NCBI GenBank assembly: GCA_001664505.1
Contig: CP011806.1
Coordinates: 1,765,528 to 1,829,527 of the forward strand
Origin: Acidobacteria bacterium Mor1
Lineage (GTDB): Bacteria > Acidobacteriota > Polarisedimenticolia > Polarisedimenticolales > Polarisedimenticolaceae
Length of the DNA: 64,000 nucleotides
Reading direction: 5' to 3'
The notes below the pieces were generated by a model. It was given only the letters and a program-made list of their open reading frames with translations, ran no database searches and was not told the DNA's origin. The position numbers were made by a program, and so were the translations under genes. Shown here piece after piece: positions 1 to 64,000 of the stretch (position 1 is the stretch's first letter; the number at the start of each line of letters is the position of its first letter).

Positions 1-1
1 C

Positions 2-2875
2 GGCTCCATCGGTTACCCCGCCGAGTACACCGGTATGGCCCCGGAGGTCATCTCCGAGCTGGGCCTGTCCAAGATCATGTCGCTGACCAGCACCTACGAT
101 CACCGGGTGATCCAGGGCGCCGAGTCCGGCGCCTTCCTCCAGATCATCGGCAAGCTGATGCTGGGCGATGACGGGTTCTTCCACCGGGTGTTCCAGGAGC
201 TGCATGTCCCCCACGAGCCGGTGCTCTGGGCCGGCGACCAGAACCCCCAGGTCTTCGCCAACAGCGGCAACAGCGAGGCGATCGCCAAGCAGGCCTCGGT
301 GCTGCAGCTGATTCGGGCCCACCGGGTGCGAGGGCATCTCTACGCCCATCTGAACCCGCTGGGCTACGAGCCCCAGCCCCATCCGGAGCTGGAGCTTTCC
401 CACTACGGGCTCAGCGTGTGGGACCTCGACCGCCGTTTCATTTCCGGCGGACTTGCCGGCAAGAGCGACACCCTGCCCCTGCGGGAGATCGTCGACACGA
501 TTCGGGACACCTACTGCCGGCACATCGGCGCCGAGTTCATGCACATCACCGATCCCGAGCCCCGGCGTTGGCTGACCGACCGCATGGAAGCCTCCCGCAA
601 CGCCGAGCCCTTCGATCTCGAGCAGCAGAAGCAGATCCTGCGCAAGCTCAACGGGGCCGAGGCCTTCGAGAAGTACCTCCACACCAAGTACCTCGGCCAC
701 AAGCGCTTCTCCCTGGAGGGCGCGGAGTCGCTGATCCCGATGCTGGATTTCCTGCTGCAGGACGCAGCCCGGGACGGCGTCGAGGAAGTACTCGTCGGCA
801 TGGCCCACCGCGGGCGGCTCAACGTCCTCGCCAACACCGTGGAAAAGAGCTACGCCCAGCTGTTCGAGGAGTTCGAGGAACGCCCCGACGCCAGCACCTC
901 TCACGGCTCCGGCGACGTCAAATACCACCTGGGAAGCGAGGGCACCTTCGAGGACAAGGAAGGGCGCTCGGTCCGGGTGCGAGTGGCCTCGAACCCGTCC
1001 CACCTGGAAGCGGTCGACCCGGTCCTGGAAGGCATTGCCCGGGCGCGCCAGGACGTATCCGGAGACAAGGACCGGGAACGCATCGTGCCGGTGTTGATCC
1101 ACGGCGATGCCGCCTTCGCCGGACAGGGTGTGGTCGCCGAGACCCTCAACCTCTCGAAGCTCAAGGGCTATCGCACCGGCGGCACGGTGCACATCGTGGT
1201 CAACAACCAGATCGGCTTCACCACCGGCCCCGCCGACGCTCGTTCCTCGATGTACCCGACCGACCTGGCCAAGATGGTCCACGCGCCGATCCTGCACGTC
1301 AACGGCGACCAGCCCGAGGACGCCGTTCGGGTGATCCGCCTGGCGATGGCCTACCGCCAGCGCTTCAAGCAGGACGTGGTGGTCGACCTGGTCTGCTACC
1401 GCCGCTGGGGTCATAACGAGGCGGACGATCCCTCGTACACCCACCCGATCCTGTACGCCAACATCAACAAGCGCCGCTCGGTGCGCAAGCTCTACACCGA
1501 GCAACTGCTGCGCCGCGGGGACATCGACATCGAGACCGCCGAGAAGGCACTGGCCGACTACCACGAGCGCCTGCAAGAGGTGCACGACGAGGTCAAGGCG
1601 ATGGAGCCGGCGGAACACTGCGCCAAGGACGACGTCGCCGACGACGCCGACCGGGTCGTCATCACCTCGTCTACCGGCGAATTCGACACCGCCGTCGATC
1701 GCGAAGCCCTCGAAGAGGTGATCGCCGGCCTGCAGCGGGTCCCCGAGGGTTTCAACCTGCATCCCAAGCTGGGCAAGCAGCTGGACCTGCGCCGCACCCG
1801 CTTCGAGCAGGACAACATCGACTGGGCCCTGGCGGAGTCCCTGGCCTTCGGCTCGCTGGTCCTCGAGGGCACCCCGGTGCGGCTCAGCGGTGAGGACAGC
1901 GGCCGCGGCACCTTCAGTCAGCGCCACGCGGTGCTCTACGACTACAAGAACGCCGAACCCTACACGTCGCTGGCCAACCTGCGTGAGGGCCAGGCGCCGT
2001 TCTGGGTCTACGACAGCCTGCTGTCGGAATTCGCCGTGATGGGCTTCGAGTACGGCTACAGCGTCGAGAGCCCCGAGACCCTGGTGATGTGGGAGGCGCA
2101 GTTCGGCGACTTCGTCAACGGCGCCCAGGTGATCATCGACCAGTTCCTCGCCTCGGCCGAGGCCAAGTGGGGCCAGAAGAGCGGTGTGGTGCTGTTGTTG
2201 CCCCACGGTTATGAAGGGCAAGGCCCCGACCACTCCAGCGCCCGGGTCGAGCGCTTCCTGCAGCTCGCGGCGCGGGGCAACATCCGCGTGGTCTACCCGA
2301 GCACGCCGGCCAACTACTTCCACATGCTGCGCCGTCAGATGGTCGACCCGGACAAGAAGCCGCTGGTCGTGCTGACGCCGAAGAGCCTGCTGCGGCACAA
2401 GGCCTGCGTCTCCGCCGCCGACGAACTCTCCTCCGGCCGGTTCGAACCGTTGATCGAGGATCCCCGGGATCCGAAGCCGGACAAGGTGCGGCGGGTGCTG
2501 CTCTGTAGCGGAAAGGTCTACTGGGACCTGATCGCCGCCCAGCAGAAGGGCATGGGCGAGGACGTGGCCATCGTCCGCCTCGAGCAGCTCTACCCCTACC
2601 CCATCGACGCGGTCAACCGGATCACCGAGAAGTACGCCTCGACCCGGGAGATCGTCTGGGTGCAGGAAGAGCCGCGAAACATGGGCGCCTGGACCTTCCT
2701 GGTGCCCCGGCTGGAGCGCTGCCTCAAGCCGGGCCAGGAGCTGCGCTACGTCGGCCGCCACGGCGCGCCCAGCACGGCGACCGGCCACTTCCGGCGCCAC
2801 GAGGCGGCCCAGAAGATGCTGGTCGAGCGGGCGCTCCAGGGTGAGAGCCAACCCCTGGTCCGAGCGGCCCAGTAG
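2..2875 (+). CDS. kgd: Multifunctional 2-oxoglutarate dehydrogenase (fused E2-E1), 3' part
   Basis: The reading frame is open from the first bases, so the 5' end lies outside the window. The visible N-terminal stretch is the end of a lipoamide acyltransferase (E2) catalytic domain, with the motif STYDHRVIQGAESGAF. It leads directly into a complete E1 2-oxoglutarate dehydrogenase with its thiamine-diphosphate region (GDAAFAGQGVVAETLNLS, then VVNNQIGFTT) and C-terminal transketolase-like part. This E2-E1 order is that of Mycobacterium Kgd/SucA. The enzyme oxidatively decarboxylates 2-oxoglutarate in the TCA cycle and passes the succinyl group to lipoamide; the DHRVIQG variant of the E2 histidine motif is also that of Kgd. 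It ends about 60 bp before the promoter-like element of the next gene. Family assignment is firm; the missing N-terminal part cannot be described. Confidence 0.96.
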   Translation, partial: GSIGYPAEYTGMAPEVISELGLSKIMSLTSTYDHRVIQGAESGAFLQIIGKLMLGDDGFFHRVFQELHVPHEPVLWAGDQNPQVFANSGNSEAIAKQASVLQLIRAHRVRGHLYAHLNPLGYEPQPHPELELSHYGLSVWDLDRRFISGGLAGKSDTLPLREIVDTIRDTYCRHIGAEFMHITDPEPRRWLTDRMEASRNAEPFDLEQQKQILRKLNGAEAFEKYLHTKYLGHKRFSLEGAESLIPMLDFLLQDAARDGVEEVLVGMAHRGRLNVLANTVEKSYAQLFEEFEERPDASTSHGSGDVKYHLGSEGTFEDKEGRSVRVRVASNPSHLEAVDPVLEGIARARQDVSGDKDRERIVPVLIHGDAAFAGQGVVAETLNLSKLKGYRTGGTVHIVVNNQIGFTTGPADARSSMYPTDLAKMVHAPILHVNGDQPEDAVRVIRLAMAYRQRFKQDVVVDLVCYRRWGHNEADDPSYTHPILYANINKRRSVRKLYTEQLLRRGDIDIETAEKALADYHERLQEVHDEVKAMEPAEHCAKDDVADDADRVVITSSTGEFDTAVDREALEEVIAGLQRVPEGFNLHPKLGKQLDLRRTRFEQDNIDWALAESLAFGSLVLEGTPVRLSGEDSGRGTFSQRHAVLYDYKNAEPYTSLANLREGQAPFWVYDSLLSEFAVMGFEYGYSVESPETLVMWEAQFGDFVNGAQVIIDQFLASAEAKWGQKSGVVLLLPHGYEGQGPDHSSARVERFLQLAARGNIRVVYPSTPANYFHMLRRQMVDPDKKPLVVLTPKSLLRHKACVSAADELSSGRFEPLIEDPRDPKPDKVRRVLLCSGKVYWDLIAAQQKGMGEDVAIVRLEQLYPYPIDAVNRITEKYASTREIVWVQEEPRNMGAWTFLVPRLERCLKPGQELRYVGRHGAPSTATGHFRRHEAAQKMLVERALQGESQPLVRAAQ

Positions 2876-2933
2876 GCGGCCGGCCGGACCCTATCCCGAC
2901 CGCAGCGATCCACCGGAGTGCCCGGCGATCGGC

Positions 2934-2939
2934 TAGAAT
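2934..2939 (+). promoter_or_regulatory. Putative -10 element (TAGAAT)
   Basis: GGCTAGAAT lies 49 nt before the ATG at 2989 in the short gap after kgd. It matches a GCTANNNT pattern seen upstream of many genes in this window. I see no convincing -35 hexamer, so this is a weak call. Confidence 0.35.
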
Positions 2940-2988
2940 CGGCCTTCGTTTTTCGAATCCGATTCTCGATCCCTGGGGGGGACGCTCG

Positions 2989-3573
2989 ATGTCCGAGATT
3001 GCCTGGGCCGAATCGCTCTCGGCCGCCAAGGAGCAGGCTGCTGCCGACGGTAAGCTGCTGCTGACCTACATCTACTCACCCGGCTGACTGGGCTGCCGCC
3101 GCATGGATGCCGTGACGTATCCACAGAGTTCCGTGGCCGCCGCCCTGCAGGATTTCGCGCTCTTCAAGGTCAACATGATGGAGCGCCACCCCGACTTCAA
3201 GGAGGCCTGCGCCGGAGGCCGGGTGATGTGGGGACCGACCTTCATCGTCGCCGACGCCAAGGGTCGTGAGGTGCGCCGTTGGGTCGGCTGGTTGCCCCCC
3301 GAGAGCTACGTGGCCGAGCTCTCGTTCTGCAAGGCGCTCGCTGAGTACAACCACGGCAAGTTCGCCGAGGCACTGGCCGGGTTCACCGCGCTGGTCGACG
3401 GCGCCGTGGGCACCGAGATCCACCCCGAGGCGCTCTACTGGCAGGGAATCGCCGGCTTCATGGCCGGACGCCAGGACTGGGACGCCCTCAAGGCCTCATG
3501 GCAGCGCCTGGCCTCCGAGTACGAGGGCAACCGTTTCGCCACCCACGCCTCCGTCATCGAAGACGCTCCCTAG
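2989..3573 (+). CDS. Thioredoxin-like selenoprotein with U-x-x-C active site and TPR-like tail
   Basis: Read with the TGA at 3085-3087 as selenocysteine, this is a 194-residue protein. ATG 2989 is preceded by a G-run Shine-Dalgarno (GGGGGGGA). The N-terminal half is a thioredoxin fold: a predicted beta strand (KLLLTYIYS), then PG-Sec33-LG-Cys36-RRMD at the normal CxxC position, and the cis-proline region (MWGPTFIVAD) about 50 residues later. The C-terminal half (LAEYNHGKFAEALAGF and following) looks like one or two TPR helices pairs. Sec in place of the attacking Cys implies a thiol/disulfide or peroxide redox role in the cytoplasm; no signal peptide is visible. A SECIS-like hairpin starts 16 nt after the UGA. 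A gene finder stopping at UGA would begin at Met 3103 and lose the active site. The partner and exact substrate are unknown. Confidence 0.85.
3104..3123 (+). promoter_or_regulatory. Bacterial SECIS-like hairpin for UGA 3085
   Basis: TGGATGC (3104-3110) pairs with GTATCCA (3117-3123), seven base pairs with one G-U, closing a six-base loop CGTGAC. A G sits at loop position 2 and the loop begins 23 nt after the UGA. Bacterial SECIS elements need a G in the first two loop positions and an apical loop about 16-37 nt from the UGA, so this fits. It lies inside the coding region. Confidence 0.7.
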
Positions 3574-3575
3574 CG

Positions 3576-5126
3576 CTACTCCGGGCGGGTGCCCAGCGCG
3601 GACTTCAGCGCATCGCCGAGGTTGTTGGAGAAGCCATCCCCGGTCTGAGCCGGCATCGGTTCGGACTTGGGCTGGCGCTCCCGGCGAGGCCGGGGACGCG
3701 GCCGGGAGGTCTCCTCACCCGGCTTCGGTCCCTTCCCGGGACGGGCCAGACGGATGCGGCGGCCGCCCTCCTCGATCTCCACCACTTCGACATCGATGTC
3801 GTCACCGACAGGGAAACGGCGGGTCAGATCTTCTCCACGCTCGGTTCCGGTCCAAACGTTGGGCATCAGGCCGACCTGCCCCGGGGCGAGCCAGACGAAG
3901 ACGCCGAACTTCTCGACCTTCTGTACCTTGCCCTTGAGCGAGGCGCCCGCCTCGACGACGACCGGCTCGGCACCCTCGGCCGGAGCCGGAGCCACCGAGA
4001 TGCGCTTGCGGCCGGTGTCGACCGAGAGCACGACCCAATCGAGCTCGGTGCCGGCGTCGAGGCCTTCGCGCCAGCCGCCCGACTTCGGCGGGAACTCGCG
4101 AGCAGGAGCCAACGCTTCGAGCCCGGGCTTGAGCTCGATGAAGGCGCCGAAGTCGGCCAGACGGCGCACGATGCCCTTGTACGAAGTGCCTTCCTTGAAG
4201 TCCTCACCGACCGAATCCCACGGATCGGCCTGGGCCATCCGCGCGCTCAGGGAAATGCGTTTCCCCTCGTCGGCGATCTTGAGGATCTTGACGCTGATCG
4301 TGTCGCCGACGCTGACCGCGTCGGAGACCTTGGCGATGCGGGCGTGGGACAGCTCGGAGATATGCACGAGCCCCATCACGCCGGCGCCCAGGTCGACGAA
4401 GGCACCGAAGTCGGCGGTGCCGTTGACCCGGCCCTGCATCACACCACCTTCGACCAGGGTGGCGCGCACGGCTGCGGCTTCCTCGGCACGCTCCTCTTCG
4501 AGCAACGCCTTGCGGGAGAGGACGATGTCCTCACCGCCGCGGCGGAACTGGGTAATCTTGAACTGGTAGCTCTTGTCGATGTGCTGCTCGGGCTCGTCGA
4601 CCCGGCGCAGGTCGATCTGCGAGTGGGGACAGAACGCACGGCTGCGGCCGACGCGAACTTCGTAACCACCCTTGATCACCGCGGCGACCTTGCCCTCGAC
4701 GGGACGGCCGGCACGGAAGGCACGAGCGAGAGCGGGATCACGCGGCTTGCGCGGTTCCTTCTTCTCACCCTCCTTCTTGTCCTCTTCTTTCTTCTCACCG
4801 TCGGCAGACGCGGCAGCCGCTTCACCCTCGGCAGGCGCAGCTTCGGCGGCAAGTGCGTCGGCGCTCGCCTGGGCGGCGGGCGCAGCATCGGCAGGCGCAG
4901 CTTCCGGTGCCGGGTCGGCAGCGGGCGCTTCCGTAGCTTCGGCTGCGGGCTCCGCCGTCACGGAAGGTTCGGCCGGGGCGTCGGCGCTTGCGGCCTCTGC
5001 AGGGACCTCCGGAGTCGCCTCCACCGAAGGCGCTTCAGCAGGCGCATCCGTGGCGGGTGCGTCGGAAGCCGTCGCAGGCGGAGAAGGTTGAGAATCGGAG
5101 TTGTGCGGCTTGTTTTCTTCGCTCAC
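3576..5126 (-). CDS. S1-repeat RNA-binding protein
   Basis: A 516-residue protein starting at GTG 5126 after a G-rich Shine-Dalgarno. Residues 1 to about 125 are a low-complexity Ala/Pro/Glu leader that turns Lys-rich. Four S1-type OB folds follow: GRPVEGKVAAVIKGGYEV, GGVMQGRVNGTADFGAFV, SYKGIVRRLADFGAFIEL and ASLKGKVQKVEKFGVFVW. The C-terminus is Arg/Pro-rich and basic. The second repeat is closest to the canonical S1 consensus (GLVHISELSH). It resembles ribosomal protein S1 in repeat number but is shorter than the usual six-repeat form. A role in mRNA binding at the ribosome or in RNA turnover is likely. It converges tail-to-tail with the selenoprotein gene (2 bp apart) and diverges from the oxidoreductase gene. 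I cannot say whether it is the main S1 or a paralogue. Confidence 0.88.
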   Translation of the reverse strand: MSEENKPHNSDSQPSPPATASDAPATDAPAEAPSVEATPEVPAEAASADAPAEPSVTAEPAAEATEAPAADPAPEAAPADAAPAAQASADALAAEAAPAEGEAAAASADGEKKEEDKKEGEKKEPRKPRDPALARAFRAGRPVEGKVAAVIKGGYEVRVGRSRAFCPHSQIDLRRVDEPEQHIDKSYQFKITQFRRGGEDIVLSRKALLEEERAEEAAAVRATLVEGGVMQGRVNGTADFGAFVDLGAGVMGLVHISELSHARIAKVSDAVSVGDTISVKILKIADEGKRISLSARMAQADPWDSVGEDFKEGTSYKGIVRRLADFGAFIELKPGLEALAPAREFPPKSGGWREGLDAGTELDWVVLSVDTGRKRISVAPAPAEGAEPVVVEAGASLKGKVQKVEKFGVFVWLAPGQVGLMPNVWTGTERGEDLTRRFPVGDDIDVEVVEIEEGGRRIRLARPGKGPKPGEETSRPRPRPRRERQPKSEPMPAQTGDGFSNNLGDALKSALGTRPE

Positions 5127-5294
5127 GGGAAGCCCCCAGTGCTTGCGGACCCCTCCCCACGGAGGCGTTCGCCCGAGTTGACAGTGTTTCTATACGGTAA
5201 GGACCCTGCGCGCGCATTGTGCCATATCTGGTTCCTCGTTGAAATGTCTGTGAACTCATGACAGCGCGGGGACCGTGTGGCATCCTCGCCCGCG

Positions 5295-6284
5295 ATGAAA
5301 GCAGTGGTCATCACGGGTCCCGGCGGTCCGGAGAAACTGGCTTTTCTCGACGTTCCGGAGCCCTCCGCCGGTCCTGAAGAGGTTCGCGTTCGTGTGCGCG
5401 CATCCGCGATGAACCGTGCGGATTTGTTGCAGCGGCGAGGCCTCTACCCCGCCCCGGCAGGTGAGCCCGCCGATATTCCGGGCCTGGAGTTCGCCGGCGA
5501 GGTCGAAAGTTGCGGCGAACGGGTGCGAACCCTGAGGCCCGGCGACCGGGTGATGGGCATCGTCGGCGGAGGCGGCCACGCCGAGAAGGTGGTGCTCCAC
5601 GAGCGCCTTTGCCTCGAGGTTCCCCCCTGTCTTTCCTGGTCCGAGGCGGCCGCCGTGCCCGAGGCCTTTCTCACCGCCTTCGACGCCCTGCTGGACCGCG
5701 GACGGCTGATCCCCGGCGAGAGCCTGTTGATCCACGCAGCCGGTTCCGGCGTCGGCACCGCCGCCCTGCAGTTGGGGCTCGTCTCGGGCGCCCGGGTTGT
5801 GGCGCTGTCCCGAAGTGAGGACAAGCGGCGGCGCCTGCAGGGGATGGGTGCAGGGACGGTGCTCGATCCCTCCCATCCGCAGATCGCCCAGGAACTTCAG
5901 ATCGCTGCAGGGCCCCAGGGGATCGATGTGGTGCTGGACAGCATCGGCGCCGCGGCCTGGGAACTCAACATGTCGGTGCTCGCCGAGCTGGGCCGCATCG
6001 TGATCGTCGGCCTCCTGGGTGGAACCCGCACCGAGGTCCACCTGGGGCAGCTGCTCGCCCGACGGGCCAGCGTCGTCGGTACCGTGCTGCGCACCCGGCC
6101 GCTGGAACAACGGATGGATCTGGTGCAGCGCTTCGCCAAACAGATGCTGCCGCTGCTGGCCGAGGGGCGCCTCCGCGCGGTGGTCGACAGCGAACTGCCG
6201 CTTCACGACGCCGCCGAGGCCCATCGCCGGATGGAGAACAACGCCAACTTCGGCAAGATCGTGCTGACCGTGGGGTCCCCTTGA
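5295..6284 (+). CDS. NAD(P)H-quinone oxidoreductase, PIG3/zeta-crystallin type (MDR family)
   Basis: A medium-chain dehydrogenase/reductase of 329 residues. The start MKAVVITGPGGPEKL is typical of the quinone-reductase branch. The GroES-like part contains NRADLLQRRGLYP, and the nucleotide-binding part has the AGSGVGTAALQLG Rossmann motif. No catalytic zinc ligands are visible, so it should be a zinc-independent NADPH-linked quinone or enone reductase. ATG 5295 is chosen over a GTG at 5277 because homologues begin at MKAVV. Its TGA overlaps the TTG start of murB (TTGA), so the two are probably translationally coupled although their functions appear unrelated. Confidence 0.93.
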   Translation: MKAVVITGPGGPEKLAFLDVPEPSAGPEEVRVRVRASAMNRADLLQRRGLYPAPAGEPADIPGLEFAGEVESCGERVRTLRPGDRVMGIVGGGGHAEKVVLHERLCLEVPPCLSWSEAAAVPEAFLTAFDALLDRGRLIPGESLLIHAAGSGVGTAALQLGLVSGARVVALSRSEDKRRRLQGMGAGTVLDPSHPQIAQELQIAAGPQGIDVVLDSIGAAAWELNMSVLAELGRIVIVGLLGGTRTEVHLGQLLARRASVVGTVLRTRPLEQRMDLVQRFAKQMLPLLAEGRLRAVVDSELPLHDAAEAHRRMENNANFGKIVLTVGSP

Positions 6285-7180
6285 GCGAACTGGCGCGATC
6301 CCTCGCCGACGCCGGGTTCGCCGGCGCGCTACGGGAGGAGTGTCCGCTGGCTCCCTTCACCACCTGGAAGATCGGTGGGCCGGCGGAACTGCTGGCGGAG
6401 CCGGTGAGCCCCGAGGACCTCGTCGTCGCCCTGGGGTGGGCCGCCGGACGGCGGATCCCCTGGCGGGTTCTGGGCAACGGCTCGAACCTGTTGATCCGTG
6501 ACCAGGGCGTGCGCGGACTCGTGCTGCGGATCCGCAAGACCCTGGACGAGGTGACCTGGAACGGGCCCGAGGTGACCGCCGGTGCGGGGGCTCTGTTCCC
6601 AGCCCTGGCCAACCAGGCGGCGCGCCGCGGGTTGGCGGGGATCGAATTCGGCGCCGGCATTCCCGGAACCATCGGCGGCGCGGTGGTGATGAACGCCGGC
6701 TGGCACGAGTTCGAGATCGGCAACCACATCACCGCCGTCGACTTCGTCGGCGCTGACGGGACACGCCGCCGCATCCCCCACGACGACTGCGACTTCGCCT
6801 ACCGCGACAGCCGGTTTCATCGCGAGAAGGGCATCGTGCTGGCCGCACGGTTGAAGCTGACGCCCGGAGACGCCGGCGAGATCCAGGCGCGCCTCGACGG
6901 CTTCGCTTCATCTCGCAAGGAAAACCAGCCGACCGAACTCCCCTCTTGCGGCTCGGTGTTCATCCAGCCCCCCGGCGACTACGCCGGCCGCTTGATCGAC
7001 GCGGCGGGACTCAAGGGAACCCGGGAGGGGGCTATCGAGGTCTCGGATAAGCACGCCAACTTCTTCGTCAACACCGGCGGAGGCACGGCGGCCCAGGTGC
7101 TGGCACTGGTGGAACGGGTCGAGCGGGAGGTCGAGGAACGCTTCGGCGTGGCGCTGACCCGGGAGTTCGAACTCTGGTAG
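6281..7180 (+). CDS. murB: UDP-N-acetylenolpyruvoylglucosamine reductase
   Basis: This 299-residue FAD enzyme makes UDP-N-acetylmuramate in peptidoglycan synthesis in the cytoplasm. It starts with TTG inside the stop of the preceding gene. The FAD-binding VAO-type fold shows FTTWKIGGPAELL and LGNGSNLLIRDQGV, then GIEFGAGIPGTIGGAVVMNAG. The substrate domain carries SCGSVFIQPPGDYAGRLID, whose GS serine is the expected proton donor, and SDKHANFFVNTGGGTA near the end. Length and the short C-terminal domain match type II MurB. It lies alone, not in a mur operon, and ends at a hairpin shared with the convergent helicase gene. Confidence 0.97.
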   Translation: MSELARSLADAGFAGALREECPLAPFTTWKIGGPAELLAEPVSPEDLVVALGWAAGRRIPWRVLGNGSNLLIRDQGVRGLVLRIRKTLDEVTWNGPEVTAGAGALFPALANQAARRGLAGIEFGAGIPGTIGGAVVMNAGWHEFEIGNHITAVDFVGADGTRRRIPHDDCDFAYRDSRFHREKGIVLAARLKLTPGDAGEIQARLDGFASSRKENQPTELPSCGSVFIQPPGDYAGRLIDAAGLKGTREGAIEVSDKHANFFVNTGGGTAAQVLALVERVEREVEERFGVALTREFELW

Positions 7181-7196
7181 GCGGCTGATCGCCGCC
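7180..7196. terminator. Convergent hairpin between murB and the helicase gene
   Basis: GGCGGC (7180-7185) and GCCGCC (7191-7196) form a perfect six-base-pair stem with a five-base loop. It overlaps the murB stop codon and lies 5 bp beyond the end of the opposing gene. There is no T-run, so termination efficiency is uncertain. Confidence 0.5.
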
Positions 7197-7201
7197 GCGA
7201 C

Positions 7202-9859
7202 TCAGGCTTCGGCCGGGGCGTCGATCGACGGCCCGGGGGCCGCAGGCGGATCGGTCGACGGCGGCGGATCGGCGTCGATCAACTCCCGCAAACGCTCGAC
7301 GAAGGTGTCGCCGGCGTTCTCGAACACCACGTGGTCCGCCTCTTCGACCAGTAACCCCTCGAAGAGCTGCCGCTTGCTCTCGACCACCTGGCGAACCCGC
7401 TCCTCGATGGCGTCCCGGGTGACGAAGTGCAGCACCTGGACGCTCTCCCGCTGACCCATGCGGTGCACGCGGCCGACCCGCTGTTCCAGTACCGCCGGGT
7501 TCCAGGGCACCTCCAGGTGCACCACCACCGACGCGGACTCCTGCAGGTTGAGCCCCTGGCCGCCGGCATCGGTGGAGAACAACACCCGCAGGCTCGGGTC
7601 GTCGCGGAACTCCTCGAGGATGCGGGTGCGGGCCGAACCGGCCAGACCGCCGTGGAACACCTCGGCTCGCTCTCCCCGGTTCTCCAGCAGCTCCCGCAGC
7701 ACGAAGTGGGCGAGACGCAGCATGCGCTCCCACTGGCTGAAGACCACCACCTTCGACGGGGTCTCCTGGAGCAGGTCGTCCATCACGTGGACGAACTCCT
7801 CCAGCTTCGGCGCGGCCAGGGTACGGATCTCCGCCGGCCCCGGCGGCTCGCCGTTGCCCAGGACCCGCTTCTCGAACTTGGGCCAGGCGTGCTGGGCCAG
7901 GCCGTTGCACAGGATACGCATGCTGGTCAGCCCCTGCAGCAGGGCGCGAATCTCGTTGGGCCGCAACGGCTGGTTGCGGGACAGCAGCGCCGCGACCCGT
8001 GAAGCCAGCCGCCGGTAGGGGCGGCGCTGAGCCGCGGTCAGTTCGGTCCAGAAGGTGTTCTCGGTGCGCGCCGGCAGCTGGTCCAGCACCTGCCCCCGCT
8101 CGCGGCGCAGGAAGAAACCGCTGAGCCGTGAGCGCATGATGTCCAACCCCTGGTAGGCCAGGATGCGCCCCTGGGGATCGGCCACCGCGTGGAACGGCAG
8201 CAGCCGCCAGCGGGGGCCGAGAGCTCTGGGGTTGAGGAACTCCACCAGCGAGTGCAGCTCGGCCAGCCGGTTTTCCAGCGGCGTTCCGGTCAGGATGAAC
8301 GCGTGGGGGCTGGCCAACTCCTTGGCCGCCTTGGCGGTCTTGGTGTCCCAGTTCTTGATCCGCTGGGCCTCGTCGAGGACCAGGAGATCGGGCTTCGCCT
8401 TCTTGATCACGTCCAGGTCGCGCAGCACCAGCTCGTAGTTGACGACGAGGAAGCCCTTGCGCCAGCGCTTGTAGTCGGCGAGGCGCAGGGCTCGGCGGCC
8501 CTCGACCACCACGGCGTGTTCGCCGCAGGCCTTGTGAATCTCCCGGCGCCACTGATGCTTGAGGGACGCCGGACAGACGATCAGCGCCTTCTTGGCGTCT
8601 GCGGCACGGCGCAACAAGAGCGCCGCGACGATCGCCTGGATCGTCTTGCCCAGCCCCATGTCGTCGGCGAGAAAGGCGCGGCCGGTGCGCGCCAGGAACA
8701 GCGCCCCCTGGACCTGATAGCGATGCAGGTCGAACCCGAGATGGGGCACCACCTCCCGCCAGGTGTCGCTGTCCTCGTCCAGGTCGGCGAGTTCGGCGGC
8801 GGTCTTCTCCTGGGCCTCGACCGCTTCGATCTGCCGCGGCACCTCGGCGTCCAGGTCCCAGGTCCAACCCCGGGCGCGGCATTCGGTCTCCGCCGCCTCC
8901 AGCGCCTGCCGGGCGAACTCCGCCGTCTTGTCCGCCTCGGGCGCAGGCAACATCCAGCCGTCCTCGCCGAAGAACGGGGTCAACGACTCGGGCAGCTGAT
9001 CGACCGGCGGGTCGACCCGAATCTCGCGCAACGGTTCGGGCACCGTCTGCATCCACTCGCGGGGGCGCCACCAGGCGGAGAACAGATTCTCCGGCAGGAT
9101 CTTGCGCTTGCGGGAGAACCAGGCCTTGGCCCGTTCGACGTGCTTGCACGTTCCGAGTTCGTTCTTGGCGAAGTCGGGACAACTGCACGAGGCCTGATCG
9201 AACTTCTTGCCCCGCAGGGTCACGGTGTAGCTGCCGGACTTGCCCTTGCCGGTGACCTTGAAGCGCGGAGGGCGCACCCGCCCACCGGCCAGACGCTTGA
9301 CCTCGGCCTTTTCCCGCCGGGCTCGCTGGCGGCGCGCCTTGAGCTCTTCCTGAAGCTGCAGCCCGACCCGTTCCTCGCGGGTCAGGGTGCGTTCCATGCC
9401 GCCGACCATGACGAAGCCGGGGGTCGCCGGCGCCTGCTGGATCACCCGGCCACGGCCACGGCTGAGCCGCCCGCGATAGCGGCGGCGCGCGGCAGACGCT
9501 GAAGACTCCTCGATCGATGGCAGCGGGAAGCGAAGCACCTCGAGGGCGGCGACCGCGTGTCGGCAAACCTCGTGGGTCTCGTCGTCGCAGGTGCAGCGGC
9601 TGACCAACTCGTCGCCGTCGACCTCGACGCTGACCGAGTAGGGGTGTGCGCGCTCGCCGCGGACCTTGGCCTCGACGGTCTTGCCGCCGGGAGTCAGGCG
9701 TAGAGACTCGACCTTGCCCAGAAGGGCATCGCGACGGCCGCCCCGGGCCACGGCATCCCCCGCCCAGACCGCGAGGTTGCGGCTAAGCAACCGCTCATGG
9801 GCAGGGACCTTCGGCTTGGGCAGCTCGGTCTTGCGGGTCTTTCGAGTCTTTCGCGGCAC
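7202..9859 (-). CDS. SWIM zinc-finger SNF2-family DNA-dependent ATPase
   Basis: An 885-residue protein starting at GTG 9859 with a basic leader (RKTRKTRKTELPK). There are two SWIM-type zinc fingers. One is at residues 89-101 (C89, C91, C99, H101). The other is at 225-240 (C225, C227, C238, H240). The SNF2 ATPase follows: Walker A in ADDMGLGKTIQ near residue 403, a DEAQ box, motif III LTGTPLENR, and motif VI QRVGRVHRMGQ in the helicase C-terminal domain. The family is bacterial Rad54/RapA-like remodellers thought to displace proteins from DNA or act with RNA polymerase; the specific role is unknown. It stands alone between convergent murB and the divergent E1 gene. Confidence 0.93.
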   Translation of the reverse strand: MPRKTRKTRKTELPKPKVPAHERLLSRNLAVWAGDAVARGGRRDALLGKVESLRLTPGGKTVEAKVRGERAHPYSVSVEVDGDELVSRCTCDDETHEVCRHAVAALEVLRFPLPSIEESSASAARRRYRGRLSRGRGRVIQQAPATPGFVMVGGMERTLTREERVGLQLQEELKARRQRARREKAEVKRLAGGRVRPPRFKVTGKGKSGSYTVTLRGKKFDQASCSCPDFAKNELGTCKHVERAKAWFSRKRKILPENLFSAWWRPREWMQTVPEPLREIRVDPPVDQLPESLTPFFGEDGWMLPAPEADKTAEFARQALEAAETECRARGWTWDLDAEVPRQIEAVEAQEKTAAELADLDEDSDTWREVVPHLGFDLHRYQVQGALFLARTGRAFLADDMGLGKTIQAIVAALLLRRAADAKKALIVCPASLKHQWRREIHKACGEHAVVVEGRRALRLADYKRWRKGFLVVNYELVLRDLDVIKKAKPDLLVLDEAQRIKNWDTKTAKAAKELASPHAFILTGTPLENRLAELHSLVEFLNPRALGPRWRLLPFHAVADPQGRILAYQGLDIMRSRLSGFFLRRERGQVLDQLPARTENTFWTELTAAQRRPYRRLASRVAALLSRNQPLRPNEIRALLQGLTSMRILCNGLAQHAWPKFEKRVLGNGEPPGPAEIRTLAAPKLEEFVHVMDDLLQETPSKVVVFSQWERMLRLAHFVLRELLENRGERAEVFHGGLAGSARTRILEEFRDDPSLRVLFSTDAGGQGLNLQESASVVVHLEVPWNPAVLEQRVGRVHRMGQRESVQVLHFVTRDAIEERVRQVVESKRQLFEGLLVEEADHVVFENAGDTFVERLRELIDADPPPSTDPPAAPGPSIDAPAEA

Positions 9860-10000
9860 GTAGTCGCCCGGGTGTCGTTTACCAGTGTGTGCCGGGGCAT
9901 TCGCCCAGCGGAAAAGGTCTAGTTTGCTCCAGCCAAGCCCCAGAAATCAACCGGGAACGCCCACCCTCCGTGGCTTCAGCGAAGGAGGGGCCGGGGCCCT

Positions 10001-10028
10001 TGAACACGAATCAGCCAGCCGATAGCAT
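10001..10028 (+). promoter_or_regulatory. Sigma-70-type promoter of the E1 gene
   Basis: TTGAAC (10001-10006), a 16-bp spacer and TAGCAT (10023-10028) form the best promoter in the window. The -10 ends 9 nt before ATG 10038, so transcription would begin at or next to the start codon. I see no Shine-Dalgarno sequence, which fits a leaderless mRNA. Confidence 0.6.
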
Positions 10029-10037
10029 CCACGAGCT

Positions 10038-12590
10038 ATGCCAACGAAAACCCCGACGAAAGCCCGCAAGAAAAAAACGACAACAAGAGCCGCAAAGCCC
10101 CGCCGACAAAGGGTTTCCGGCGATCATGCCCCGGTGTTGGTCCAGCGTTTCACGGCGTTTGTCGCCGAAGCCTGCCCCTTCGCCCTGCAACCGGCGGTGG
10201 CCGCCCTGGAGAGCGCGCTCCGAAAAGCGCCCCTCCGTGAGCGGAACCGAAAGTCGGTGCTGGCGCTGATCGACCCCTTCGAACAGGCGATCCGGCGCCA
10301 GGCGCGGCCCAGCGCGGCGCGCAATCTGCCTGACGCGACGCCGACGGTTCCGGTGGCTCAGCGGCTCGATCAGGCGGTCGACGGGCTGGTCGAAGCGTGC
10401 GAGGGCTTCCTGCGCCGGGAGGCGATCGCCGCGGACCTCAAGCCCGCCGAGAAACGGGAACTCCTGCGGGGCATGATCCTGACCCGGGCGGTCGACAATC
10501 AACTCAAGGCGTTTTTCATGGGCGGCGACGTGCGCTACGGCGCGGCGTCGTTCCAGGGCAAGGGTTTCCGCTCCCTCGGCCAGGAAGCGGTCTACGGCGC
10601 GGCCCTGCGGCTGCGCCGGGGCAAGCGCTACCAGGACGAGGACGGCGGCTACCGTGGCGACGTGGTCGCTCCGTTGATTCGCGACCTGGGCGCGGCCCTG
10701 GGCATGCACCCTCACGAAGACACGGTGTTCCAGACGCTGAATGCGCAGATGGGCAAGGCCGGGCCGCCGATGAACGGCAAGGACTTCCACATCGGTGCGC
10801 TGGAACACGGCATCCTCCCCGCCTCGGCGCCGCTCTCGATCTCGTCGATGACCGCGGCCGGCCAGGCGCTGGCCTTCGCCCGGCGCAAGGAGAAGCGGGT
10901 CGCCGTCGCCTTCATCGGTGAAGGGGGCTCGTCGCTGGGTGAGTGGCACGAGGCGATCAACCTCTGCGCGGCCCGGCGCTTCCCGGCGGTGTTCTGCATC
11001 GAGAACAACCAAACCGCGCTTTCGACACCGGTCCATGACCAGGCATCGGTGCGGCTGTTCGCCGACAAGGCGGCGGGCTACGGCGTGCCGGGCATTACCG
11101 TCGACGGCACCGACCCCGAAGCGATCGCCGCGGCCTTCGGCTGGGCGGCGGACCGGGCGCGGAGCGGCAAGGGCCCGGCGCTGATCGAACTGATCGCCAT
11201 GCGCATGTGCGGCCACGCCCACCATGACGACATGCTGTACCTGGGTCATGAGCCCCAGCCGAGCTGGGACTACCCCAAGCCCAAGGCCCAGGGCTACGCC
11301 GACAAGAAGCGCTACGCCTACTGGGCCGAGCGGGATCCCATCAAGACCTACGCCGCCAAGCTGGAGGCCGAAGGCGTGATCGCCGCCGGCGACCTGGAGG
11401 CGCTCAAGGAAGAGTGCGCGGCGATGGTCGCGGCCCAGACCAAGCGGGTCATCGACCAGCCCTGGCCCGAGGCGGAAGACGCCGGCCGCGGCGTGTTCGC
11501 CGACGAGGCGCCGCGGAAGCACATCGAGGTGCTGGAGGATCGCAGCCCGCTGCGTTCCCGTCCCCTGCCCCCGCTGCCCGACGTCGAAAAGGCACCTGCC
11601 TTCGATCCCAAGGGGAACACTTTCCTCGAGGCGGTGATGATGGGGGTGGGCGACGCCCTGGCGGCCGACGATCGCACCTTCGTCTACGGCCAGGATTGCG
11701 GCGGCAAGTACGGCAACGCCTTCCTGCTGCTGCGGCCGCTGCTGGAAAAGCACAGCAGCCAGATCTGGAACTCGACGCTGTCCGAGGCGGGCATCCTCGG
11801 CGCCTGCACCGGTGCGGCGCTGGCCGGCCTGCGGCCGATCGGCGAGATCCAGTTCAACGACTTCGTCGCCACCGGCTTCAACCAGTTGGTCAACAACGCC
11901 GCCAAGATCCGCTACCGCTGGGGCGGCAGCGTGCCGATGGTGGTGCGCATGCCCTGGGGCGGCTTGCGCAAGGCGGGTCCGTACCACAGCCAGAACACCG
12001 AGCCCTGGTTCTATCGGACGCCCGGGTTGAAGATCGTGACGCCGTCGACGCCCCATGACGCGCGGGCGTTGATGGCGGCGGCGGTGGCCGATCCGGATCC
12101 GGTGCTCTACTACGAGCACATCGGGCTGTATCGCGATCCCCGGGTCAAGCAGAAGCTGAGCCCCAAGGCGCCCAAGCCGATGAAGATGGGTCAAGCTGCG
12201 CTGCGACGCTCTGGAAGCGACCTGGCGATCGTCTCCTACGGGGCCTACTCCCATGTCGCGATGCGGGTCGCCGAGAAGCTTGCCGCCGACGGCATCCAGG
12301 CGTCGGTGCTCGACCTGCGAACGTTGGTGCCGCTGGATCGGGAGACCCTGCTGACCGTGGCGCGCCACTGCGGCAAGATCCTGATCGTCCACGAGGACTC
12401 GCGCACCGGCGGCATCGGCGAGAGCCTGGCGGCGATCATCCAGGAAGAGGCCTTCGAGGACCTGGATGCGCCGGTCCGGGTGGTCGGTGCGCTGGATACG
12501 CCGGTGCCCTACTCGCCGCCGATGGAAGAGGCGTTCCTGCCGAGCGAAGCGCGAGTGGAGCAGGCGGCGAGATTGTTGGCGGGGTACTAG
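10038..12590 (+). CDS. Fused alpha/beta 2-oxoacid dehydrogenase E1 component
   Basis: An 850-residue single chain containing both E1 subunits of a branched-chain/pyruvate/acetoin-type dehydrogenase. Residues 1-35 are Lys/Arg-rich and probably disordered. The alpha part has the thiamine-diphosphate motif (GEGGSSLGEWHEAINL ... IENNQ) and GHAHHDD. The beta part begins near residue 520 (NTFLEAVMMGVGDALAADD, GQDCGGKYGNAF) and ends with the transketolase C-terminal domain (VPLDRETLLTVARHCGK, HEDSRTGGIGE). It would decarboxylate a 2-oxoacid and transfer the acyl group to lipoyl-E2. No E2 or E3 gene is adjacent, so the substrate cannot be told from context. A sigma-70-like promoter lies immediately upstream. 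Confidence 0.92.
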   Translation: MPTKTPTKARKKKTTTRAAKPRRQRVSGDHAPVLVQRFTAFVAEACPFALQPAVAALESALRKAPLRERNRKSVLALIDPFEQAIRRQARPSAARNLPDATPTVPVAQRLDQAVDGLVEACEGFLRREAIAADLKPAEKRELLRGMILTRAVDNQLKAFFMGGDVRYGAASFQGKGFRSLGQEAVYGAALRLRRGKRYQDEDGGYRGDVVAPLIRDLGAALGMHPHEDTVFQTLNAQMGKAGPPMNGKDFHIGALEHGILPASAPLSISSMTAAGQALAFARRKEKRVAVAFIGEGGSSLGEWHEAINLCAARRFPAVFCIENNQTALSTPVHDQASVRLFADKAAGYGVPGITVDGTDPEAIAAAFGWAADRARSGKGPALIELIAMRMCGHAHHDDMLYLGHEPQPSWDYPKPKAQGYADKKRYAYWAERDPIKTYAAKLEAEGVIAAGDLEALKEECAAMVAAQTKRVIDQPWPEAEDAGRGVFADEAPRKHIEVLEDRSPLRSRPLPPLPDVEKAPAFDPKGNTFLEAVMMGVGDALAADDRTFVYGQDCGGKYGNAFLLLRPLLEKHSSQIWNSTLSEAGILGACTGAALAGLRPIGEIQFNDFVATGFNQLVNNAAKIRYRWGGSVPMVVRMPWGGLRKAGPYHSQNTEPWFYRTPGLKIVTPSTPHDARALMAAAVADPDPVLYYEHIGLYRDPRVKQKLSPKAPKPMKMGQAALRRSGSDLAIVSYGAYSHVAMRVAEKLAADGIQASVLDLRTLVPLDRETLLTVARHCGKILIVHEDSRTGGIGESLAAIIQEEAFEDLDAPVRVVGALDTPVPYSPPMEEAFLPSEARVEQAARLLAGY

Positions 12591-12620
12591 CCCCGATTTT
12601 CAAGAGAGTGCAAGAAGCCC

Positions 12621-12962
12621 ATGGAACTCACAGGTCAGATCGTTCAGGTGCTGGAGGAGAAATCCGGCACGTCGGCTCGCGGTGAATGGCGCAAGCAGGA
12701 GTACGTCATCGAGGTCCCCGGTGACTACCCCAAGAAGGTCTGCTTCATGGTCTGGGGGGACAAGATCGACCAACTGCAGATCCGCCAGGGGCAAGAGCTG
12801 ACCGTCCACTTCGATCTGGAGAGCCGGGAATACAACGGCCGTTGGTACACCGACGTAAAGGCCTGGAAGATCGAGCGCGGCGAACAGCCTCACGACGACG
12901 CTCCACACCCTTCCACGCAAGAGGAACCGCCTCCGTTCGAGGACGACGACATCCCGTTCTGA
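12621..12962 (+). CDS. DUF3127 protein with SSB-like acidic tail
   Basis: A 113-residue protein. Residues 1-90 match DUF3127, a predicted OB-like small domain: MELTGQIVQVLEE, REWRKQEYVIE-type strand (GEWRKQEYVIEVPGDYPKK) and GRWYTDVKAWKIER. An acidic, disordered stretch follows and ends exactly in EDDDIPF, the same tip as the C-terminal peptide with which single-stranded-DNA-binding protein recruits partner proteins. It follows the E1 gene by 30 bp with an AAGAAG-type ribosome site. A role in DNA metabolism is inference from the fold and tail; no experimental function is known to me. Confidence 0.85.
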   Translation: MELTGQIVQVLEEKSGTSARGEWRKQEYVIEVPGDYPKKVCFMVWGDKIDQLQIRQGQELTVHFDLESREYNGRWYTDVKAWKIERGEQPHDDAPHPSTQEEPPPFEDDDIPF

Positions 12963-13036
12963 GTCCGGCCGGCGACAGACCTCGCATCTGCGCGGACCGC
13001 CCCGCTCGTTGTTGCGCCACCCCGCCCTTTTCGCGG

Positions 13037-13042
13037 TACGCT
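13037..13042 (+). promoter_or_regulatory. Putative -10 element (TACGCT) of the kinase gene
   Basis: TACGCT ends 8 nt before ATG 13051, and TTGCGC at 13012-13017 could be a -35 with a long 19-bp spacer. No Shine-Dalgarno is present, so a leaderless transcript is plausible. Confidence 0.35.
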
Positions 13043-13050
13043 AGCGGGTC

Positions 13051-15705
13051 ATGAGCATGCACGACGACGACATGACCCGTACGAGCGGGCCCGCACCCAC
13101 CGGCCCGTCGACGCCCGGGCCCGCCACCGATCCCGGCCGGCTGCAGGCCGGCGACGTCGTGGCCGAGCGCTTCCGTATCGTCAGCTTCCTCGGACGCGGC
13201 GGCATGGGCGAGGTCTACCGCGCCGACGACCTGCACCTGGGCCAGTCGGTGGCGCTCAAGTTCCTGCCCGAGTCCCTGGCCGCGGATCCGAAGCGCCTCG
13301 AGCTGTTCCGCAGCGAGGTGCGGATCGGTCGCGAGATCACCCACCCCAACGTCTGCCGCATCCACGACATCCAGGAGGCCGGCGGGCGGATCTTCCTCAG
13401 CATGGAGTACGTCGACGGCGAGGACCTGGCGTCGCTCCTGGTCCGCATCGGCCGACTCCCCGAGGACAAGGCGGTGGAGATCGGGCGGCAGCTCTGCGCC
13501 GGGCTTGCCGCGGCCCACGAGCGTGGCGTGATTCACCGCGACCTCAAGCCGGCCAACATCATGCTCGATGGCCGCGGACGGGTGCGCATCACCGATTTCG
13601 GCATCGCGGCAGTGGCCGAGCACATCGGCGACGAGGGCCACCGGGTCGGTACGCCGGCCTACATGGCGCCGGAGCTGCTGCGCGGCGGCAAGGCCTCGAT
13701 CCGCAGCGACGTCTACGCCCTGGGCCTCGTGCTCTACGAGCTGTTCACCGGCAAGCCGCCGTTCAAGGCGGACAACGAGCGTGAGCTGCTGGCGATGCAG
13801 ACCAGCTCGCAGGTGACGAGCCCCGCCGACTACGTGATCGATCTGGACCGCACCGTCGAGCAGGCGATCCTGCGCTGCCTCGATGCCGACCCGGAGGAGC
13901 GTCCGGGTAGCGCCCTGGCCGTGGCGATGGCGCTGCCCGGCGGTGACCCGCTGCAGGCCGCCCTCGCCGCGGGTGAGACGCCGTCTCCCCAGATGGTCGC
14001 GGCGATGCAGGGCAAACGGCGCCACCCGGCCATCACCGCTGCGCTCGCGCTGACTGCCCTGCTCGCCATCGGCTTCTTCGCCCGCATGACCGCCGAGCGC
14101 TCGGTGCTCGAGTACGCTCCGCTGGACCGGCACCCGATCGCCCTGATCGACGCCAGCGGCGACATGCTCGACGATCTCGATTTCGCCGAGCCTGTCGAGA
14201 CCGCCTGGGGCTACGGGATCGTCGAGCCCTATCTCCGCTGGCTGATCGACGAGCGAGAGGAGGACCACTGGCAGGCGCTACGGGAGCCCCGGCCCTCGGC
14301 CACCTACTTCTGGATGCGGCGCACGCCGATTGCCTGGGGTTACGACGGGCTCGACTTCGACCGCGGCATCGTGACCCAGTCAACGCCGACGCGGGGCATC
14401 GCCGGCGAGGTCTACATCGCCCTCGATCTCGACGGCCGGCTGCGGCGACTCTACGCGATCCCCGGCTGGCAGACCCGCGACGCCGGCGACCCTGCCCTCG
14501 ACGAGACGAACGAGGCCGACGAGACGCTCTTCACCCGGCTGTTCGACCTCGCCGAGCTCGATCCGGCGGCCTTCGAGTCGATCGAGCCCCGCTTCGAGAC
14601 GCCGTATCGCACACACCACCGTCGCGCCTGGACCGGGAAGTACCCCGAGGCGCCGGAGATTCCGGTGCGCATCGAGGCGGGCAGCGCCGACGGCCGGGTC
14701 GTCTACTTCCGCCTGGTGCCTCCCTGGGAGGAGCCATCGGACGAGGAGGCGGACGCGACGCCCGATCCACCGCCCACGCTCTTCGACCGGATCCGCGCCG
14801 GCCTGCGGGTGGTCAACGGCTTGAACATGCCGGTGACCATCCTGCTGCTGTTCGTCAGCGGCTACCTCGCCGTTCGCAACCTGCGCTCGAGCCGCAGCGA
14901 CACCGCCGGAGCCGGGCGGGTCGCACTCTTCGCCGGCATCGTGACGGCGCTGGCCAAGTGGGTCTCCGGCAACTCACTGTTCACCCGCGGCCAGTTCGAG
15001 CTGCTCGACATCTTCGCCTGGGGCGTGTTCATGGGCGCGGGCTCGTGGGTGGTCTACATCGCCATTGAGCCGGTGGTACGCCGCAACTGGCCCAAGGTGC
15101 TGGTGAGTTGGACACGCCTGTTGCGCGGACAGGTGCGAGATCCCGCGGTCGGGCATTCGGTCCTGACCGGGCTGGCTCTCGGCGCCGCCTTTGCCCTGGT
15201 CCATCGCGGGGTGTTTCTCGCCGCCTCCGATACCCCCTTGACCGACGTCTGGTACCGGCAGATCCCGAGCTACCGGCACCTCGACTACGTCTCGCTGCTG
15301 ATCTTCCTCGCCGTGCCGTTGATCCAGGTCTTCATCAACGTGCTGATCCTGGTCGGGCTGTTGCGGCTCACCCGCAAGCCCTGGCTCGCCGCCACGCTGC
15401 TGGTCCCGGTCATCGCGCTTTTCAGCGACCACCTGGTCAATCATGATTGGTCGCCGCTGATCGTGATCGTCTACGCCGGGCTCTCGGTGCTCGCGCTCCT
15501 GCGCACCGGCGTGCTGACCCTGGTCATCGCGCAGTTCACGATCATGGCCGTGTATGGCGTGACCTGGACCTTCCAGCTCGGCTCGTGGTTCGCGCACCAG
15601 ACGATCGTGGGCACCGCGATGCTAGCGGCCCTTCTGCTATGGGGCATCGTCGCATCGGCAGCCCGGGAGCGCTCGGTCGACGATTTGCTCAAGCCAACTC
15701 GCTGA
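13051..15705 (+). CDS. Membrane Ser/Thr protein kinase with multi-spanning C-terminal domain
   Basis: An 884-residue Hanks-type kinase. The kinase domain spans about residues 40-300, with the glycine loop GRGGMGEVYRA, Lys70, the catalytic HRD (162-164) and DFG (182-184). A transmembrane helix at about 325-345 is followed by a roughly 240-residue extracytoplasmic segment of unknown fold. The C-terminal 290 residues are strongly hydrophobic with at least seven helices (for example VTILLLFVSGYLAV, LIFLAVPLIQVFINVLIL). The kinase therefore probably senses a signal outside or within the membrane and phosphorylates cytoplasmic targets. The tail is not a PASTA or PD40 module and I do not recognise it. 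The gene stands alone; its start has a -10-like hexamer 8 nt upstream. Confidence 0.9.
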   Translation: MSMHDDDMTRTSGPAPTGPSTPGPATDPGRLQAGDVVAERFRIVSFLGRGGMGEVYRADDLHLGQSVALKFLPESLAADPKRLELFRSEVRIGREITHPNVCRIHDIQEAGGRIFLSMEYVDGEDLASLLVRIGRLPEDKAVEIGRQLCAGLAAAHERGVIHRDLKPANIMLDGRGRVRITDFGIAAVAEHIGDEGHRVGTPAYMAPELLRGGKASIRSDVYALGLVLYELFTGKPPFKADNERELLAMQTSSQVTSPADYVIDLDRTVEQAILRCLDADPEERPGSALAVAMALPGGDPLQAALAAGETPSPQMVAAMQGKRRHPAITAALALTALLAIGFFARMTAERSVLEYAPLDRHPIALIDASGDMLDDLDFAEPVETAWGYGIVEPYLRWLIDEREEDHWQALREPRPSATYFWMRRTPIAWGYDGLDFDRGIVTQSTPTRGIAGEVYIALDLDGRLRRLYAIPGWQTRDAGDPALDETNEADETLFTRLFDLAELDPAAFESIEPRFETPYRTHHRRAWTGKYPEAPEIPVRIEAGSADGRVVYFRLVPPWEEPSDEEADATPDPPPTLFDRIRAGLRVVNGLNMPVTILLLFVSGYLAVRNLRSSRSDTAGAGRVALFAGIVTALAKWVSGNSLFTRGQFELLDIFAWGVFMGAGSWVVYIAIEPVVRRNWPKVLVSWTRLLRGQVRDPAVGHSVLTGLALGAAFALVHRGVFLAASDTPLTDVWYRQIPSYRHLDYVSLLIFLAVPLIQVFINVLILVGLLRLTRKPWLAATLLVPVIALFSDHLVNHDWSPLIVIVYAGLSVLALLRTGVLTLVIAQFTIMAVYGVTWTFQLGSWFAHQTIVGTAMLAALLLWGIVASAARERSVDDLLKPTR

Positions 15706-15875
15706 CCCCGATCCCGTTCCCCTCCCGGCGTCCGCAGCTCGTCCCGACCATCCGCGGAGTAACTGCGATCCCTCCGTGACGCTTCCGCCGCCCCGCCCGA
15801 GCGTGTTAGGCTCGCGCCAACGGTCCATGCCACGCGTTTCGCCACCGATTCGGTCCCTCCGAGGAGGACAGGTCC

Positions 15876-17108
15876 ATGAAGCGAGCCACGAAGTTCTGCA
15901 TCGCGCTCCAACTTGCCCTGATGTTTGTTGCCCTTTCCTTCGCCCAGGGCGCCGATTCTTCGCCGCCCCTCGACCTTTCGCCCGTGAAACCGAAGCCGCC
16001 AGCGTCCGCCGGCGAGGCGGACACCATCACGGCGGTTGTCGTCCGCTCCTGGAACGACGGCAACGCGAGCGGCTGGCGGGAGCTGAACGCAGAGTGGCCG
16101 CTCTACGGAGACACCCCCATCGAGATCGACATCACGAGCCTCGGTGGCGCCCTCTCGTTTACCTACGAGGATCTGGTAAGGATCGACGCGGACGTGGTGA
16201 TCCTCTCGGACCCGGCGGGAGGGTTGCGGCAATACTCCGATGAAGAGATTGCGGCGATCGAGAGGTACGTCATGGAGGGCCACAACATCATCGGGACGTA
16301 CCTGGTGTTCCGTTGGGTGCCGGGGAGCGTATCCGCAGACAATAGCGGGTTGCTGCCGCTGTTCGGTTTCCAGCGCGGTATCGCTCTGTTCGACGGCAGC
16401 GAGACCATCTCCAACGTATTCGAGCAGCAAGACGCGAGCAGCTCGCTGTTCAACGAGCTCCCTGGACCTACCTGGTTGTCCGAGGGATATCCCCAGAGCC
16501 AACGGCCAGAGGACCTGGCCTGGGGCCCGGAGGAGCTGGCTGGGGCCAGGATTGTGGCAACGGCGGATTCCAACGTGGGCATCGTGACGGTCTACGACGC
16601 GCCGACCTACCGGGCGACCTACATCTCCAACATGCCCGAGTTTCATGGTGGAACCGCCGACAAGCAGCTGCTGTACAACGCCATCGCCTACACCGAGCAG
16701 CGCTTCGTCATGCCCTCCTTCCGGACCCAACGAGCCAGCGTCCGTTTGTCCGATCCCGAAGGGGATGCGTTTCAACTGGTCGCGGGTTTCGCGTTGGATC
16801 CGAGCAGCGATGGAATGGACCCCGCCTTGGAAGAGGTGGAACTGCAGTTCGGTGGATTCACCCAGTCGTTGCCTCCCGGAAGTTTCACCTGCATGGGGTC
16901 GGACTGCGTTTACGAGGGGGCCGGGCCTGGGATCACCCGGGCTTCGATTCAAGAGTCCGTCCTTGTGTTTGAAGTCGAGGGGCCGAGTTTGTTCGGCGCC
17001 CAGAAGCAGGTGAGTATTCGTGTCACGATCGGCAACGACGAAGGACGGGCGAACATTCCGCTTCAGGGAGTGCTGTCCTACACGGATCCCGGGACGTTGG
17101 ACGAATGA
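15876..17108 (+). CDS. Secreted protein with a GATase/ThuA-like N-terminal fold
   Basis: A 410-residue protein with a signal peptide (KFCIALQLALMFVALSFAQG), preceded by GGAGGACAG as ribosome site. A TAGGCT hexamer at 15807 may be its -10. Residues 50-240 have strand-helix alternation typical of flavodoxin or glutamine-amidotransferase-like folds (DADVVILSDPAGG, DEEIAAIERYVMEGHNIIGTY), as in ThuA-like or GATase-like secreted proteins. The C-terminal part is beta-rich with one Cys pair (CMGSDC). No catalytic triad is clear. The ATG of the next gene overlaps its stop (ATGA), so the two are coupled. The function is unknown. Confidence 0.75.
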   Translation: MKRATKFCIALQLALMFVALSFAQGADSSPPLDLSPVKPKPPASAGEADTITAVVVRSWNDGNASGWRELNAEWPLYGDTPIEIDITSLGGALSFTYEDLVRIDADVVILSDPAGGLRQYSDEEIAAIERYVMEGHNIIGTYLVFRWVPGSVSADNSGLLPLFGFQRGIALFDGSETISNVFEQQDASSSLFNELPGPTWLSEGYPQSQRPEDLAWGPEELAGARIVATADSNVGIVTVYDAPTYRATYISNMPEFHGGTADKQLLYNAIAYTEQRFVMPSFRTQRASVRLSDPEGDAFQLVAGFALDPSSDGMDPALEEVELQFGGFTQSLPPGSFTCMGSDCVYEGAGPGITRASIQESVLVFEVEGPSLFGAQKQVSIRVTIGNDEGRANIPLQGVLSYTDPGTLDE

Positions 17109-17752
17109 CCACGCCGGTGACTTTCGTCCTGTCCACATGTCTCCTGATCGCCGGATCGAGCGCCGCGCTCGCCGAGGAGCCGGCCGCACCCACCGAGCCT
17201 CCGGTCTATGAGGATCTCCGCCAACGGCTGGCCGGTGGGGACCTGTCCGTCGACCTGGTCGAGCTGCGCTTCGCCTACGCCAGAGAGACCGACGAGTCGG
17301 GGCACTTCGTCGACCGGGACCCGGTCGGGGCGATATTCGAGTTGCTGGACCAGAGCGAGTGGGCGAAAGCGCTCGAGGCTGCGAAAGCCGCGCTGGCGAA
17401 GCGATACATCGATCCGGAGGCTCATCTGGGCGCAGCGGTCGCCTACGGGCAACTCGGTCGAGAGGAGGAGTCCGACTTCCATGCCCGCGTTTCCCGTGGG
17501 CTGATCCAATCAATCTGTCATGAGACCGACGGCCTCGATCCTGAGCGCCCCTGTGCCGTTGTCGTCATGTACGAGGAGCAATCCTACATGCGGGCCCACG
17601 GAATCCGTTCCCACACCCAGGGGCTCGTCACCTGCGGCGGGGGCGTACCCTGCGACCGGATTGAGGGAACGACCGAGTCGGGTGACGAGGTGGTTCTCTA
17701 TTTCGACATCTCGGTGCCGATGGCCAAGCTGTCCGGAGCCCTGAAGCGCTGA
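17105..17752 (+). CDS. Secreted DUF4919-like protein
   Basis: A 215-residue protein with a signal peptide ending near SSAALAEE. The remainder resembles DUF4919: an early FAYARETDESGHF segment, a helical TPR-like middle (EWAKALEAAKAALAKRYIDPEAH), then the family-typical end with VVMYEEQSYMRAHGIR, a Cys-containing turn (LVTCGGGVPCDRIEG) and VVLYFDISVPM. It overlaps the preceding gene by four bases, suggesting joint export or a shared envelope function. No enzymatic role can be assigned. Confidence 0.72.
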   Translation: MTTPVTFVLSTCLLIAGSSAALAEEPAAPTEPPVYEDLRQRLAGGDLSVDLVELRFAYARETDESGHFVDRDPVGAIFELLDQSEWAKALEAAKAALAKRYIDPEAHLGAAVAYGQLGREEESDFHARVSRGLIQSICHETDGLDPERPCAVVVMYEEQSYMRAHGIRSHTQGLVTCGGGVPCDRIEGTTESGDEVVLYFDISVPMAKLSGALKR

Positions 17753-17802
17753 CGGTCGCCTGGCTCAGAGCGTTTTCTCGAGCGTGTTACACTCCGACCA
17801 AT

Positions 17803-17826
17803 CGGGCGGGGCACGCTTCCCGCCCG
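17803..17826. terminator. Perfect 8-bp hairpin between 17752 and 17848
   Basis: CGGGCGGG (17803-17810) pairs with CCCGCCCG (17819-17826) around an eight-base loop. It lies 50 bp after the DUF4919 stop but also downstream of a TACACT -10-like hexamer (17788-17793) for the next gene, so it could be a terminator or a leader hairpin. Confidence 0.4.
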
Positions 17827-17847
17827 GAAGAATCGGGAGACTCACTC

Positions 17848-18261
17848 ATGCGTCGCTGGATCATCCTGCTACTCGTGCTCGTCTTCGCCATCAACTCGGC
17901 TCCGGCCAAGAAGAAGAAAAAGAAGGATCGCGAAAACGCGAAGCCCATCGCCTGGGGAACGATGGCCCAGAACGAAGGGTGCGTGATCTTCGAGGAGTCG
18001 CGCAAGACCAAGGGCAAGTTCTGGGTGATCGCGGTGACCACCAAGACCACCGGCAGGCTCAAGGTCATCGAGACCCAGAACTACACCCTCGAACAGACCG
18101 AGTGGGAGGCGACCCAGGAAAGCCTGGACGCCCTGTACCAGCTTGCGGTCGAGCACCGGCTCAAGCTCGTCAAGATCCCCAAGAAGTACACGCCGGAGCA
18201 ACTGGAAGCGGCCCGCAAGATGTGTACTGAGCCCACCATCCCCGGGACGAGCAAGGACTAG
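17848..18261 (+). CDS. Small secreted protein with Lys-rich leader end
   Basis: A 137-residue protein with a signal peptide (RRWIILLLVLVFAINSAPA) followed at once by a run of seven lysines in eight residues. GGGAGA eight bases before ATG 17848 supports the start. The mature part has two strands (CVIFEESRKTKGKFWVIAV, RLKVIETQNYTL) and a helical end with a second Cys. I do not recognise a family. The two cysteines could form a disulfide. Confidence 0.65.
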   Translation: MRRWIILLLVLVFAINSAPAKKKKKKDRENAKPIAWGTMAQNEGCVIFEESRKTKGKFWVIAVTTKTTGRLKVIETQNYTLEQTEWEATQESLDALYQLAVEHRLKLVKIPKKYTPEQLEAARKMCTEPTIPGTSKD

Positions 18262-18368
18262 GCGTAGCCCGATCATCTCCGAACCCGGCCGGAGCGGTAT
18301 GCGGTCGCCGTGGGTAGGCTCCTGGCGTGGGCTCTGAGCCGACCACCGACCAGGAGGCGGGATTTCTG

Positions 18369-19136
18369 ATGCGCTTCAAGAACCTGATCCGGTGGATAGC
18401 CGTGGTCCTTCCGCTAGGGCTATCCCACGCCGGAGCCCTGAGCGTGGATGTGTGGCACGAGACGGCCATCGCCCCCCAGGAAGTCGTGGTTACCGCGTTC
18501 GACGAACAACTCACCGCGCTGGCCGAGTTCCGTGACCGGATGGATGAGACCGGGGCGGTAAGCCTGGTCATCGAGGCCCTACCCAGCGACACTCAGCTGA
18601 TTACCGCCCATTGTCCGAACACTGTAGGAGTCATGTCGTCCGTGGCCTGGCCGCGCCGACGGGATCGGAGCCGTCTAGAGATAAGACTCTTCGATACCTG
18701 CCGGCTCGAGGACTGCGACGCGATGGGCGAGCATGGCGCGCTCTGGTTCGAGCGCTGGCGGAGCCAGCGGGACCGGGCTCTGCTTCGCCTTGCTGCGCGT
18801 GCGTCGCGCACGGACAAGGGCATGCCCAAGGATTGGCCCCTGCGCGTGCGCGATCCGCGCCCGAGAAAGCAGAAGCGGCCCACCTACCCCTTCACCGCTT
18901 CGGTGAAGGAGGTCGAAGGCAACGTGACGCTGCGGGCCACCGTCCGTAGGGATGGCTCGGTTTCCGACATCGAGGTGCTCGACTGCGACACACCGGGCTA
19001 CGGGTTCGAGGACGCCGCCGTCGAGACGGTTCAGCGCTGGACGTACAAACCGGCCAGATTCCTCGGCGAACAGGTCGAAATGATGCTCACCGTGAAGGTC
19101 CACTTCGAGGTCGAACGTTCCACGGCTTTTCCGTAG
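18369..19136 (+). CDS. Exported TonB-C-domain protein
   Basis: ATG 18369 is chosen over a GTG at 18327 because AGGAGG lies 11 nt before it and because the product then begins with a signal peptide (RFKNLIRWIAVVLPLGLSHAGA). The 255-residue product ends with a TonB C-terminal-like domain: VEGNVTLRATVRRDGSVSD, then VETVQRWTYKPARFLG and MMLTVKVHFEVE. The N-terminal part of the mature protein is not recognised and contains three Cys. Classical TonB proteins have a membrane anchor and Pro-rich linker; these are absent, so it is more likely a periplasmic protein of the 'energy transducer' annotation group than a true TonB. Confidence 0.78.
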   Translation: MRFKNLIRWIAVVLPLGLSHAGALSVDVWHETAIAPQEVVVTAFDEQLTALAEFRDRMDETGAVSLVIEALPSDTQLITAHCPNTVGVMSSVAWPRRRDRSRLEIRLFDTCRLEDCDAMGEHGALWFERWRSQRDRALLRLAARASRTDKGMPKDWPLRVRDPRPRKQKRPTYPFTASVKEVEGNVTLRATVRRDGSVSDIEVLDCDTPGYGFEDAAVETVQRWTYKPARFLGEQVEMMLTVKVHFEVERSTAFP

Positions 19137-19270
19137 GTGGTGCAAACTCTCGACGACTACTCGAACCAGCCGCCGCGGGCCTCGACACAAACAACGAAGG
19201 GCCACGTCCCGGAACGGCACGGTGTTGGTCGAGGCCATCGAGGACCCGGCCCCCAAGTAGCCACATTTGC

Positions 19271-19276
19271 TACCCT
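19271..19276 (+). promoter_or_regulatory. Putative -10 element (TACCCT) of the permease gene
   Basis: GCTACCCT ends 9 nt before ATG 19286 and there is no Shine-Dalgarno sequence, the same arrangement as at 10038 and 13051. No -35 is apparent. Confidence 0.3.
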
Positions 19277-19285
19277 GCCCGGACG

Positions 19286-21058
19286 ATGAGCCAGATTCTC
19301 GTGTTCGCCGTGCTGGCTGTGGCGCTGATCCTCTTCATCTGGGGGCGCTGGCGCTACGATCTGGTCGCCTTACTGGCGCTGCTGGCGCTGGCAATCCCCG
19401 GCATCGTCCCCGCGAACCAGGTGTTCTCGGGCTTCGGCCACCCGGCGGTGATCACCGTCGCGGCGGTATTGATCGTGAGCCGTGGTCTCACCCGCTCCGG
19501 CGTGGTCGAGTTGATCTCCAAGCTCCTGGATGCCGCCGGTGATCGGCCGGTGCTGCAGTTGACGGCGTTGTGTATCGTCTGCGCCGTCTGCTCGGCGTTC
19601 ATGAACAATGTCGGCGCGCTGGCGCTCCTGATGCCGGTGGCGCTACAGATGGCGCGACGCAGCGGAACTTCGCCGTCGCTGCTGTTGATGCCGCTGGCTT
19701 TCTCGTCGCTGCTCGGCGGCATGACAACGCTGATCGGCACGCCGCCGAACATCATCATCGGCAGCTACCGCGCCGAGGTCGCCGACGAGCCATTCGGCCT
19801 CTTCGACTTCGGCTATGTCGGCCTGGGCGTAATGTTGGCCGGAATGGCGTTCATCATCCTGGGCGGTTGGCGGCTGATTCCGTTGCGCAAGAAGCAGGCA
19901 TCCACCGACGAGCTTTTCGAGCTGCGCGACTACACCACCGAGCTCAGCGTTCCGCCGGAGTCCCGGCTGGACGGCGCCCGCCTCAAAGAGCTCGGCACGC
20001 TGACCGATGTGGACGTGGTAGTCGCCACGGTGTTGCGTGGCGACGAGAAGTTCTACGCGCCCAGCGGCAACTTCCAACTCCGCGGAGGCGACTCGCTGAT
20101 CGTCGAGATCGATCCCGAGAGCCTCGGTGCTCTGCTCAAGGCGACCGGGCTCGCCGCCGAGAGCCAGCGGGACGCGGCGCGCGAACAGATCGAGGGAGAA
20201 GAGACGGCCCTGTTCGAAGCCGTCATCAGCCCGGGCAGCCGATTGGTCGGTCGTAGTCCGACACAGCTCGAGCTGCGCGCGCACTACGGGCTGAACCTGG
20301 TGGCGTTATCGCGACACGGCTCTCGGATTGTCAAACGCTTGCGGGACATGACCTTCCGACCCGGGGACGTGATGCTGCTGCAGAGCGCCGACCCGGACTA
20401 TCGGGACACCCTGGGCCGACTGGGCGCGTTACCGCTCGCCCCCCGCGAACTCAGCCTCAGCGGAGCGTCCCGTCACATCGCCATCGCCGCCACGATCTTC
20501 GCGGCCACGGTTGTGGCGCTGATCTTCGGCTGGCTGCCTGCGCAGACCGCCTTCACGGCCGCGGCGGTTGCCATGGTGCTGACCGGGGTCGTCACCCTGC
20601 GCGACGCCTACCGCAACATCGAGTGGCCGGTGATCGTACTGCTCGGCGCGATGCTCCCGGTCGGCTCGGCTCTGGAATCGAGCGGCGGCGCCGCATGGAT
20701 CGCCGAGCGGCTGGCGAGCGTCGCGGTAAACATGCCGCTACCCCTGACGCTGATGTTCCTCCTGGTCGTGACGATGTTTCTTTCCGACGTGATGAACAAT
20801 GCCGCCACCGCGGTGATCATGGCGCCGATCTCCGTGAGCGTCGCAACGACGTTGGGGGTGGGTAGCGACCCGTTCCTGATGGCGGTCGCCGTGGGAGCAT
20901 CCTGCGCTTTTCTGACGCCGATCGGGCACCAGTCCAATACGCTGGTGATGGGGCCGGGCGGCTATCGCTTCGGTGACTACTGGCGGCTCGGCCTGCCGCT
21001 GGAGCTGGTGATCGTGGTGATCAGCGTCCCCCTGCTGCTGTGGGCCTGGTCCGGTTGA
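19286..21058 (+). CDS. SLC13/DASS-family permease with two TrkA-C domains
   Basis: A 590-residue inner-membrane transporter. The first transmembrane block (about residues 1-195) contains the family loop FSSLLGGMTTLIGTPPNIIIG. The middle (about 205-385) is cytoplasmic with two RCK/TrkA-C repeats (RLDGARLKELG ... GGDSLIVEID and GSRLVGRSPTQLEL ... GDVMLLQSA). The second membrane block carries the matching loop CAFLTPIGHQSNTLVMGPGG. Members use sodium to take up dicarboxylates, sulfate or similar anions; the central regulatory insert is common in the sulfate/unknown-anion branch. The substrate is not predictable from sequence here. The gene stands alone. Confidence 0.92.
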   Translation: MSQILVFAVLAVALILFIWGRWRYDLVALLALLALAIPGIVPANQVFSGFGHPAVITVAAVLIVSRGLTRSGVVELISKLLDAAGDRPVLQLTALCIVCAVCSAFMNNVGALALLMPVALQMARRSGTSPSLLLMPLAFSSLLGGMTTLIGTPPNIIIGSYRAEVADEPFGLFDFGYVGLGVMLAGMAFIILGGWRLIPLRKKQASTDELFELRDYTTELSVPPESRLDGARLKELGTLTDVDVVVATVLRGDEKFYAPSGNFQLRGGDSLIVEIDPESLGALLKATGLAAESQRDAAREQIEGEETALFEAVISPGSRLVGRSPTQLELRAHYGLNLVALSRHGSRIVKRLRDMTFRPGDVMLLQSADPDYRDTLGRLGALPLAPRELSLSGASRHIAIAATIFAATVVALIFGWLPAQTAFTAAAVAMVLTGVVTLRDAYRNIEWPVIVLLGAMLPVGSALESSGGAAWIAERLASVAVNMPLPLTLMFLLVVTMFLSDVMNNAATAVIMAPISVSVATTLGVGSDPFLMAVAVGASCAFLTPIGHQSNTLVMGPGGYRFGDYWRLGLPLELVIVVISVPLLLWAWSG

Positions 21059-21184
21059 ACCACCGAACCAACGGCGGATCGTTCTCGGTTCCGAAAGCGC
21101 AGCCGCGAGAATTCCCCTGCGAGTGAAATCATCGGAACTGTCGCTTCGTCTCCAATACGTCGAATAACGACATGGAGGGGCTCC

Positions 21185-21637
21185 ATGGACAATCCGGGAG
21201 CAGGCCGAATCTGGCGACCTGCTGCGGCCATCATCCTGTTCATCACCGCTGCCGCCCTCGGCGTAGGGGCGATTTTCTTCGGGCCGGACCTGTTCGAACA
21301 GGCCGCGGGCTCGGTTTCGGTACTGGAAGAACGGCCGGAGATCACGACGCAGCTGGCCTTGCACCTCGGCGGCGAGTTCACTGTTGCCGACCGTGTTTCC
21401 TACGGGGAGCGCTCTCTCTCGGTGGGGATCAGGAAACCGGAAGGCGACGTCCAGGACCCGGATGACAGCCGGCAGGTCGCCCAACGAGCCGCGAAGATCG
21501 CCTTCGATGCTCACCCCCAAGCGGCGGAACTCACCCACGTCTCGGTCCAGTTCCTGACGACGTCCCGGCTCGGGCCCATCCGCTGGGAGGAGAACTCGGA
21601 TCCGTACCGGTTCACCCCCGAGGAACTGACGGACTGA
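21185..21637 (+). CDS. Single-pass membrane protein of unknown function
   Basis: A 150-residue protein, ATG 21185 preceded by GGAGGGGC. A transmembrane helix spans about residues 12-33 (AAAIILFITAAALGVGAIFF). The remaining soluble part has a beta-alpha character (LALHLGGEFTVADRVSYGERSLSVGIR, then a helix QVAQRAAKIAFDAHP, then VSVQFLTTSRLGPIRW). I do not recognise a family. It sits between the permease and the amidohydrolase on the same strand. Confidence 0.7.
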   Translation: MDNPGAGRIWRPAAAIILFITAAALGVGAIFFGPDLFEQAAGSVSVLEERPEITTQLALHLGGEFTVADRVSYGERSLSVGIRKPEGDVQDPDDSRQVAQRAAKIAFDAHPQAAELTHVSVQFLTTSRLGPIRWEENSDPYRFTPEELTD

Positions 21638-21733
21638 GATCCACCCCGCGGGAGTGCGTGACGCGCTTGCAACCATGTGGCCGTGATAGTGTCCCGAAGC
21701 CAGGCGACATACAGCCCGGTTGAGGGAGAGCAC

Positions 21734-22927
21734 ATGGATCTCGGCACACTCATCCGCGAAGCTCGTACTTTCGAAGACTGGATCGTCGAGCTTCGCCGCA
21801 CGATTCATCGCAAGCCGGAATTGATGTACGAGGAGGTCGAGACCAGCGCGCTGGTGCAGAAGACCCTGCGCGAGCTCGGGATCCCGTTCGAAGCCGGTAT
21901 CGCCGAAACCGGGGTGCTGGCCACCCTCGGCGACTCCGACGGCCCCTGTGTCGCCCTGCGCGCCGACATGGACGCGCTACCGATCCACGAAGAGGCGGAT
22001 GTCGACTTCAGGAGTGAGGTTCCGGGCAAGATGCACGCCTGCGGGCACGACTGCCATACTGCGATGCTCCTGGGGGCGGCCCGGCTGCTGAAGTCTCGGG
22101 AAAGCGAGATTCGCGGAACGGTCAAGCTCGTCTTTCAACCTGCCGAAGAGGGGGGCGCCGGCGGAAAAAGGATGCGCGAACACGGGATCCTTCGCGCCCC
22201 CGAGGTCCAGCGCATCTTCGGGCTCCATGTCTGGCCGCTGGCGGACAGTGGCGAGATCGCGTCACGGGCCGGCACCTTCCTCGCCGCCGCTGCCAGTCTC
22301 GAGATCCGCATCCAGGGCAAGGGAGGCCACGCCGCCCTGCCCCACCTGACCATCGACCCTGTCGTGACCTCGGCGAGAATCATCTCGGAACTGCAGACCA
22401 TCGTATCCCGTGAGGCAGACCCCCTCACTCCCCTCGTGATCAGCATCACGACGGTGCACGGTGGCGACGCACACAACGTGATCCCAGAAGAGGTCAAACT
22501 GGGGGGAACCATCCGTACGCTCTCTTCGGAGCACATGACTGCGGTGCAATCACGCGTCAGGGAGGTCGCCGATAGAATCGCCGTGGCCAATCGCTGCCAG
22601 GCCGAGGTCCACTATCCGGGCGAGGACTACCCGCCGACAGCCAACGACGCCGAGTGCTGGCGCCTCGCCGGAGACATCTGGAAAGACGAGTTCGGCGGGC
22701 AGACGGTGCACACCTCACCGCCGATCATGGGGGGTGAGGACTTCGCCTTCTATACCGAGGAGGTTCCGGGGTGCTTCGTCGGCCTCGGAATCCACAACCC
22801 GGATGAAGGCTGCACCTTTTCCGTCCACCACCCGAAGTTCAAGGCGGACGAGTCGGTGCTGCCCCTGGGATCGGCGATGCACGTCGCCTACGCCTTCCGT
22901 TCTCTCGAGGAGTTGCGAGCGGGATAG
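21734..22927 (+). CDS. M20D-family amidohydrolase (N-acyl-amino-acid/hippurate hydrolase type)
   Basis: A 397-residue zinc peptidase-fold hydrolase starting at ATG 21734 (MDLGTLIREAR) behind GAGGGAGAG. A GTG 57 bp earlier is unlikely. Metal and catalytic motifs are all present: MHACGHDCHTAMLLGAA, PAEEGGAGGKRM, and the terminal GGEDFAFYTEEVPG. The dimerisation domain insertion lies in the middle (GKGGHAALPHLTIDPV). Such enzymes hydrolyse N-acylated amino acids or small amides in the cytoplasm; which one is not determined. It ends 23 bp before a strong hairpin. Confidence 0.93.
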   Translation: MDLGTLIREARTFEDWIVELRRTIHRKPELMYEEVETSALVQKTLRELGIPFEAGIAETGVLATLGDSDGPCVALRADMDALPIHEEADVDFRSEVPGKMHACGHDCHTAMLLGAARLLKSRESEIRGTVKLVFQPAEEGGAGGKRMREHGILRAPEVQRIFGLHVWPLADSGEIASRAGTFLAAAASLEIRIQGKGGHAALPHLTIDPVVTSARIISELQTIVSREADPLTPLVISITTVHGGDAHNVIPEEVKLGGTIRTLSSEHMTAVQSRVREVADRIAVANRCQAEVHYPGEDYPPTANDAECWRLAGDIWKDEFGGQTVHTSPPIMGGEDFAFYTEEVPGCFVGLGIHNPDEGCTFSVHHPKFKADESVLPLGSAMHVAYAFRSLEELRAG

Positions 22928-22950
22928 CGAACGGAGCGAGAAATGGGCGT

Positions 22951-22976
22951 GGCCGGCCGGGCTCCCCCGGCCGGCC
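22951..22976. terminator. Bidirectional 11-bp hairpin terminator
   Basis: GGCCGGCCGGG (22951-22961) pairs perfectly with CCCGGCCGGCC (22966-22976) around CTCC. It lies between the convergent stops at 22927 and 22983 and probably serves both genes. Confidence 0.7.
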
Positions 22977-22982
22977 CGCTAC

Positions 22983-23441
22983 CTATCGATTCCGGTCGCT
23001 ATCGCTCGGGGTCGCTGGTTGCCCGTCCCGGGAGCAGACTTCCGGCTTGGGAGCCTCCGGCGTCTCGCCCGCAGGTGCCTCTCCGTCCAGATCCTGGTTC
23101 GTCGGGGGAAACGTCAATAAGCACCGAAACTGCCGAGACGTGCTCGGACCTGCCCATGGTGAATGCGCCATGCAGTAGCCGCAGGTGTCTTTCCCGGGTA
23201 CACCATCGCAGCTCGTGAATAGCGTCCAACCCGAGGGTTTCAGGCACTTACATTCTCCGGCCCCGGCCGCGCTCGCGCCGCAGGCCGCCGACACGGCAGG
23301 CGTTTCCGGGCCCTGTTCCAAGGACTCCGCCTGCTGCGCGCCGACTGACGAAGGCGCATCCTCAGCGATCTCCTCCGCCGCGACTCCGAATGCAGAAATC
23401 ACGACCAGAAGCACGAAGACTGGACAAATTGATCGTTTCAT
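22983..23441 (-). CDS. Small secreted Cys-rich protein
   Basis: ATG 23441 is supported by AGGAGG just upstream; the open frame extends further back but without a signal. The 152-residue product has a signal peptide (KRSICPVFVLLVVISAFGVAA), an Ala/Glu/Ser-rich spacer and a Cys-rich segment (ECKCLKPSGW, TSCDGVPGKDTCGYCMAH), then a Pro-rich acidic end. The cysteines suggest disulfides outside the cytoplasm. No family recognised. It faces the next small secreted protein across a divergent 209-bp gap. Confidence 0.65.
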   Translation of the reverse strand: MKRSICPVFVLLVVISAFGVAAEEIAEDAPSSVGAQQAESLEQGPETPAVSAACGASAAGAGECKCLKPSGWTLFTSCDGVPGKDTCGYCMAHSPWAGPSTSRQFRCLLTFPPTNQDLDGEAPAGETPEAPKPEVCSRDGQPATPSDSDRNR

Positions 23442-23650
23442 ACCGCTACCTCCTGTTGGACTGTAGATAGCCGCAAGGAGTCCGCTGGATCTCAACTTGC
23501 CCAGTCTTTCTTCGTTTTCTCCGAATCCCTCGAAGCGCGGCCGATCCGCTCCGACAATCCCGGAAGAGAGAACGCGGGAAAATCGAATCCCGTTGACAAG
23601 CATCGATGCGTCGGTGTAACTACAGATCAGAGGGGCGGGAGGACCATGTC

Positions 23651-23893
23651 ATGCGGAAATTCGGTTCCCCGGCGCTATGGCTTTCGATAGCCATCGGACT
23701 GCTCGCGCTATCTCCCGGTGTTGCGGACGAAGTGGGCGACCCGTTCCCCTGCGAAACGGTTTGCGTCCCGATCCCGACGTTCCCGTTCATCCTGTGTGCC
23801 CCTAGCTGCGGGGATCCCGGCGCGCCGGGGCCCGGGCTAGCCGATAACGGCGCCTGCGAAGTCGCGAGCTTCGAACCACTCTCCATCGATTGA
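23651..23893 (+). CDS. Very small secreted Cys/Pro-rich protein
   Basis: An 80-residue product from ATG 23651 with GGAGG upstream. A signal peptide (LWLSIAIGLLALSPGVA) is followed by a short mature part with five Cys (PCETVCVPIPTFPF, LCAPSCGDPG). Gene status rests on the ribosome site, signal peptide and the perfect terminator just after it. Its TGA stop is followed by that terminator, so I do not read it as a recoded UGA. Function unknown. Confidence 0.55.
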   Translation: MRKFGSPALWLSIAIGLLALSPGVADEVGDPFPCETVCVPIPTFPFILCAPSCGDPGAPGPGLADNGACEVASFEPLSID

Positions 23894-23908
23894 CCGGTCT
23901 CTTCCGGG

Positions 23909-23939
23909 GCTTCCCCGCCCTCAATCCGGGCGGGGAAGC
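23909..23939. terminator. 12-bp perfect hairpin terminator
   Basis: GCTTCCCCGCCC (23909-23920) pairs perfectly with GGGCGGGGAAGC (23928-23939) around a seven-base loop. It starts 16 nt after the stop at 23893 and is 69 bp from the end of the convergent gene at 24008. Confidence 0.75.
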
Positions 23940-24007
23940 GTTGAACCAGTCATCGAACCTCCCCTCCGAGCCGGTAAGCCGCAACGGCGACTCGCCGGAC
24001 GCGCACG

Positions 24008-24553
24008 TCAGCGCCGGAGTCGCAGGTCGTGAGTGCCTTCCAGGTAGGTGCCGCCGCGGACCTTCCGCTCCACCAGCTTCGGCGTGAGCTCGGGGCGGTC
24101 GATTTCGGGATAGCGCTCGTTGGTGAAGCGCATCTCGGTGGTCAGCGACCGGTAGCCGTCCGCTTTCACGATGATGTGGATGTGCGGCGGGGGTCCGTAG
24201 CTGGACGGGCGAATGGTCTCGAACTCGTAGCGGCCCTGCTCGTCGGTGAGGATACGCCCGCGATACTCGAAGCCATCCATGTCGTAGTCGCCATGGATGT
24301 CGGAGTGGAACGCCTCGATGACCGCACCGGAGACCCCCTTTCCGGTGTCCGCGTCAAGGACGCGGCCGCTCATGACCAGCGTGACCCCCTCGGCGAAGGG
24401 CGGGCTGAGCTTCGCACGGAATGGGGCACCTCCCTTGTGGTTCGGACCGGTGCCGGTCTCGGGTGTGGCCTGCCCGAAGGCCGGCGCGACCAGGGCGGCC
24501 AACGCCAGGAGCAATGCGCACAGGAGAAAAGGCTGCTTGGATAGACGTTGCAT
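24008..24553 (-). CDS. Exported intradiol-dioxygenase-fold protein
   Basis: A 181-residue protein with a signal peptide (LLCALLLALAALVAPAFG), ATG 24553 behind AGGAGG. The mature part has the intradiol ring-cleavage dioxygenase beta-sandwich: MSGRVLDADTGKGVSGAVIEAFHSD, DGFEYRGRILTDEQGRYEFET and PPPHIHIIVKADGYRSLTTEMRF. The HIHI and family tyrosines that bind Fe(III) in protocatechuate dioxygenase are partly present (YDMDG, Y of FEYRG, HIH). It is short, and exported members of this group are not proven dioxygenases. It lies 98 bp downstream of a metallo-hydrolase gene on the same strand and may be cotranscribed. Confidence 0.82.
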   Translation of the reverse strand: MQRLSKQPFLLCALLLALAALVAPAFGQATPETGTGPNHKGGAPFRAKLSPPFAEGVTLVMSGRVLDADTGKGVSGAVIEAFHSDIHGDYDMDGFEYRGRILTDEQGRYEFETIRPSSYGPPPHIHIIVKADGYRSLTTEMRFTNERYPEIDRPELTPKLVERKVRGGTYLEGTHDLRLRR

Positions 24554-24632
24554 GAGCGGGCCTCCTGACTCGATTCTACGAGTGCCCGCCGGGAGCCCGC
24601 GAAAGCTTTACCCTTTTTTACGAACGAGAAAC

Positions 24633-24649
24633 TCCGGCACGTGCCCGGA
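24633..24649. terminator. Palindromic hairpin after the metallo-hydrolase gene
   Basis: On the minus strand TCCGG and CCGGA flank GCACGTGC, giving a compact palindrome 3 nt after the stop at 24652, followed by a pyrimidine-rich stretch. It could attenuate between the two minus-strand genes. The call is weak. Confidence 0.3.
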
Positions 24650-24651
24650 CA

Positions 24652-25641
24652 TCAACCGCCCGGCTGAGTATCGCCATCGAGCGCCGAGTACCAGGCCCTG
24701 AAGATCGCCGGCATGACGGAGTCGGCGAAAACGAACCAGTCCTCGAACTTGCCGCTGAGCCGGTAGGCCTTGGCTGCGGCCTCCCAGGAATCCCCGCGCC
24801 CGTGGGCGCGTCGGGCGGCGTCCTCCATGGTGTCGAGGAACTCCTGATACAGGCGAAACTCCTTCAGTGACGCGGTCACACCGTGGCCGGGCACGTAGAT
24901 CGTGTCGCTTTCGCGGGCCAGCGACGCGACCGCCTGCTTCAATGCCACAGGGTCGGCGTCGCGGTAGTTGGGGACGAGGCGGTTCCAGACCAGGTCTCCG
25001 GCGAACACGACATTGGGGTCGACGACCTCGATGGCGACGTCGCTGTCGGTGTGCCCCCTGGTCGCGCTCAGCTTGACAACCCGCCCACCTAGATCGAGAT
25101 CCGTGACCTCGTCGGCCAGCAGGGAGACCTCGGAGGTCAACGACTTGACCTCCCGCCGGTCCTCGCCCTCGGCAATCAGGTCGCGGGTCGTCTTGGTGAG
25201 CCACATCGTCGGCTTCTGCCCGCTCTCCAGGTAGCCGGAGCTGCCCGAAACGTGATCTCCGTGAAAATGCGTCACGACGAAATCGGTCGGCCAGCGCCCG
25301 GTCAACTTCTTCGCGCACTCGGCCAGCCAGGCTGCCCCGCGCGGCCGCTGAAAAGACTCGACGGCGAGCACGCGCCTCGAACCGGCGATGATCCCGCCGT
25401 TGCACACCGTCGTGTAGTCGGACTGCTCGAACGGGGTCGAGATGTGCGACCAGACACCCTCGGCGAGCTTCTCGATCCAGCCCCAGTCCTGGACGAACAT
25501 CCGCTCGCGCTCCGACGAGGCGAACGCACTACGGAACGTCGCCGGCCCGAGGCTGGCGAGGGCCAGCAGGTACCCGGCACAGGAAACGCTGGATTTGAGA
25601 AACCCGCGCCGAGAACAGCAGTCGGTAGAGCCCAAGTTCAT
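24652..25641 (-). CDS. Tat-exported metallo-beta-lactamase-fold hydrolase
   Basis: A 329-residue protein with a twin-arginine signal (SRRGFLKSSVSCAG). The metallo-beta-lactamase fold shows THFHGDHVSGS as the HxHxDH zinc motif, GHTDSD, the bridging region VVFAGDLVWNRLVP and the terminal GHG. The layout (an early VWSHISTPFEQSD, NGGIIAGSRRVLAVES) is that of the quinoprotein-associated relay branch of the family rather than true beta-lactamases. It starts at ATG 25641 behind GGGGAGG. The paired dioxygenase-fold gene downstream suggests an exported aromatic or metabolite-processing function, but the substrate is unknown. Confidence 0.88.
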   Translation of the reverse strand: MNLGSTDCCSRRGFLKSSVSCAGYLLALASLGPATFRSAFASSERERMFVQDWGWIEKLAEGVWSHISTPFEQSDYTTVCNGGIIAGSRRVLAVESFQRPRGAAWLAECAKKLTGRWPTDFVVTHFHGDHVSGSSGYLESGQKPTMWLTKTTRDLIAEGEDRREVKSLTSEVSLLADEVTDLDLGGRVVKLSATRGHTDSDVAIEVVDPNVVFAGDLVWNRLVPNYRDADPVALKQAVASLARESDTIYVPGHGVTASLKEFRLYQEFLDTMEDAARRAHGRGDSWEAAAKAYRLSGKFEDWFVFADSVMPAIFRAWYSALDGDTQPGG

Positions 25642-26003
25642 TGCAACAACCTCCCCTACAGGCGATGCCCGTCGCCGCCGCGTTCGGCGCCCCCCCGTAT
25701 TCTAGCGGCCTTGACCGGCTCGGCGGCGATGGGTGCATTTTCTTCCGATCATTGAGCCCCTGGTTTTGGCGACGATCCGTCGCAAACGGTCGGTAATACA
25801 GATACGTTCTCGTTCCACACCTTCGACAACACTCTCAAGTCTCTCACTTACTGCACCTTTCACAGTCAACATGTCTCTCGATTGTCACTCCCGGTCCTCA
25901 ACGGTCGCGTAGACTAATCTAGAACCCTTCACCGATCGCCGCTCAACCGACCGGTGCCTCTTCTCGATCGGGATCGCCCGACCACCCTTGTACGGAGGAA
26001 CTC
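25642..26003. other. 362-bp divergent intergenic region
   Basis: The stretch separates the metallo-hydrolase and the beta-helix gene and is visibly richer in A+T and in CT-tracts than its surroundings from about 25790 to 25940. TAGACT/TAATCT (about 25912-25920) could be -10 elements for the gene at 26004. I see no coding frame, RNA gene or long repeat in it. Confidence 0.5.
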
Positions 26004-27419
26004 ATGCGGCTACTCACTGCTCTCTTCGCTTTCCTGTTCACGGCAGGAACCGTCGCGGCACAACCTGCGACCTACATCACGGTCTGCACCACTGGCTGCG
26101 ACTACAACAATCTTCAGACCGCAATCAACTCGATCACTGACAGCAGCATCACCAAGCCCTACACCGTATTTATTGAGTCCGGGATCCTGTCGGTCGACAC
26201 CGACATTTCCATCGCAAACAAGCACTACATCAACTTCGTGGGGCATGCGCCCGGCGCATCGGTGGTCGAGGCATCCGCCAGTTGGTTCACCAACACCACG
26301 ACCGGCAACTTGCTCACGATCTCGGGCTCGACGAATCTGACTTTCCGAGGATTCACGATCGACGCGTTCGAGAACGACGACGGCACTCACGTGAAGGATT
26401 TCGGCGCAGTCATCAGCGAAGACTGGTTCGATGCCGGGGAGAGCGAGTACATCCCAAGCGACGAGATTCTGATGGAGGACATGGAGCTACGCGGATCGGT
26501 CTACGGCTGGTGGCACGCTGATCCCCGGCCCGACAACGGACGCTTCCGGATCTTCAACAGCATTGTGTTCTCCAACCACTACGCGCTAGTCTTCGATACG
26601 GCGATCTGGCACATCTTCGGCTCCGAGATCCGCGCGGTAAACGACGGCACGAAGAGCCAGGATGGGGCAACCGAGAACGCCTTCGGCATCCAGCAGATCG
26701 GAGGAAACATGGTTGTCTGGGGATCTCACGTGCATGCAGAATCGTCCCTCGACACCATCGACCAGGTTATCGGCTACCGCTCTCAGGGCAATATCAAGGG
26801 GACATTCGTCGGCACCACCCTCCACGCCCGGCTGACGGTCGACGGGGTCTCCGCCGAAGTCGAGGCCTTCGACATTCACTCCGGTGCCGCGGAACTCCAC
26901 CTGATCGGCTCAGAACTGCTCTATGAGAGCGCTACTAGCGACACCGGCAGCACGATTGCCGGACTTGGCTACCGTGGTGGCGCCTCGGGCACCACCCTCG
27001 ATCTCGTGGGAACGGACATCATCGACGGCGGCGGCAGCGGCGGTAGCACCCGAGGAGATCTCGTACAGGTGGTGAGTTGCCCGGGACCGCCGGTGGCGAA
27101 CAACTGCCAACCGACGATTCGGGCCGCGGGTAGCAGCATCCAGTCGACGGCCAACGCCGGCTCCAAGGCCCTGACGACCACCTTGGCCCAGTCGGAGAAC
27201 AACACGAACATGCAGTCCGGGAGCGCGACCTTCACTGGTGGGGGCTCCGTCTCTGTCAACCTACCCGTCGCTCTTCCCTCGAGCGACTACCGGGTCTTGT
27301 TGACAGGCAATTCGCTTGAGTTGTTCTCGGTTACCGGCAAGACGAGCACTGGATTCACGATCAACTCGGCAGCACCCGGAGGATCCAGCGCGACTGTCGA
27401 TTGGCTGCTGATCCGGTAG
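26004..27419 (+). CDS. Secreted right-handed parallel beta-helix protein
   Basis: A 471-residue protein, ATG 26004 behind CGGAGG, with a signal peptide (RLLTALFAFLFTAGTVAA). The opening (YITVCTTGCDYNNLQTAINS) is the start typical of pectate-lyase/pectinesterase-like beta helices, followed by repeated short strands (NLTFRGFTIDAF, GRFRIFNSIVF, NMVVWGSHVH, GTFVGTTLHARL, ELHLIGSELLY, TLDLVGTDIIDG). The C-terminal 70 residues (VSVNLPVALPSSDYRVLLT ... STGFTINSAAPGGSSATVDW) resemble a phage-tail-fibre or H-type end domain. No pectin-lyase catalytic residues are evident, so it may be a binding or adhesive protein. It is followed by a strong terminator. Confidence 0.8.
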   Translation: MRLLTALFAFLFTAGTVAAQPATYITVCTTGCDYNNLQTAINSITDSSITKPYTVFIESGILSVDTDISIANKHYINFVGHAPGASVVEASASWFTNTTTGNLLTISGSTNLTFRGFTIDAFENDDGTHVKDFGAVISEDWFDAGESEYIPSDEILMEDMELRGSVYGWWHADPRPDNGRFRIFNSIVFSNHYALVFDTAIWHIFGSEIRAVNDGTKSQDGATENAFGIQQIGGNMVVWGSHVHAESSLDTIDQVIGYRSQGNIKGTFVGTTLHARLTVDGVSAEVEAFDIHSGAAELHLIGSELLYESATSDTGSTIAGLGYRGGASGTTLDLVGTDIIDGGGSGGSTRGDLVQVVSCPGPPVANNCQPTIRAAGSSIQSTANAGSKALTTTLAQSENNTNMQSGSATFTGGGSVSVNLPVALPSSDYRVLLTGNSLELFSVTGKTSTGFTINSAAPGGSSATVDWLLIR

Positions 27420-27433
27420 TATGACGGCACGAG

Positions 27434-27465
27434 GCGGCGACCGGTTCGACGGACTCGGTCGCCGC
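27434..27465. terminator. 10-bp hairpin terminator after the beta-helix gene
   Basis: GCGGCGACCG (27434-27443) pairs perfectly with CGGTCGCCGC (27456-27465) around a 12-base loop, starting 15 nt after the stop at 27419. Confidence 0.7.
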
Positions 27466-27651
27466 GCCGATTCAGTCATCTTCTGGACGAAGCGCTCATT
27501 GCCACTGAATTGATGTTCGGCCAACTACGGTGAACGCTCTGAGCGGGACACAGATCGCATGCTCTCCCCGCACCATCAAGATGCACTTGTGTTTTCGAGG
27601 GAGAAAACGGCCCTGCCCGAGTCGCCTAGGGCAGTGCCCGGGGACATCCGC

Positions 27652-27657
27652 TATCCT
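27652..27657 (+). promoter_or_regulatory. Putative -10 element (TATCCT) of the DUF455 gene
   Basis: GCTATCCT ends 6 nt before ATG 27664 and there is no Shine-Dalgarno sequence. This supports both the choice of ATG 27664 as start and a leaderless transcript. Confidence 0.4.
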
Positions 27658-27663
27658 CGAGAC

Positions 27664-28515
27664 ATGCGTGGAGTCCACACATTTGAATCCGTCGAGGAGT
27701 TCTGCCTTCATGTGCTGGAATCTCCTGACCTGGAATCCAAGCTGGTCCCTCCGCGGGGGCCCGATGGCGGCAGATTGGGAGAAGCGTCGACCGGGAAGCC
27801 GATCTTCATCGACCGGCCGGCGCGGGCCGATCTGATTCAGATCCGGAACGGATCGGACAAGCTCCCGCATCTCCACGAGCTCGAGGACCCTCACGCCCGA
27901 GCGGTCTGCCTCGAGCGGTTCGCGAACCACGAACTGATGGCCGTGGAGCTCTTCGCCTGGGCCTTGCTCGCCTACCCGGAGATGCCCGCCGGCCTGCGTC
28001 GCGGCTTGCTCCACGTGCTGGAGGAGGAGCAGGGCCATGTGCGGCTTTACGTCGACCGGCTGAACGATCTCGGTTCAGGCCTGGGGCAGAACCAGCTCTC
28101 CGACTATTTCTGGCAGCAGGTTCCCGGCATTCGGGCAAGCACCAACGGCCCCGCCGCGTTCCTCTGTGTCATGGGTCTCACCCTGGAACAGGCCAATCTC
28201 GACTTCTCGCTTCTGTACCGGGACGCGTTTCGCCGGCACGAGGACGAGCTGAGCGCGGCGGCCATGCATGAGGTCCACCTCGACGAGATCGGCCACGTGC
28301 GTCTCGCGGCCAGGTGGTTGACGAAGGTGACGAACGCCGAACGGGATGTGGATGCGTATGCCGAACACGTCCCGTATCCCCTGTCGGCAGCCCGGGCAAA
28401 GGGGCGCCGCTTCGATGTCGCCGCACGACGCCGTGCCGGACTCAGCGAAGATTTCATCGACTACGTCCGCCACGCCCGGCCGTACAGAAAGACCGATCCG
28501 AGCGCGACCCGTTGA
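27664..28515 (+). CDS. DUF455 ferritin-like diiron-type protein
   Basis: A 283-residue protein of the DUF455 (COG2833) family. The four-helix bundle has candidate metal ligands in order: E90 in FANHELMAVE, E120 to H125 in LEEEQGHVRL, E175 in GLTLEQANLD, and E208 to H211 in HLDEIGHVRL. That is the E, ExxH, E, ExxH pattern of ferritin-like diiron oxidases, although no reaction has been established for the family as far as I know. ATG 27664 is preferred over an upstream alternative because conserved sequence starts there and a -10-like hexamer is adjacent. Its TGA overlaps the TTG start of the next gene, an ATP-grasp ligase, implying coupled translation and a joint pathway. Confidence 0.88.
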   Translation: MRGVHTFESVEEFCLHVLESPDLESKLVPPRGPDGGRLGEASTGKPIFIDRPARADLIQIRNGSDKLPHLHELEDPHARAVCLERFANHELMAVELFAWALLAYPEMPAGLRRGLLHVLEEEQGHVRLYVDRLNDLGSGLGQNQLSDYFWQQVPGIRASTNGPAAFLCVMGLTLEQANLDFSLLYRDAFRRHEDELSAAAMHEVHLDEIGHVRLAARWLTKVTNAERDVDAYAEHVPYPLSAARAKGRRFDVAARRRAGLSEDFIDYVRHARPYRKTDPSATR

Positions 28516-29726
28516 GTGGGCCCGGGCGAGAATCCCGGACGACCCTCTACGCCAACTTCGGAGCGGAGGAGAAGCGGGACGCCAAACGGGCCGGCCGGGA
28601 GCTCCTGCGCCTGGCTTCCCTGTGGCAGGGGCTTTTCCCTCAGGATCCGGACGTCCTGTTGCCGCCACAGGCGTTTCCGCCCGGCACCCGGTGGGAGCGG
28701 GCGACCGCCCTGGGACGATCGGAAGCTACAGCGATCTCGAAGCATCCTGACTCGTCGGCCCTCGTCGCGGGCCGGCTGGCCTCCGCCCGGGGATTCGTTC
28801 CCTGGCTGCCCGACGACAGTTCCGCCGATGAGAGCATGCGCCTCGAAGTAGAGAACTGGGGGCCCGAGCCTCGAACGGTGGCCAAGGTCCACGACAAGGC
28901 CTTCGCGGTGCGGTCGGCCGCGGGTATCGCAGACACGACCTGGTCGAGCCTTCCGGTGATCCTCGCGCCACAGGATCTGCGGAGCCCGCAGACCATCGAA
29001 GACCGGGTCGCCGAATGGCCTGCCGGATGGCGAAGGAGATTCACGCTCAAACCACGGATCGGAACGAGCGGCCGCGGGCGCGTTTCCGGCCGGGACGGGC
29101 GCCTCGACGACGCCGGCCGCAGGAGCCTGGCCGGCCTGGCCTCGAAAGGCGGCGCCATTCTCGAGCCATGGTTCGACCGCGTGGACGACCTTTCCGCCCA
29201 GTACTGGATCGAACCGGGCCGCCAACCTGAACTGCTCGGAACGACCCGCCAGCTCCTCGCAGGCAGCGGCATCTACCTGGGCAACGAAGGGGTGTTCGAG
29301 GTCAACGCGAGCGGCCGCATCCGGGTGCGCTCGGGCCACGAGGCCGATCCACCGCTGATCGACGACTCAACGCGGCTCGTCGAGCTAGCCGCCGGCGAGG
29401 GGTTCTACGGACCCTGCGGCGTCGACGCCTTTACCTACCGAAACCGGATCGGTGAGGAGGCGAGCGAGTCGCTGCGCTCGATCGTGGAGCTGAATGCGCG
29501 TTTCACGACGGGTACGATCGCGCTGGGTTGGCTGGAGAAGGCCTGCCGCGAAGCCACCAGCCCCGGCAAGCCCATGTCCGGTCGATGGCGCTTTCTCTTC
29601 GCTCCCGAGATGGCGCGGAAATACCTCGGCGACCATGTGATGCCACAGAGGAGTGAGGGTTGGTTGACCTTCGCCATCGGCCCCCGATCCGATCCGAGCC
29701 TGTTGGCGCTGACGGTGACGGGCTAG
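28512..29726 (+). CDS. ATP-grasp ligase-like protein coupled to DUF455
   Basis: A 404-residue protein; the most probable start is TTG 28512 within the stop of the DUF455 gene. ATP-grasp signatures are visible: VAKVHDKAFAVRSA, the lysine and glycine loop FTLKPRIGTSGRGRV, the adenine-binding ILEPWFDR, and the metal-binding end GVDAFTYRN ... IVELNARFTTGTI. ATP-grasp enzymes activate a carboxylate by phosphorylation and join it to an amine or thiol. The subfamily is not one I can name. Coupling with a ferritin-like oxidase-type gene suggests ligation followed or preceded by oxidation of a small molecule. Its end overlaps the end of the convergent small gene by 4 bp. Confidence 0.82.
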   Translation: MSGPGRESRTTLYANFGAEEKRDAKRAGRELLRLASLWQGLFPQDPDVLLPPQAFPPGTRWERATALGRSEATAISKHPDSSALVAGRLASARGFVPWLPDDSSADESMRLEVENWGPEPRTVAKVHDKAFAVRSAAGIADTTWSSLPVILAPQDLRSPQTIEDRVAEWPAGWRRRFTLKPRIGTSGRGRVSGRDGRLDDAGRRSLAGLASKGGAILEPWFDRVDDLSAQYWIEPGRQPELLGTTRQLLAGSGIYLGNEGVFEVNASGRIRVRSGHEADPPLIDDSTRLVELAAGEGFYGPCGVDAFTYRNRIGEEASESLRSIVELNARFTTGTIALGWLEKACREATSPGKPMSGRWRFLFAPEMARKYLGDHVMPQRSEGWLTFAIGPRSDPSLLALTVTG

Positions 29727-29974
29727 CGATCCTCGCCGAAAGGCCACGACCGATCGACCAACTCGAACTGGCCCGAATCATCGCAAACCGTGTGGCAATC
29801 CGAGGAATAGGCGTGACCGGTGAACTCGACGGTCCCCCCGTCGGGGCAGAGGGTTTCGGCCGATTTCGCGCAGTTCTCGACGCTGTAGGGCGTGCCCACC
29901 AGAGCGCCCCCAACCAGGACTGCGGTGCAGACGATGGCAAACAGGACGCCCCTGCGAAGCTTTTGCTTGTTCAT
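29723..29974 (-). CDS. Small secreted or membrane-anchored Cys-containing protein
   Basis: An 83-residue product from ATG 29974 with a strong GGAGGAGG ribosome site. An N-terminal hydrophobic segment (GVLFAIVCTAVLVGGALVG) is a signal peptide or anchor. The rest has four Cys (NCAKSAETLCPDGG, SDCHTVCDDSG) that could form two disulfides in the periplasm. No family recognised. The stop overlaps that of the ATP-grasp gene. Confidence 0.62.
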   Translation of the reverse strand: MNKQKLRRGVLFAIVCTAVLVGGALVGTPYSVENCAKSAETLCPDGGTVEFTGHAYSSDCHTVCDDSGQFELVDRSWPFGEDR

Positions 29975-30019
29975 CGAACCCTCCTCCAGCGAGATCCTAA
30001 CCGGTTGGCCGAGCGAAGT

Positions 30020-30658
30020 CTACGGCCTCTGACCGCGGGCCCTGAGCACCCGCTCGACCTTGATGGCGAAGATGCTCAACAACTGCGCCTCGACCTCCAC
30101 GCTCTCCAGATGAGCGAAGGACCGGCCAATGGCTTCGAGGGTGGCAACTCCCTCGGGACGGTGGTGATGCCTGCGCAGCAGGTACTCGGACCCGGGCCCC
30201 GGCGGAAGCTGGACCGTGCGATAGCTCTGACCGGGGACGTCGGAGACAAACTGCCGATACATCCGCGTCGCCTGGCTCCAGTTGCCATCCGGCACGATGA
30301 GATTCACCGGACGATCCTCGGAGCTGACCAGTTCCGGCGTGATCCGCTCCGCGTCGCTCCCGGGAAACAGCAGCCAGTTCGCATGCTCCCCGTCCACGAC
30401 TTGCCGATAGTCAACGACGTGTCCGGCCAACCCCCTGACGTAGACGGCACGATTGTCGAGGCAGAGAGCCGCCAGCATTCCGCTGTTGGAGGTCTTTCTC
30501 AACTCACCGACCTGAATGACGAGGCTCAGTCTGGTTCGGGTCCGGATACTCGGAATTCGTGAACACAGGCATTGCGGCTTGAGCAGCACACACCTGGAGC
30601 ACTTGCGGTCGTCCACGATCAAGGACTCCAGGAAGTCCTGATTCACCGCGGAGTTCAT
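30020..30658 (-). CDS. DTW-domain tRNA-uridine aminocarboxypropyltransferase
   Basis: A 212-residue protein from ATG 30658. It has the zinc-binding start of the TDD family, KCSRCVLLKPQCLCSRI (CxxC...CxC), then VIQVGELRKTSNSG and the SAM/tRNA region LIVPDGNWSQATRM. The usual signature is D-G-T-W; here it is D-G-N-W. Other conserved parts (LLRRHHHRPEGVATLEAIG) match. Known members (TapT/TuaA) attach an aminocarboxypropyl group from SAM to a uridine in tRNA. It lies 25 bp downstream of the peptidase gene on the same strand, without an obvious functional link. Confidence 0.88.
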   Translation of the reverse strand: MNSAVNQDFLESLIVDDRKCSRCVLLKPQCLCSRIPSIRTRTRLSLVIQVGELRKTSNSGMLAALCLDNRAVYVRGLAGHVVDYRQVVDGEHANWLLFPGSDAERITPELVSSEDRPVNLIVPDGNWSQATRMYRQFVSDVPGQSYRTVQLPPGPGSEYLLRRHHHRPEGVATLEAIGRSFAHLESVEVEAQLLSIFAIKVERVLRARGQRP

Positions 30659-30683
30659 CTGCCGGCCGCTCCCAGTGCAGGTT

Positions 30684-32993
30684 TCAGCGGGCCAGGTGCT
30701 CGTCGAAGTAGTCACTCATCGACGAATGCAGGTGCAGCAGCGTGCCCTCACGCTCCCGAATCCCGTGAGCGCGATTCGGATAGGAGAGCAAATCGAACTT
30801 CCTGTTGTGCCGCACCAACTCGTCGATCAACCGTTCGCTGCCCTGATAGTGCACGTTGTCGTCGCCGGTCCCGTGGACCAGCAGCAGCTTGCCCTTCAGG
30901 TTCTTCGCATGGGTAATCGGCGAGCCCTGCTCGTATCCGTCGGCATGCTGCTCGAGCAGCCCCGAATAGCGCTCCTGGTAGATCGCGTCGTACAGGCGCT
31001 GATCCGCCACCGGCGCCCGGGAGATTCCCGCCTGGTAGAGGTCCGGATAGCGGAACAGCATGTTCAAGGCCATGGATCCGCCGCCGGAGTGCCCCCAGAT
31101 ACCGACCCGCTCGCCGTCGATGAAGCCCCAGCGTTCCTGCATGGCTATCTGCGAATCTGCCTGGTCGCGAGAAGACAGGATTCCGATCCCGCCGTAGAGT
31201 GACTTGCGGAAATCGCGCCCGCGCAGGGACGGGGTGCCGCGATTGTCCACCGACGCGATCAGGTAGCCCTTCTGGGACATCAACAGGTGCCACATGTGGC
31301 GGAGGCCGCCCCACCTATCACGAACGGTCTGCCCGGCGACTTCGCCGTAGACGTAGTTGATGATGGGGTACTTCCTGCTCGAGTCGAAACCCGGCGGGTA
31401 GATGATGTAGCCGTCGAGGGCCAGGCCGTCTTGCGCCTGCACCTGGAAGAACTCGTGGGCCCCGAGTTCGAGCTCGGCCAACCGATCGATCAGCTCCTGG
31501 TTGTCCTCGAATGTCTGCAGCACCTCGTGCCCGTCGAGCCGAACCAACCGATACTGGGGCGGCTGGACGAACGACGAATGGGTGTGCACCGCGTGACGCG
31601 CATCCTCGGAGATCTTGTAGGCGTTGGTGCCCGGGTATTCGTCCGGGGTGATGCGCTCCTTCTCGCCGCTGCCGCTGAGCGGAGCCCGGTACAGGTAGCG
31701 CTGGGCCATGTTCTCGGGAGAGGCGGTGAAATAGAGCCAGCTTCCGTCCACATCGACCTTGACCAGCGATGCGATGTCGTAGTCGCCGGGCGTCAGATCC
31801 GTGACCGACTCTCCGTCCCGCGAGACCTTGTGAACGTGCCGCCATCCGCTTCGTTCGGAAACGAAGGTGAATGCCTCACCGTCGTCGAGCCACTCGACAT
31901 CATGAAAGTCGTCGAGATAGTGCTCTTCCTGATCGGTGAAGATCTTGCGGCCGGCACCGGTCGTGGCGTCGACGAGGTAGACGTTGTTGGTGTCCTGCTT
32001 GCGGTTGACGTGCTGAAGCAGGATCTCATCGCTGCTGTCCGCCCACTGCATCCGCGGAATGTAGTTGTCGCGAGGATCGCCCGGCACGGAGGCCCAGGCG
32101 GTCTTGCCCGACCGCAGCGCCACGACGCCGATGCGCGCGGCCGAAATGGTCTCGCCGACCTTCGGATACGGAATACTGGTGATCGTCGGGTACAGCGCAT
32201 CGGTGTTGTTGATGATCATGAAGTCCCGAACGCCCGAGGTGTCGAATTGCCAGTAGGCAATTCGCGAGCCGTCGGGGCTCCAGCGGAACCCGTCGCGAAT
32301 ACTGAACTCCTCCTCGTAGGCCCAGCTCATGATGCCGTTGATGATCGACTCGTTCTCCCGGCGGGTCAGCTTGTCGATCCTTCCGCTGGCCAGATCCTCG
32401 ACGAAAACATCGGCTTCACGCACGTAGGCAACCTTGCTCCCATCCGGCGAGAACTTGGCGAACTGCATGGTGCTCGGTTTCGCGTCGGGCCCTCCGAGCC
32501 TGGTCAGCTCGCCGCTTTCCAGATCGAGCACCGCGTAGTCGCCGCGAGACTTGACCCGCCAGACCCGGACACTGTTCGTGTACAGCAGAAGCTTGCTCTG
32601 GTCGTCGGACCAGGCGTAGTCGTCGATGACCAGAGGCCTGTCGTCACCGGCAGGGACCAGGTCCTCGGCAGAGAGGATGACCGTGCGCTCCAGTGAACCG
32701 AAGTCGTAGCTGACCAGGTCCTTCGGCCGCTCGACCAGGTCGCCGTTCTCGTCGACCTCCATCTCGGCGTCTTCGTAGGCCGGACTGGTCTCGAGAACCG
32801 TGAAGGATTCGCCGTCGGGATGCCAGCGCGACGCGACAGGCCTTGCCGCGTCGTAGAGGCGCTCACCGAATACCGCCTCATTGGTGAGTCCTTGCTCCGG
32901 TTTTACCTCAACCGCCTGCTGCCGGCAGGCCGCCGAGACGACGATCACCGAGAGCAGCACGCCAAACGACAACAGGGCAGAGTACGACTTCAT
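30684..32993 (-). CDS. S9B dipeptidyl-peptidase IV-family lipoprotein
   Basis: A 769-residue serine peptidase. The signal peptide ends in a lipobox (VIVVSAAC, Cys at 23), so it should be anchored to a membrane outside the cytoplasm. The N-terminal two thirds form the DPP IV propeller with the substrate-binding double-Glu helix region (SWAYEEEFSIRDGFRWSPDG). The C-terminal catalytic domain has the nucleophile in GIWGHSGGGSM, Asp in GTGDDNVHY and His in NRAHGIRE. It removes dipeptides, probably X-Pro, from peptide N-termini, so it would serve extracellular protein use. ATG 32993 is preceded by AAGAAGG. Confidence 0.95.
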   Translation of the reverse strand: MKSYSALLSFGVLLSVIVVSAACRQQAVEVKPEQGLTNEAVFGERLYDAARPVASRWHPDGESFTVLETSPAYEDAEMEVDENGDLVERPKDLVSYDFGSLERTVILSAEDLVPAGDDRPLVIDDYAWSDDQSKLLLYTNSVRVWRVKSRGDYAVLDLESGELTRLGGPDAKPSTMQFAKFSPDGSKVAYVREADVFVEDLASGRIDKLTRRENESIINGIMSWAYEEEFSIRDGFRWSPDGSRIAYWQFDTSGVRDFMIINNTDALYPTITSIPYPKVGETISAARIGVVALRSGKTAWASVPGDPRDNYIPRMQWADSSDEILLQHVNRKQDTNNVYLVDATTGAGRKIFTDQEEHYLDDFHDVEWLDDGEAFTFVSERSGWRHVHKVSRDGESVTDLTPGDYDIASLVKVDVDGSWLYFTASPENMAQRYLYRAPLSGSGEKERITPDEYPGTNAYKISEDARHAVHTHSSFVQPPQYRLVRLDGHEVLQTFEDNQELIDRLAELELGAHEFFQVQAQDGLALDGYIIYPPGFDSSRKYPIINYVYGEVAGQTVRDRWGGLRHMWHLLMSQKGYLIASVDNRGTPSLRGRDFRKSLYGGIGILSSRDQADSQIAMQERWGFIDGERVGIWGHSGGGSMALNMLFRYPDLYQAGISRAPVADQRLYDAIYQERYSGLLEQHADGYEQGSPITHAKNLKGKLLLVHGTGDDNVHYQGSERLIDELVRHNRKFDLLSYPNRAHGIREREGTLLHLHSSMSDYFDEHLAR

Positions 32994-33182
32994 GATTGAG
33001 CCTTCTTGCTATGGCTGGAATGAGGGTTGCTCAGGGAACGCGCAGATTATCACGGCCCACGCCCGCGACCACGGTGGCCCTCCGGGCGGAGCCGGCGGCG
33101 GCACTCTGCGCTGAAAACGAAAGCACGGTCACCCTTTTTGCGTGTACTGCGCTACGATCAAAGCGGTTCACCCGAGGAGACC

Positions 33183-33566
33183 ATGGACGAGCAACAGGCA
33201 CGGACCACCCTGGAGTCTCGCGTCGCCGACGGCGCCAGACTGGCGATCGGCTCCGAGTCCGACTGGGCCAGCATCAAGCGGCTGCTGGAACGCTGCCTCC
33301 TGGCGGGGATCCCGGCGATGCTCGCCGACTGCCCCGGCGGCGGCTGACGGACCAAGGGGCGCCTCCTGGTCCAGGAGGCTGATGCACCGAAGCTGGCCAC
33401 GTTGCTTCGAGGCGACTGGGAAGCAGAGCTGGAACGAAGCGGTCTCGGCTTCGTCGCCCCCAAGGAGCCCGTGGGCTCGGGGGACGGAGTGCCCTGCCCC
33501 GCCTGCGGCACCAATGCCCCGCTGGTAGACGGCGCCTGCAGCGACTGCGGGTTGACCCTCGGTTGA
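33183..33566 (+). CDS. DUF2007-like zinc-ribbon selenoprotein
   Basis: With TGA 33345-33347 read as selenocysteine, this is a 127-residue protein. ATG 33183 follows GAGGAGA and a TACGAT -10-like hexamer (33154-33159). The N-terminal part resembles DUF2007: a helix ending in LLERCLLAGIPAMLADC, then PGGG-Sec55-RTKGRLLVQEADAPKLATLL, where the strand and helix after the UGA complete the small alpha/beta domain. A zinc ribbon closes the protein (C105-P-A-C108 and C119-S-D-C122). Cys50 and Sec55 form a CxxxxU pair. Coding quality continues unchanged past the UGA to a normal TGA stop, and a perfect SECIS-like hairpin follows the UGA. A redox or metal-related role is inference. I know no named bacterial selenoprotein family of this architecture. 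Confidence 0.85.
33361..33379 (+). promoter_or_regulatory. Bacterial SECIS-like hairpin for UGA 33345
   Basis: GCCTCCT (33361-33367) pairs perfectly with AGGAGGC (33373-33379) around the loop GGTCC. The loop begins 20 nt after the UGA and has G at positions 1 and 2. The GGUC in the loop is the same tetranucleotide found in the SelB-binding loop of the E. coli fdhF SECIS. It is an uninterrupted dyad inside coding sequence, which is unusual unless selected. Confidence 0.8.
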
Positions 33567-33624
33567 CGCGCCGACACTACCGGCTATCCCCTTCAGGTAA
33601 TGAACTGTATGCTGATGCGCTTTG

Positions 33625-33645
33625 CGGCCCGGAGGGGCCGGGCTG
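33625..33645. terminator. Hairpin after the selenoprotein gene
   Basis: CGGCCCGG (33625-33632) pairs with CCGGGCTG (33638-33645), eight base pairs with one G-U, around AGGGG, in the 125-bp gap before the kinase gene. No T-run follows. Confidence 0.5.
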
Positions 33646-33691
33646 ACAACCTCCTCGGCTGCTCGCGGCCTACTCAACCCACGGATGCTCG

Positions 33692-36373
33692 ATGATCGGA
33701 CAGAAGATTGCGCACTACGAGGTAACCGCGAAGCTGGGTGCCGGCGGCATGGGCGAGGTATATCGCGCGCGAGACACCCACCTCGAGCGTGACGTCGCCC
33801 TCAAGATCCTGCCCGAGGCGTTGACCGGCGACGCCGACCGCCTGGCCCGTTTCGAGCGCGAGGCCAAGACCCTCGCCGGCCTGAATCACCCCAACATCGC
33901 TCAGGTCTACGGTCTCGAGGGAGACGGCGCGACCCGGGCGATCGTGATGGAGCTGGTGGACGGGCGGGACCTGGCCGGCATCGCCGGCCAATCCCGGGTT
34001 CCCCTCGAGGACGCGTTGCCGATCGCCCGGCAGATCGCCGAAGCCCTCGACGCAGCCCACGAGCAAGGGGTGATTCACCGCGATCTGAAACCGGCCAACG
34101 TGATGCTGACGGCGGATGAACAGATCAAGGTGCTGGACTTCGGCCTGGCCAAGTCGACCGATGGCGCGGCGGTCGGCTCGAGTTCGGGGGACCCGGTCGA
34201 TTCCCGCACGATGACGACCGCGCCGACCCAGGCCGGGGTCATCCTCGGCACCGCTGCCTACATGAGCCCGGAGCAAGCGCGCGGGAAGCTCGTCGACAAG
34301 CGTTCCGACATCTGGTCCTTCGGCTGCGTGCTCTACGAACTGCTTACCGGGCAATGCGCCTTCGACGGCGAGACCATGACCGACGTTCTGGCCGCGATCG
34401 TACGAGCCGAACCGGACTGGGCGCCCCTCGAGCGGGTGGCGCCTCCACGGCTGGTGCGGTTGGTGCAGCGCTGCCTGCGCAAGGATCACAAGGAGCGGCT
34501 GCGGGATATCGGCGAGGCGGCGCTGACGCTCAAGGAGATCGCCGCCGGAGACGACGGCCGGATCGCCGCAGCTCCGGAGACCCCGGAGAATCCACCCAGC
34601 GCCGGTCCCTGGAAGATGATCGCCGGGGTCGCCGGCCTTGCCGCCATCGCCCTGGCCGCGCTTCAGTTCGGACCCTGGAACGCCGAGTCGAGCGCCACCG
34701 GCAGCGGCGAACCCGCGGTGAATGCCATGTCGTTGCTGACCGACTTCGCCGGCTCCCAACGGTCGCCCAGCCTCTCGCCCGACGGCAAGCAATTGCTCTA
34801 CGTCGCCGACGATGGGGGCGATCTGGACATCTTTCTGCTGCGGGTCGGCGGACAGAATGCCGTCAACCTGACCGCCGACTTCGATTCCGACGACGATCAC
34901 CCCGCCTGGTCCCCCGACGGCGAGAGCATCGCTTTCGATTCCAACCGGGATGGGGGCGGTATCTTCGTCATGGGTGCGACCGGCGAGTCGGCGCGGCGGG
35001 TCAGCGACGAAGGCTTCCACCCGGGCTGGTCCCCGGATGGGAAGCAGTTGACCTTCTGCGATGAGAACATCGTCGATATCTACTCGCGCACCTCGGACAG
35101 TCCACTGCACATCGTGGATGTGGAGACCGGGGCAAGAAGCGTGATCCCGGTCTCCGAGGATGTCGCTCAGGGGCAATGGTCCCCCGACGGCCGCTGGATC
35201 GCCTACTGGACGGCGCAAACCGGCCAACGGGACATCCGGGTGGTCTCGACCACGGGCTCCGGGGAGTTCATCCCGATCACCGACGATACGGCCACCGACT
35301 GGGCGCCTCGCTGGGCTCCCGACGGAAGGTCCATTTACTTCGTCAGCGACCGCGGAGGCAGCCCCGACCTGTGGAGGATCGAGGTCAACCCGACCACCGG
35401 CCAGCCGGTCGGCGCGCCCCGGGCGGTGACCACCGGAGTGGCGCGTGTCGCGTCGTTCAGCATGGATAGCGCTGGAGAGCGGATCATGCTGGGCGTTTCG
35501 AGCCGGATCGAGTCCTTCGAACGCATCTCGTTCGATCCTCGCACCGAACGCCCGCTGGGCCCCGCGGAGCCGATCTTCTCATCGAAGAACCACATCGCCC
35601 AGTTCAGCCTCTCCCGTGACGAGCAGCGCATCGCCTACCGCGCCGGGGCTCTCCAGGAAGACCTGTTCACGATCCGGGTCGACGGCACCGATCGTCGCCG
35701 CCTGACCAACGATCGCGCCCGGGACCGTGGGCCGGACTGGGGCCCCGGCGATGACTGGCTCGTCTTCTACTCGAACCGTGGGGGCGACTACGAGCACTGG
35801 GTGATCGGAGCGGACGGCACCGGCCTGCGGGCGATCGCCACGGAGCCGGTCGAGGGAATCAACGACCCGAGTTGGTCCAACGACGGCAAACGCATCACCG
35901 CAACCGGAACCAGCTCCGGTTCTGCGATCTACGATGTCGATCCCGCCTGGTTCGAACCCGGCTCCGATGTCGAGCCTCACCAGATCACCGAGGGGGATCA
36001 GTTCGGCTTCATCGCGCTGGGCTGGTCGACCGACGACCGGCATTTCAGCGGGTGCACCGACTGGGATGGCGACTTCGCCACCTACGCGCTCGACTCGAGA
36101 GAGATCACGACTCTGCGAGACGAGGATGGGGCGTCGATCCCTTGCAGCGGGACGGCTCTCCTCGACGGGTGGCTCGATCCCGCCCGCTTCGTGTTCTGGG
36201 ACAAAGCGAACAGCCGGGCCGTCCTGTGGGACCTGGAGGATCGGCAGCTCCGCGAGATACCCGGCATTCCCGGTCCGAGCAAGTTCGAGGTCGGCGATGA
36301 AGGCCGCACGCTCTATATCGTGCGCACGATCCAGGACGCCGAGATCTGGATGCTGGAGCTCGAACCCGAGTAG
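33692..36373 (+). CDS. Ser/Thr protein kinase with PD40 beta-propeller sensor
   Basis: An 893-residue transmembrane kinase. The kinase domain covers about residues 9-275: GAGGMGEVYRA, Lys38, HRD 129-131, DFG 149-151 and an activation segment ending TAAYMSPEQARG. A transmembrane helix lies at about 308-325 (MIAGVAGLAAIALAAL). The remaining 560 residues are outside and made of WD40-like PD40/TolB repeats with the recurrent WSPDG/SPDGK core (for example PSLSPDGKQLLYVADD, PAWSPDGESIAFDS, PRWAPDGRSIYFVSD). This kinase-propeller layout is common in Acidobacteriota. The propeller presumably binds a ligand or envelope protein. It is unlike the kinase at 13051, which has a membrane-embedded tail. Confidence 0.93.
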   Translation: MIGQKIAHYEVTAKLGAGGMGEVYRARDTHLERDVALKILPEALTGDADRLARFEREAKTLAGLNHPNIAQVYGLEGDGATRAIVMELVDGRDLAGIAGQSRVPLEDALPIARQIAEALDAAHEQGVIHRDLKPANVMLTADEQIKVLDFGLAKSTDGAAVGSSSGDPVDSRTMTTAPTQAGVILGTAAYMSPEQARGKLVDKRSDIWSFGCVLYELLTGQCAFDGETMTDVLAAIVRAEPDWAPLERVAPPRLVRLVQRCLRKDHKERLRDIGEAALTLKEIAAGDDGRIAAAPETPENPPSAGPWKMIAGVAGLAAIALAALQFGPWNAESSATGSGEPAVNAMSLLTDFAGSQRSPSLSPDGKQLLYVADDGGDLDIFLLRVGGQNAVNLTADFDSDDDHPAWSPDGESIAFDSNRDGGGIFVMGATGESARRVSDEGFHPGWSPDGKQLTFCDENIVDIYSRTSDSPLHIVDVETGARSVIPVSEDVAQGQWSPDGRWIAYWTAQTGQRDIRVVSTTGSGEFIPITDDTATDWAPRWAPDGRSIYFVSDRGGSPDLWRIEVNPTTGQPVGAPRAVTTGVARVASFSMDSAGERIMLGVSSRIESFERISFDPRTERPLGPAEPIFSSKNHIAQFSLSRDEQRIAYRAGALQEDLFTIRVDGTDRRRLTNDRARDRGPDWGPGDDWLVFYSNRGGDYEHWVIGADGTGLRAIATEPVEGINDPSWSNDGKRITATGTSSGSAIYDVDPAWFEPGSDVEPHQITEGDQFGFIALGWSTDDRHFSGCTDWDGDFATYALDSREITTLRDEDGASIPCSGTALLDGWLDPARFVFWDKANSRAVLWDLEDRQLREIPGIPGPSKFEVGDEGRTLYIVRTIQDAEIWMLELEPE

Positions 36374-36502
36374 CGCGACGCCGCTCCCGAGCTTCATGCC
36401 GCTGTGCCGGGACTCGCGGGCTATCATGAAGCGTCACCGGCCTTGGCGCGGGCCTCCTCAGGTGGCGTCGAGCAATGCCTCACGATGCAGAACGGAGTAG
36501 CC

Positions 36503-36916
36503 ATGCCCGCTGACCAGGGACACGATCGACGCACCTTCCGGCGCTACCGCAAATATGCGGACCAGATGGTGACCGCGGTGCGCCTGGACCTCGCTACCGA
36601 AGGCTTTCACTACGAGAAGTGGGGTGGAACCCAACGCTGCAAGCCCGGCGACTGGATCGTGCGCAACGGCGACGACACCTACACCGTCGACTCCGACGCC
36701 TTCGCCGCCACCTACGAAGCGGTCACACCCGGCCGCTTTGCCAAGACGGCCATCATCTGGGCTCGCCGAGCAGAAGAGGCCGGGACCATCGTCACCCTCG
36801 ACGGATCAACGACCTATCGAGCCGGCGACTACATCGTGAGAAACGATCCTGAAGGGACGGATAGCTATGCCGTGCCTTCCTCCGAGTTCCAACGGATGTA
36901 TGAGGCCCTGGACTAG
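36503..36916 (+). CDS. Small protein with two copies of a GDW/Y-I-V-R-N module
   Basis: A 137-residue cytoplasmic protein; ATG 36503 is favoured because GGAG lies seven bases upstream (an in-frame ATG at 36485 is possible). After a basic helix (RRTFRRYRKYADQM) two similar 40-residue units occur: KPGDWIVRNGDDTYTVDSDAF ending ATYEAV at residues 47-74, and RAGDYIVRNDPEGTDSYAV ending RMYEAL at 106-136. The pattern is that of the short PGD(W/Y)-(I/L)-V domain seen in some phage and hypothetical proteins. Function unknown. A TATCAT -10-like hexamer lies at 36422-36427. Confidence 0.7.
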   Translation: MPADQGHDRRTFRRYRKYADQMVTAVRLDLATEGFHYEKWGGTQRCKPGDWIVRNGDDTYTVDSDAFAATYEAVTPGRFAKTAIIWARRAEEAGTIVTLDGSTTYRAGDYIVRNDPEGTDSYAVPSSEFQRMYEALD

Positions 36917-36923
36917 CGGCGTC

Positions 36924-39900
36924 CTACCCGTTGCCGGACGCTCCGGCCTCGAGGCGGTCCGCCATGCGGCGTAGCGCGGATACCGGCCCTCCCCTGCCTT
37001 TCCCGGTCTTCGCGCGGGCCTGATACAGCTCGGCCAACGCCCGCAACTGCCGAATGGTCGATTCGAACTTCCGTGCGGGCCGGGCCACGCCGCCGGCCGC
37101 ATTCTGATAGAGACGCAGCACATCCTCCTCGACGGCCGCAGACGAGAGCTTGCGGTCCAGCAGGACGGTGGCTAGCCGAGCATCGGCGATGCCGACGGCA
37201 TCCCAGAAACGGTAGGTGGATGCATAGCGCTTGCCGGCTCGGTGCTCGCACTCGAGCGCCAGGGCCATGCGCTCCTTTCGCAAGCTCCGGTTCTTCGTCT
37301 TGGGCCCCTGATCCAGCACCGCGTCTAGGTGCAGTCGGTTCAACAACGCGTAGAATTCGAAAGCCTGATCTCCCGGATGCCGCTCCGCCCTCTCGTACTC
37401 GTCTCGCGAAGCCTTGACCATCGGCTCGATCGACGGCCACTTCTCATTGCCCCGGGCCAGGATCACCGCCTTGATCTTGTAGGCGCTTGCCCTGAACGTC
37501 CTGTGAGCCAGTTGCGTCGTCTGGGCCAACTGCAGGTGCTCCAGACCTTCGACCGCCTGGATCGTCGTCGCCTCGTGAAGCCGGTCCAGCCGTGCAATAG
37601 CCGCATCCACCAGCTTTCCGGCATCGGCCCGCTTCTTGGGGTCGGTCGCCATGTACTCGGCGGTCCGGGCTTCTAGATTCGCCAACTGCTGGATGGTGGT
37701 GATCCCCAGCGACTCATGAGGGTCGATGCTATCGAGGGACCTCAGGTAGGACTTTCGGGCCATGGCGAACCCGGCCATTCCGCAGTCGCCGTAGATCTCG
37801 CCGATCTTCCCCTGGACATCCGGCCGGTCGATCCACGACTTGTTGACCACCCTGGCCAGGATGCCATCGATCTTCTTGGCGACCGCGTCGACATCCCCGC
37901 CGTCGGTGGCGTCGCTCTTGACCTGCCGTAGGGCCTCGATCAACTCCTCCGGAGCGACGAAAGGCCGGGGCGTCCAGTCGCTGCCGCCGCGGTCGGTGCG
38001 CAACCGGAAGTCCGGATCGCCGTAGGCCTGGTAGGCGCCCCACGTATTGGAAGCCGGGAACGCCTCGTAGGCAGCCCGCCTCGCCGCGTGAACGGCGTCT
38101 CCGAAGCTGCGTCCGTCATCGACGAACTCGGTGAAGAACCGGCAGGCAAACTCCTTCGCCGCGCTGTCGTCGACGGCCCACCCCGCGGCCACGACGCAGC
38201 GCGCGCCCATCTCGATCAACTCCCGCGAGATGCTGTAGGCCAGCCGGTTGGACCCTTCGATCCCGGCATCGGTCTTGGCCAGGTGGCAGCAATTGAGGAA
38301 GACGACCTCGGGAACCACCGACATCTGCCCGATCTCCGCCGCAGACAGGACGAAACCGCTGGAGAGCACGATTCCCGTTCGGGGTTTCTTGTCGCCTCCT
38401 CCGGGCAATGCGTGAATGCCGTGCGCCGAGATCACCAGGATGCGGTAGCCGCCGTCGCTGAGCGCCGCGATGACCTGCCGGTAGTCGGGGTGAGCCGGCG
38501 GCCTGGGTTCGGCGCAGGCGTAGCCGGCGCGTTCCAGGATCTTGACGATCTCGACGCCCTCTGCCGCCGCCCCGGGCAAGGGCGCAAGGCTCTCGATCAC
38601 CTTGTCTTTCGAGTCCTTCACCTCGAAGCGCTGATCGAAGCCGTCGGTCCGCGGGTCGGCAATCACCAGCGCCCGCTTTTGCGCCCGGGCCTGCCTTCCC
38701 CGTCGGGCACGGCCGGAGGCCAGCTGCCGGACGATATTGGTTCGCAAGACCGCCGGCACGTCGTCGGCCTGCATCATCTCCCACGGAAGGTCGGCGGTGT
38801 AGGGGTCGACGACCAGCACGATACGCTCGGCCTCTCGGGCGATGCTCTTGAACTCCACCGGAACCAGCAGGTAGTACAACGATCGCGCCAGCGCCTCGTC
38901 GTAGTGCGATGAGTGGACGGTATCTTTCACCATCCGCTCGACCAGGCCGGGTTGGCGTTGATTCGCCACCTTTTCGGCCCGGGCCCGTTGGGACAGGTAG
39001 AGAAACCGTAGGCGGTTCGCGATCGGAGAGACCCCCTCCTCCCTGGGCTCGGTTCGGGACGAGCGTTCGCGACAATCGGCGGGGCACTCGTCATCGGGGC
39101 GATCGGCGTTGGACACGATGATACGCGGCCAGTAACCGGCACCGCCATCGATGGTCATCCGCCGGCGATACCCGGATCCGTGACCCAGTTCCGTCGCCGG
39201 GATCACGTGGGCGCCCGCGTTTTTCAGTTCGCGGCCTACGCGCTGATTGATCTGGGTCAACGCGTGAGCCGCGGTGATCGCCTTCTCGAGGAATAGTTCG
39301 ACAAATCGCAACTCGCGCACCGCCAGCGGCACCGAACTCGACTCACGAAACTCCCGGTTTGCCTGGCAGACGCCGAGGACCACCGAGTCGATCGAGTTGG
39401 AGATATCGATATTGGTCGTCGAGTTGTTGCCCAGCAGCAAGCTGGCGAGCACGATCCCACCGGGTGCGGGCTCCTCTGGTTTCTCGGGCGTTCGCTCCTG
39501 CATCTGCTCACGGAGTCGGAGCAAGAGCTCGAGCACGCCGACCCGCACCGTGCGGGTGAGCTCGCCGGTGGTCAGACGGTCGGTCATCTCACCGAGCCCC
39601 ACCACCAGGGCGCCCCGCCGTGTCCCGCGCTTCAGTTCCTCGGGGTTTTGAGGTTGGAGCACAATCGCCGAGGTGCCGACTTGCCCGGGATACAGGTCGA
39701 GCTGATCCCTCTTGCGTAGCGCGCCGCCGACGAGGGTCCGGTCGATCTGGCTCTCGGCGCCGGCGATCGGATCCCCGTCATAGTGGCCGCACATCACCGG
39801 GTGAGCCGAATGCCGGAGATCCATCGCCATCACCGAAACATCGAGAGGCTCGGTAGTCGCGACCGGCTCGTAGGGCAACGGCCCGCCCCCGATGGCGCTG

Positions 39901-42755
39901 CGAGCCACCGATTCTGCCGTCGGATAGGGCTCCGGGCCTGCCTCGTAGCTGCGAACCGCCAGAGACCCTCGGGCACTGGGCAGCCGTCCCAGCTGAGCCG
40001 TCTCTCCCGACTCGAGCAGATCCAGGATGGCCGGGAAGTACTTCTTCTTGCGGGTGAGGTCCGCGTGGCTCACCGGCATGTACCAACAGCGGCCGTTGTC
40101 CACGAGGAAGTCGAGCTTCCCCGACTCCCACGTGACGGAGCCATCCCCCTCCGGCGTGCCCATCATGCGAAGCCGGTCACCGGTCGTATCGACGCCGCAG
40201 GGGGTGCGCTTGTCCTGTCCGAAGACGTAGGCGACGCTGCTCAGCGGCTCGATGGGCCGGTGTTGACCGTTGGCATCGAGCAGGTCGCCTTGCCAGAGCG
40301 CCCTGGCCCGTGCGATGGCGTCCTCACCGGGTACCCCTACCGTCCCGTTGCCGAACCAGCGATCCCGATGCAGCTCCTGATACGCCCCCCAGGTATCCGC
40401 ACTGAAGTAGTCGTCGTGTGCTCTGGAATTGCCCGTATCGACGAAACCCGGCCGGGGCAACAGCTGCACCGCGCCGGGGAAACCCGAGACGACGTTCAGG
40501 AGTGATTGGAGCTTCTTCGTAACGTCGAGACGCGCCAGCTTGCGGATCGACCCCGCCTTCCCGAGGAGCGTTTCGACCATCAGATGGGACCCGTTGTTCG
40601 GCGTGCCGAGCATGACGAAACGGCCGCCACGACGTTCGGCCAACCGCTGCCACACATCCGGGTGCCGGGCGATCATCGCCCGGGTGACGAGCCCGCCCAT
40701 GCTGTGGGCCAGAATGCGCACGGGCTGATCGGGGTTCTCATCGAGGGCCTGGGCGACCCGCTCCGCGAGCAGGTCGGCGGTCTCCTGAATCGGCTTGCGC
40801 CAGTCGTAGTCCCACGGAATGACCGCGTGGCTCTCCTCGAGCTCATCGGCAAGCTTGCCGTAGAACATGCGGAACAGTCCGTCGATCTCGACTCTGTCCG
40901 CGAGCCCCTGATAGCGCAGGCTGCCCAGACCACCGGCAACCAGATCGGCAACGTCGAACCAGACCCGGCCCCGTCTACCCTTCCTGAGGTGCGACCCCAT
41001 GGTGCCGGGAATGAACACGACCACCGGACGGGTGTTGGGCTCCTCCGGCCTGTCCGCGCCTTTTGAACCGGAACGGCGGGTATCCGCCTTCGGCTCCTCG
41101 AACGAGGACAACGGCTGAAATCGCGTGGCGTCTCCGGCTCCGAGAAGCCAGCCGCACAGAGCCTCGCGGGTCACGTCGTTCTTGAAGTAGCGGAAGTGGT
41201 TGACCTTCGGATTCCGGCGCAACAGGTAGCTCGCCCCCTCTTCCCGCGCAAGGCCGGCGAACATCGAATCGGTGTCGACGACGAGATCGTTGTCGTAGGA
41301 ATCGAACAGCATCCAATCCGAGAACATCAGGCCGATCCGGGACAGGACGTGGCCGCCCTCGGCGTCGCCCGCGATCACCGCCATTTCCACACCGCGCTGA
41401 CGGCCGGCGTTGGCCAGCATCTCTCCCAGCGGAGCGTCGGTCATCATCGACTCGATCCCCGGTACCAGATGCGCCTCGACCCGCTTGTCCGCGATTTCGA
41501 GCACGATGCGCTTGAGCATCCCCAGCACCGGGACGAGGGCCGGGCTGGCCACGGAACTCACGACTTTGTTGAACAGAGACAGCAGGCCCGACAGGAACAG
41601 GTCCAGATTGTCCGAAAGGGCGCGGGTCCCTCCCGCCGGGCAAGCGACACGGACATAGCGCTGAATCCGGAAGTCCTTTTCCTCGAGCAGCGCCCCGAGT
41701 TCCTCGAGCTTGCCCAACTCCTCTTCGTTGTAGGCGTCTTCCAGAGCCGAGGCATCGACCCGCTCTTCTCGCCGTTCTCGCGCCGCTTTGCGCGCCTCGC
41801 GGTAGATATCGATCTGCTTCTTCCCCAGCTCGCGAATACACAACAGGTCCCCGACCAGGCCCCCGCGAGAGTGGGTAACGAGATGCAGCGCCGCCCCTTT
41901 GGGAAGCGTCCGCGCCAACTCCAACGCATTGTCGATGGGGCTCTCGGAGAACGTTCGATGCTCGAAGCCGTAGATCCCCCCTGTTGCCTCGCCCTGCAGT
42001 CGATTCCAGTCGGCGACCGATGCGCCGAGACCTTCGAAGCTACCCATGGTGCTGGAGGCGGTTCCATGAATGAACACGAGCATCGGACCGTTCGCGGCGG
42101 CCTCTTTCAGGCGGGAGTCCTGCGCAACGAGGCGGTCTTCCGGTTTGACCTCCTGTCCGCTCCAGCGGTAGAGGCCGGGGGTGCCTCCCAGCCTCGATTC
42201 GATCAACGCCATCAGCGCTTTGGCGCCCAAGGTCGAAACCGAGAAGGCGGCCAGTTCCTCCAGCCGATCGGCCAGCTCCTCCTGGACCTTGTCCTTGACC
42301 CAATCGACCGCCTGCTTCTTGGCGGCATCGACGATCGCGTCGCTGCCCAGGTCAAACACGGTGAGCTTCGACCAGATCCAGTCACCCAGCCCCCGTGAGG
42401 CTCCTGCGGGATCCTTGAGCAGCTCGAGATCGATCTGGCCGGATTGGGCCTGCCCCGGGTAGAGCCGTTCGAGGAGTTCCGACAGCCGGTCGGCGCGGGT
42501 GAAGTAGGTGGTCCCGTCCTCGGCCTCGAGGGCGATGAGCCGCTCTCCATCAGCTTGCCTCTGTCCTTCGGCCGCCGATACGCTGCGGGTGCTGCGCGAG
42601 ATATCGAACTCACCCTCGACCCTGATCAGGGCTTCGAGGGGATCCGGCGGCGCCTCGGCGCTTCGCGAAGCCGAACTGAGGATCCGCGGCAGCCCTCGCT
42701 GCGGGGCTTCGACGCCGTTGAATAGAATCTCGATGGCCTTCTTGTCGTTCGGCAC
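36924..42755 (-). CDS. Giant double-lipase/CHAT-protease protein
   Basis: A 1943-residue protein from GTG 42755 (GGGAGAG upstream). Domain order: an N-terminal regulatory part (1-220); alpha/beta-hydrolase 1 (MLVFIHGTASSTMG at 225-238, nucleophile S296 in THSRGG); alpha/beta-hydrolase 2 of the LCAT/lipase type (VVVFIPGTMGSHL at 578-590, WDYDWRKP, nucleophile S685 in AHSMGG, LGTPNNGS); a middle region (970-1230) of unknown type; a CHAT caspase-like protease with His1445 (VISAHG) and Cys1490 (VFLNCC), ending AYQAYGDPDFRLR; and a 340-residue helical tail. There is no signal peptide, so it acts inside the cell. CHAT proteases cut partner proteins on receiving a signal, and the lipase domains suggest phospholipid attack. 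It diverges from the 43145 gene. The role is unknown; defence or programmed cell lysis is a hypothesis. Confidence 0.85.
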   Translation of the reverse strand: MPNDKKAIEILFNGVEAPQRGLPRILSSASRSAEAPPDPLEALIRVEGEFDISRSTRSVSAAEGQRQADGERLIALEAEDGTTYFTRADRLSELLERLYPGQAQSGQIDLELLKDPAGASRGLGDWIWSKLTVFDLGSDAIVDAAKKQAVDWVKDKVQEELADRLEELAAFSVSTLGAKALMALIESRLGGTPGLYRWSGQEVKPEDRLVAQDSRLKEAAANGPMLVFIHGTASSTMGSFEGLGASVADWNRLQGEATGGIYGFEHRTFSESPIDNALELARTLPKGAALHLVTHSRGGLVGDLLCIRELGKKQIDIYREARKAARERREERVDASALEDAYNEEELGKLEELGALLEEKDFRIQRYVRVACPAGGTRALSDNLDLFLSGLLSLFNKVVSSVASPALVPVLGMLKRIVLEIADKRVEAHLVPGIESMMTDAPLGEMLANAGRQRGVEMAVIAGDAEGGHVLSRIGLMFSDWMLFDSYDNDLVVDTDSMFAGLAREEGASYLLRRNPKVNHFRYFKNDVTREALCGWLLGAGDATRFQPLSSFEEPKADTRRSGSKGADRPEEPNTRPVVVFIPGTMGSHLRKGRRGRVWFDVADLVAGGLGSLRYQGLADRVEIDGLFRMFYGKLADELEESHAVIPWDYDWRKPIQETADLLAERVAQALDENPDQPVRILAHSMGGLVTRAMIARHPDVWQRLAERRGGRFVMLGTPNNGSHLMVETLLGKAGSIRKLARLDVTKKLQSLLNVVSGFPGAVQLLPRPGFVDTGNSRAHDDYFSADTWGAYQELHRDRWFGNGTVGVPGEDAIARARALWQGDLLDANGQHRPIEPLSSVAYVFGQDKRTPCGVDTTGDRLRMMGTPEGDGSVTWESGKLDFLVDNGRCWYMPVSHADLTRKKKYFPAILDLLESGETAQLGRLPSARGSLAVRSYEAGPEPYPTAESVARSAIGGGPLPYEPVATTEPLDVSVMAMDLRHSAHPVMCGHYDGDPIAGAESQIDRTLVGGALRKRDQLDLYPGQVGTSAIVLQPQNPEELKRGTRRGALVVGLGEMTDRLTTGELTRTVRVGVLELLLRLREQMQERTPEKPEEPAPGGIVLASLLLGNNSTTNIDISNSIDSVVLGVCQANREFRESSSVPLAVRELRFVELFLEKAITAAHALTQINQRVGRELKNAGAHVIPATELGHGSGYRRRMTIDGGAGYWPRIIVSNADRPDDECPADCRERSSRTEPREEGVSPIANRLRFLYLSQRARAEKVANQRQPGLVERMVKDTVHSSHYDEALARSLYYLLVPVEFKSIAREAERIVLVVDPYTADLPWEMMQADDVPAVLRTNIVRQLASGRARRGRQARAQKRALVIADPRTDGFDQRFEVKDSKDKVIESLAPLPGAAAEGVEIVKILERAGYACAEPRPPAHPDYRQVIAALSDGGYRILVISAHGIHALPGGGDKKPRTGIVLSSGFVLSAAEIGQMSVVPEVVFLNCCHLAKTDAGIEGSNRLAYSISRELIEMGARCVVAAGWAVDDSAAKEFACRFFTEFVDDGRSFGDAVHAARRAAYEAFPASNTWGAYQAYGDPDFRLRTDRGGSDWTPRPFVAPEELIEALRQVKSDATDGGDVDAVAKKIDGILARVVNKSWIDRPDVQGKIGEIYGDCGMAGFAMARKSYLRSLDSIDPHESLGITTIQQLANLEARTAEYMATDPKKRADAGKLVDAAIARLDRLHEATTIQAVEGLEHLQLAQTTQLAHRTFRASAYKIKAVILARGNEKWPSIEPMVKASRDEYERAERHPGDQAFEFYALLNRLHLDAVLDQGPKTKNRSLRKERMALALECEHRAGKRYASTYRFWDAVGIADARLATVLLDRKLSSAAVEEDVLRLYQNAAGGVARPARKFESTIRQLRALAELYQARAKTGKGRGGPVSALRRMADRLEAGASGNG

Positions 42756-43144
42756 AGGTAGCTCTCCCTAGCGTACGGATTCCGCTCCGTGCGGGCGCGC
42801 AAACGAGGGTGGGACCGGCAACGCCGTTCGAGCCCTCCACGAGGAGCGCGGCAAGGACTTCTCTGGGTCAAGCGTAGTCCAGTTCGTCCGGGTTTCCAAT
42901 CTCCAATTGCCATCCGCGACCGAGGGACATCGCGGATTCGGGAGGAGCGGCCGTCCCTGTCCGGGACGGCGGGAGCGGAGCAACCATCTCGCTGCGGGGC
43001 GCCGCAGAAGGTGCGGCAACCTAGAGCTACTAGAGCTTCCGTCACGGCCGCCAAGCTTCACGCCCGCAGGACGATTTCCGGGCTAGGATGGTCGGCAGAA
43101 ACGGGCGTGTTCCCGAGTTCGCAACCAAGCAATCGGAGACCGAC
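42756..43144. other. 389-bp divergent intergenic region
   Basis: This region holds the start signals of two divergent large genes. TAGGAT (43084-43089) is a -10 candidate for the rightward gene. Two perfect hairpins lie within it: GCCGTCCC/GGGACGGC (42950-42957 and 42963-42970) and CTGCGG/CCGCAG (42992-42997 and 43002-43007). They may be operator-like dyads or leader structures. I see no convincing coding frame or RNA gene. Confidence 0.5.
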
Positions 43145-45415
43145 ATGGACCTCGACAAGATCGGAGAATGGCTGGATTCCGTCGACCGCAAGTTGAAAGA
43201 TCCGAGTCTGGCGCGTGACCTTCACGAGGCCAAACTCTCGAAGCCGGTGGCCCTCAAGCTTCAGGGCGCGACCTTCACCCTCGACGGCAAGGCCGGCATC
43301 CACGTTCACAACTCCAAGGACGACACCGATGAAGACGGTGTGCTGTTGACCAAGGAGGGGGAGAGCCTGGAAACCGATCACCACAAGATCCCGCCGCAGA
43401 TCTCCTTCAAACCGAGCAAGGTCTGGCTGAAGTACCGGGCCGAGGCGACGGCCAAGGGGTCCGCCTCGCGCAGTCTGGAGGATCTCGGGTTCTCACTGGA
43501 CGGGAACGCCGGCGTGAGCCTCAGCTCCTACCGGGTTCATGGCGGGGAGGAAAAACTCAAGGATGCGGTCCTCGGAGACCTGAAGTCGTTGAAGACCATC
43601 CTTTCTGCGCGCCAGGTGCGAGAGCTCGAGATCGGCGAAGCGGTGTCGATGCGGGCCCATGGTCGCATCGAGGGCTCGCTCACCTTCGCCTGGAGTGATG
43701 TCTTCACCACACAGATGAGTGTCCTGACCGACACGCTGGCGACCAACGAGACCCTGGGCATCAAGGTCGGCGCCAACGCCTCGGCAGACGTGACCTTCCG
43801 CGTCAACGACGAGTTCGTCCTGACCTTTGCCCGCGACCACAGCGCCCACGTCCGTGTCGCCGTGCGCAAGGCCAAGGACCGCCGTTTCGGCGCCAAGCTG
43901 AGCGCATCGGTCGGCGTCGAGTTCGCCGACCCCAGGAAGGTCCAGGAGGTACTCAAACCGGTGCTCGAGGGTGTGCTCGGCGAACCCGAAAGCAAGATCG
44001 AGGAGATCCTCGCATTCCGGGAGCTGGACGACCTGAGCGAACGGCAGCGGGAGATCGCGGAGAAGGTCATCGACCGGCTGGGGCTCGACGACGCATTCGC
44101 CGAGCTCGAGGATCTGCGCGACGAGGTGAAGGCCCTGCGCGTGAAGCTCGAAGGGCTCTTGAAGCAGGCTGCGGAGCTGAAGGCCAAGATCGGCCTGAGC
44201 TACGAGTACTCCCGGGTACGCCAGAAGACGAGCCTGCTCCAGGCGAAGATCGCCAACAACAAGATCTCCGGATACCACGCTCCCCTGGTGAAGGGGAAGC
44301 TGCGCCCCATCCTCGACGACATCGACGCAGGCGCGGCAGGCGTCTCGCTCGAGAGCTACATGAACCAGGACTCCCTCAAGGTGCGCCGCGCCTTCGGATT
44401 CTCGCTGGGGATCGGAAAGTGGTGGAGCCTGAGTGACCGCAGCGAGAAAGAGCTGGACGAAACCGTGGACATCCTCGCGCGCCCCGGTGAAGAGACCCGG
44501 AGCCGGGTCAGCTTCCGCGGGCTGAGCGCCTTCGAGGTCCGGGCCGGCAGGAACCAGAAGAGGATCAGCGGCGATCTCAGTGCGTCGATGGACGACTTTT
44601 CGGCGAGCCTCGAGCCCAAGGCGAACGAGTTCGACTTCGGGTTCCATCTGATGTTCCAGTGGGGTGAGCGGAAGCTCAAGCGGGACGAGATCCCGCTGCA
44701 TATCGACCACGCCATGCTCTGGCGCGCCCTCGCCCCCGAAGAACGGGAAGACTGGACGGCACAGGTAGGCACCGGCTTCGGCGACAAGCAGGACGTGGAG
44801 ATGACCTGCCAGGTGAAGTTCGACGACACGGCGTTCCGCTGGTTCATCATGGGTATCGGCGAGGACCAGGACTTCGAGGACGCCCGGTTCGGGCAGGCGA
44901 TGGGAGCGGCGATGCCCTGGACCGATCGGAAGGCCCTCCGCGAGGTGCGGCAATCCGAGGAGCGGCGGCGTCGCTACTACGGAGCGCTCTGGACCCGGTA
45001 CCTTCAATCCCCTTCCATGCAGGCCAGCGGGCTCGAAGCCCTGGCCAAGGAAAACTTCCGCGCGTGGCGTTTCCCCAAGGTGGCCCGCTTCGAAGGCGCC
45101 GGAAACCACGCCACCAGCATGGGCATGCTGGTGGCCCGCAACACCCAGATGCGTCGCCGTTGGAAGGAGTTCCACGCCGGCTGCCTCAGGCTGCAGCGCG
45201 CGATTCTCGACCGGAAGCCCTACACCGAGATTCGAAAGGCGTACCGCTCAATGCGGCCGCTGTGGAGCAATGAGCTGCTGGCACGTGCGCTCGGCATCTA
45301 CATGCTCGATCGGGCCTCCGAGGGAGCGCCGTCGATCAAGGCGGGTGTCGAACGGGTGCTGACCGTCACCCGGGACGCCAATAACGCCAGCGTGTTGACC
45401 ATCAGCCTGTCCTGA
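43145..45415 (+). CDS. Large protein of unknown family opposite the CHAT gene
   Basis: A 756-residue protein from ATG 43145 (GGAGA upstream). I do not recognise a domain. Residues 30-260 are rich in alternating polar/hydrophobic strands (VALKLQGATFTLDGKAGIHV, DVTFRVNDEFVLTFARDHSAHVRVAV, FGAKLSASVGVEFADP). Residues 280-372 are a likely coiled coil (ERQREIAEKVIDRLG, ELEDLRDEVKALRVKLEGLLKQAAELKAK). A second strand-rich block follows (to about 600), then an Arg-rich helical end. It has no signal peptide or clear transmembrane helix. The beta-coil-beta layout and position beside a protease gene make it a candidate substrate, effector or scaffold. That is inference from context only. Confidence 0.75.
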   Translation: MDLDKIGEWLDSVDRKLKDPSLARDLHEAKLSKPVALKLQGATFTLDGKAGIHVHNSKDDTDEDGVLLTKEGESLETDHHKIPPQISFKPSKVWLKYRAEATAKGSASRSLEDLGFSLDGNAGVSLSSYRVHGGEEKLKDAVLGDLKSLKTILSARQVRELEIGEAVSMRAHGRIEGSLTFAWSDVFTTQMSVLTDTLATNETLGIKVGANASADVTFRVNDEFVLTFARDHSAHVRVAVRKAKDRRFGAKLSASVGVEFADPRKVQEVLKPVLEGVLGEPESKIEEILAFRELDDLSERQREIAEKVIDRLGLDDAFAELEDLRDEVKALRVKLEGLLKQAAELKAKIGLSYEYSRVRQKTSLLQAKIANNKISGYHAPLVKGKLRPILDDIDAGAAGVSLESYMNQDSLKVRRAFGFSLGIGKWWSLSDRSEKELDETVDILARPGEETRSRVSFRGLSAFEVRAGRNQKRISGDLSASMDDFSASLEPKANEFDFGFHLMFQWGERKLKRDEIPLHIDHAMLWRALAPEEREDWTAQVGTGFGDKQDVEMTCQVKFDDTAFRWFIMGIGEDQDFEDARFGQAMGAAMPWTDRKALREVRQSEERRRRYYGALWTRYLQSPSMQASGLEALAKENFRAWRFPKVARFEGAGNHATSMGMLVARNTQMRRRWKEFHAGCLRLQRAILDRKPYTEIRKAYRSMRPLWSNELLARALGIYMLDRASEGAPSIKAGVERVLTVTRDANNASVLTISLS

Positions 45416-45437
45416 AGACCCACCCCGCACTCTCTAT

Positions 45438-45468
45438 CGGGGCACCTCGGACTCGCCGGGGTGCCCCG
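45438..45468. terminator. Hairpin between convergent genes
   Basis: CGGGGCACC (45438-45446) pairs perfectly with GGTGCCCCG (45460-45468) around a 13-base loop, between stops at 45415 and 45500. It probably ends both transcripts. Confidence 0.65.
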
Positions 45469-45499
45469 CCGCCCTGCCGGAACGGAAGGCCTCGTGCCG

Positions 45500-46405
45500 C
45501 TAGCGCCTGCCTCGCGCAAAGCGCCGCACCTGGTCCATCATGTCGTCGAACAAGACGTTCCTGGGCGTGCAGACACTCCCGTCGAGGCCGATCACGTCCT
45601 CCTGCAAGACCAACCCACCGTGGGTCACGCCCTTGCGCTTGGGGATGTAGTACGCCGTGAACCGGGAGCTGCGCCGCTGCAGCTTCTTGATCCCGGCGAT
45701 GTTCGCGGTCTCGTCGGCATGCGAGTGGGCGGCGAAGACCCGCTTCTCGAACGGCTGCTTCGAGTCGAAGTCGCCGATGATCCCGTCATTCTCCTTGATC
45801 AGCCTGACCAGTTGATGCGCCCCGTCCTTGTCGACGTACGCGTATTTGACCGGGTTGTTGCCGACCAGCGGCTTGTCCCGATCGCGTCTGTCCAGGAACT
45901 CCTTCGCCCGCTTCGAACGCAGCAGGCGCTCCGCCATGTCACCGACCAGGCCGCTTCCCATGGCAACCAGGTCCAGCGCCGCCGAGAAGAGGTACAGATC
46001 GCCGGTGATCCTGGGAGACTGGCAGGCAACGTTGAAGCTCAACGCGCCTCCCGTCGAGAGGCCGCCGACGCTCACGTGGCGAGGAGTCGCCCGAGCAGCC
46101 GCAGCCACCGCCCAGCGCACCTGGCGCTTCCACTCTTCGAGCTCCACCTCTTCCATTCCGCGGGGTTTCTTCAGGCCGTGACAATGCAAGAGCGGCAGGT
46201 AGACGTTGTACCCCAGCGTCTCGTGGAAGAAACGCCCGATGTCCGTCATGTAGTGGGGTGAGTCGCTGAGACCGTGCACCAGTACGATCGACCTCTTGGC
46301 CCCTCGCCGGGTCTTGTAGCGAGGCTCGCATCCGACGCGAACGGTCCGGTCAGAGAACTGCTTGAAGGTGCGGTAGTAGTTCTTCCATACGGTTAGTCCA
46401 GGCAT
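45500..46405 (-). CDS. Alpha/beta-hydrolase (monoacylglycerol-lipase-like)
   Basis: A 301-residue cytoplasmic hydrolase from ATG 46405 behind GGGAGAA. The fold shows SIVLVHGLSDSPHY (oxyanion region), the nucleophile in VGGLSTGGALS, the acid in AAHSHADETAN and the histidine in GVTHGGLV, so the catalytic triad is complete. The cap region is helical. Similar proteins hydrolyse lipid or other carboxylic esters. It is convergent with the 43145 gene and on the same strand as the CHAT gene, but separated from it by that gene; functional linkage is possible but unproven. Confidence 0.85.
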   Translation of the reverse strand: MPGLTVWKNYYRTFKQFSDRTVRVGCEPRYKTRRGAKRSIVLVHGLSDSPHYMTDIGRFFHETLGYNVYLPLLHCHGLKKPRGMEEVELEEWKRQVRWAVAAAARATPRHVSVGGLSTGGALSFNVACQSPRITGDLYLFSAALDLVAMGSGLVGDMAERLLRSKRAKEFLDRRDRDKPLVGNNPVKYAYVDKDGAHQLVRLIKENDGIIGDFDSKQPFEKRVFAAHSHADETANIAGIKKLQRRSSRFTAYYIPKRKGVTHGGLVLQEDVIGLDGSVCTPRNVLFDDMMDQVRRFARGRR

Positions 46406-46517
46406 CTTTTTCTCCCGCGGCGGGTGTCCGAGCCGGCCGGCCTTTGCGACGACTATACCCTGACCGGGCCGTCGCGGTCTGCCGGATTGAACCGCTAGAG
46501 ATCGCCTGCAGCCTCCT

Positions 46518-46877
46518 TCACGCCGGCGGCGTGCGCAGGATCTTCTCCATCGCCTTCCCCCGGGCGAGTTCGTCGATGAGCTTGTCCAGGTAACGGAGCT
46601 TCCGCATCAACGGCTCTTCGACCTCCTCGACCCTCACGCCGCAGACCACCCCCTTGATCAAGGAGGCGTCGGGGTTGAATGCCGGAGACTCTTCGATAAA
46701 GGCCTCGACGGTAACCTCCCGGTCGAGTTGTTTCTCGAGCCCGGCCTGATCGTAGCCGGTCAACCAGCGAATGATCTCGTCGACCTCCTCTTTCGTTCGG
46801 TCCTTCTTCTCGGCCTTCTGAACGTAGAGCGGGTAGACCTTGGCGAAGATCATCGAATAGACGCGGTGTTTGGCCAT
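46518..46877 (-). CDS. DUF2200 protein
   Basis: A 119-residue protein of the DUF2200 family: [60 protein letters not shown] and [16 protein letters not shown] are the family blocks. ATG 46877 lies 2 bp after the stop of the upstream gene, with AAGGGG as ribosome site inside that gene's end, so the two form an operon. The function of DUF2200 is unknown. Confidence 0.88.
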
Positions 46878-46879
46878 GC

Positions 46880-48382
46880 TCAATCCCCTTCTCGTGACGG
46901 GACCCTGCGCAACACCTCTAGAGCGTTGCCCGCCACGCTGTACTCCCACCAGCCGGCGCGATCTCCATCCCGGTGGAATCGTTGCAGCATATCCGGCTGC
47001 CCGGAACGCCGGAAGACCCAATCGCCGACATGTATGACCCGCTCGAGTTCCTCCTCGCCGGAACGAACCACCAACTCGTCACCGTCAAAGGTGGCCGTCA
47101 GAACCCTGAAGTCCTGGTAGTCCCCCTCGATCATCCGCCTCTCTTCAGGAGTGAGCGCGACCGGCTCGAAGGCGGCCCCCTCCGGCTCCAGGCCCAGCAG
47201 GAGCGCCGCGACCTCGGCCTCGTACTGGTGCGCGTGGGGCACATCGGGTCCATTGGTATTCGCCACCACCGCGACCTGTAGCGACGCCTCGGGGTAGCTG
47301 TAAAGAGCCGCTGTACCGCTGAGGTAGGTTCCGGTGTGACCGTATCGCGTTGCGCCTCTGAACTCCCCCAGTCTCATGCCCAGCCCGTAGGGAATCTCCG
47401 CGGCCTGCTCCGTGCCATGCAGAACCGTCGGCGCCCGCATCAGGGCGAGGGATTGACCGCTTACGATTCCACCCGCGTCGAGGCGGATCATCCACCGGAG
47501 CAGGTCCGATACGCCGGATCGCACGGCGCCCGATCCACCCCAGGCCGACATGTGGAGGCCCGGTGCGACCCGGAGCGCATCCCCGTCGCGCCGGAAGTGG
47601 CCGGAGACCCGGTCCTCCGGTGGAGCCTCGCAGACCAGCATTCCGTTGGGCCCGAGGGGCGCGATCACATACTCGGTGACGTAGCGGTCGTAACGCATGC
47701 CGGAGACTTCAGCGACCACCTCGCCCAGGAACAGATAGCCCGGGTTGGAGTAAACGTGGGCTTCTCCCGCAGCGAACCTCACGCCCCCCTGGGCCAACTC
47801 CACATCGGTCACCAGCTCCGCGCCGAATCGTGGCCCGAAGTAGTCCTGTGGCGCATCGAACTCGTCGACCTCCGCGGAAACGAACCCGGGCGTGTGCCGC
47901 AAGAGCTGTTCGAGGGTTGCCTCCGGGTAGTGAGACGGTATCCAGGACAGATGGTCCTGCGCCCGGTCCTCGAGAGACAACCGGCCCTGCTCGACCAACT
48001 GCATCACCGCGGCAGAGGTGAACACCTTGCCGATGGAGCCCAGGTCGAATCGGGTATTCGTGGTCACGGGGACGGTCCCGCCCGCGTCCGCCCAACCAAA
48101 CCCTTTTGCAAAGACGACCTCGCCGTCCAGGGCCACCGCGATGGCCAGCCCGACGATCCCGTCCTGGGCAACGGCGCGCTGTCCGATCGAAACAACCGCC
48201 GAGCGAGTCTCCCCATCGAGGGTTGCTGCAAGTTCGGCCTCGGTACCCTTGGATGAGCCCTGACAACCCATCAGAAGGCAAGCCGCCAGCAGTGCCCACC
48301 CCCATCGGCAGTGGACTGAGCCCCGGTGCGGCTCCCGGCGAGCCGCGCGGCAAAGGTCGACACCCAACATGGCTCGCTTCAT
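46880..48382 (-). CDS. Serine beta-lactamase-like (class C/PBP4-type) lipoprotein
   Basis: A 500-residue hydrolase of the beta-lactamase/esterase EstB family. ATG 48382 follows GGAGG; the lipobox LLMGC (Cys near residue 40) sits after an unusually long N-region. Active-site motifs are SxxK in [13 protein letters not shown], YxN in [12 protein letters not shown] and a later [11 protein letters not shown] as the third motif (HTG). The C-terminal 120 residues form a small beta-barrel add-on ([16 protein letters not shown]). It is likely to face outside the cytoplasm and hydrolyse an amide or ester; actual beta-lactamase activity cannot be assumed. It is coupled to the DUF2200 gene and divergent from 48513. 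Confidence 0.9.
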
Positions 48383-48500
48383 CAGATGGCCTCCTGGGCA
48401 TCTTTCATACCAACGTTCATTCCGTTGAGGCAACCAATGGCACCTCTCCAGCGACCCGTCGTGATACCCGTCGTAGATTCCCTCGAACTCTCCGATCGGG

Positions 48501-48506
48501 TACAGT
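48501..48506 (+). promoter_or_regulatory. Putative -10 element (TACAGT) of the PQQ-esterase gene
   Basis: GGGTACAGT ends 6 nt before ATG 48513 with no Shine-Dalgarno between, suggesting a leaderless mRNA. No strong -35 is seen (TTCCCT lies 17 bp upstream). Confidence 0.4.
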
Positions 48507-48512
48507 GATCGG

Positions 48513-50876
48513 ATGAAGAATCATCCCCAAGCCGTTTACATTCTTTTACTTACCTGCCTAGTCTCCTCGGCGCCGGCCCTCGGCGATGACTGGCCGCAGT
48601 ACCGGGGAACCCAACAGGAAGGCCGATCGAACGCCGGCGGTGTGTTCGACGACGACAGTTTCGGGCTGAGCCTTGCCTGGAAGCAGGGACTCGGCCGCGG
48701 GTACTCCTCGGTGCTCGCAGTTTCAGACAGGGTGATCGCGACCTACGGCGATGGGGAAGCCAACTGGTTGGTGGCGATGGACGCCGCCGGCGGACGGCGC
48801 CTGTGGAGCTATCGCACCTCGGACTACTACCCGGCCCATACCGGGTCGGAAGGGGGCCCGAGCAGCACGCCGACCATCGACGGCGGAACGGTCTTCGGCG
48901 TCAGCCGCTACGGCAAGCTGTTCGCCCTCGATCTGGCCGACGGCAAGGAGCGCTGGGCACGCCAACTCGAGGATGGCCCGCTCTCGCGCACGCCCCACTA
49001 CGGCTGGACCACGTCTCCGGTCATCGTCGGCGACCTCGTCGTCCTGCTGACCGGCGGAGATGCAGGACACTCGATCACCGCATTCGATCGCCGTAGCGGA
49101 GAGCCACGCTGGCATACCGGCGAAGGCAGCGTCAGCTACCAGACCCCCGCGATCCGCACCATCGGCGGACGAGAGCAACTGGTGGCGGTCAACGACCAGA
49201 AAATCATGGGCCTCAACCCGGAGAGCGGCGAGATTCTCTGGGAGCATGAGCACGGGACCTACATCGTGGAAGCCTTCGCTCAGCCGGTGACCATCGGCGA
49301 GAACCAGCTGCTGATCAACTCACTCCAGGAAGTCGTGGCCTATCGCATCGACCGCGAGGGAGATAGCTACACCGTTGAAGAGATGTGGCGGAACCGCAAC
49401 CTGCGCTCCTCCTACGCCGTCCCGGTCGTCCACGAAGGGTCGGTCTTCGGACTCTCACGCAACATCCTTGTCTGCCTTGATGCGGCCAGCGGCGAGGTTC
49501 GCTGGAAGTCCCGCGAACCCGGAGCCCGGGGCCTGATCCTCGTCGACGGGCATCTCCTGATTCTCGACCGCAACGGCGCCGTGGTGGTCGTCGAGGCCGC
49601 CGGCGACGCCTACCGTGAGCGCGCCCGCCAGGCGGTGTTCGAGCGGTACGGTCACGTCGCGCCGAGTTTTGCCAACGGGCGCATCTACGTGCGCAACGAC
49701 GACGAGATCGCCGCCCTCGATGTGGTGGATTCCTCCAGCGGCGGCGACGACGGCAGGCCGGATCGCGAGTTGCTGGGACAGTTCGGGAAGTGGGTCGGCA
49801 GGACCGAACAGACTGAAGACCCGCAGGCCGCAGTCAACGCCTACCTGGAGCAACAGGAGACCCTGCCGGTAATCGAGGGGAACCTGGTGCACTTCCTCTA
49901 CCAGGCTCAAGACGAGGCGGTGGCCATCTCCGGCACCTTCCTCGAGTGGTGGGACCCGGTCCCGATGCATCGGGTCGCGGGCACCGACCTGTTCTTCCGC
50001 AGCATGAAGCTCGATCCCGACGCAGTCTGGGAGTACAGCTTCCACCCGAACTTCGAGGGCCGAGCAGCCGACCCGCATAACCCTCACACCATCGGCTCGG
50101 CGTCCGAGCTCCGCATGCCGGGATGGAAGAGCCCCGAGCATATCGTCGAGAAGGAAGAAGGTAACGGGCGGCTCGACAGCTTCGAATTCCGCAGCGACGT
50201 GATGGACACCACCCAGCGAGTCCAACTGTGGCTTCCGCCGGGCTACGGCCGAGGCTCCGACCGCCACGGGGTCGTCTACGTCTACAACGGCGCGGGAGCG
50301 CTGCGGGTCGGGGAACTGAACCACACCCTGGACCACATCGTGGGCTCCCGGGTAGCGCCGGTGATCGTGGTGTTCCTGCCCTGGCCCCGGGCTCTCGAGG
50401 AGTACGGCGGCGGCCGGTCCCCGGACCTGAACCGCATGCTCGCCGAAGAACTGGTTCCGCACATCGACCGCAACTACCGCACGATCCCCGAACCGGCCTC
50501 CCGGGCTCTCGCGGGACCGGCCGAGGGAGGCATGCTGGCACTCTACGGCGCGCTGAAGCGCCCCGACGTCTTCGGCGCCGCGGCGGCCCAGGGCTCGAGC
50601 CTCCAGGTGGTCATCGCCGACGAGATCCTGCAGATGATCGCCGCCACCGCAGCGTCCAAGCGGCCGAAGGTCTTCGTACAGTGGACCCCCAACGACCAGA
50701 AGTTCGGCGAAGGGGGTATCGACGCGGTGGAAGGCAGCCGCACGCTGTATGACGCGTTCAAGAAGGCGGGCTATGACCTGCACGGGGGCGAGCGCCCGGG
50801 GTCCCGCGGGTGGTCGACCTGGCGCGCCTACTACGACGACATCATGGAGGCCTTCTTCCCGCTGGGAGACGACTAG
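48513..50876 (+). CDS. Secreted PQQ-type beta-propeller fused to a pseudo-esterase
   Basis: A 787-residue exported protein with signal peptide (QAVYILLLTCLVSSAPALG). Residues 25-400 are a PQQ-like eight-bladed propeller opening with DWPQYRGTQQEGRS and blades such as LFALDLADGKERWARQL. Residues 445-535 form an E-set/CBM48-like module (VAISGTFLEWWDPVPMHRV). Residues 560-787 have the enterochelin-esterase/esterase-D fold (VYVYNGAGALRVGEL, PVIVVFLPWPRALEEY). The nucleophile elbow reads AGPAEGG, with Ala670 where the serine should be, so the esterase domain should be inactive and probably binds. The gene is preceded by a close -10-like hexamer. Function unknown. Confidence 0.85.
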   Translation: MKNHPQAVYILLLTCLVSSAPALGDDWPQYRGTQQEGRSNAGGVFDDDSFGLSLAWKQGLGRGYSSVLAVSDRVIATYGDGEANWLVAMDAAGGRRLWSYRTSDYYPAHTGSEGGPSSTPTIDGGTVFGVSRYGKLFALDLADGKERWARQLEDGPLSRTPHYGWTTSPVIVGDLVVLLTGGDAGHSITAFDRRSGEPRWHTGEGSVSYQTPAIRTIGGREQLVAVNDQKIMGLNPESGEILWEHEHGTYIVEAFAQPVTIGENQLLINSLQEVVAYRIDREGDSYTVEEMWRNRNLRSSYAVPVVHEGSVFGLSRNILVCLDAASGEVRWKSREPGARGLILVDGHLLILDRNGAVVVVEAAGDAYRERARQAVFERYGHVAPSFANGRIYVRNDDEIAALDVVDSSSGGDDGRPDRELLGQFGKWVGRTEQTEDPQAAVNAYLEQQETLPVIEGNLVHFLYQAQDEAVAISGTFLEWWDPVPMHRVAGTDLFFRSMKLDPDAVWEYSFHPNFEGRAADPHNPHTIGSASELRMPGWKSPEHIVEKEEGNGRLDSFEFRSDVMDTTQRVQLWLPPGYGRGSDRHGVVYVYNGAGALRVGELNHTLDHIVGSRVAPVIVVFLPWPRALEEYGGGRSPDLNRMLAEELVPHIDRNYRTIPEPASRALAGPAEGGMLALYGALKRPDVFGAAAAQGSSLQVVIADEILQMIAATAASKRPKVFVQWTPNDQKFGEGGIDAVEGSRTLYDAFKKAGYDLHGGERPGSRGWSTWRAYYDDIMEAFFPLGDD

Positions 50877-50884
50877 GGCGTTGA

Positions 50885-51187
50885 GTGCCAACCCCCGACG
50901 CGAAGGGCACCGTCGTGCAGGGTAGGTTGCTCGGACCGATGAAGGTCATCTCGATCTTCGCTGCCTTCGCGTCGGTCGGGGTATTCGGCATCCTGTTGGG
51001 CGCAGCGTTGTGGGCGGCCGGCGAGCACACCGCCGGCCTCTGGATACTGGCGTTCGGCTTCGTCTACACGACGTTCCCCGCGACCCTGCTTGCGGCTCCC
51101 CTGTTCTGGAGCCTCGTTGACCGCCCCCGCCTTCAGCGAGCTTTCACCGAGTGGCTGCAAGAAATCGAAGCTCCGCAGCAGTCCTGA
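50885..51187 (+). CDS. Small two-helix membrane protein
   Basis: A 100-residue product beginning at GTG 50885, 8 nt after the previous stop; ATG 50939 is an alternative start. Two transmembrane helices are clear (VISIFAAFASVGVFGILLGAAL and LWILAFGFVYTTFPATLLAAP). The C-terminus is polar. No family recognised. Probably cotranscribed with the propeller gene. Confidence 0.6.
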   Translation: MPTPDAKGTVVQGRLLGPMKVISIFAAFASVGVFGILLGAALWAAGEHTAGLWILAFGFVYTTFPATLLAAPLFWSLVDRPRLQRAFTEWLQEIEAPQQS

Positions 51188-51266
51188 CGGTTGGGGTTGC
51201 GAAGCGCCTCCCCAGCCCGTAATTCGGCATTTCGGGGCTGCCGGACAACCCCGGGGGAGGATTCCA

Positions 51267-51974
51267 ATGCTGGAGCTGCTGCTGTTTGCCGTTCTCGGCC
51301 TCGGCCAAAAAAGTCAGGTCGTGGACATGCCCGAGGTTCACGTCTCCTCGGTCAACGTCTACGGCGTGCGCACCACCGATCCTGAAGCGATCTGGCGCGC
51401 GATCCGCCTCGACCTGGGCGGCCCGGTGCCCAAGACCGCACCGATTCAACGGCGGCTCGAATCGATCGACGGCGTGGACGGCGCCGATATCTCGGTCGTC
51501 CACGCCGGCTCCCAGGCCGCGGTGTTCATCGGTATTCGAGAGAGCGCGAGGGTTCCCGGACCTCCGGCCGGATCCGACCCGCTGCTGGCGCGGCTCGCGT
51601 CCCACGAACTCAGCGATCGCTTCGCGGGGGCGAAGATCCTGGCGCGGAATACTCGAGATCGGGATCCCGAGCTGCTCGGCTCGCTTCAGGCCCACTCGCT
51701 ACCGAGCCTGTTGGAGATGGCCCGCTGGCACAGCCGGCGCCACGCCCGCTACTCCCTCGAGATCCTGGCCCGGGTCACCGGCGAGCGTGAATCGGATATC
51801 CAGGCCCGGCTCGAGAGCCTGCCTCGCGACCCCGACGCCCAATGGCAGTGGCTCGAGGCCATCGAGGAGCGCCTCGCGGCTCACGAACGGTTCGTCAACG
51901 GCGAACTGGAGAACCCGCTCGGCGATCTGACCCGCACGGTCAGCGGCGCCCCGCAGAAGAAGCGGGTGCTCTAG
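51267..51974 (+). CDS. POTRA-like protein of unknown function
   Basis: A 235-residue protein from ATG 51267 behind GGGGGAGG. The first 14 residues are hydrophobic but short for a signal peptide. Residues 20-92 look like a POTRA-type beta-alpha-alpha-beta-beta unit (VNVYGVRTTDPEAIWRAIRLDLGGPV, IDGVDGADISVVHAGSQAAVFIGIRE). The remainder is helical and may be HEAT-like. POTRA domains act in outer-membrane protein assembly or secretion, but a single unit without a barrel is hard to place. Confidence 0.6.
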   Translation: MLELLLFAVLGLGQKSQVVDMPEVHVSSVNVYGVRTTDPEAIWRAIRLDLGGPVPKTAPIQRRLESIDGVDGADISVVHAGSQAAVFIGIRESARVPGPPAGSDPLLARLASHELSDRFAGAKILARNTRDRDPELLGSLQAHSLPSLLEMARWHSRRHARYSLEILARVTGERESDIQARLESLPRDPDAQWQWLEAIEERLAAHERFVNGELENPLGDLTRTVSGAPQKKRVL

Positions 51975-52070
51975 CCTCCAGCCCCGCCGAGGCCACCCAC
52001 CCACAGCCGAAATCAGGGGTTCCGCGAAAAAATCGCGGGCCCCGTCCTGCGCCTGTTAATCCATCGGACT

Positions 52071-52094
52071 ATACCGCGTATATATACCGAGTAT
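52071..52094 (+). promoter_or_regulatory. Tandem PadR-type operator dyads
   Basis: ATACCGCGTAT (52071-52081) and ATACCGAGTAT (52084-52094) are near-identical 11-mers two bases apart. Each is an ATAC-N3-GTAT inverted repeat. They lie 21-45 nt before the PadR start, and TATACC/TATATA in them could be the -10. ATAC/GTAT dyads are typical PadR binding sites, so autorepression is likely. Confidence 0.6.
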
Positions 52095-52115
52095 CTAATC
52101 CGATGGAGGCGAGGA

Positions 52116-52664
52116 ATGAGTGTTCGCAACAGCCTGCTGGCCCTGATCGCGGCTCAGCCGGCCCACGGCTACGGCCTGAAATCCGAGTTCGAGAGCTCAA
52201 CCGCCGGCGAATGGCCGCTCAACGCCGGTCAGGTCTACACGACCCTTTCCCGCCTCGAACGTGACGGCCTGATCATCCCTGCCGGAGACTCCGGCTCCCG
52301 AGGTGAGGCCGGCGAGCTGGATCGACGCGCCTGGGAGGTCACCGCCGAAGGCCGCGAGGCCTTGGCCCGCTGGTTCGATACGCCGGTGGAGAACCGCTCT
52401 CCCCGAGACGAAGTGGTCATCAAGGTGCTGGTGGCCATCGCCACACGGCAGGCGAACCTGCGCCAGGTGCTGCAGACCCAGCGCTCGGCGACCATGAAGC
52501 GTCTGCAGGAATACACCCGCCACAAGATCGAAGCCGATCCCGACGAACAACTCGCGTGGCTGCTGTTGCTGGACGCGATGATCCTGCGCGCCGACGCCGA
52601 GATTCGCTGGCTCGACCTCTGCGAACAACGCCTGAAGCAACTGGACGAGGAGCGAGGGTCATGA
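52116..52664 (+). CDS. PadR-family transcriptional regulator
   Basis: A 182-residue regulator from ATG 52116 behind GGAGGCGAGGA. The winged-helix domain has the PadR hallmark (LLALIAAQPAHGYGLKSEF, GQVYTTLSRLERDGLI). The C-terminal part is a dimerising helix bundle (residues 95-180). It heads an operon with an ABC transporter; its ATGA stop overlaps the ATPase start. PadR proteins usually repress their neighbours and release on binding a hydrophobic compound or antibiotic. Two dyads upstream fit autoregulation. Confidence 0.93.
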   Translation: MSVRNSLLALIAAQPAHGYGLKSEFESSTAGEWPLNAGQVYTTLSRLERDGLIIPAGDSGSRGEAGELDRRAWEVTAEGREALARWFDTPVENRSPRDEVVIKVLVAIATRQANLRQVLQTQRSATMKRLQEYTRHKIEADPDEQLAWLLLLDAMILRADAEIRWLDLCEQRLKQLDEERGS

Positions 52665-53395
52665 TCGCCGAGGTGGTCACTCAGGAACCTGTCCTGCAAT
52701 TCGAAGGAGTCAGCCGGGTTCACGGCAGCGGGCCGACCGCGGTGCGCGCACTGGGTCCGGTCAGTTTCAAGATCCGCAGTGGAGAGCTCGTCGCGATCAT
52801 GGGGCCCTCGGGTTCCGGCAAATCCACCCTGCTCTCTCTTGCAGGGGCGCTCGATGTTCCCAGCAGCGGAACCGTACGGCTCAACGGCAGAGACCTGGCC
52901 AACCGCAACCCCGCGGAACTTTCTCAGCTACGCCGTCGAACGGTCGGCTTCGTCTTCCAGGAACTCAACCTGCTTCCGGGCCTGACCGCCGTCGAGAACG
53001 TCCGCCTTCCTCTGGAGCTGGACGGTCACCCGCTCGGCGACGCTCACCAGAGGGCTCTGGAAGAACTGAGCCACGTCGGCCTCAGGGACCTCGCAGATCG
53101 CTTCCCCGACAACCTCTCCGGCGGCGAACAACAGCGGGTCGCCATTGCCCGCGCGTTTGTCGGCCCCCGTTCTCTGTTGCTGGCTGATGAACCGACGGGC
53201 GCCCTCGATTCGGTCACCGGCGAGTCGGTCGTGCGGCTCCTCAAGAAGCAGTGTGCATTGGGCCGCACGGTGGTGATCGTGACCCACGACGCCGCACATG
53301 CGGGCTGGGCCGACCGGGTGCTCTACCTACGGGACGGTGAGATCGTCGACGAAACCGTTGCCTCCACGGCCGGTGCGGGGGGAATCGAATCGTGA
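52661..53395 (+). CDS. ABC transporter ATP-binding protein (MacB/LolD type)
   Basis: A 244-residue ATPase with Walker A GPSGSGKST, Q-loop region TVGFVFQELNLLPGLTAVENV, signature LSGGEQQRVAIARA, Walker B SLLLADEPTGALD and H-loop VTHDAAH. The sequence places it in the MacB/LolD/BceA group that drives extrusion or lipoprotein transport rather than import. It overlaps the genes on both sides by four bases, so expression is tightly coupled to the regulator and permease. Confidence 0.95.
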   Translation: MIAEVVTQEPVLQFEGVSRVHGSGPTAVRALGPVSFKIRSGELVAIMGPSGSGKSTLLSLAGALDVPSSGTVRLNGRDLANRNPAELSQLRRRTVGFVFQELNLLPGLTAVENVRLPLELDGHPLGDAHQRALEELSHVGLRDLADRFPDNLSGGEQQRVAIARAFVGPRSLLLADEPTGALDSVTGESVVRLLKKQCALGRTVVIVTHDAAHAGWADRVLYLRDGEIVDETVASTAGAGGIES

Positions 53396-55863
53396 AACCT
53401 CTGTCCGGACTACGCGCCCTGACCGCCCTGCTGCGGGTCGAGCGCCGGCAGTTGCTCAAGAACCGCTGGCGCTCCCTGCTGGTGCTCGGACTGGTGGCGA
53501 TCCCCGTCGGTGCCATGGTCGCCGGCTCAACCCTCGCCCGCATCAGCCAACGGACGCCGGCGGAGAACCAGGCTTCGATCCTGGGCACGGCGGATCTGCG
53601 CATCGACGGAGTGGAACACTGGGAAGACAGGGAACGGGCACTCGCCGGGCTCCCGTCGACAGCCCGCACCCTCGAGGGCTATCACGGCTACGAACAGGTC
53701 GGCGTGCCGGGCCGCAATCTTCGCGCTCGGTTCTGGGCATTCCCTCCAGATTCAGCGCCGCTCAGCGAACCCGACGGCCTGGCGGCGGGATTGCTGCTCA
53801 TGGCCGGGGGACGCGCACCGCGGAACGCCGGGGAGGTCGCGCTCTCCCGGGCGCTGCTCGACGGGCTCGGAGTCGCCGTCGGCGACGAGGTCACCCTCTC
53901 CTACGGCCGCCCGCGCCGCATCACCGGCATCGTGGTCGACCCGGAAGATCTTGCGCTGCCCCTGATCCTGCGCACACCAGCGGCGGTGGAGCTCCCGGCC
54001 ACCGCGTTTCTGCTGGCACAACTCGATGGCTCCATAGAAGCCACGTCCGAGAACGTGGCGGCCGACGCCGAGCGGATTGCCACCGAACTACGTCAGGCCG
54101 AGCTGACGGTCCGTACGCGCGGTGACGCGGCGGCCAGCGATCCCTTTGCGGCACTGTTCGTGTTCGCCCTCGGCGTCATCGGCCTGTTCGAGTCCTCGCT
54201 GGTGATCTCGGCCGCCTTTGCCGTCGGCCTGCGCCGCCGCCAGGTCGAGATCGGGCTGCTGGGCGCCAACGGCGCCACGCGCGGTGGAATCACCCGGGCG
54301 TTGCTGGCCTCCGCCGGCGGGATCGCGCTTCTTGGCGGGGTCATCGGCACCCTCCTGGGGGTCCTCGCTGCTCTTGCCGTTCATCCGTGGCTCGACGGCC
54401 TCACCAACAGACTCTGCGGTCCGTTCGAGTTCGGCCCCGGCCAGGCGGTCGGCCCCGTGGTGCTCGGCATCCTCGCGGCGGTCCTGGCCGCGGTGTTGCC
54501 GGCGCGGGCCGCCGCACGGCTGGGCATCCGCGAAGCGCTCTCCGGCCGTCGCCCGACGGCGGCGCGCTCTCGCATCTGGCTCCTGCTCGGTGCAACCCTC
54601 GTCGCGCTTTCTCTTGCCCTACTACTCGTGCCCGAGGAAGGCTCCCTGCTCCTCGGCCTGGCCGTCGTACTCGGCCCGATTCTCGGCATCGTCGGTTTCG
54701 GAGCCTGTGCCCCCTGGCTGCTGGACGGCCTGGCCCGCAAGGCGGCACCGCTGCCGCTGCCCTGGCGGTTGGCGATTCGCGACGCCGGGCGCTTCCGCGA
54801 ACGCAACGGCGCGGTGGTCACGGCGATCCTCGCCGGAATGTGTATGAGCATCACCATCGCGGCCCTGGTCGGAGGTCTCGAACAAGCGCTGGCCGATTTT
54901 CCACAGCCCTACCGGGACGACCAGCTCTGGATCGAGGGGCCCGACGCAGAGGCTGCGGCCAGGCGGATCGCCGCCGAGCTCCCATCGATCGCCGTCACGC
55001 CCCTGGTGGCCGCGTACACCCATGGGGAGCCGGTTCGCTGGCAGACCGAAGCCGAAGCATTCACCCACAAGTCTCCCTGGATCGCCGTCGGCGACATGGA
55101 GGTCGCTCGCGTGCTCGGGTCGGCGACGGCCGCGCCGGCGTTACGGCGTGGAGAGCTGGTCTCTCTGGACTCGAGTGGGGACGAGGTCCCATCGGATATC
55201 CGGTTGAACTCGTGGGTCGATGGTCGCGAACTCCCGCTTCCGAAGGTGTCCTCCTCTGCGACCGGGCAGAACGTGCGCGAACCGGCATTCCTGGTCGGCG
55301 CCGCCCTGGTCGAGGAACGAGGCTGGGCAATCGGGCCGCCGCCCAGCCATACGCTCGTCCCCTGGGTGGTGCGCCTGGATGCGCCGGTGCGCCCCGACCA
55401 GTTGGCTCGTGCACAGCAGATCGCGGCAGAACAGATCCGCACAACCGTCGATGCCGGCCTGCTCCAGGGCAATAACTTCGACCAGGCGTTCTACGCCGTG
55501 CTGTTGATCTGCATGGCCACCGGGCTGGTCATCGTGCTGATCGCCACCGCGCTATCCTCCGCCGAGTCCGCCCCCGACGAACACATCCTGCACACCGTCG
55601 GAGCGGCCCCGTCGGTACTCCGCGGGCACGTCGCCGCCCGCGCCGGGTACCTGACCCTGCTTGGCTGCACACTCGCGGTACCGGCCGGGTTGATCGTTGC
55701 CGCCGCCCTCGCCGGCGCCGTGAATTTCCCGTTGCCTTTCGTGGTGCCCTGGGCGGGAGTCCTGATCGTCATGGCCGGTTTCCCCGCCCTGGTGTTCAGC
55801 GTGACGTGGGTGTTGTCCTGGTTCGGACGTCAGGCCCGAAGCCTGCGGTTCTCCACCTCATGA
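53392..55863 (+). CDS. FtsX-domain ABC transporter permease
   Basis: An 823-residue membrane protein starting at GTG 53392. An N-terminal transmembrane helix and an extracytoplasmic MacB-like domain precede a first FtsX block (FVFALGVIGLFESSLVISAAFAVGLRRRQVEIGLLGANGATR, with the helices and loop typical of FtsX). Further helices follow, a second external domain and a terminal pair of helices (AVLLICMATGLVIVLIATALSSAES and onwards). It pairs with the ATPase to form a MacB-like or Bce-like exporter. It has about ten transmembrane helices, more than MacB, closer to BceB-like duplicated permeases. The substrate is unknown. Confidence 0.9.
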   Translation: MKPLSGLRALTALLRVERRQLLKNRWRSLLVLGLVAIPVGAMVAGSTLARISQRTPAENQASILGTADLRIDGVEHWEDRERALAGLPSTARTLEGYHGYEQVGVPGRNLRARFWAFPPDSAPLSEPDGLAAGLLLMAGGRAPRNAGEVALSRALLDGLGVAVGDEVTLSYGRPRRITGIVVDPEDLALPLILRTPAAVELPATAFLLAQLDGSIEATSENVAADAERIATELRQAELTVRTRGDAAASDPFAALFVFALGVIGLFESSLVISAAFAVGLRRRQVEIGLLGANGATRGGITRALLASAGGIALLGGVIGTLLGVLAALAVHPWLDGLTNRLCGPFEFGPGQAVGPVVLGILAAVLAAVLPARAAARLGIREALSGRRPTAARSRIWLLLGATLVALSLALLLVPEEGSLLLGLAVVLGPILGIVGFGACAPWLLDGLARKAAPLPLPWRLAIRDAGRFRERNGAVVTAILAGMCMSITIAALVGGLEQALADFPQPYRDDQLWIEGPDAEAAARRIAAELPSIAVTPLVAAYTHGEPVRWQTEAEAFTHKSPWIAVGDMEVARVLGSATAAPALRRGELVSLDSSGDEVPSDIRLNSWVDGRELPLPKVSSSATGQNVREPAFLVGAALVEERGWAIGPPPSHTLVPWVVRLDAPVRPDQLARAQQIAAEQIRTTVDAGLLQGNNFDQAFYAVLLICMATGLVIVLIATALSSAESAPDEHILHTVGAAPSVLRGHVAARAGYLTLLGCTLAVPAGLIVAAALAGAVNFPLPFVVPWAGVLIVMAGFPALVFSVTWVLSWFGRQARSLRFSTS

Positions 55864-55874
55864 GGAGCAAGACG

Positions 55875-57362
55875 ATGCACGGACTTCTAACTGCCGGGCG
55901 CATCCTGGCCTGGCCGCTGCTCGCCGCCGCGATCCTCTCCGGCGCCCCGCTCGCCGGCGAAACAAGCGGGATCCGCTGGGAGGACTACACCGGCCGCGGG
56001 TTTCGCAACGCGCCGCTAGAGGGAGAGTTGGGCCGGCTGCGGGTGCCCGTGTTCCACCGAGAGCCGACCGGCGACACCATCGACCTCGCGTTCGTGCGCT
56101 TCCGCACCACCCATCCCGACCCGGGACCACCGATCGTCTTTCTGGCGGGAGGGCCCGGCGGTTCCGGCATCGAGGCTGCGGCACTCATGGCCAGCCATCC
56201 GCAGATCCGGTTGCTCGAGCACGCCGACGTGATCGGCATGGACCAACGCGGCACCGGCCTGACGCGCCCCGATCTCAGCGAGCCCGGATGGATCGAGACG
56301 CTCCCTTTCGACGAGCCGATCGACCGGGGGAAGCTCGCCGCCGCCGCCGCCCGGGCGGCGGCCCGAACCTCGGATCACTGGACCCGGGCCGGCGTCAACC
56401 TGGATGCCTACAACAGCGTGGAGAGCGCAGACGACCTCGACACACTCCGCCGGGAGCTGGGTCTCGAAAAGATCGTTCTGTACGGGACGAGCTACGGATC
56501 CCACCTGGGCCTGGCGTACTTGCGGCGCCATGGGTCCCACGTGGAACGCGCCGTTCTTACCAAGGTCGAGGGACCGAACCACACCTGGAAGTTGCCCGGG
56601 ACCGTACAGACCGCGCTACGACAGGCACACGCCCTCGCAGTCACCGACCCATCGCTTTCCGAACGAGCTCGGGACCTGACCGGAATGCTGCGGTCGCTTC
56701 TGTCCGAACTCGATCAGCGCCCCGTGGAACTCCCGGCCGACGACGACGGTGAGGCGGTGCTCATCGGCTCCCTCGATCTACAGGTAGCCGTCTCCCGCGC
56801 ATTGGCAGCGGCCCGGGACATCGAGCAACTGCCCGGAATGCTCGAGACGTTCCTCGATGGTGACTGGACCGCCCTCGGCCCGACGGCCCGCGATCTTCGT
56901 CGCGTCAGTTTTCTCCCGATGCCGCTGATGATGGACTGCGCGTCAGGCGCCACTCCCGAGCGCCGGCAGCGCATCGCCCGGGAGACCGGCGACGCGAACA
57001 ACCTTCTGGGTGACGCGATCTACGCGCCGCTCTATCCCGAAGCCTGCCGGGCGGCGGGAGCCCCGGATCTGGGAGACGAATTTCGGCAACCCTTCGAGAC
57101 CTCGGCCCCCACCCTCTTCGTCAGCGGCACCCTCGATATTCGGACACCTCCGTCCAACGTGGAGGAACTGCTCCCGGGATTCAGCCGGGGCATCCACGTC
57201 GTCGTGCGAAACGCGGGGCACCCCGCCCGTGAGTTGATGTCTCGAGAGTACCGCGACCTGCTGCAGGCCTTCCTGCGCGGAGAGGCGGTAGAAGACTGCA
57301 CGATTCAACTACCCGAGCCGATCTTTTCCCGCCCTCCGGATGAAGCCGAGACGTCCGACTAG
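55875..57362 (+). CDS. Exported alpha/beta-hydrolase (tripeptidyl-aminopeptidase-like)
   Basis: ATG 55875 is chosen over the overlapping ATG 55860 because AGGAG lies seven bases before it; the difference is five residues. The 495-residue product has a signal peptide (ILAWPLLAAAILSGAPLAG). The hydrolase fold shows PIVFLAGGPGGSGIEAA, DQRGTGLTRPD, the nucleophile in LYGTSYGSHLGLAYLRR, and near the end LFVSGTLDIRTPPSN and RNAGHPARE for Asp and His. That is the TAP/prolyl-aminopeptidase-like group. It closes the PadR-ABC operon, so the exporter and an exported hydrolase are made together, perhaps for detoxification or peptide processing. Confidence 0.87.
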   Translation: MHGLLTAGRILAWPLLAAAILSGAPLAGETSGIRWEDYTGRGFRNAPLEGELGRLRVPVFHREPTGDTIDLAFVRFRTTHPDPGPPIVFLAGGPGGSGIEAAALMASHPQIRLLEHADVIGMDQRGTGLTRPDLSEPGWIETLPFDEPIDRGKLAAAAARAAARTSDHWTRAGVNLDAYNSVESADDLDTLRRELGLEKIVLYGTSYGSHLGLAYLRRHGSHVERAVLTKVEGPNHTWKLPGTVQTALRQAHALAVTDPSLSERARDLTGMLRSLLSELDQRPVELPADDDGEAVLIGSLDLQVAVSRALAAARDIEQLPGMLETFLDGDWTALGPTARDLRRVSFLPMPLMMDCASGATPERRQRIARETGDANNLLGDAIYAPLYPEACRAAGAPDLGDEFRQPFETSAPTLFVSGTLDIRTPPSNVEELLPGFSRGIHVVVRNAGHPARELMSREYRDLLQAFLRGEAVEDCTIQLPEPIFSRPPDEAETSD

Positions 57363-58084
57363 GGTTCGGACACGACCGGGTCCCCGAGGGAGAGCCCGCC
57401 CGGTTCCACGGTCGACCCGTAGACTCCGAGGCACCCCTCCCGTTCCTGGGCCACCGCCCGCAGCACCGCCGGATTGCGCTCGGAGGTTTCAGGATCGACG
57501 GTGATCACCACGCAGCGGCCGTCCCGTTTGTCGACCCGCAGGCGCGCGCTTCCGATTCGCAGCGTGCGCCCGACCCAGGCGTCCTCGGGAAACGGCTCGT
57601 CGGTTCCGGTGTCCACCAGGATGTTGGGCCGGAAGCGCGCAACCTCCAGAGGCTCCCCCACCAGCTCCCCCAGTTGCCTGACGGTCTGGACCGTGATCAG
57701 GGACAGCGGAAAGGTGTCGAAGGCGCCGCGGTTCTGCTTGATCGCCGACGCCCCCTTCGGCCACAGTTCAGCGGCCAGCTTCGGCTCGTCGACGCCGAGC
57801 CGCACACCGGCGGGGGTTCGCACCTCAACCGCCGAGCTCTCGGCCGCGGTCTCGTCGACGAACGCCGGGCGGTACTGCTGCATCCCGGGGTTCTGGCGGA
57901 TCGTCAGCCAGGGGAAGCCGCTTCCCCGCACGTCATCGCGGACGAAAGCCCATCGGCGATCGCCATCCAGCCCCTGCCAGCCGACGTCGGCTCGCTTCAG
58001 GGCCTCGGCAGCCATGGATTTGACGGGATAGCGCCAGAGACCGACCACGGTCCCGACGCGTTCGAGCGCGGACACATCAGACAT
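57359..58084 (-). CDS. MOSC-domain protein
   Basis: A 241-residue protein from ATG 58084 behind GGGAGGTG. An N-terminal MOSC beta-barrel (GTVVGLWRYPVKSMAAEAL, GLDGDRRWAFVRDD) precedes the MOSC core (RPNILVDTGTDEPFPEDAW, GRTLRIGSARLRV, RCVVITVDPETSERNP). The Cys of RCVV is the candidate sulfur-carrying residue. MOSC proteins handle sulfur or molybdenum cofactor and reduce N-hydroxylated compounds. Its end overlaps that of the convergent hydrolase by four bases. Confidence 0.92.
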   Translation of the reverse strand: MSDVSALERVGTVVGLWRYPVKSMAAEALKRADVGWQGLDGDRRWAFVRDDVRGSGFPWLTIRQNPGMQQYRPAFVDETAAESSAVEVRTPAGVRLGVDEPKLAAELWPKGASAIKQNRGAFDTFPLSLITVQTVRQLGELVGEPLEVARFRPNILVDTGTDEPFPEDAWVGRTLRIGSARLRVDKRDGRCVVITVDPETSERNPAVLRAVAQEREGCLGVYGSTVEPGGLSLGDPVVSEP

Positions 58085-58186
58085 GGTTCACCTCCCGAAG
58101 AAGGCGCCCTTATCGACTATGTCGGAGCCCTGGTGCCGAGCGTGACGGTCTGAGAAACCGCTGCAGCGCCCCTCGGCGGTGGGGCC

Positions 58187-58209
58187 GCTCGCCGGACCGG
58201 CCGGCGAGC
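58187..58209. terminator. 9-bp hairpin terminator
   Basis: GCTCGCCGG (58187-58195) pairs perfectly with CCGGCGAGC (58201-58209) around ACCGG. It lies 14 nt beyond the stop of the minus-strand gene ending at 58224. Confidence 0.65.
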
Positions 58210-58223
58210 CCGCTTGGGATGCG

Positions 58224-58796
58224 CTACGTGCGCACTCCGGCGCAGCACTCGATGTAGTCCTCGAGACTGTCGCGCAGGTTCTTGTAGGTTCCCCGCAGGG
58301 TACTCAGGGTCTTCTCGGCGTGGAACGAACCGCGGGCACCGGCGAAGGCCTCGTACGCCCGGTTCATCTCCCGGATCTCCGAGGCCATCTGCCCCAGAAT
58401 CGCGAGGCTCTGTTCGTCATTGGTCCGCTTCGCCTCGTCGAACACCACCCGCATGGCCACGACGAACGAGTCCATCCGCTTGCGCATCGCCTGGACGTTG
58501 TTGGTGCAGCACTCGAGCACGCTCATCATCTGCTCGTCGCTGTTGTTCGAGCGCAGCCGGGAATCCCCTTTGCCCTCGGCGGCACCGAGCACGTGCTTCA
58601 CCTTCATACCGGCGTTCTTGATCTGGCCGGCGAGCGCCCTGAGGTCGGCCTGCATCTGGCCGGCCGGGCCGGTGATCGCCGGCTCCTCGACCTCGGGCTG
58701 GCTGCCCTTGGATTTCTTCTTGGCCACGGCGGGCGTGCCGGCCAGTCCGGCGATCAACAGCGCCGATACCACGACAATCCAGAATCTCTTCGACAT
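58224..58796 (-). CDS. Secreted helical protein with two Cys-Cys pairs
   Basis: A 190-residue protein from ATG 58796. A signal peptide (KRFWIVVVSALLIAGLAGTPAVA) precedes a Lys-rich start (KKKSKG) and then an almost all-helical body (residues 45-185). Two vicinal Cys pairs occur, in VLECCTNNVQAM and YIECCAGVRT at the very end. I do not recognise a family. The long open frame extending upstream has no start signal, so the signal peptide fixes the start. Confidence 0.65.
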   Translation of the reverse strand: MSKRFWIVVVSALLIAGLAGTPAVAKKKSKGSQPEVEEPAITGPAGQMQADLRALAGQIKNAGMKVKHVLGAAEGKGDSRLRSNNSDEQMMSVLECCTNNVQAMRKRMDSFVVAMRVVFDEAKRTNDEQSLAILGQMASEIREMNRAYEAFAGARGSFHAEKTLSTLRGTYKNLRDSLEDYIECCAGVRT

Positions 58797-58947
58797 CTTG
58801 CGTCTCCGCGGATCTGCGAGCGGGGGTAAGCCCCCGGACAACCCTTCCTTGTTACCGCGCCCCGGCCCGGTGCGCAAGGGCTGCGGGCCGCTTGGCCCGG
58901 TCCCGGGATCCGCGGTGCTATCATTCTCGGCCTTCCCGGAGGATCCC

Positions 58948-60765
58948 ATGAAGAACCCGAGCGGCCCGACCGACCCGGCCGCCGCAGGGCGCGCTGCGGA
59001 TAGCGCGGGTGCCCGAGACGTCGAGAATCTGGCCCAGGAATTGACCGATCTGGCCCGAACCGAGCCCGATCAGCTCGGACGCCGCATCGGCGACCTGACC
59101 GTGCGCCAACAGGCCGAACTGGCCCTGCGCCTGGGTCCGGCCGAGCGCCTGGAGCTGCTGCTCCACGCCCCGCGGCCGATGCGCCTGGTCCGCTCCCTGC
59201 CCGATTCGGAGCTCTACCTGACCGTGCGCCGGGTCGGCCCGTCGGATGCCCTGCCGCTACTGGCCCTGACCTCCGCCCGGCAGCTCACCCACCTGATCGA
59301 TCTGGAGGCCTGGCGGGGCGAACGCTTCGATCCGGGCCGAGCCGGCGCCTGGGTCGCGGTGTTCCTCGAGAGCGGGGAACCGACCCTCAAACGCTTCCTG
59401 CGCAGCGCCGACGACGCGCTGCTGGCGGCCCTGTTCAAGGGCTGGCTGCACATCGAGCAGGTGGAGATCGAGGACACCCCCGAGGTCAAGGGCCCGGGGT
59501 TGAGCGAGTCCGGCGACGAGCGAGGCGGGATCTCCCCCGACGGCTACCACCGGCTCTCGCCGGAGATCCCGGAACATGCCGCGGCAGCCCGGGCGATGCT
59601 GCAGGTCTTTTACTCGGATCAACCCGAACGCTACGAGCGGGTCCTGACCGGAAGCCTCTGGACCCTCCCCGCCGAACTGGAAGAGGAAGCCCTGCACTGG
59701 CGGCGCAGCCGCCTGGAAGAACACGGTTTCGTCCCCTGGGAGGAGGCCATGTCCGCCTTCGCCGCGCCGAGCGGCGTGCGCGCCCGGGCCAGCGTCCCCG
59801 TGGGCGACGACGAGGACGCGGTGCCGGTTCCCCGCACCGCGCTGCGGGTGATCGACGGCGATTCGGTTCTGGCGCCCGCCATCGGTCGACTCCCCGGCGG
59901 CGAACAGGAACGCTTCCTGTTCGAGCTGGGCTCGGTGGCCAACCGGGTGCTGGTGGCCAACGCCGCCGACCTGGGCGATCCGGACAATCATGAAGTCGCC
60001 CTGCGCAAGTCCCTGGGCTACGTCGGTATCGGCGTCGAGATGCGTCGCGAACAGGGTGAAGACCCGGGCGCAGTGCTGGCGTCGATTCCAGCCATCGAAC
60101 TCTTTCGCGAAGGGTACGCACCGGCCGAACGGCTCCAGGGCCGGGCGCAGGCACTGAGCGAATCCGGCTGGGTGTCGAAGCACGCCCGTGCGCTGGAACT
60201 GCTCGACCCGCCGCTGCGCCCCCGCGTCGAGGGCCTGCTGCACACCCGCCCGGACTATCTGGTAGTGGAGGAGGGGGACGGCGAGAGCTTCTTCCGGGAC
60301 TTCCAGACCCTGGGAGAACTGGACGAGACCCGGGTCGCGCTGGAGATGGCGGAGTTCCTGGGACGTCTGTTCCTCGAGCGATTGGATCTCGATGCTGAGC
60401 TGCTGCTCGGTGGCGACCCGACCGGGGAACCTCCCCGTTTCAGCGTGCTGTTCGGGACCATGCTGGCCCAGCACGTCAGCACCGGCCGCCTGACCACCGA
60501 TCCCCTGCCCGAGGCGCCGTTGCGCGACTTCCTGCGCGAGCTTCCGGCCTACCGGGATTCAACCGAGAACACCCAGCAGGCGGTGAGTTCTCTGGTCGGC
60601 CGGCTCGAGAAGGATGGCCGGCTCGAAGGGTCGGAGCCGGCCCTCCTGACCCGCTTCGGCCGGGCCTGTCTCGACCAGATCGTCGAGGAGTGCGGACGGC
60701 TCGATCCCGCCGGGCCGATCGACCCACGCTTTGTCTCCAGCCTGATGATCGCCGTCGAATCCTGA
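58948..60765 (+). CDS. DUF6178-family protein
   Basis: A 605-residue cytoplasmic protein from ATG 58948 behind CGGAGGA, with TATCAT (58919-58924) as a -10 candidate. It matches DUF6178: VRQQAELALRLGPAERLELLLHAPRP, EQVEIEDTPEV, DGYHRLSPEIPEHAAAARAML and LPAELEEEALHWRRSRLEEHGF are conserved-looking blocks. It is mainly helical with acidic surface. The family has no known function as far as I know. It is followed 10 bp later by a small helical protein, probably in the same operon. Confidence 0.85.
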   Translation: MKNPSGPTDPAAAGRAADSAGARDVENLAQELTDLARTEPDQLGRRIGDLTVRQQAELALRLGPAERLELLLHAPRPMRLVRSLPDSELYLTVRRVGPSDALPLLALTSARQLTHLIDLEAWRGERFDPGRAGAWVAVFLESGEPTLKRFLRSADDALLAALFKGWLHIEQVEIEDTPEVKGPGLSESGDERGGISPDGYHRLSPEIPEHAAAARAMLQVFYSDQPERYERVLTGSLWTLPAELEEEALHWRRSRLEEHGFVPWEEAMSAFAAPSGVRARASVPVGDDEDAVPVPRTALRVIDGDSVLAPAIGRLPGGEQERFLFELGSVANRVLVANAADLGDPDNHEVALRKSLGYVGIGVEMRREQGEDPGAVLASIPAIELFREGYAPAERLQGRAQALSESGWVSKHARALELLDPPLRPRVEGLLHTRPDYLVVEEGDGESFFRDFQTLGELDETRVALEMAEFLGRLFLERLDLDAELLLGGDPTGEPPRFSVLFGTMLAQHVSTGRLTTDPLPEAPLRDFLRELPAYRDSTENTQQAVSSLVGRLEKDGRLEGSEPALLTRFGRACLDQIVEECGRLDPAGPIDPRFVSSLMIAVES

Positions 60766-60775
60766 GGAGAGTGGC

Positions 60776-61078
60776 ATGTCCGACGAGAAGCTGAAATCCG
60801 CCTACGAACTAGCCATGGAACGGCTGGAAAAGAAGGACCGTGAGGACGGCATCGAGAACCGGCCGTTGACCGACGCCCAGCGGGAGCAGATCGCCGAGCT
60901 GCGTCAGGACACTAAAGCGAAGCTGGCCGAGGTCGAGATCCTTGTCGCCGGAAAGCGGGCCGAGGCCGCGGGGGACCCGGCAAAGCTGGCCGAGGTCGAG
61001 GAACACTACCGCATCGATCGGCGCCGACTGGAAGACGGACTCGAGACCGCCATCGAACGGATCAAGCGCGGCGAGTAG
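60776..61078 (+). CDS. Small coiled-coil protein
   Basis: A 100-residue, highly charged helical protein with GGAGA before ATG 60776. Residues 30-98 are likely a coiled coil (LRQDTKAKLAEVEILVAGKRAE, KLAEVEEHYRIDRRRLEDGLE). No family recognised. It is cotranscribed with the DUF6178 gene and may bind it; this is inference. Confidence 0.7.
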   Translation: MSDEKLKSAYELAMERLEKKDREDGIENRPLTDAQREQIAELRQDTKAKLAEVEILVAGKRAEAAGDPAKLAEVEEHYRIDRRRLEDGLETAIERIKRGE

Positions 61079-61081
61079 AGG

Positions 61082-61564
61082 CTAGGAGGCCGGGCGCCGG
61101 GACTGGGCCTTGGTCCAGCGGCGGAAGCTGTCCCGGGTTCGGACGCGCACCTCACCGTTGAGCCCGTCATGGGCGATCCCGCACATCTGGTCCCCTTCGT
61201 AGTGCAAGACCCCCGGCTTGTCCGGGGTGAATCGCAGGGTGTACCAGCGATCCGGGATCGCGATTTCCTTGGTGTCGTACTCGGGCACCCCGAACATGTA
61301 GATGTAGTCGGTACTGGTCAGCCGGAACTCCGCCTCAGTGTCCACCGGCAGCACCACCTCACCCACGCTGTAGAGATCGTCTCCGTTGCCCAGTTCTCCG
61401 TCGGGGCCAGGATAGCGGAAGTGCCAGGAATAGCCCATGCCGGTGACCTCCACCGGGTAGGGCTCGGGGATCTCCACCTGGGGAACCGGCGCGCACGCCG
61501 GGGCACCCAGGGCAGCGCCCAGAATGAGGCACCCGGCAGCCAGACGGCGCCGCCAGGGAGACAT
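61082..61564 (-). CDS. COX2-like cupredoxin lipoprotein with degenerate CuA site
   Basis: A 160-residue exported protein with a signal ending in APAC (Cys24, a weak lipobox). The rest is the cupredoxin domain of cytochrome oxidase subunit II: YSWHFRYPGPDGELGNG, VVLPVDTEAEFRLTSTD, GVPEYDTKEIAIPDRW and PGVLHYEGD-QMCGIAHDGL. CuA needs two His, two Cys, Glu and Met. Here only C128 and H132 remain: the first His is Tyr89, the first Cys is Gly124, Glu is Gln126 and Met is Leu135. The N-terminal transmembrane helices of COX2 are missing. It cannot hold CuA and may bind one copper atom or none. It diverges from a SCO-domain gene, which suggests a copper or oxidase-assembly role. Confidence 0.85.
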   Translation of the reverse strand: MSPWRRRLAAGCLILGAALGAPACAPVPQVEIPEPYPVEVTGMGYSWHFRYPGPDGELGNGDDLYSVGEVVLPVDTEAEFRLTSTDYIYMFGVPEYDTKEIAIPDRWYTLRFTPDKPGVLHYEGDQMCGIAHDGLNGEVRVRTRDSFRRWTKAQSRRPAS

Positions 61565-61694
61565 GGCTGGGAAATGACTGGGATACACGGTTTCTCCGCT
61601 CTCTTGTAGTATACGGCCGGGTGGGCGATGACACCCATCGGCGGCATGCTGCCGCGAAAACCCCATCGCACTGCGGAAGATCCGAGGAGGAATC

Positions 61695-64000
61695 ATGCGT
61701 CCCGTGCACCACAGCCCCCTACTCCTTCTGATTCTGGCCCTGGTCGCATTCAGCGGCTGCAGCGGCGACAAGGAGGAGGGGACCGACAAACCTCAGAACG
61801 CCAGCAACGATTCGGGCCTCGAGATCCTCGTCGATCTCCCCGATTTCTCCCTGACCGACCAGAAGGGCAACAGCTTCGGCAGCGCCGACCTCGAGGGCCG
61901 GGTCTGGATCGCCGGGTTCATCTTCACCCGCTGCGGCTCGGTCTGTCCCCAGCTCACCGGGCGGATGGAGGTGGTCCAGGGTGACCTGATCCACGAGCTC
62001 AGCACCTTCGGCACCCACCTGGTCAGCTTCTCGGTCGATCCGGAATACGACACCCCCGAGGTGCTCTCGGCATACGCCGACAAATACGGGGCGATGGGCG
62101 ATCACTGGACCTTCCTGACCGGCACCCGGGACGAGATCTGGCAGCTCAGCGAGAACGGCTTCAAACTCGGCGTCGGTGAGGCTCCCGACAATGCGGAGAT
62201 GCCGATCTTCCACTCGGAAAAGTTGGTCCTGGTCGACGGCGAAGGCCGGGTCCGCGGCTTCTACGACGGCACCGACCGCGCCTCGGTCGAGACCCTGATC
62301 CTCGACGTGCGCAAGCTGCTCCACACCGAAGAACTTCACCGCCTGCGCCGGGTCGACTACCCGGTCCCCTCGGCGGACGTGGTTCCCGCCGGCTGGATGA
62401 AACCGCGGCAGAGCCAGCAGCAGTCCCAGGCCGGACAGATCGGCGTGTTCCACGACTTCACGTTTACCGACGCCGTGATGGATAGCGGCATCACCTTCTC
62501 CCACGGAGTCGTCGAGGACGCCGGCAAGTTCTACAAGGCGGTGCACTACGACCACGGCACCGGCCTGGCGGCGGCGGATGTCGACGGTGACGGCCGCACC
62601 GACCTTTTCTTCGTCAACCAGCTCGGAGTCAACGAACTGTGGCGCAACGCCGGCGGCGGCAAGTTCGAGAAGATGATCGACTCCCCCGACCTGCGTATGC
62701 CCTACAAGACCGGCGTCAGCGCCTCGTTTGCCGATGTGGATAACGACGGCGATCCGGACCTCTACGTCACCACCGTCAAGCAGGGCAACCAGCTGTTCCT
62801 GAACAACGGCAAGGGCCGCTTCAGCGACGCCACCGACGGCTCCGGCGTCGACTACGTCGGCCACTCGTCGGGCTCGATGTTCTTCGACTACGACAACGAC
62901 GGCCTGCTCGATCTGTTCGTAACCAACGTCGGCGAATACACCACCGGCGAGATCGGCCCGGGCAACTACTACGTGGGCCACGGCGACGCCTTCGGCGGCC
63001 ACCTCAAGCCCGAGCGCAACGAATCCAGTCGTTTGTTCAAGAACCTGGGTGACGGCAAGTTCCGGGACGTGACCGAGGCGATGGGGATCGTCGACGTCAG
63101 CTGGAGCGGCGACTGCACCCCGCTGGACGTCAACGGGGACGGCTGGCAGGACCTGTACCTGCTCAACATGCAGGGCCACGACCAGTACTACGAGAACCAG
63201 GGCGGTAAGCGCTTCGCCAAGAAGAGCCGGGACGTGTTCCCCAAGACCTCCTGGGGCGGCATGAGCGTCAAGTCCTTCGACTTCGACAACGACGGCGACA
63301 TGGACGTGATGACGACCGACATGCACTCGGACATGACCACCCCGGCGACGGTCAAGCTCACCGAAGAGAAACTCAAGCCCGCCGGACCGGACAGCGGCGA
63401 GGCCTTCCGCATGCACTGGCCCGAGTCCTTCCTCAACAGCAACGGCCAGAGCGTGTTCGGTAACGCCATGCACCGCAACGACGGCAACGGGAACTTCGCC
63501 GAGGTTTCCGACGAGATCAACGCCGAGAACTACTGGCCCTGGGGCTTCAGCGTCGGCGATCTCAATGCCGACGGCTGGCAGGACGCCTTCGTCGCCACCA
63601 GCATGAACTACCCCTTCCGCTACCAGGTCAACACCGTGTTCCTCAACGACGGCGGCCGCTTCGCCGACACCGAGTTCATCCTCGGCGTCGAACCGCGGCG
63701 TGACGGCCGGATGGATCGGCCCTGGTACCCGCTGGCCTGCGCCGGCGCCGACAAGGACCACGATCTGTGCGGGTCGCTGGGGCTGACCGAAGACGTGATG
63801 ATCTGGGGCACCCTGGGTTCACGCTCCTCGGTGATCTTCGACCTGGACGGCGACGGCGACCAGGACGTGGTGACCGCCGAATTCAACGACGGCCCGATGG
63901 TGCTGATCTCCGATCTGGCCGCCAAGACCTCGGTCTCCCACCTTGAGATTGCCCTCGAGGGGAGCCGCTCCAACCGGGCGGGCTTCGGTGCACGGGTCGA
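61695..64000 (+). CDS. SCO1/SenC domain fused to CRTAC1/FG-GAP repeats (3' end missing)
   Basis: The gene starts at ATG 61695 behind GGAGGA and runs past the window end. A lipobox (AFSGC, Cys22) anchors the protein outside the cytoplasm. Residues 42-205 are a SCO/thioredoxin-like domain with the copper-binding C80-GSV-C84 and His173 in PIFHSEKLVLVD. From about residue 250 onwards come VCBS/FG-GAP repeats of the CRTAC1 type, with many DxDxDG calcium loops (ADVDGDGRTDLFFV, ADVDNDGDPDLYV, FDYDNDGLLDLFV, LDVNGDGWQDLYL, FDFDNDGDMDVM). The end of the window enters the ASPIC/UnbV domain region (LEIALEGSRSNRAGFGARV). SCO proteins deliver copper to cytochrome oxidase; the fused propeller is unusual. 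Confidence 0.9.
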   Translation, partial: MRPVHHSPLLLLILALVAFSGCSGDKEEGTDKPQNASNDSGLEILVDLPDFSLTDQKGNSFGSADLEGRVWIAGFIFTRCGSVCPQLTGRMEVVQGDLIHELSTFGTHLVSFSVDPEYDTPEVLSAYADKYGAMGDHWTFLTGTRDEIWQLSENGFKLGVGEAPDNAEMPIFHSEKLVLVDGEGRVRGFYDGTDRASVETLILDVRKLLHTEELHRLRRVDYPVPSADVVPAGWMKPRQSQQQSQAGQIGVFHDFTFTDAVMDSGITFSHGVVEDAGKFYKAVHYDHGTGLAAADVDGDGRTDLFFVNQLGVNELWRNAGGGKFEKMIDSPDLRMPYKTGVSASFADVDNDGDPDLYVTTVKQGNQLFLNNGKGRFSDATDGSGVDYVGHSSGSMFFDYDNDGLLDLFVTNVGEYTTGEIGPGNYYVGHGDAFGGHLKPERNESSRLFKNLGDGKFRDVTEAMGIVDVSWSGDCTPLDVNGDGWQDLYLLNMQGHDQYYENQGGKRFAKKSRDVFPKTSWGGMSVKSFDFDNDGDMDVMTTDMHSDMTTPATVKLTEEKLKPAGPDSGEAFRMHWPESFLNSNGQSVFGNAMHRNDGNGNFAEVSDEINAENYWPWGFSVGDLNADGWQDAFVATSMNYPFRYQVNTVFLNDGGRFADTEFILGVEPRRDGRMDRPWYPLACAGADKDHDLCGSLGLTEDVMIWGTLGSRSSVIFDLDGDGDQDVVTAEFNDGPMVLISDLAAKTSVSHLEIALEGSRSNRAGFGARV

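What the first reader, a model, noticed from the sequence alone, without database searches (positions are those of the whole stretch)
2989..3573. Thioredoxin-like selenoprotein with UxxC motif
UGA 3085 falls exactly at the first cysteine of a thioredoxin CxxC motif (Sec33-L-G-Cys36), and the sequences before and after together form a complete thioredoxin fold with the cis-Pro loop. A 7-bp hairpin with loop CGTGAC, G at position 2, begins 16 nt after the UGA. A conventional gene call starting at 3103 would delete the catalytic half.
Basis: partly seen in the sequence, partly recalled or inferred. Interest (0 to 1): 0.85.

Follow-up and report, generated by a model that had tools for sequence, protein, structure and literature searches.

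The report
Selenocysteine thioredoxin with TPR tail
A gene of a soil-type bacterium (phylum Acidobacteriota) uses a UGA codon for the rare amino acid selenocysteine in the active site of a thioredoxin-like enzyme that carries a protein-binding tail; relatives occur in about six bacterial phyla, and the family is not listed as such in the selenoprotein catalogues that could be checked.

Summary
Window 2989-3573 (+) is one gene, 194 residues, with UGA 3085-3087 at the first position of a thioredoxin UxxC site (Sec33-L-G-Cys36). The genome has selA, selB, tRNA-Sec and a Sec-containing selD. Relatives carry TGA at the same place: 60 of 60 named-genome loci, 24 of 25 full-length hits in 396 genomes of the phylum, 17 of 18 loci in 395 genomes of the phylum of Gemmatimonadota locus L085. 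The two exceptions carry Cys there and lie in genomes without a selA match. The hairpin is weak evidence alone but is conserved across phyla with compensatory changes. The 'start' at 3103 is not conserved. A confident model shows a DsbD-gamma/DsbH-like thioredoxin domain plus a five-helix TPR domain. No NCBIfam family reaches its cut-off and no Trx-TPR family appears in the inventory passages read. Most likely: a cytosolic selenenylsulfide reductase whose TPR brings it to an unknown client. A CnoX-like selenium 'chaperedoxin' is the boldest open reading.

The parts
2989..3573 (+). Trx-TPR selenoprotein gene, 194 residues, ATG start, TAG stop
3085..3087 (+). UGA codon for selenocysteine 33 (UxxC)
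   Evidence: Sec machinery
3094..3096 (+). Cys36, resolving residue; invariant in A1 and A6
3104..3123 (+). bacterial SECIS hairpin: 7 bp, loop CGTGAC
2989..3297 (+). thioredoxin domain, residues 1-103 (DsbD-gamma/DsbH type)
3235..3237 (+). Pro83, invariant in A1, A3 and A6, just before strand 84-88: cis-Pro loop position
3298..3570 (+). TPR domain, five helices, residues 104-194, YbgF/CpoB/BamD-like
2975..2982 (+). purine-rich stretch GGGGGGGA 6 nt before ATG 2989, possible ribosome-binding site (weak: only GGA of the consensus)

Best explanation
A stand-alone selenoprotein gene. SelB with Sec-tRNA reads UGA 3085 as selenocysteine with the help of the hairpin at 3104-3123 (machinery shown in the genome; decoding itself inferred). 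The product is a cytosolic protein of two domains: a DsbD-gamma/DsbH-like thioredoxin fold with Sec33 at the start of the first active-site helix and resolving Cys36, and a C-terminal five-helix TPR domain (predicted with high confidence). Inferred mechanism: the Sec33 selenolate attacks a disulfide or oxidised thiol of a client held or approached through the TPR face; Cys36 resolves the mixed selenosulfide to a Sec33-Cys36 selenenylsulfide, which the cell's thioredoxin or another reductase resets. Client, electron donor and direction of the reaction are not shown. My separate estimates: selenoprotein about 0.97; thiol-disulfide reductase role about 0.65; TPR as client or partner docking about 0.6.
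For: Machinery: selB 330 bits, selA 516, tRNA-Sec 72.7, selD 358, all over their cut-offs; selD itself has an in-frame UGA. Conserved UGA: 60 of 60 loci, 24 of 25 genomes, 17 of 18 loci; these sets overlap in part. The only two full-length non-UGA members carry CKGC and lie in genomes without a selA match (G325, G686). SECIS: in 59 loci of the major subfamily synonymous variation is suppressed in codons +4 to +9 after the UGA; stem pairs 96.7% standard, 7 cells changed on both sides, 0 of 500 shuffles as high; window-type stem 94.8% paired, 3 cells changed on both sides, 13 of 500 shuffles as high. Coding before the UGA: dN/dS 0.16-0.38. Internal start not conserved. TGA is an ordinary stop elsewhere, e.g. 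6282-6284. Structure: pLDDT 92.4 for the whole, 93.3 for the tail alone; matches to DsbD-gamma and DsbH and to the YbgF TPR, TM 0.80, rmsd 1.6 over 86 columns.
Against: No expression, selenium-labelling or mass-spectrometric data. Hairpin energy is not exceptional. Outer stem pair 20-39 is not a standard pair in 3 of 11 window-type sequences. Of 20 UGA-bearing genomes given, one had no selA match (G779) and one only a fragment (G671). In the window's own class selA is present in 39 of 41 genomes anyway, so its presence beside the gene says little there. No conserved neighbour gene points to a client. Cytosolic location rests on my reading of the N-terminus, not on a predictor.
Confidence: 0.85

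Rival explanations
1. UGA 3085 is a true stop (nonsense mutation, sequencing error or pseudogene) and the working gene is the 156-residue ORF 3103-3573.
For: That ORF is what a mechanical gene list shows; the hairpin is not exceptional by energy.
Against: UGA conserved at the same place in 60 of 60 relatives; selection on the frame before it; ATG 3103 not conserved; the truncated product loses the thioredoxin match.
Confidence: 0.02
2. UGA is reassigned genome-wide or read through as another residue (for example Trp).
For: The frame is open through it.
Against: TGA ends a normal gene at 6282-6284; the position is Cys in the two non-UGA homologues; full Sec machinery.
Confidence: 0.01
3. It is a selenoprotein but belongs to the already catalogued 'thiol:disulfide interchange protein' UxxC group (PF13098/cd02953), so the family is not new.
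For: Pfam PF13098 passes its cut-off by 2.8 bits; DsbD is the top NCBIfam and PDB sequence match; that group is in the 2026 and 2022 inventories and in the GOS table.
Against: The match covers only the first ~110 residues; a TPR half is not described in the passages read; DsbD NCBIfam score 36.3 against a cut-off of 330; the GOS row for the group reads 22, 13 and 2,098, which I take as few Sec and many Cys sequences, while this family is overwhelmingly Sec. The catalogued representative WP_011366075.1 could not be fetched.
Confidence: 0.25
4. It is a CnoX-like chaperedoxin: the TPR half holds unfolded clients while Sec33 protects or reduces their thiols.
For: The two lowest Foldseek E-values for the whole model are YbbN/CnoX, 193 and 197 columns, 1.6e-6 and 2.0e-6; same order of domains (Trx then TPR); the CnoX TPR is described as two five-helix subdomains, this one has one five-helix unit.
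Against: TM to YbbN only 0.39 with rmsd over 10 (different domain placement); the TPR matches YbgF/BamD by sequence and fold; the Trx half is nearer DsbD-gamma/DsbH; only half of the CnoX TPR.
Confidence: 0.2

Closest known systems
Thiol:disulfide interchange protein selenoproteins (PF13098 / cd02953, UxxC)
   Same: DsbD-gamma-like thioredoxin domain with Sec at the first position of the CxxC site
   Different: This family has a TPR tail conserved full-length across phyla and almost no Cys members
CnoX / YbbN chaperedoxin (PDB 3qou, 3qdn)
   Same: Trx domain followed by TPR in one protein; lowest Foldseek E-values for the whole model
   Different: YbgF-like TPR, one five-helix unit instead of two, DsbD/DsbH-type Trx, Sec instead of Ser/Cys; TM only 0.39
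DsbD gamma domain and DsbH (PDB 2fwh, 2ju5)
   Same: Thioredoxin fold, Z 13.5-13.8, rmsd 2.1-2.5 over 110-116 residues
   Different: No signal peptide or membrane part seen, Sec, TPR tail
NCBIfam Trx-type selenoproteins TsoB, Trx7/PDZ, VPGUxxT
   Same: Thioredoxin-like domain, weak similarity over part of the first 111 residues
   Different: All far below cut-off for the window protein (27.6/805, 13.3/300, 11.5/275); other motifs and architectures

Membership tests
Bacterial selenoprotein | In-frame UGA aligned with a redox Cys in homologues | tested here: met
   CKGC in L157 and L181; alignment A8
Bacterial selenoprotein | selA, selB, selC, selD in the genome | tested here: met
Bacterial selenoprotein | SECIS hairpin just after the UGA, conserved as structure | tested here: met
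   energy alone is not informative
Bacterial selenoprotein | UGA conserved in several lineages | tested here: met
Bacterial selenoprotein | Selenium in the purified protein | not testable with these tools
   needs 75Se labelling or mass spectrometry
Thioredoxin-fold oxidoreductase | Thioredoxin domain over curated cut-off | tested here: met
   PF13098 29.8/27 and PF13899 29.2/27
Thioredoxin-fold oxidoreductase | UxxC/CxxC at the start of a helix and Pro before the next strand | tested here: met
   residues 33 and 36, helix 34-43, Pro83 before strand 84-88
[quoted passage not shown]
CnoX/YbbN chaperedoxin | TPR made of two five-helix subdomains | tested here: not met
   one five-helix unit, residues 104-192
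CnoX/YbbN chaperedoxin | CnoX-type TPR by sequence or fold | tested here: inconclusive
   best matches of the tail are YbgF, CpoB, BamD and other TPR proteins
CnoX/YbbN chaperedoxin | Holdase activity and hand-over to GroEL/DnaK | not testable with these tools
   needs purified protein
Thiol:disulfide interchange protein selenoprotein (PF13098, UxxC) | PF13098 domain with UxxC | tested here: met
   listing
Thiol:disulfide interchange protein selenoprotein (PF13098, UxxC) | Same architecture and branch as the representative WP_011366075.1 | not tested
   record not in the collections at hand
DsbD (NF001419) | Score over the curated cut-off | tested here: not met
   36.3 against 330

The most novel reading that the evidence does not exclude
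A selenium-dependent chaperedoxin: a cytosolic Trx-TPR protein, nearly always with Sec, that binds unfolding or oxidised clients through its TPR face and uses Sec33 to form reversible mixed selenosulfides, protecting client thiols in soil and sediment bacteria of about six phyla. Cys replaced Sec in the two sampled genomes that carry the gene but show no selA.
Probability: 0.2. Interest if true: 0.75.

Novelty: new variant of a known kind. Interest (0 to 1): 0.55.

Why it matters
Most bacterial selenoproteins are found through Cys homologues; the authors of deep-Sep say their method may miss families that lack them (passage). This family is close to that blind spot: almost all members carry UGA, so gene callers cut them at an internal start and lose the active site. 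Naming it would repair annotation in Acidobacteriota, Gemmatimonadota and other groups, add a Trx-TPR architecture to the selenoproteome, and give two natural Sec-to-Cys contrasts (L157, L181) for testing what selenium buys.

Tried and rejected
Truncated ORF from 3103: rejected. UGA reassignment: rejected. Hairpin as sufficient proof: rejected, since 74 of 1396 TGA triplets in the window have a like hairpin and energies are ordinary. Rfam on 2900-3700: nothing over gathering score. Operon clues: ORFs within 9 kb in 73 loci, clustered; the widest neighbour family touched only 6 loci, and four of five window neighbours have no match near the gene in ten loci, the fifth a 29% match in one. Promoter/terminator scan 2800-3700: none. 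First genome-contig scan with the window protein alone: 25 stretches, no relative. YbbN was not among the rows shown for the tail alone. Alignment A8 has one bad row (L180, wrong coordinates given by me); it was corrected for the tree. Literature: searches; no paper naming a Trx-TPR selenoprotein was seen in those listings or in what I read of PMC13188914 (section 7 part 2 and passages), PMC9312934, PMC2398784, PMC1794560 and PMC12013277 (passages only). CnoX features come from passages of PMC6282202 and PMC8129009. Haft and Tolstoy 2025 is not held, so it was not checked; most subscription papers are absent.

Full report
The sequence. The window is position 1,765,528-1,829,527 of a 5.985-Mb single-contig genome. 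At 2989-3573 (+) a frame starts ATG, meets one UGA at 3085-3087 and ends TAG. Reading the UGA as Sec gives MSEIAWAESLSAAKEQAAADGKLLLTYIYSPGULGCRRMDAVTYP.... The read-through protein passes the cut-offs of Pfam Thioredoxin_2 (29.8/27) and Thioredoxin_7 (29.2/27) and has a sub-threshold TPR match; the ORF from 3103 keeps only the weak TPR match and a sub-threshold remnant of Thioredoxin_2. The neighbours are a 2-oxoglutarate dehydrogenase E1 gene upstream and a convergent S1-domain gene downstream. The phylum is Acidobacteriota: same-class genomes G119 and G193 have contigs of the same length and hit position as the named records QHXX01000117.1 and QHXZ01000068.1.

Machinery. The genome has selB (330 bits, cut-off 242), selA (516, cut-off 268), tRNA-Sec (72.7, cut-off 47) and selD (358, cut-off 125). 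selD itself has an in-frame UGA. TGA is also an ordinary stop: the gene at 5277-6284 ends TTGA, overlapping the murB start.

Homologues. The window protein against 297 genomes of the phylum gave 112 genomes with some match at E <= 1e-5; most are generic thioredoxin domains over about residues 1-115. One search translated 21 of those loci: 20 carry one UGA at the active-site position, and the 21st, L039, is a Cys protein of the generic kind matched only over residues 2-120. A profile of 19 members (A1) over the 41 genomes of the class gave 10 hits at E below 1e-50 over the whole profile, all with one TGA. A profile of the window type (A3) over 396 genomes of the phylum gave 25 genomes, 24 with TGA and one (G325) without. 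A1 over 395 genomes of the phylum of L085 (titled Gemmatimonadetes) gave 16 genomes and 18 loci, 17 loci with TGA and one (G686) without. A scan of the named species genomes with a closer subset (A2) matched 164 stretches, of which 60 were confirmed as relatives, from records titled Acidobacteria (and classes of it), Gemmatimonadetes, Eisenbacteria, Zixibacteria, Armatimonadetes and Deltaproteobacteria; the tree tool labels the Deltaproteobacteria-titled L113 as Myxococcota. All 60 have TGA at the site, although one of the two search patterns required a Cys codon there. L137 among them is a degenerate copy, L138 is partial, and L090 holds a further stop. These sets overlap and must not be added up.

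The Cys contrast. The two full-length members without UGA read LHCKGCEKLETTTY (L157) and SPGCKGCQAYERETY (L181), Cys exactly at the Sec position. Neither genome gives a selA match (G325; G686). Of the 23 UGA-bearing genomes given, 23 have selA; of the 20, 18 are over cut-off, G671 has a fragment and G779 none. Caution: in the window's class selA is nearly universal (39 of 41). In a tree of 33 chosen rows both Cys proteins fall inside the window's subfamily (9 rows, 99/97), while the large SAAPxUGGC subfamily is all Sec; inner forks near the Cys rows are open, the root is arbitrary and L157 is a long branch. Loss of Sec in selA-less lineages is the simplest reading, not proven.

The hairpin. 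On its own it proves little. Its conservation does. In 59 loci of the SAAP subfamily, codons +4 to +9 after the UGA are nearly frozen at synonymous sites (GCT CGG CTG GAA/GAT GCC GAG), while most other codons vary freely (TTC and AGC before the UGA are also biased). Six stem pairs are 96.7% standard over 55 distinct rows, with 7 cells changed on both sides and 0 of 500 shuffles as high; sliding the partner drops pairing to 24-42%, though at +1 the covariation score stays close (0.084 against 0.091). The window type has another sequence, stem GGATGC/GTATCC with loop CGTGAC. In 11 sequences from several phyla 94.8% of cells pair, with double changes U-A to C-G in L058 and A-U to G-C in L022 and L182; 13 of 500 shuffles reach the covariation score.

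Coding before the UGA. Between the window and same-family genomes dN/dS in codons 1-32 is 0.16 (L021) and 0.24 (L058), and 0.38 between L021 and L058.

Structure and likely function. With 38 aligned members AlphaFold2 gives pLDDT 92.4, pTM 0.89: strand 23-29, helix 34-43 right after Sec33, Pro83 just before strand 84-88, then five helices 104-192. Foldseek's lowest E-values are YbbN/CnoX (1.6e-6 and 2.0e-6, 193 and 197 columns, TM 0.39, rmsd 10.8-11.7: same domain order, other placement), then DsbD-gamma. VIA-align puts a Bacteroides cytochrome-c-biogenesis-related domain and DsbH at Z 13.8 and DsbD-gamma at 13.5. The tail alone (pLDDT 93.3) matches the YbgF TPR (TM 0.80, rmsd 1.6, 86 columns, E 5.8e-3) and by sequence profile YbgF 8.4e-12 and CpoB 6e-10; many other TPR proteins score alike. 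I see no signal peptide in the N-terminus (inspection). I therefore read it as a cytosolic selenenylsulfide oxidoreductase docked to partners by a TPR. No neighbour gene is conserved, so the client is open.

Known or new. No NCBIfam model is over its cut-off for the window protein; the NCBIfam models that match the 38 members (scanned without regard to cut-offs) are other families. The 2026 inventory of prokaryotic selenoproteins lists a 'thiol:disulfide interchange protein' with PF13098 and UxxC, and no Trx-TPR family in the parts read. I could not compare with its representative record, so a quarter of my belief is that this family is filed there. The mechanism of Sec insertion is standard; the new part is the family and its architecture.

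Noticed in passing
L018 1501-2442 (-), own genome: selD has an in-frame UGA at residue 11 of the matched stretch (CAGUASK): selenophosphate synthetase is itself a selenoprotein here.
   Followed up: partly
G400:C1:844505-844813, G401:C379:2097-2432, G399:C89:11504-11818: Frames of about 300 residues with one TGA within a thioredoxin-domain match: possibly another thioredoxin-type selenoprotein family in the genomes of L081 (Zixibacteria), L114 (Armatimonadetes) and L088 (Eisenbacteria).
   Followed up: no
L185 (G396:C610), 966-1007: Second copy in the genome of L113 with the window-type hairpin, loop and 17-base core identical to the window's; the frame before the UGA looks broken.
   Followed up: partly
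L137 5001-5538: Degenerate copy of the gene: UGA and hairpin kept, but 8 TGA and 4 other stops in the frame.
   Followed up: no
L079-L138, codons -6 and -5 before the UGA: Codon bias also just before the UGA (Phe TTC 57 of 59, Ser AGC 43 of 51), unexplained; perhaps context for Sec decoding.
   Followed up: no

What the first reader, a model, noticed from the sequence alone, without database searches (positions are those of the whole stretch)
33183..33566. Probable new type of bacterial selenoprotein: DUF2007-like domain plus zinc ribbon with in-frame UGA
One in-frame UGA (33345-33347) sits in the middle of an otherwise normal small gene with a GAGGAG ribosome site, and protein-like sequence continues after it to a double-CxxC zinc ribbon. 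Exactly where SelB should bind there is a perfect 7-bp hairpin with loop GGTCC, 20 nt after the UGA; its GGUC matches the loop of E. coli fdhF. The candidate redox centre is Cys50-PGGG-Sec55. I know of no named selenoprotein family with this architecture.
Basis: partly seen in the sequence, partly recalled or inferred. Interest (0 to 1): 0.92.

Follow-up and report, generated by a model that had tools for sequence, protein, structure and literature searches.

The report
New selenoprotein branch related to DG
This small gene reads one stop codon (UGA) as the rare amino acid selenocysteine; relatives in about twenty bacteria keep that codon and an RNA hairpin after it, which makes it a well-supported, unlisted branch of a selenoprotein family first predicted in 2025.

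Summary
Window 33183-33566 holds a 127-codon frame with TGA at codon 55. Its selenoprotein reading is strongly supported: 19 further genomes, mostly Myxococcota, carry a homologue with TGA at the same column, and Cys homologues have TGC there. A 6-8 bp hairpin at the same distance after the UGA occurs in all 20 Sec genes and is absent from the Cys genes. Sequence after the UGA is under purifying selection. The genome encodes tRNA-Sec, SelA, SelB and a SelD that is itself a selenoprotein. The claim of a wholly new type needs trimming. NCBIfam NF049953, 'zinc ribbon-containing (seleno)protein DG' (predicted in 2025), matches the family, but far below its cut-off (31.5 versus 130 bits). The window group lacks DG's N-terminal ribbon. 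Indirect evidence puts its Sec one residue after DG's. So it is a new Sec subfamily within a recently named superfamily, possibly acquired by an acidobacterium from Myxococcota. Function is unproven; a selenol redox or metal-reactive site on a glycine-rich loop is most likely. One hairpin alone was weak evidence: 9% of TGAs here have one as good.

The parts
33183..33566 (+). Selenoprotein gene, 127 codons plus TGA stop (33564-33566), with in-frame Sec codon
   Evidence: homologues; purifying selection
33174..33179 (+). GAGGAG ribosome-binding site, 3 nt before the ATG
   Evidence: Read directly
33150..33155 (+). Possible -10 element TACGAT of a monocistronic promoter (inferred)
   Evidence: Read; most homologues have a CTANNNT closer to the ATG
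33345..33347 (+). TGA Sec codon (residue 55)
   Evidence: Same column is TGA in 20 genomes and TGC in the Cys homologues
33361..33379 (+). SECIS hairpin GCCUCCU-GGUCC-AGGAGGC
   Evidence: 92.5% of cells paired in 20 Sec genes against 33% in 7 Cys genes; RNAalifold returns the core of the same stem
33240..33437 (+). Beta-alpha-beta-beta-alpha domain (residues 20-85) with Sec55 on a Gly-rich loop between strands 45-48 and 58-64
   Evidence: AlphaFold2 model, mean pLDDT 90.6, pTM 0.68
33495..33554 (+). C-terminal zinc ribbon CPAC...CSDCG (Cys105, 108, 119, 122)
   Evidence: Four Cys invariant in 27 of 27 members

Best explanation
The gene encodes a cytosolic 127-residue selenoprotein. SelB with Sec-tRNA(Sec) binds the hairpin that starts 13 nt after the UGA and inserts Sec at codon 55; the gene's second UGA terminates normally. 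The protein is a small alpha/beta domain with Sec on a mobile Gly-rich loop, followed by a structural zinc ribbon. It belongs to a Myxococcota-centred Sec/Cys subfamily within the superfamily of NCBIfam NF049953 (protein DG). The most likely activity is a selenol-based one (thiol/disulfide or peroxide chemistry, or capture of a soft metal). Sec decoding rests on strong comparative evidence; the hairpin's binding by SelB and the chemistry are inferred. The confidence given is for Sec decoding; for a selenol redox or metal role in general it is about 0.7, and no specific substrate is claimed.
For: TGA at the same column in 20 genomes, with Cys (TGC) as the only alternative in the close homologues aligned. 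Hairpin paired in 92.5% of cells against 33% in Cys genes, 0/500 shuffles as high, with six two-sided changes at pair 18-34. L057 and L059 code LAVAS instead of LLVxE yet re-form a 6-bp hairpin around GGUC in a new register (read by eye). The first Leu codon of the stem is CTC in 20/20, against 33% usage in window genes. Purifying selection after the UGA. Own genome: tRNA-Sec with TCA anticodon, SelB, SelA 442.6 bits, SelD with in-frame TGA at SCAGUASK. SelA or SelB found in 20/20 Sec genomes. Sec/Cys labels need only 2 changes on the tree, against 10.4 when shuffled.
Against: No protein-level or 75Se evidence. In single genes the hairpin is only moderately stronger than synonymous recodings (fractions 0.015 to 0.153), and the conserved LLVxE peptide helps form it. 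Inner pairs mostly do not vary, so covariation rests on one outer pair plus the L057/L059 re-registering. No conserved operon partner names a pathway. No solved fold is clearly matched.
Confidence: 0.93

Rival explanations
1. It is simply a member of NCBIfam protein DG, a diverged orthologue, so nothing new except the host.
For: NF049953 matches all 7 members scanned (window E 1.5e-7; best 3.1e-15) and names a zinc-ribbon (seleno)protein. The L057/L059 Sec proteins group with DG-like Cys proteins L071/L061 at 99/98 support; L059 scores about 75-79 bits.
Against: Window protein 31.5 bits against a curated cut-off of 130; no match over the cut-off in 379 Myxococcota genomes. N-terminal ribbon (profile 1-49) absent. 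Substitution probes show the DG profile prefers G-C-C-G-P-K, with Cys both at the window's Sec column and one before it. With the published motif GUxG this puts DG's Sec one column earlier.
Confidence: 0.3
2. The UGA is an ordinary stop. The gene makes a 54-residue peptide and the downstream homology is a decaying or separately started frame.
For: UGA is a stop elsewhere in the genome, including this gene's own end.
Against: Downstream half under purifying selection; the same TGA in 20 genomes; Cys homologues are one continuous frame; hairpin kept only in TGA genes.
Confidence: 0.03
3. Sequencing or assembly error turning TGC or TGG into TGA.
For: Only one residue differs from a normal frame.
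Against: Nineteen independent genomes have TGA at the same column.
Confidence: 0.01

Closest known systems
NCBIfam NF049953, zinc ribbon-containing (seleno)protein DG (hypothetical protein DG of deep-Sep, PMC12013277)
   Same: Related core domain plus C-terminal zinc ribbon; Gly/Cys-rich Sec region; Sec and Cys forms; bacterial SECIS-like hairpin reported
   Different: DG's profile has an extra N-terminal segment (1-49), a ribbon in the DG-like proteins seen here. DG motif is GUxG, Sec probably one residue earlier (inferred). DG was described in Desulfosediminicola; the window group is in Myxococcota and one acidobacterial genome and falls far under the DG cut-off
Pfam PF09413 DUF2007
   Same: Weak profile matches in 3 of 27 members; small alpha/beta domain
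   Different: Window protein itself does not match; no Sec is known to me in DUF2007 (own knowledge)
Sec-containing selenophosphate synthetase SelD
   Same: Another UGA-encoded Sec protein in the same genome
   Different: Unrelated enzyme

Membership tests
Bacterial selenoproteins | In-frame UGA with Sec/Cys pairs in homologues | tested here: met
   20 TGA genes and at least 7 Cys homologues at one column
Bacterial selenoproteins | SECIS hairpin shortly downstream of the UGA with a G in the apical loop | tested here: met
   absent in Cys genes
Bacterial selenoproteins | selA, selB, selC and selD in the genome | tested here: met
Bacterial selenoproteins | Selenium shown in the protein | not testable with these tools
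   Needs 75Se labelling or mass spectrometry
NF049953 protein DG | Score over the curated cut-off (130 bits) | tested here: not met
   31.5 bits for the window protein; no Myxococcota match over it
NF049953 protein DG | N-terminal part of the profile (1-49) | tested here: not met
   Window protein aligns to profile 50-171 only
NF049953 protein DG | Sec in a GUxG motif | tested here: inconclusive
   Window has GURT, many others GUGT; profile probes place DG's Sec one column earlier; no DG sequence was at hand
PF09413 DUF2007 | Match over the Pfam cut-off | tested here: not met
   No match for the window protein; 3 of 27 relatives at best E 0.0019

The most novel reading that the evidence does not exclude
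A separate, unnamed selenoprotein subfamily whose Sec sits at a different residue from DG in the same fold, so that selenocysteine arose more than once at neighbouring positions of one small zinc-ribbon scaffold; and an acidobacterium obtained a UGA-containing gene from Myxococcota that works because it already had the Sec machinery.
Probability: 0.5. Interest if true: 0.65.

Novelty: new variant of a known kind. Interest (0 to 1): 0.58.

Why it matters
It adds a well-supported selenoprotein subfamily in Myxococcota and (probably) Acidobacteriota, neither of which two recent reviews of prokaryotic selenoproteins mention in their text. Such genes are usually mis-annotated as truncated proteins. 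It offers a case where the protein sequence downstream of Sec (LLVxE, or LAVAS) appears shaped by the SECIS RNA, and perhaps one where Sec moved by one residue within a scaffold.

Tried and rejected
Rfam scan of the window: nothing. Plasmid tblastn: nothing. Pfam for the window protein: only sub-threshold hits. Gene neighbourhoods: no shared partner seen except prfC (RF3) downstream in two relatives, L008 and L009. Fold search: no Foldseek match under E 0.001; VIA-align best Z 7.8 to type III secretion ring domains over 57 residues, within the range the tool calls common. Papers on zinc-ribbon selenoproteins: none found. No real DG sequence could be fetched.

Full report
OBSERVATION. The frame at 33183-33566 is as described: ATG, GAGGAG upstream, TGA at 33345 (codon 55), hairpin at 33361-33379, C-terminal CPAC/CSDC ribbon and a TGA stop. 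Taken alone the hairpin is weak evidence: 130 of 1395 TGA triplets in the window have a perfect stem of 7 bp or more in the same zone.

HOMOLOGUES. A scan of genome contigs gave six relatives: five have TGA at exactly this column (L008-L012) and one, L013, has TGC. A profile scan of 331 genomes in the phylum of L009's genome (Myxococcota) added more TGA genes and Cys genes, and the NF049953 scan added L093 and further Cys relatives. In all, 20 Sec genes in 20 genomes were analysed. Position 55 is Sec or Cys in all 27 aligned members, and the four ribbon Cys are invariant. Sequence after the UGA evolves under purifying selection, for example window versus L045 dN 0.22, dS 1.11. Among 396 genomes drawn from the window's own phylum only this genome has the Sec form; the closest others found are Cys proteins with an additional N-terminal ribbon. 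On the tree the window joins Myxococcota-set genomes G387, G260 and G351 (97/96), which suggests horizontal transfer, though that is an inference from distribution.

HAIRPIN. In A2 (20 Sec genes, no gaps) columns 18-23 pair with 29-34 in 92.5% of cells (shuffle mean 84.7, 0/500 as high), with C-G, G-C, U-G and G-U at the outer pair. The same columns in seven Cys genes pair in 33% of cells, as shuffles do. RNAalifold returns the same stem unaided. Two distant Sec genes, L057 and L059, code LAVAS instead of LLVxE and still make GCUCGC-GGUC-GCGAGC, with the 3' arm shifted by one base; this was read from the sequences and is why pair counts in the common register miss it. The first Leu codon of the stem is CTC in all 20; CTC makes up 33% of Leu codons in four long window genes. 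Each gene's hairpin is at the stable end of synonymous recodings (fraction as stable 0.015-0.153). These counts are not independent, since the genes are related.

MACHINERY. The genome has tRNA-Sec with anticodon TCA at C1:1275848, SelB of 621 aa, SelA at 442.6 bits, and a SelD whose own active site reads SCAGUASK through an in-frame TGA. SelB was found in 17 of 19 Sec genomes tested, own included; the two missing ones (G393, G358) and the untested G440 have SelA. Of eight Myxococcota-set genomes with only a Cys form, four showed no full SelA or SelB: G173, G143 and G108 have neither, and G374 has a partial SelA-like match only. G438 was tested for SelA only. Fisher p is 0.003, ignoring relatedness.

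WHAT IT IS. NCBIfam NF049953, zinc ribbon-containing (seleno)protein DG, matches all seven members first scanned; the window protein scores 31.5 bits against a cut-off of 130 and aligns only to profile 50-171 of 172. DG was predicted by deep-Sep in Desulfosediminicola (PMC12013277), and a 2026 review lists its motif as GUxG (PMC13188914). Scoring substituted copies of a relative against the profile showed a preference for G, C, C, G, P, K from two columns before to three columns after the window's Sec column (the preference for K is slight). With GUxG this places DG's Sec at the first of the two Cys, one residue before the window family's Sec. This is indirect. On the tree, Sec proteins L057 and L059 lie with DG-like Cys proteins but have Sec at the window's column, so the superfamily mixes Sec and Cys forms.

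HOW IT LIKELY WORKS. AlphaFold2 gives a confident small domain (helix, strand 20-27, helix 28-40, strand 45-48, strand 58-64, helix 65-85; pLDDT 90.6, pTM 0.68) with Sec55 in the Gly-rich loop between two strands. The ribbon is probably structural. The best guess is a selenol redox or soft-metal site. The partner Cys is unclear: Cys38 is kept in 18 of 20 Sec members, Cys50 aligned in only 7 of 20. No model coordinates were available to measure distances, no operon partner is conserved, and solved folds gave no decisive match.

VERDICT. A genuine predicted selenoprotein, strongly supported by comparison. It is not a wholly new kind, but a new Sec subfamily next to the recently named protein DG.

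Noticed in passing
Upstream of homologues L008, L009, L011, L012, L042, L044, L046, L047, L050, L051, L054, L057, L093, L049, L094: A CTANNNT or GTANNNT (-10-like) element lies 12-15 nt before the ATG in 15 of 22 genes (background 1.8%), suggesting leaderless or very short-leader transcripts of this gene in Myxococcota. The window gene has TACGAT further up plus a ribosome site.
   Followed up: partly
L110 (own genome C1:2910488-2911429, minus strand): SelD of this genome is itself a selenoprotein (SCAGUASKMGP, in-frame TGA).
   Followed up: yes
L008:6134-7750 and L009:5984-7594: prfC (peptide chain release factor 3, named by eye) lies downstream of the Sec gene in two relatives; may be only shared ancestry.
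   Followed up: no
L024:1905-3959: Subtilase-like protein with a long tail of SDGALWSDSALWSD repeats close to the selB gene.
   Followed up: no
L031 (own genome C1:5195473-5195808): Paralogue with N-terminal ribbon, core domain and C-terminal ribbon (DG-profile match 1.3e-6); no TGA, and no Cys seen in the region that would correspond to the Sec loop.
   Followed up: partly
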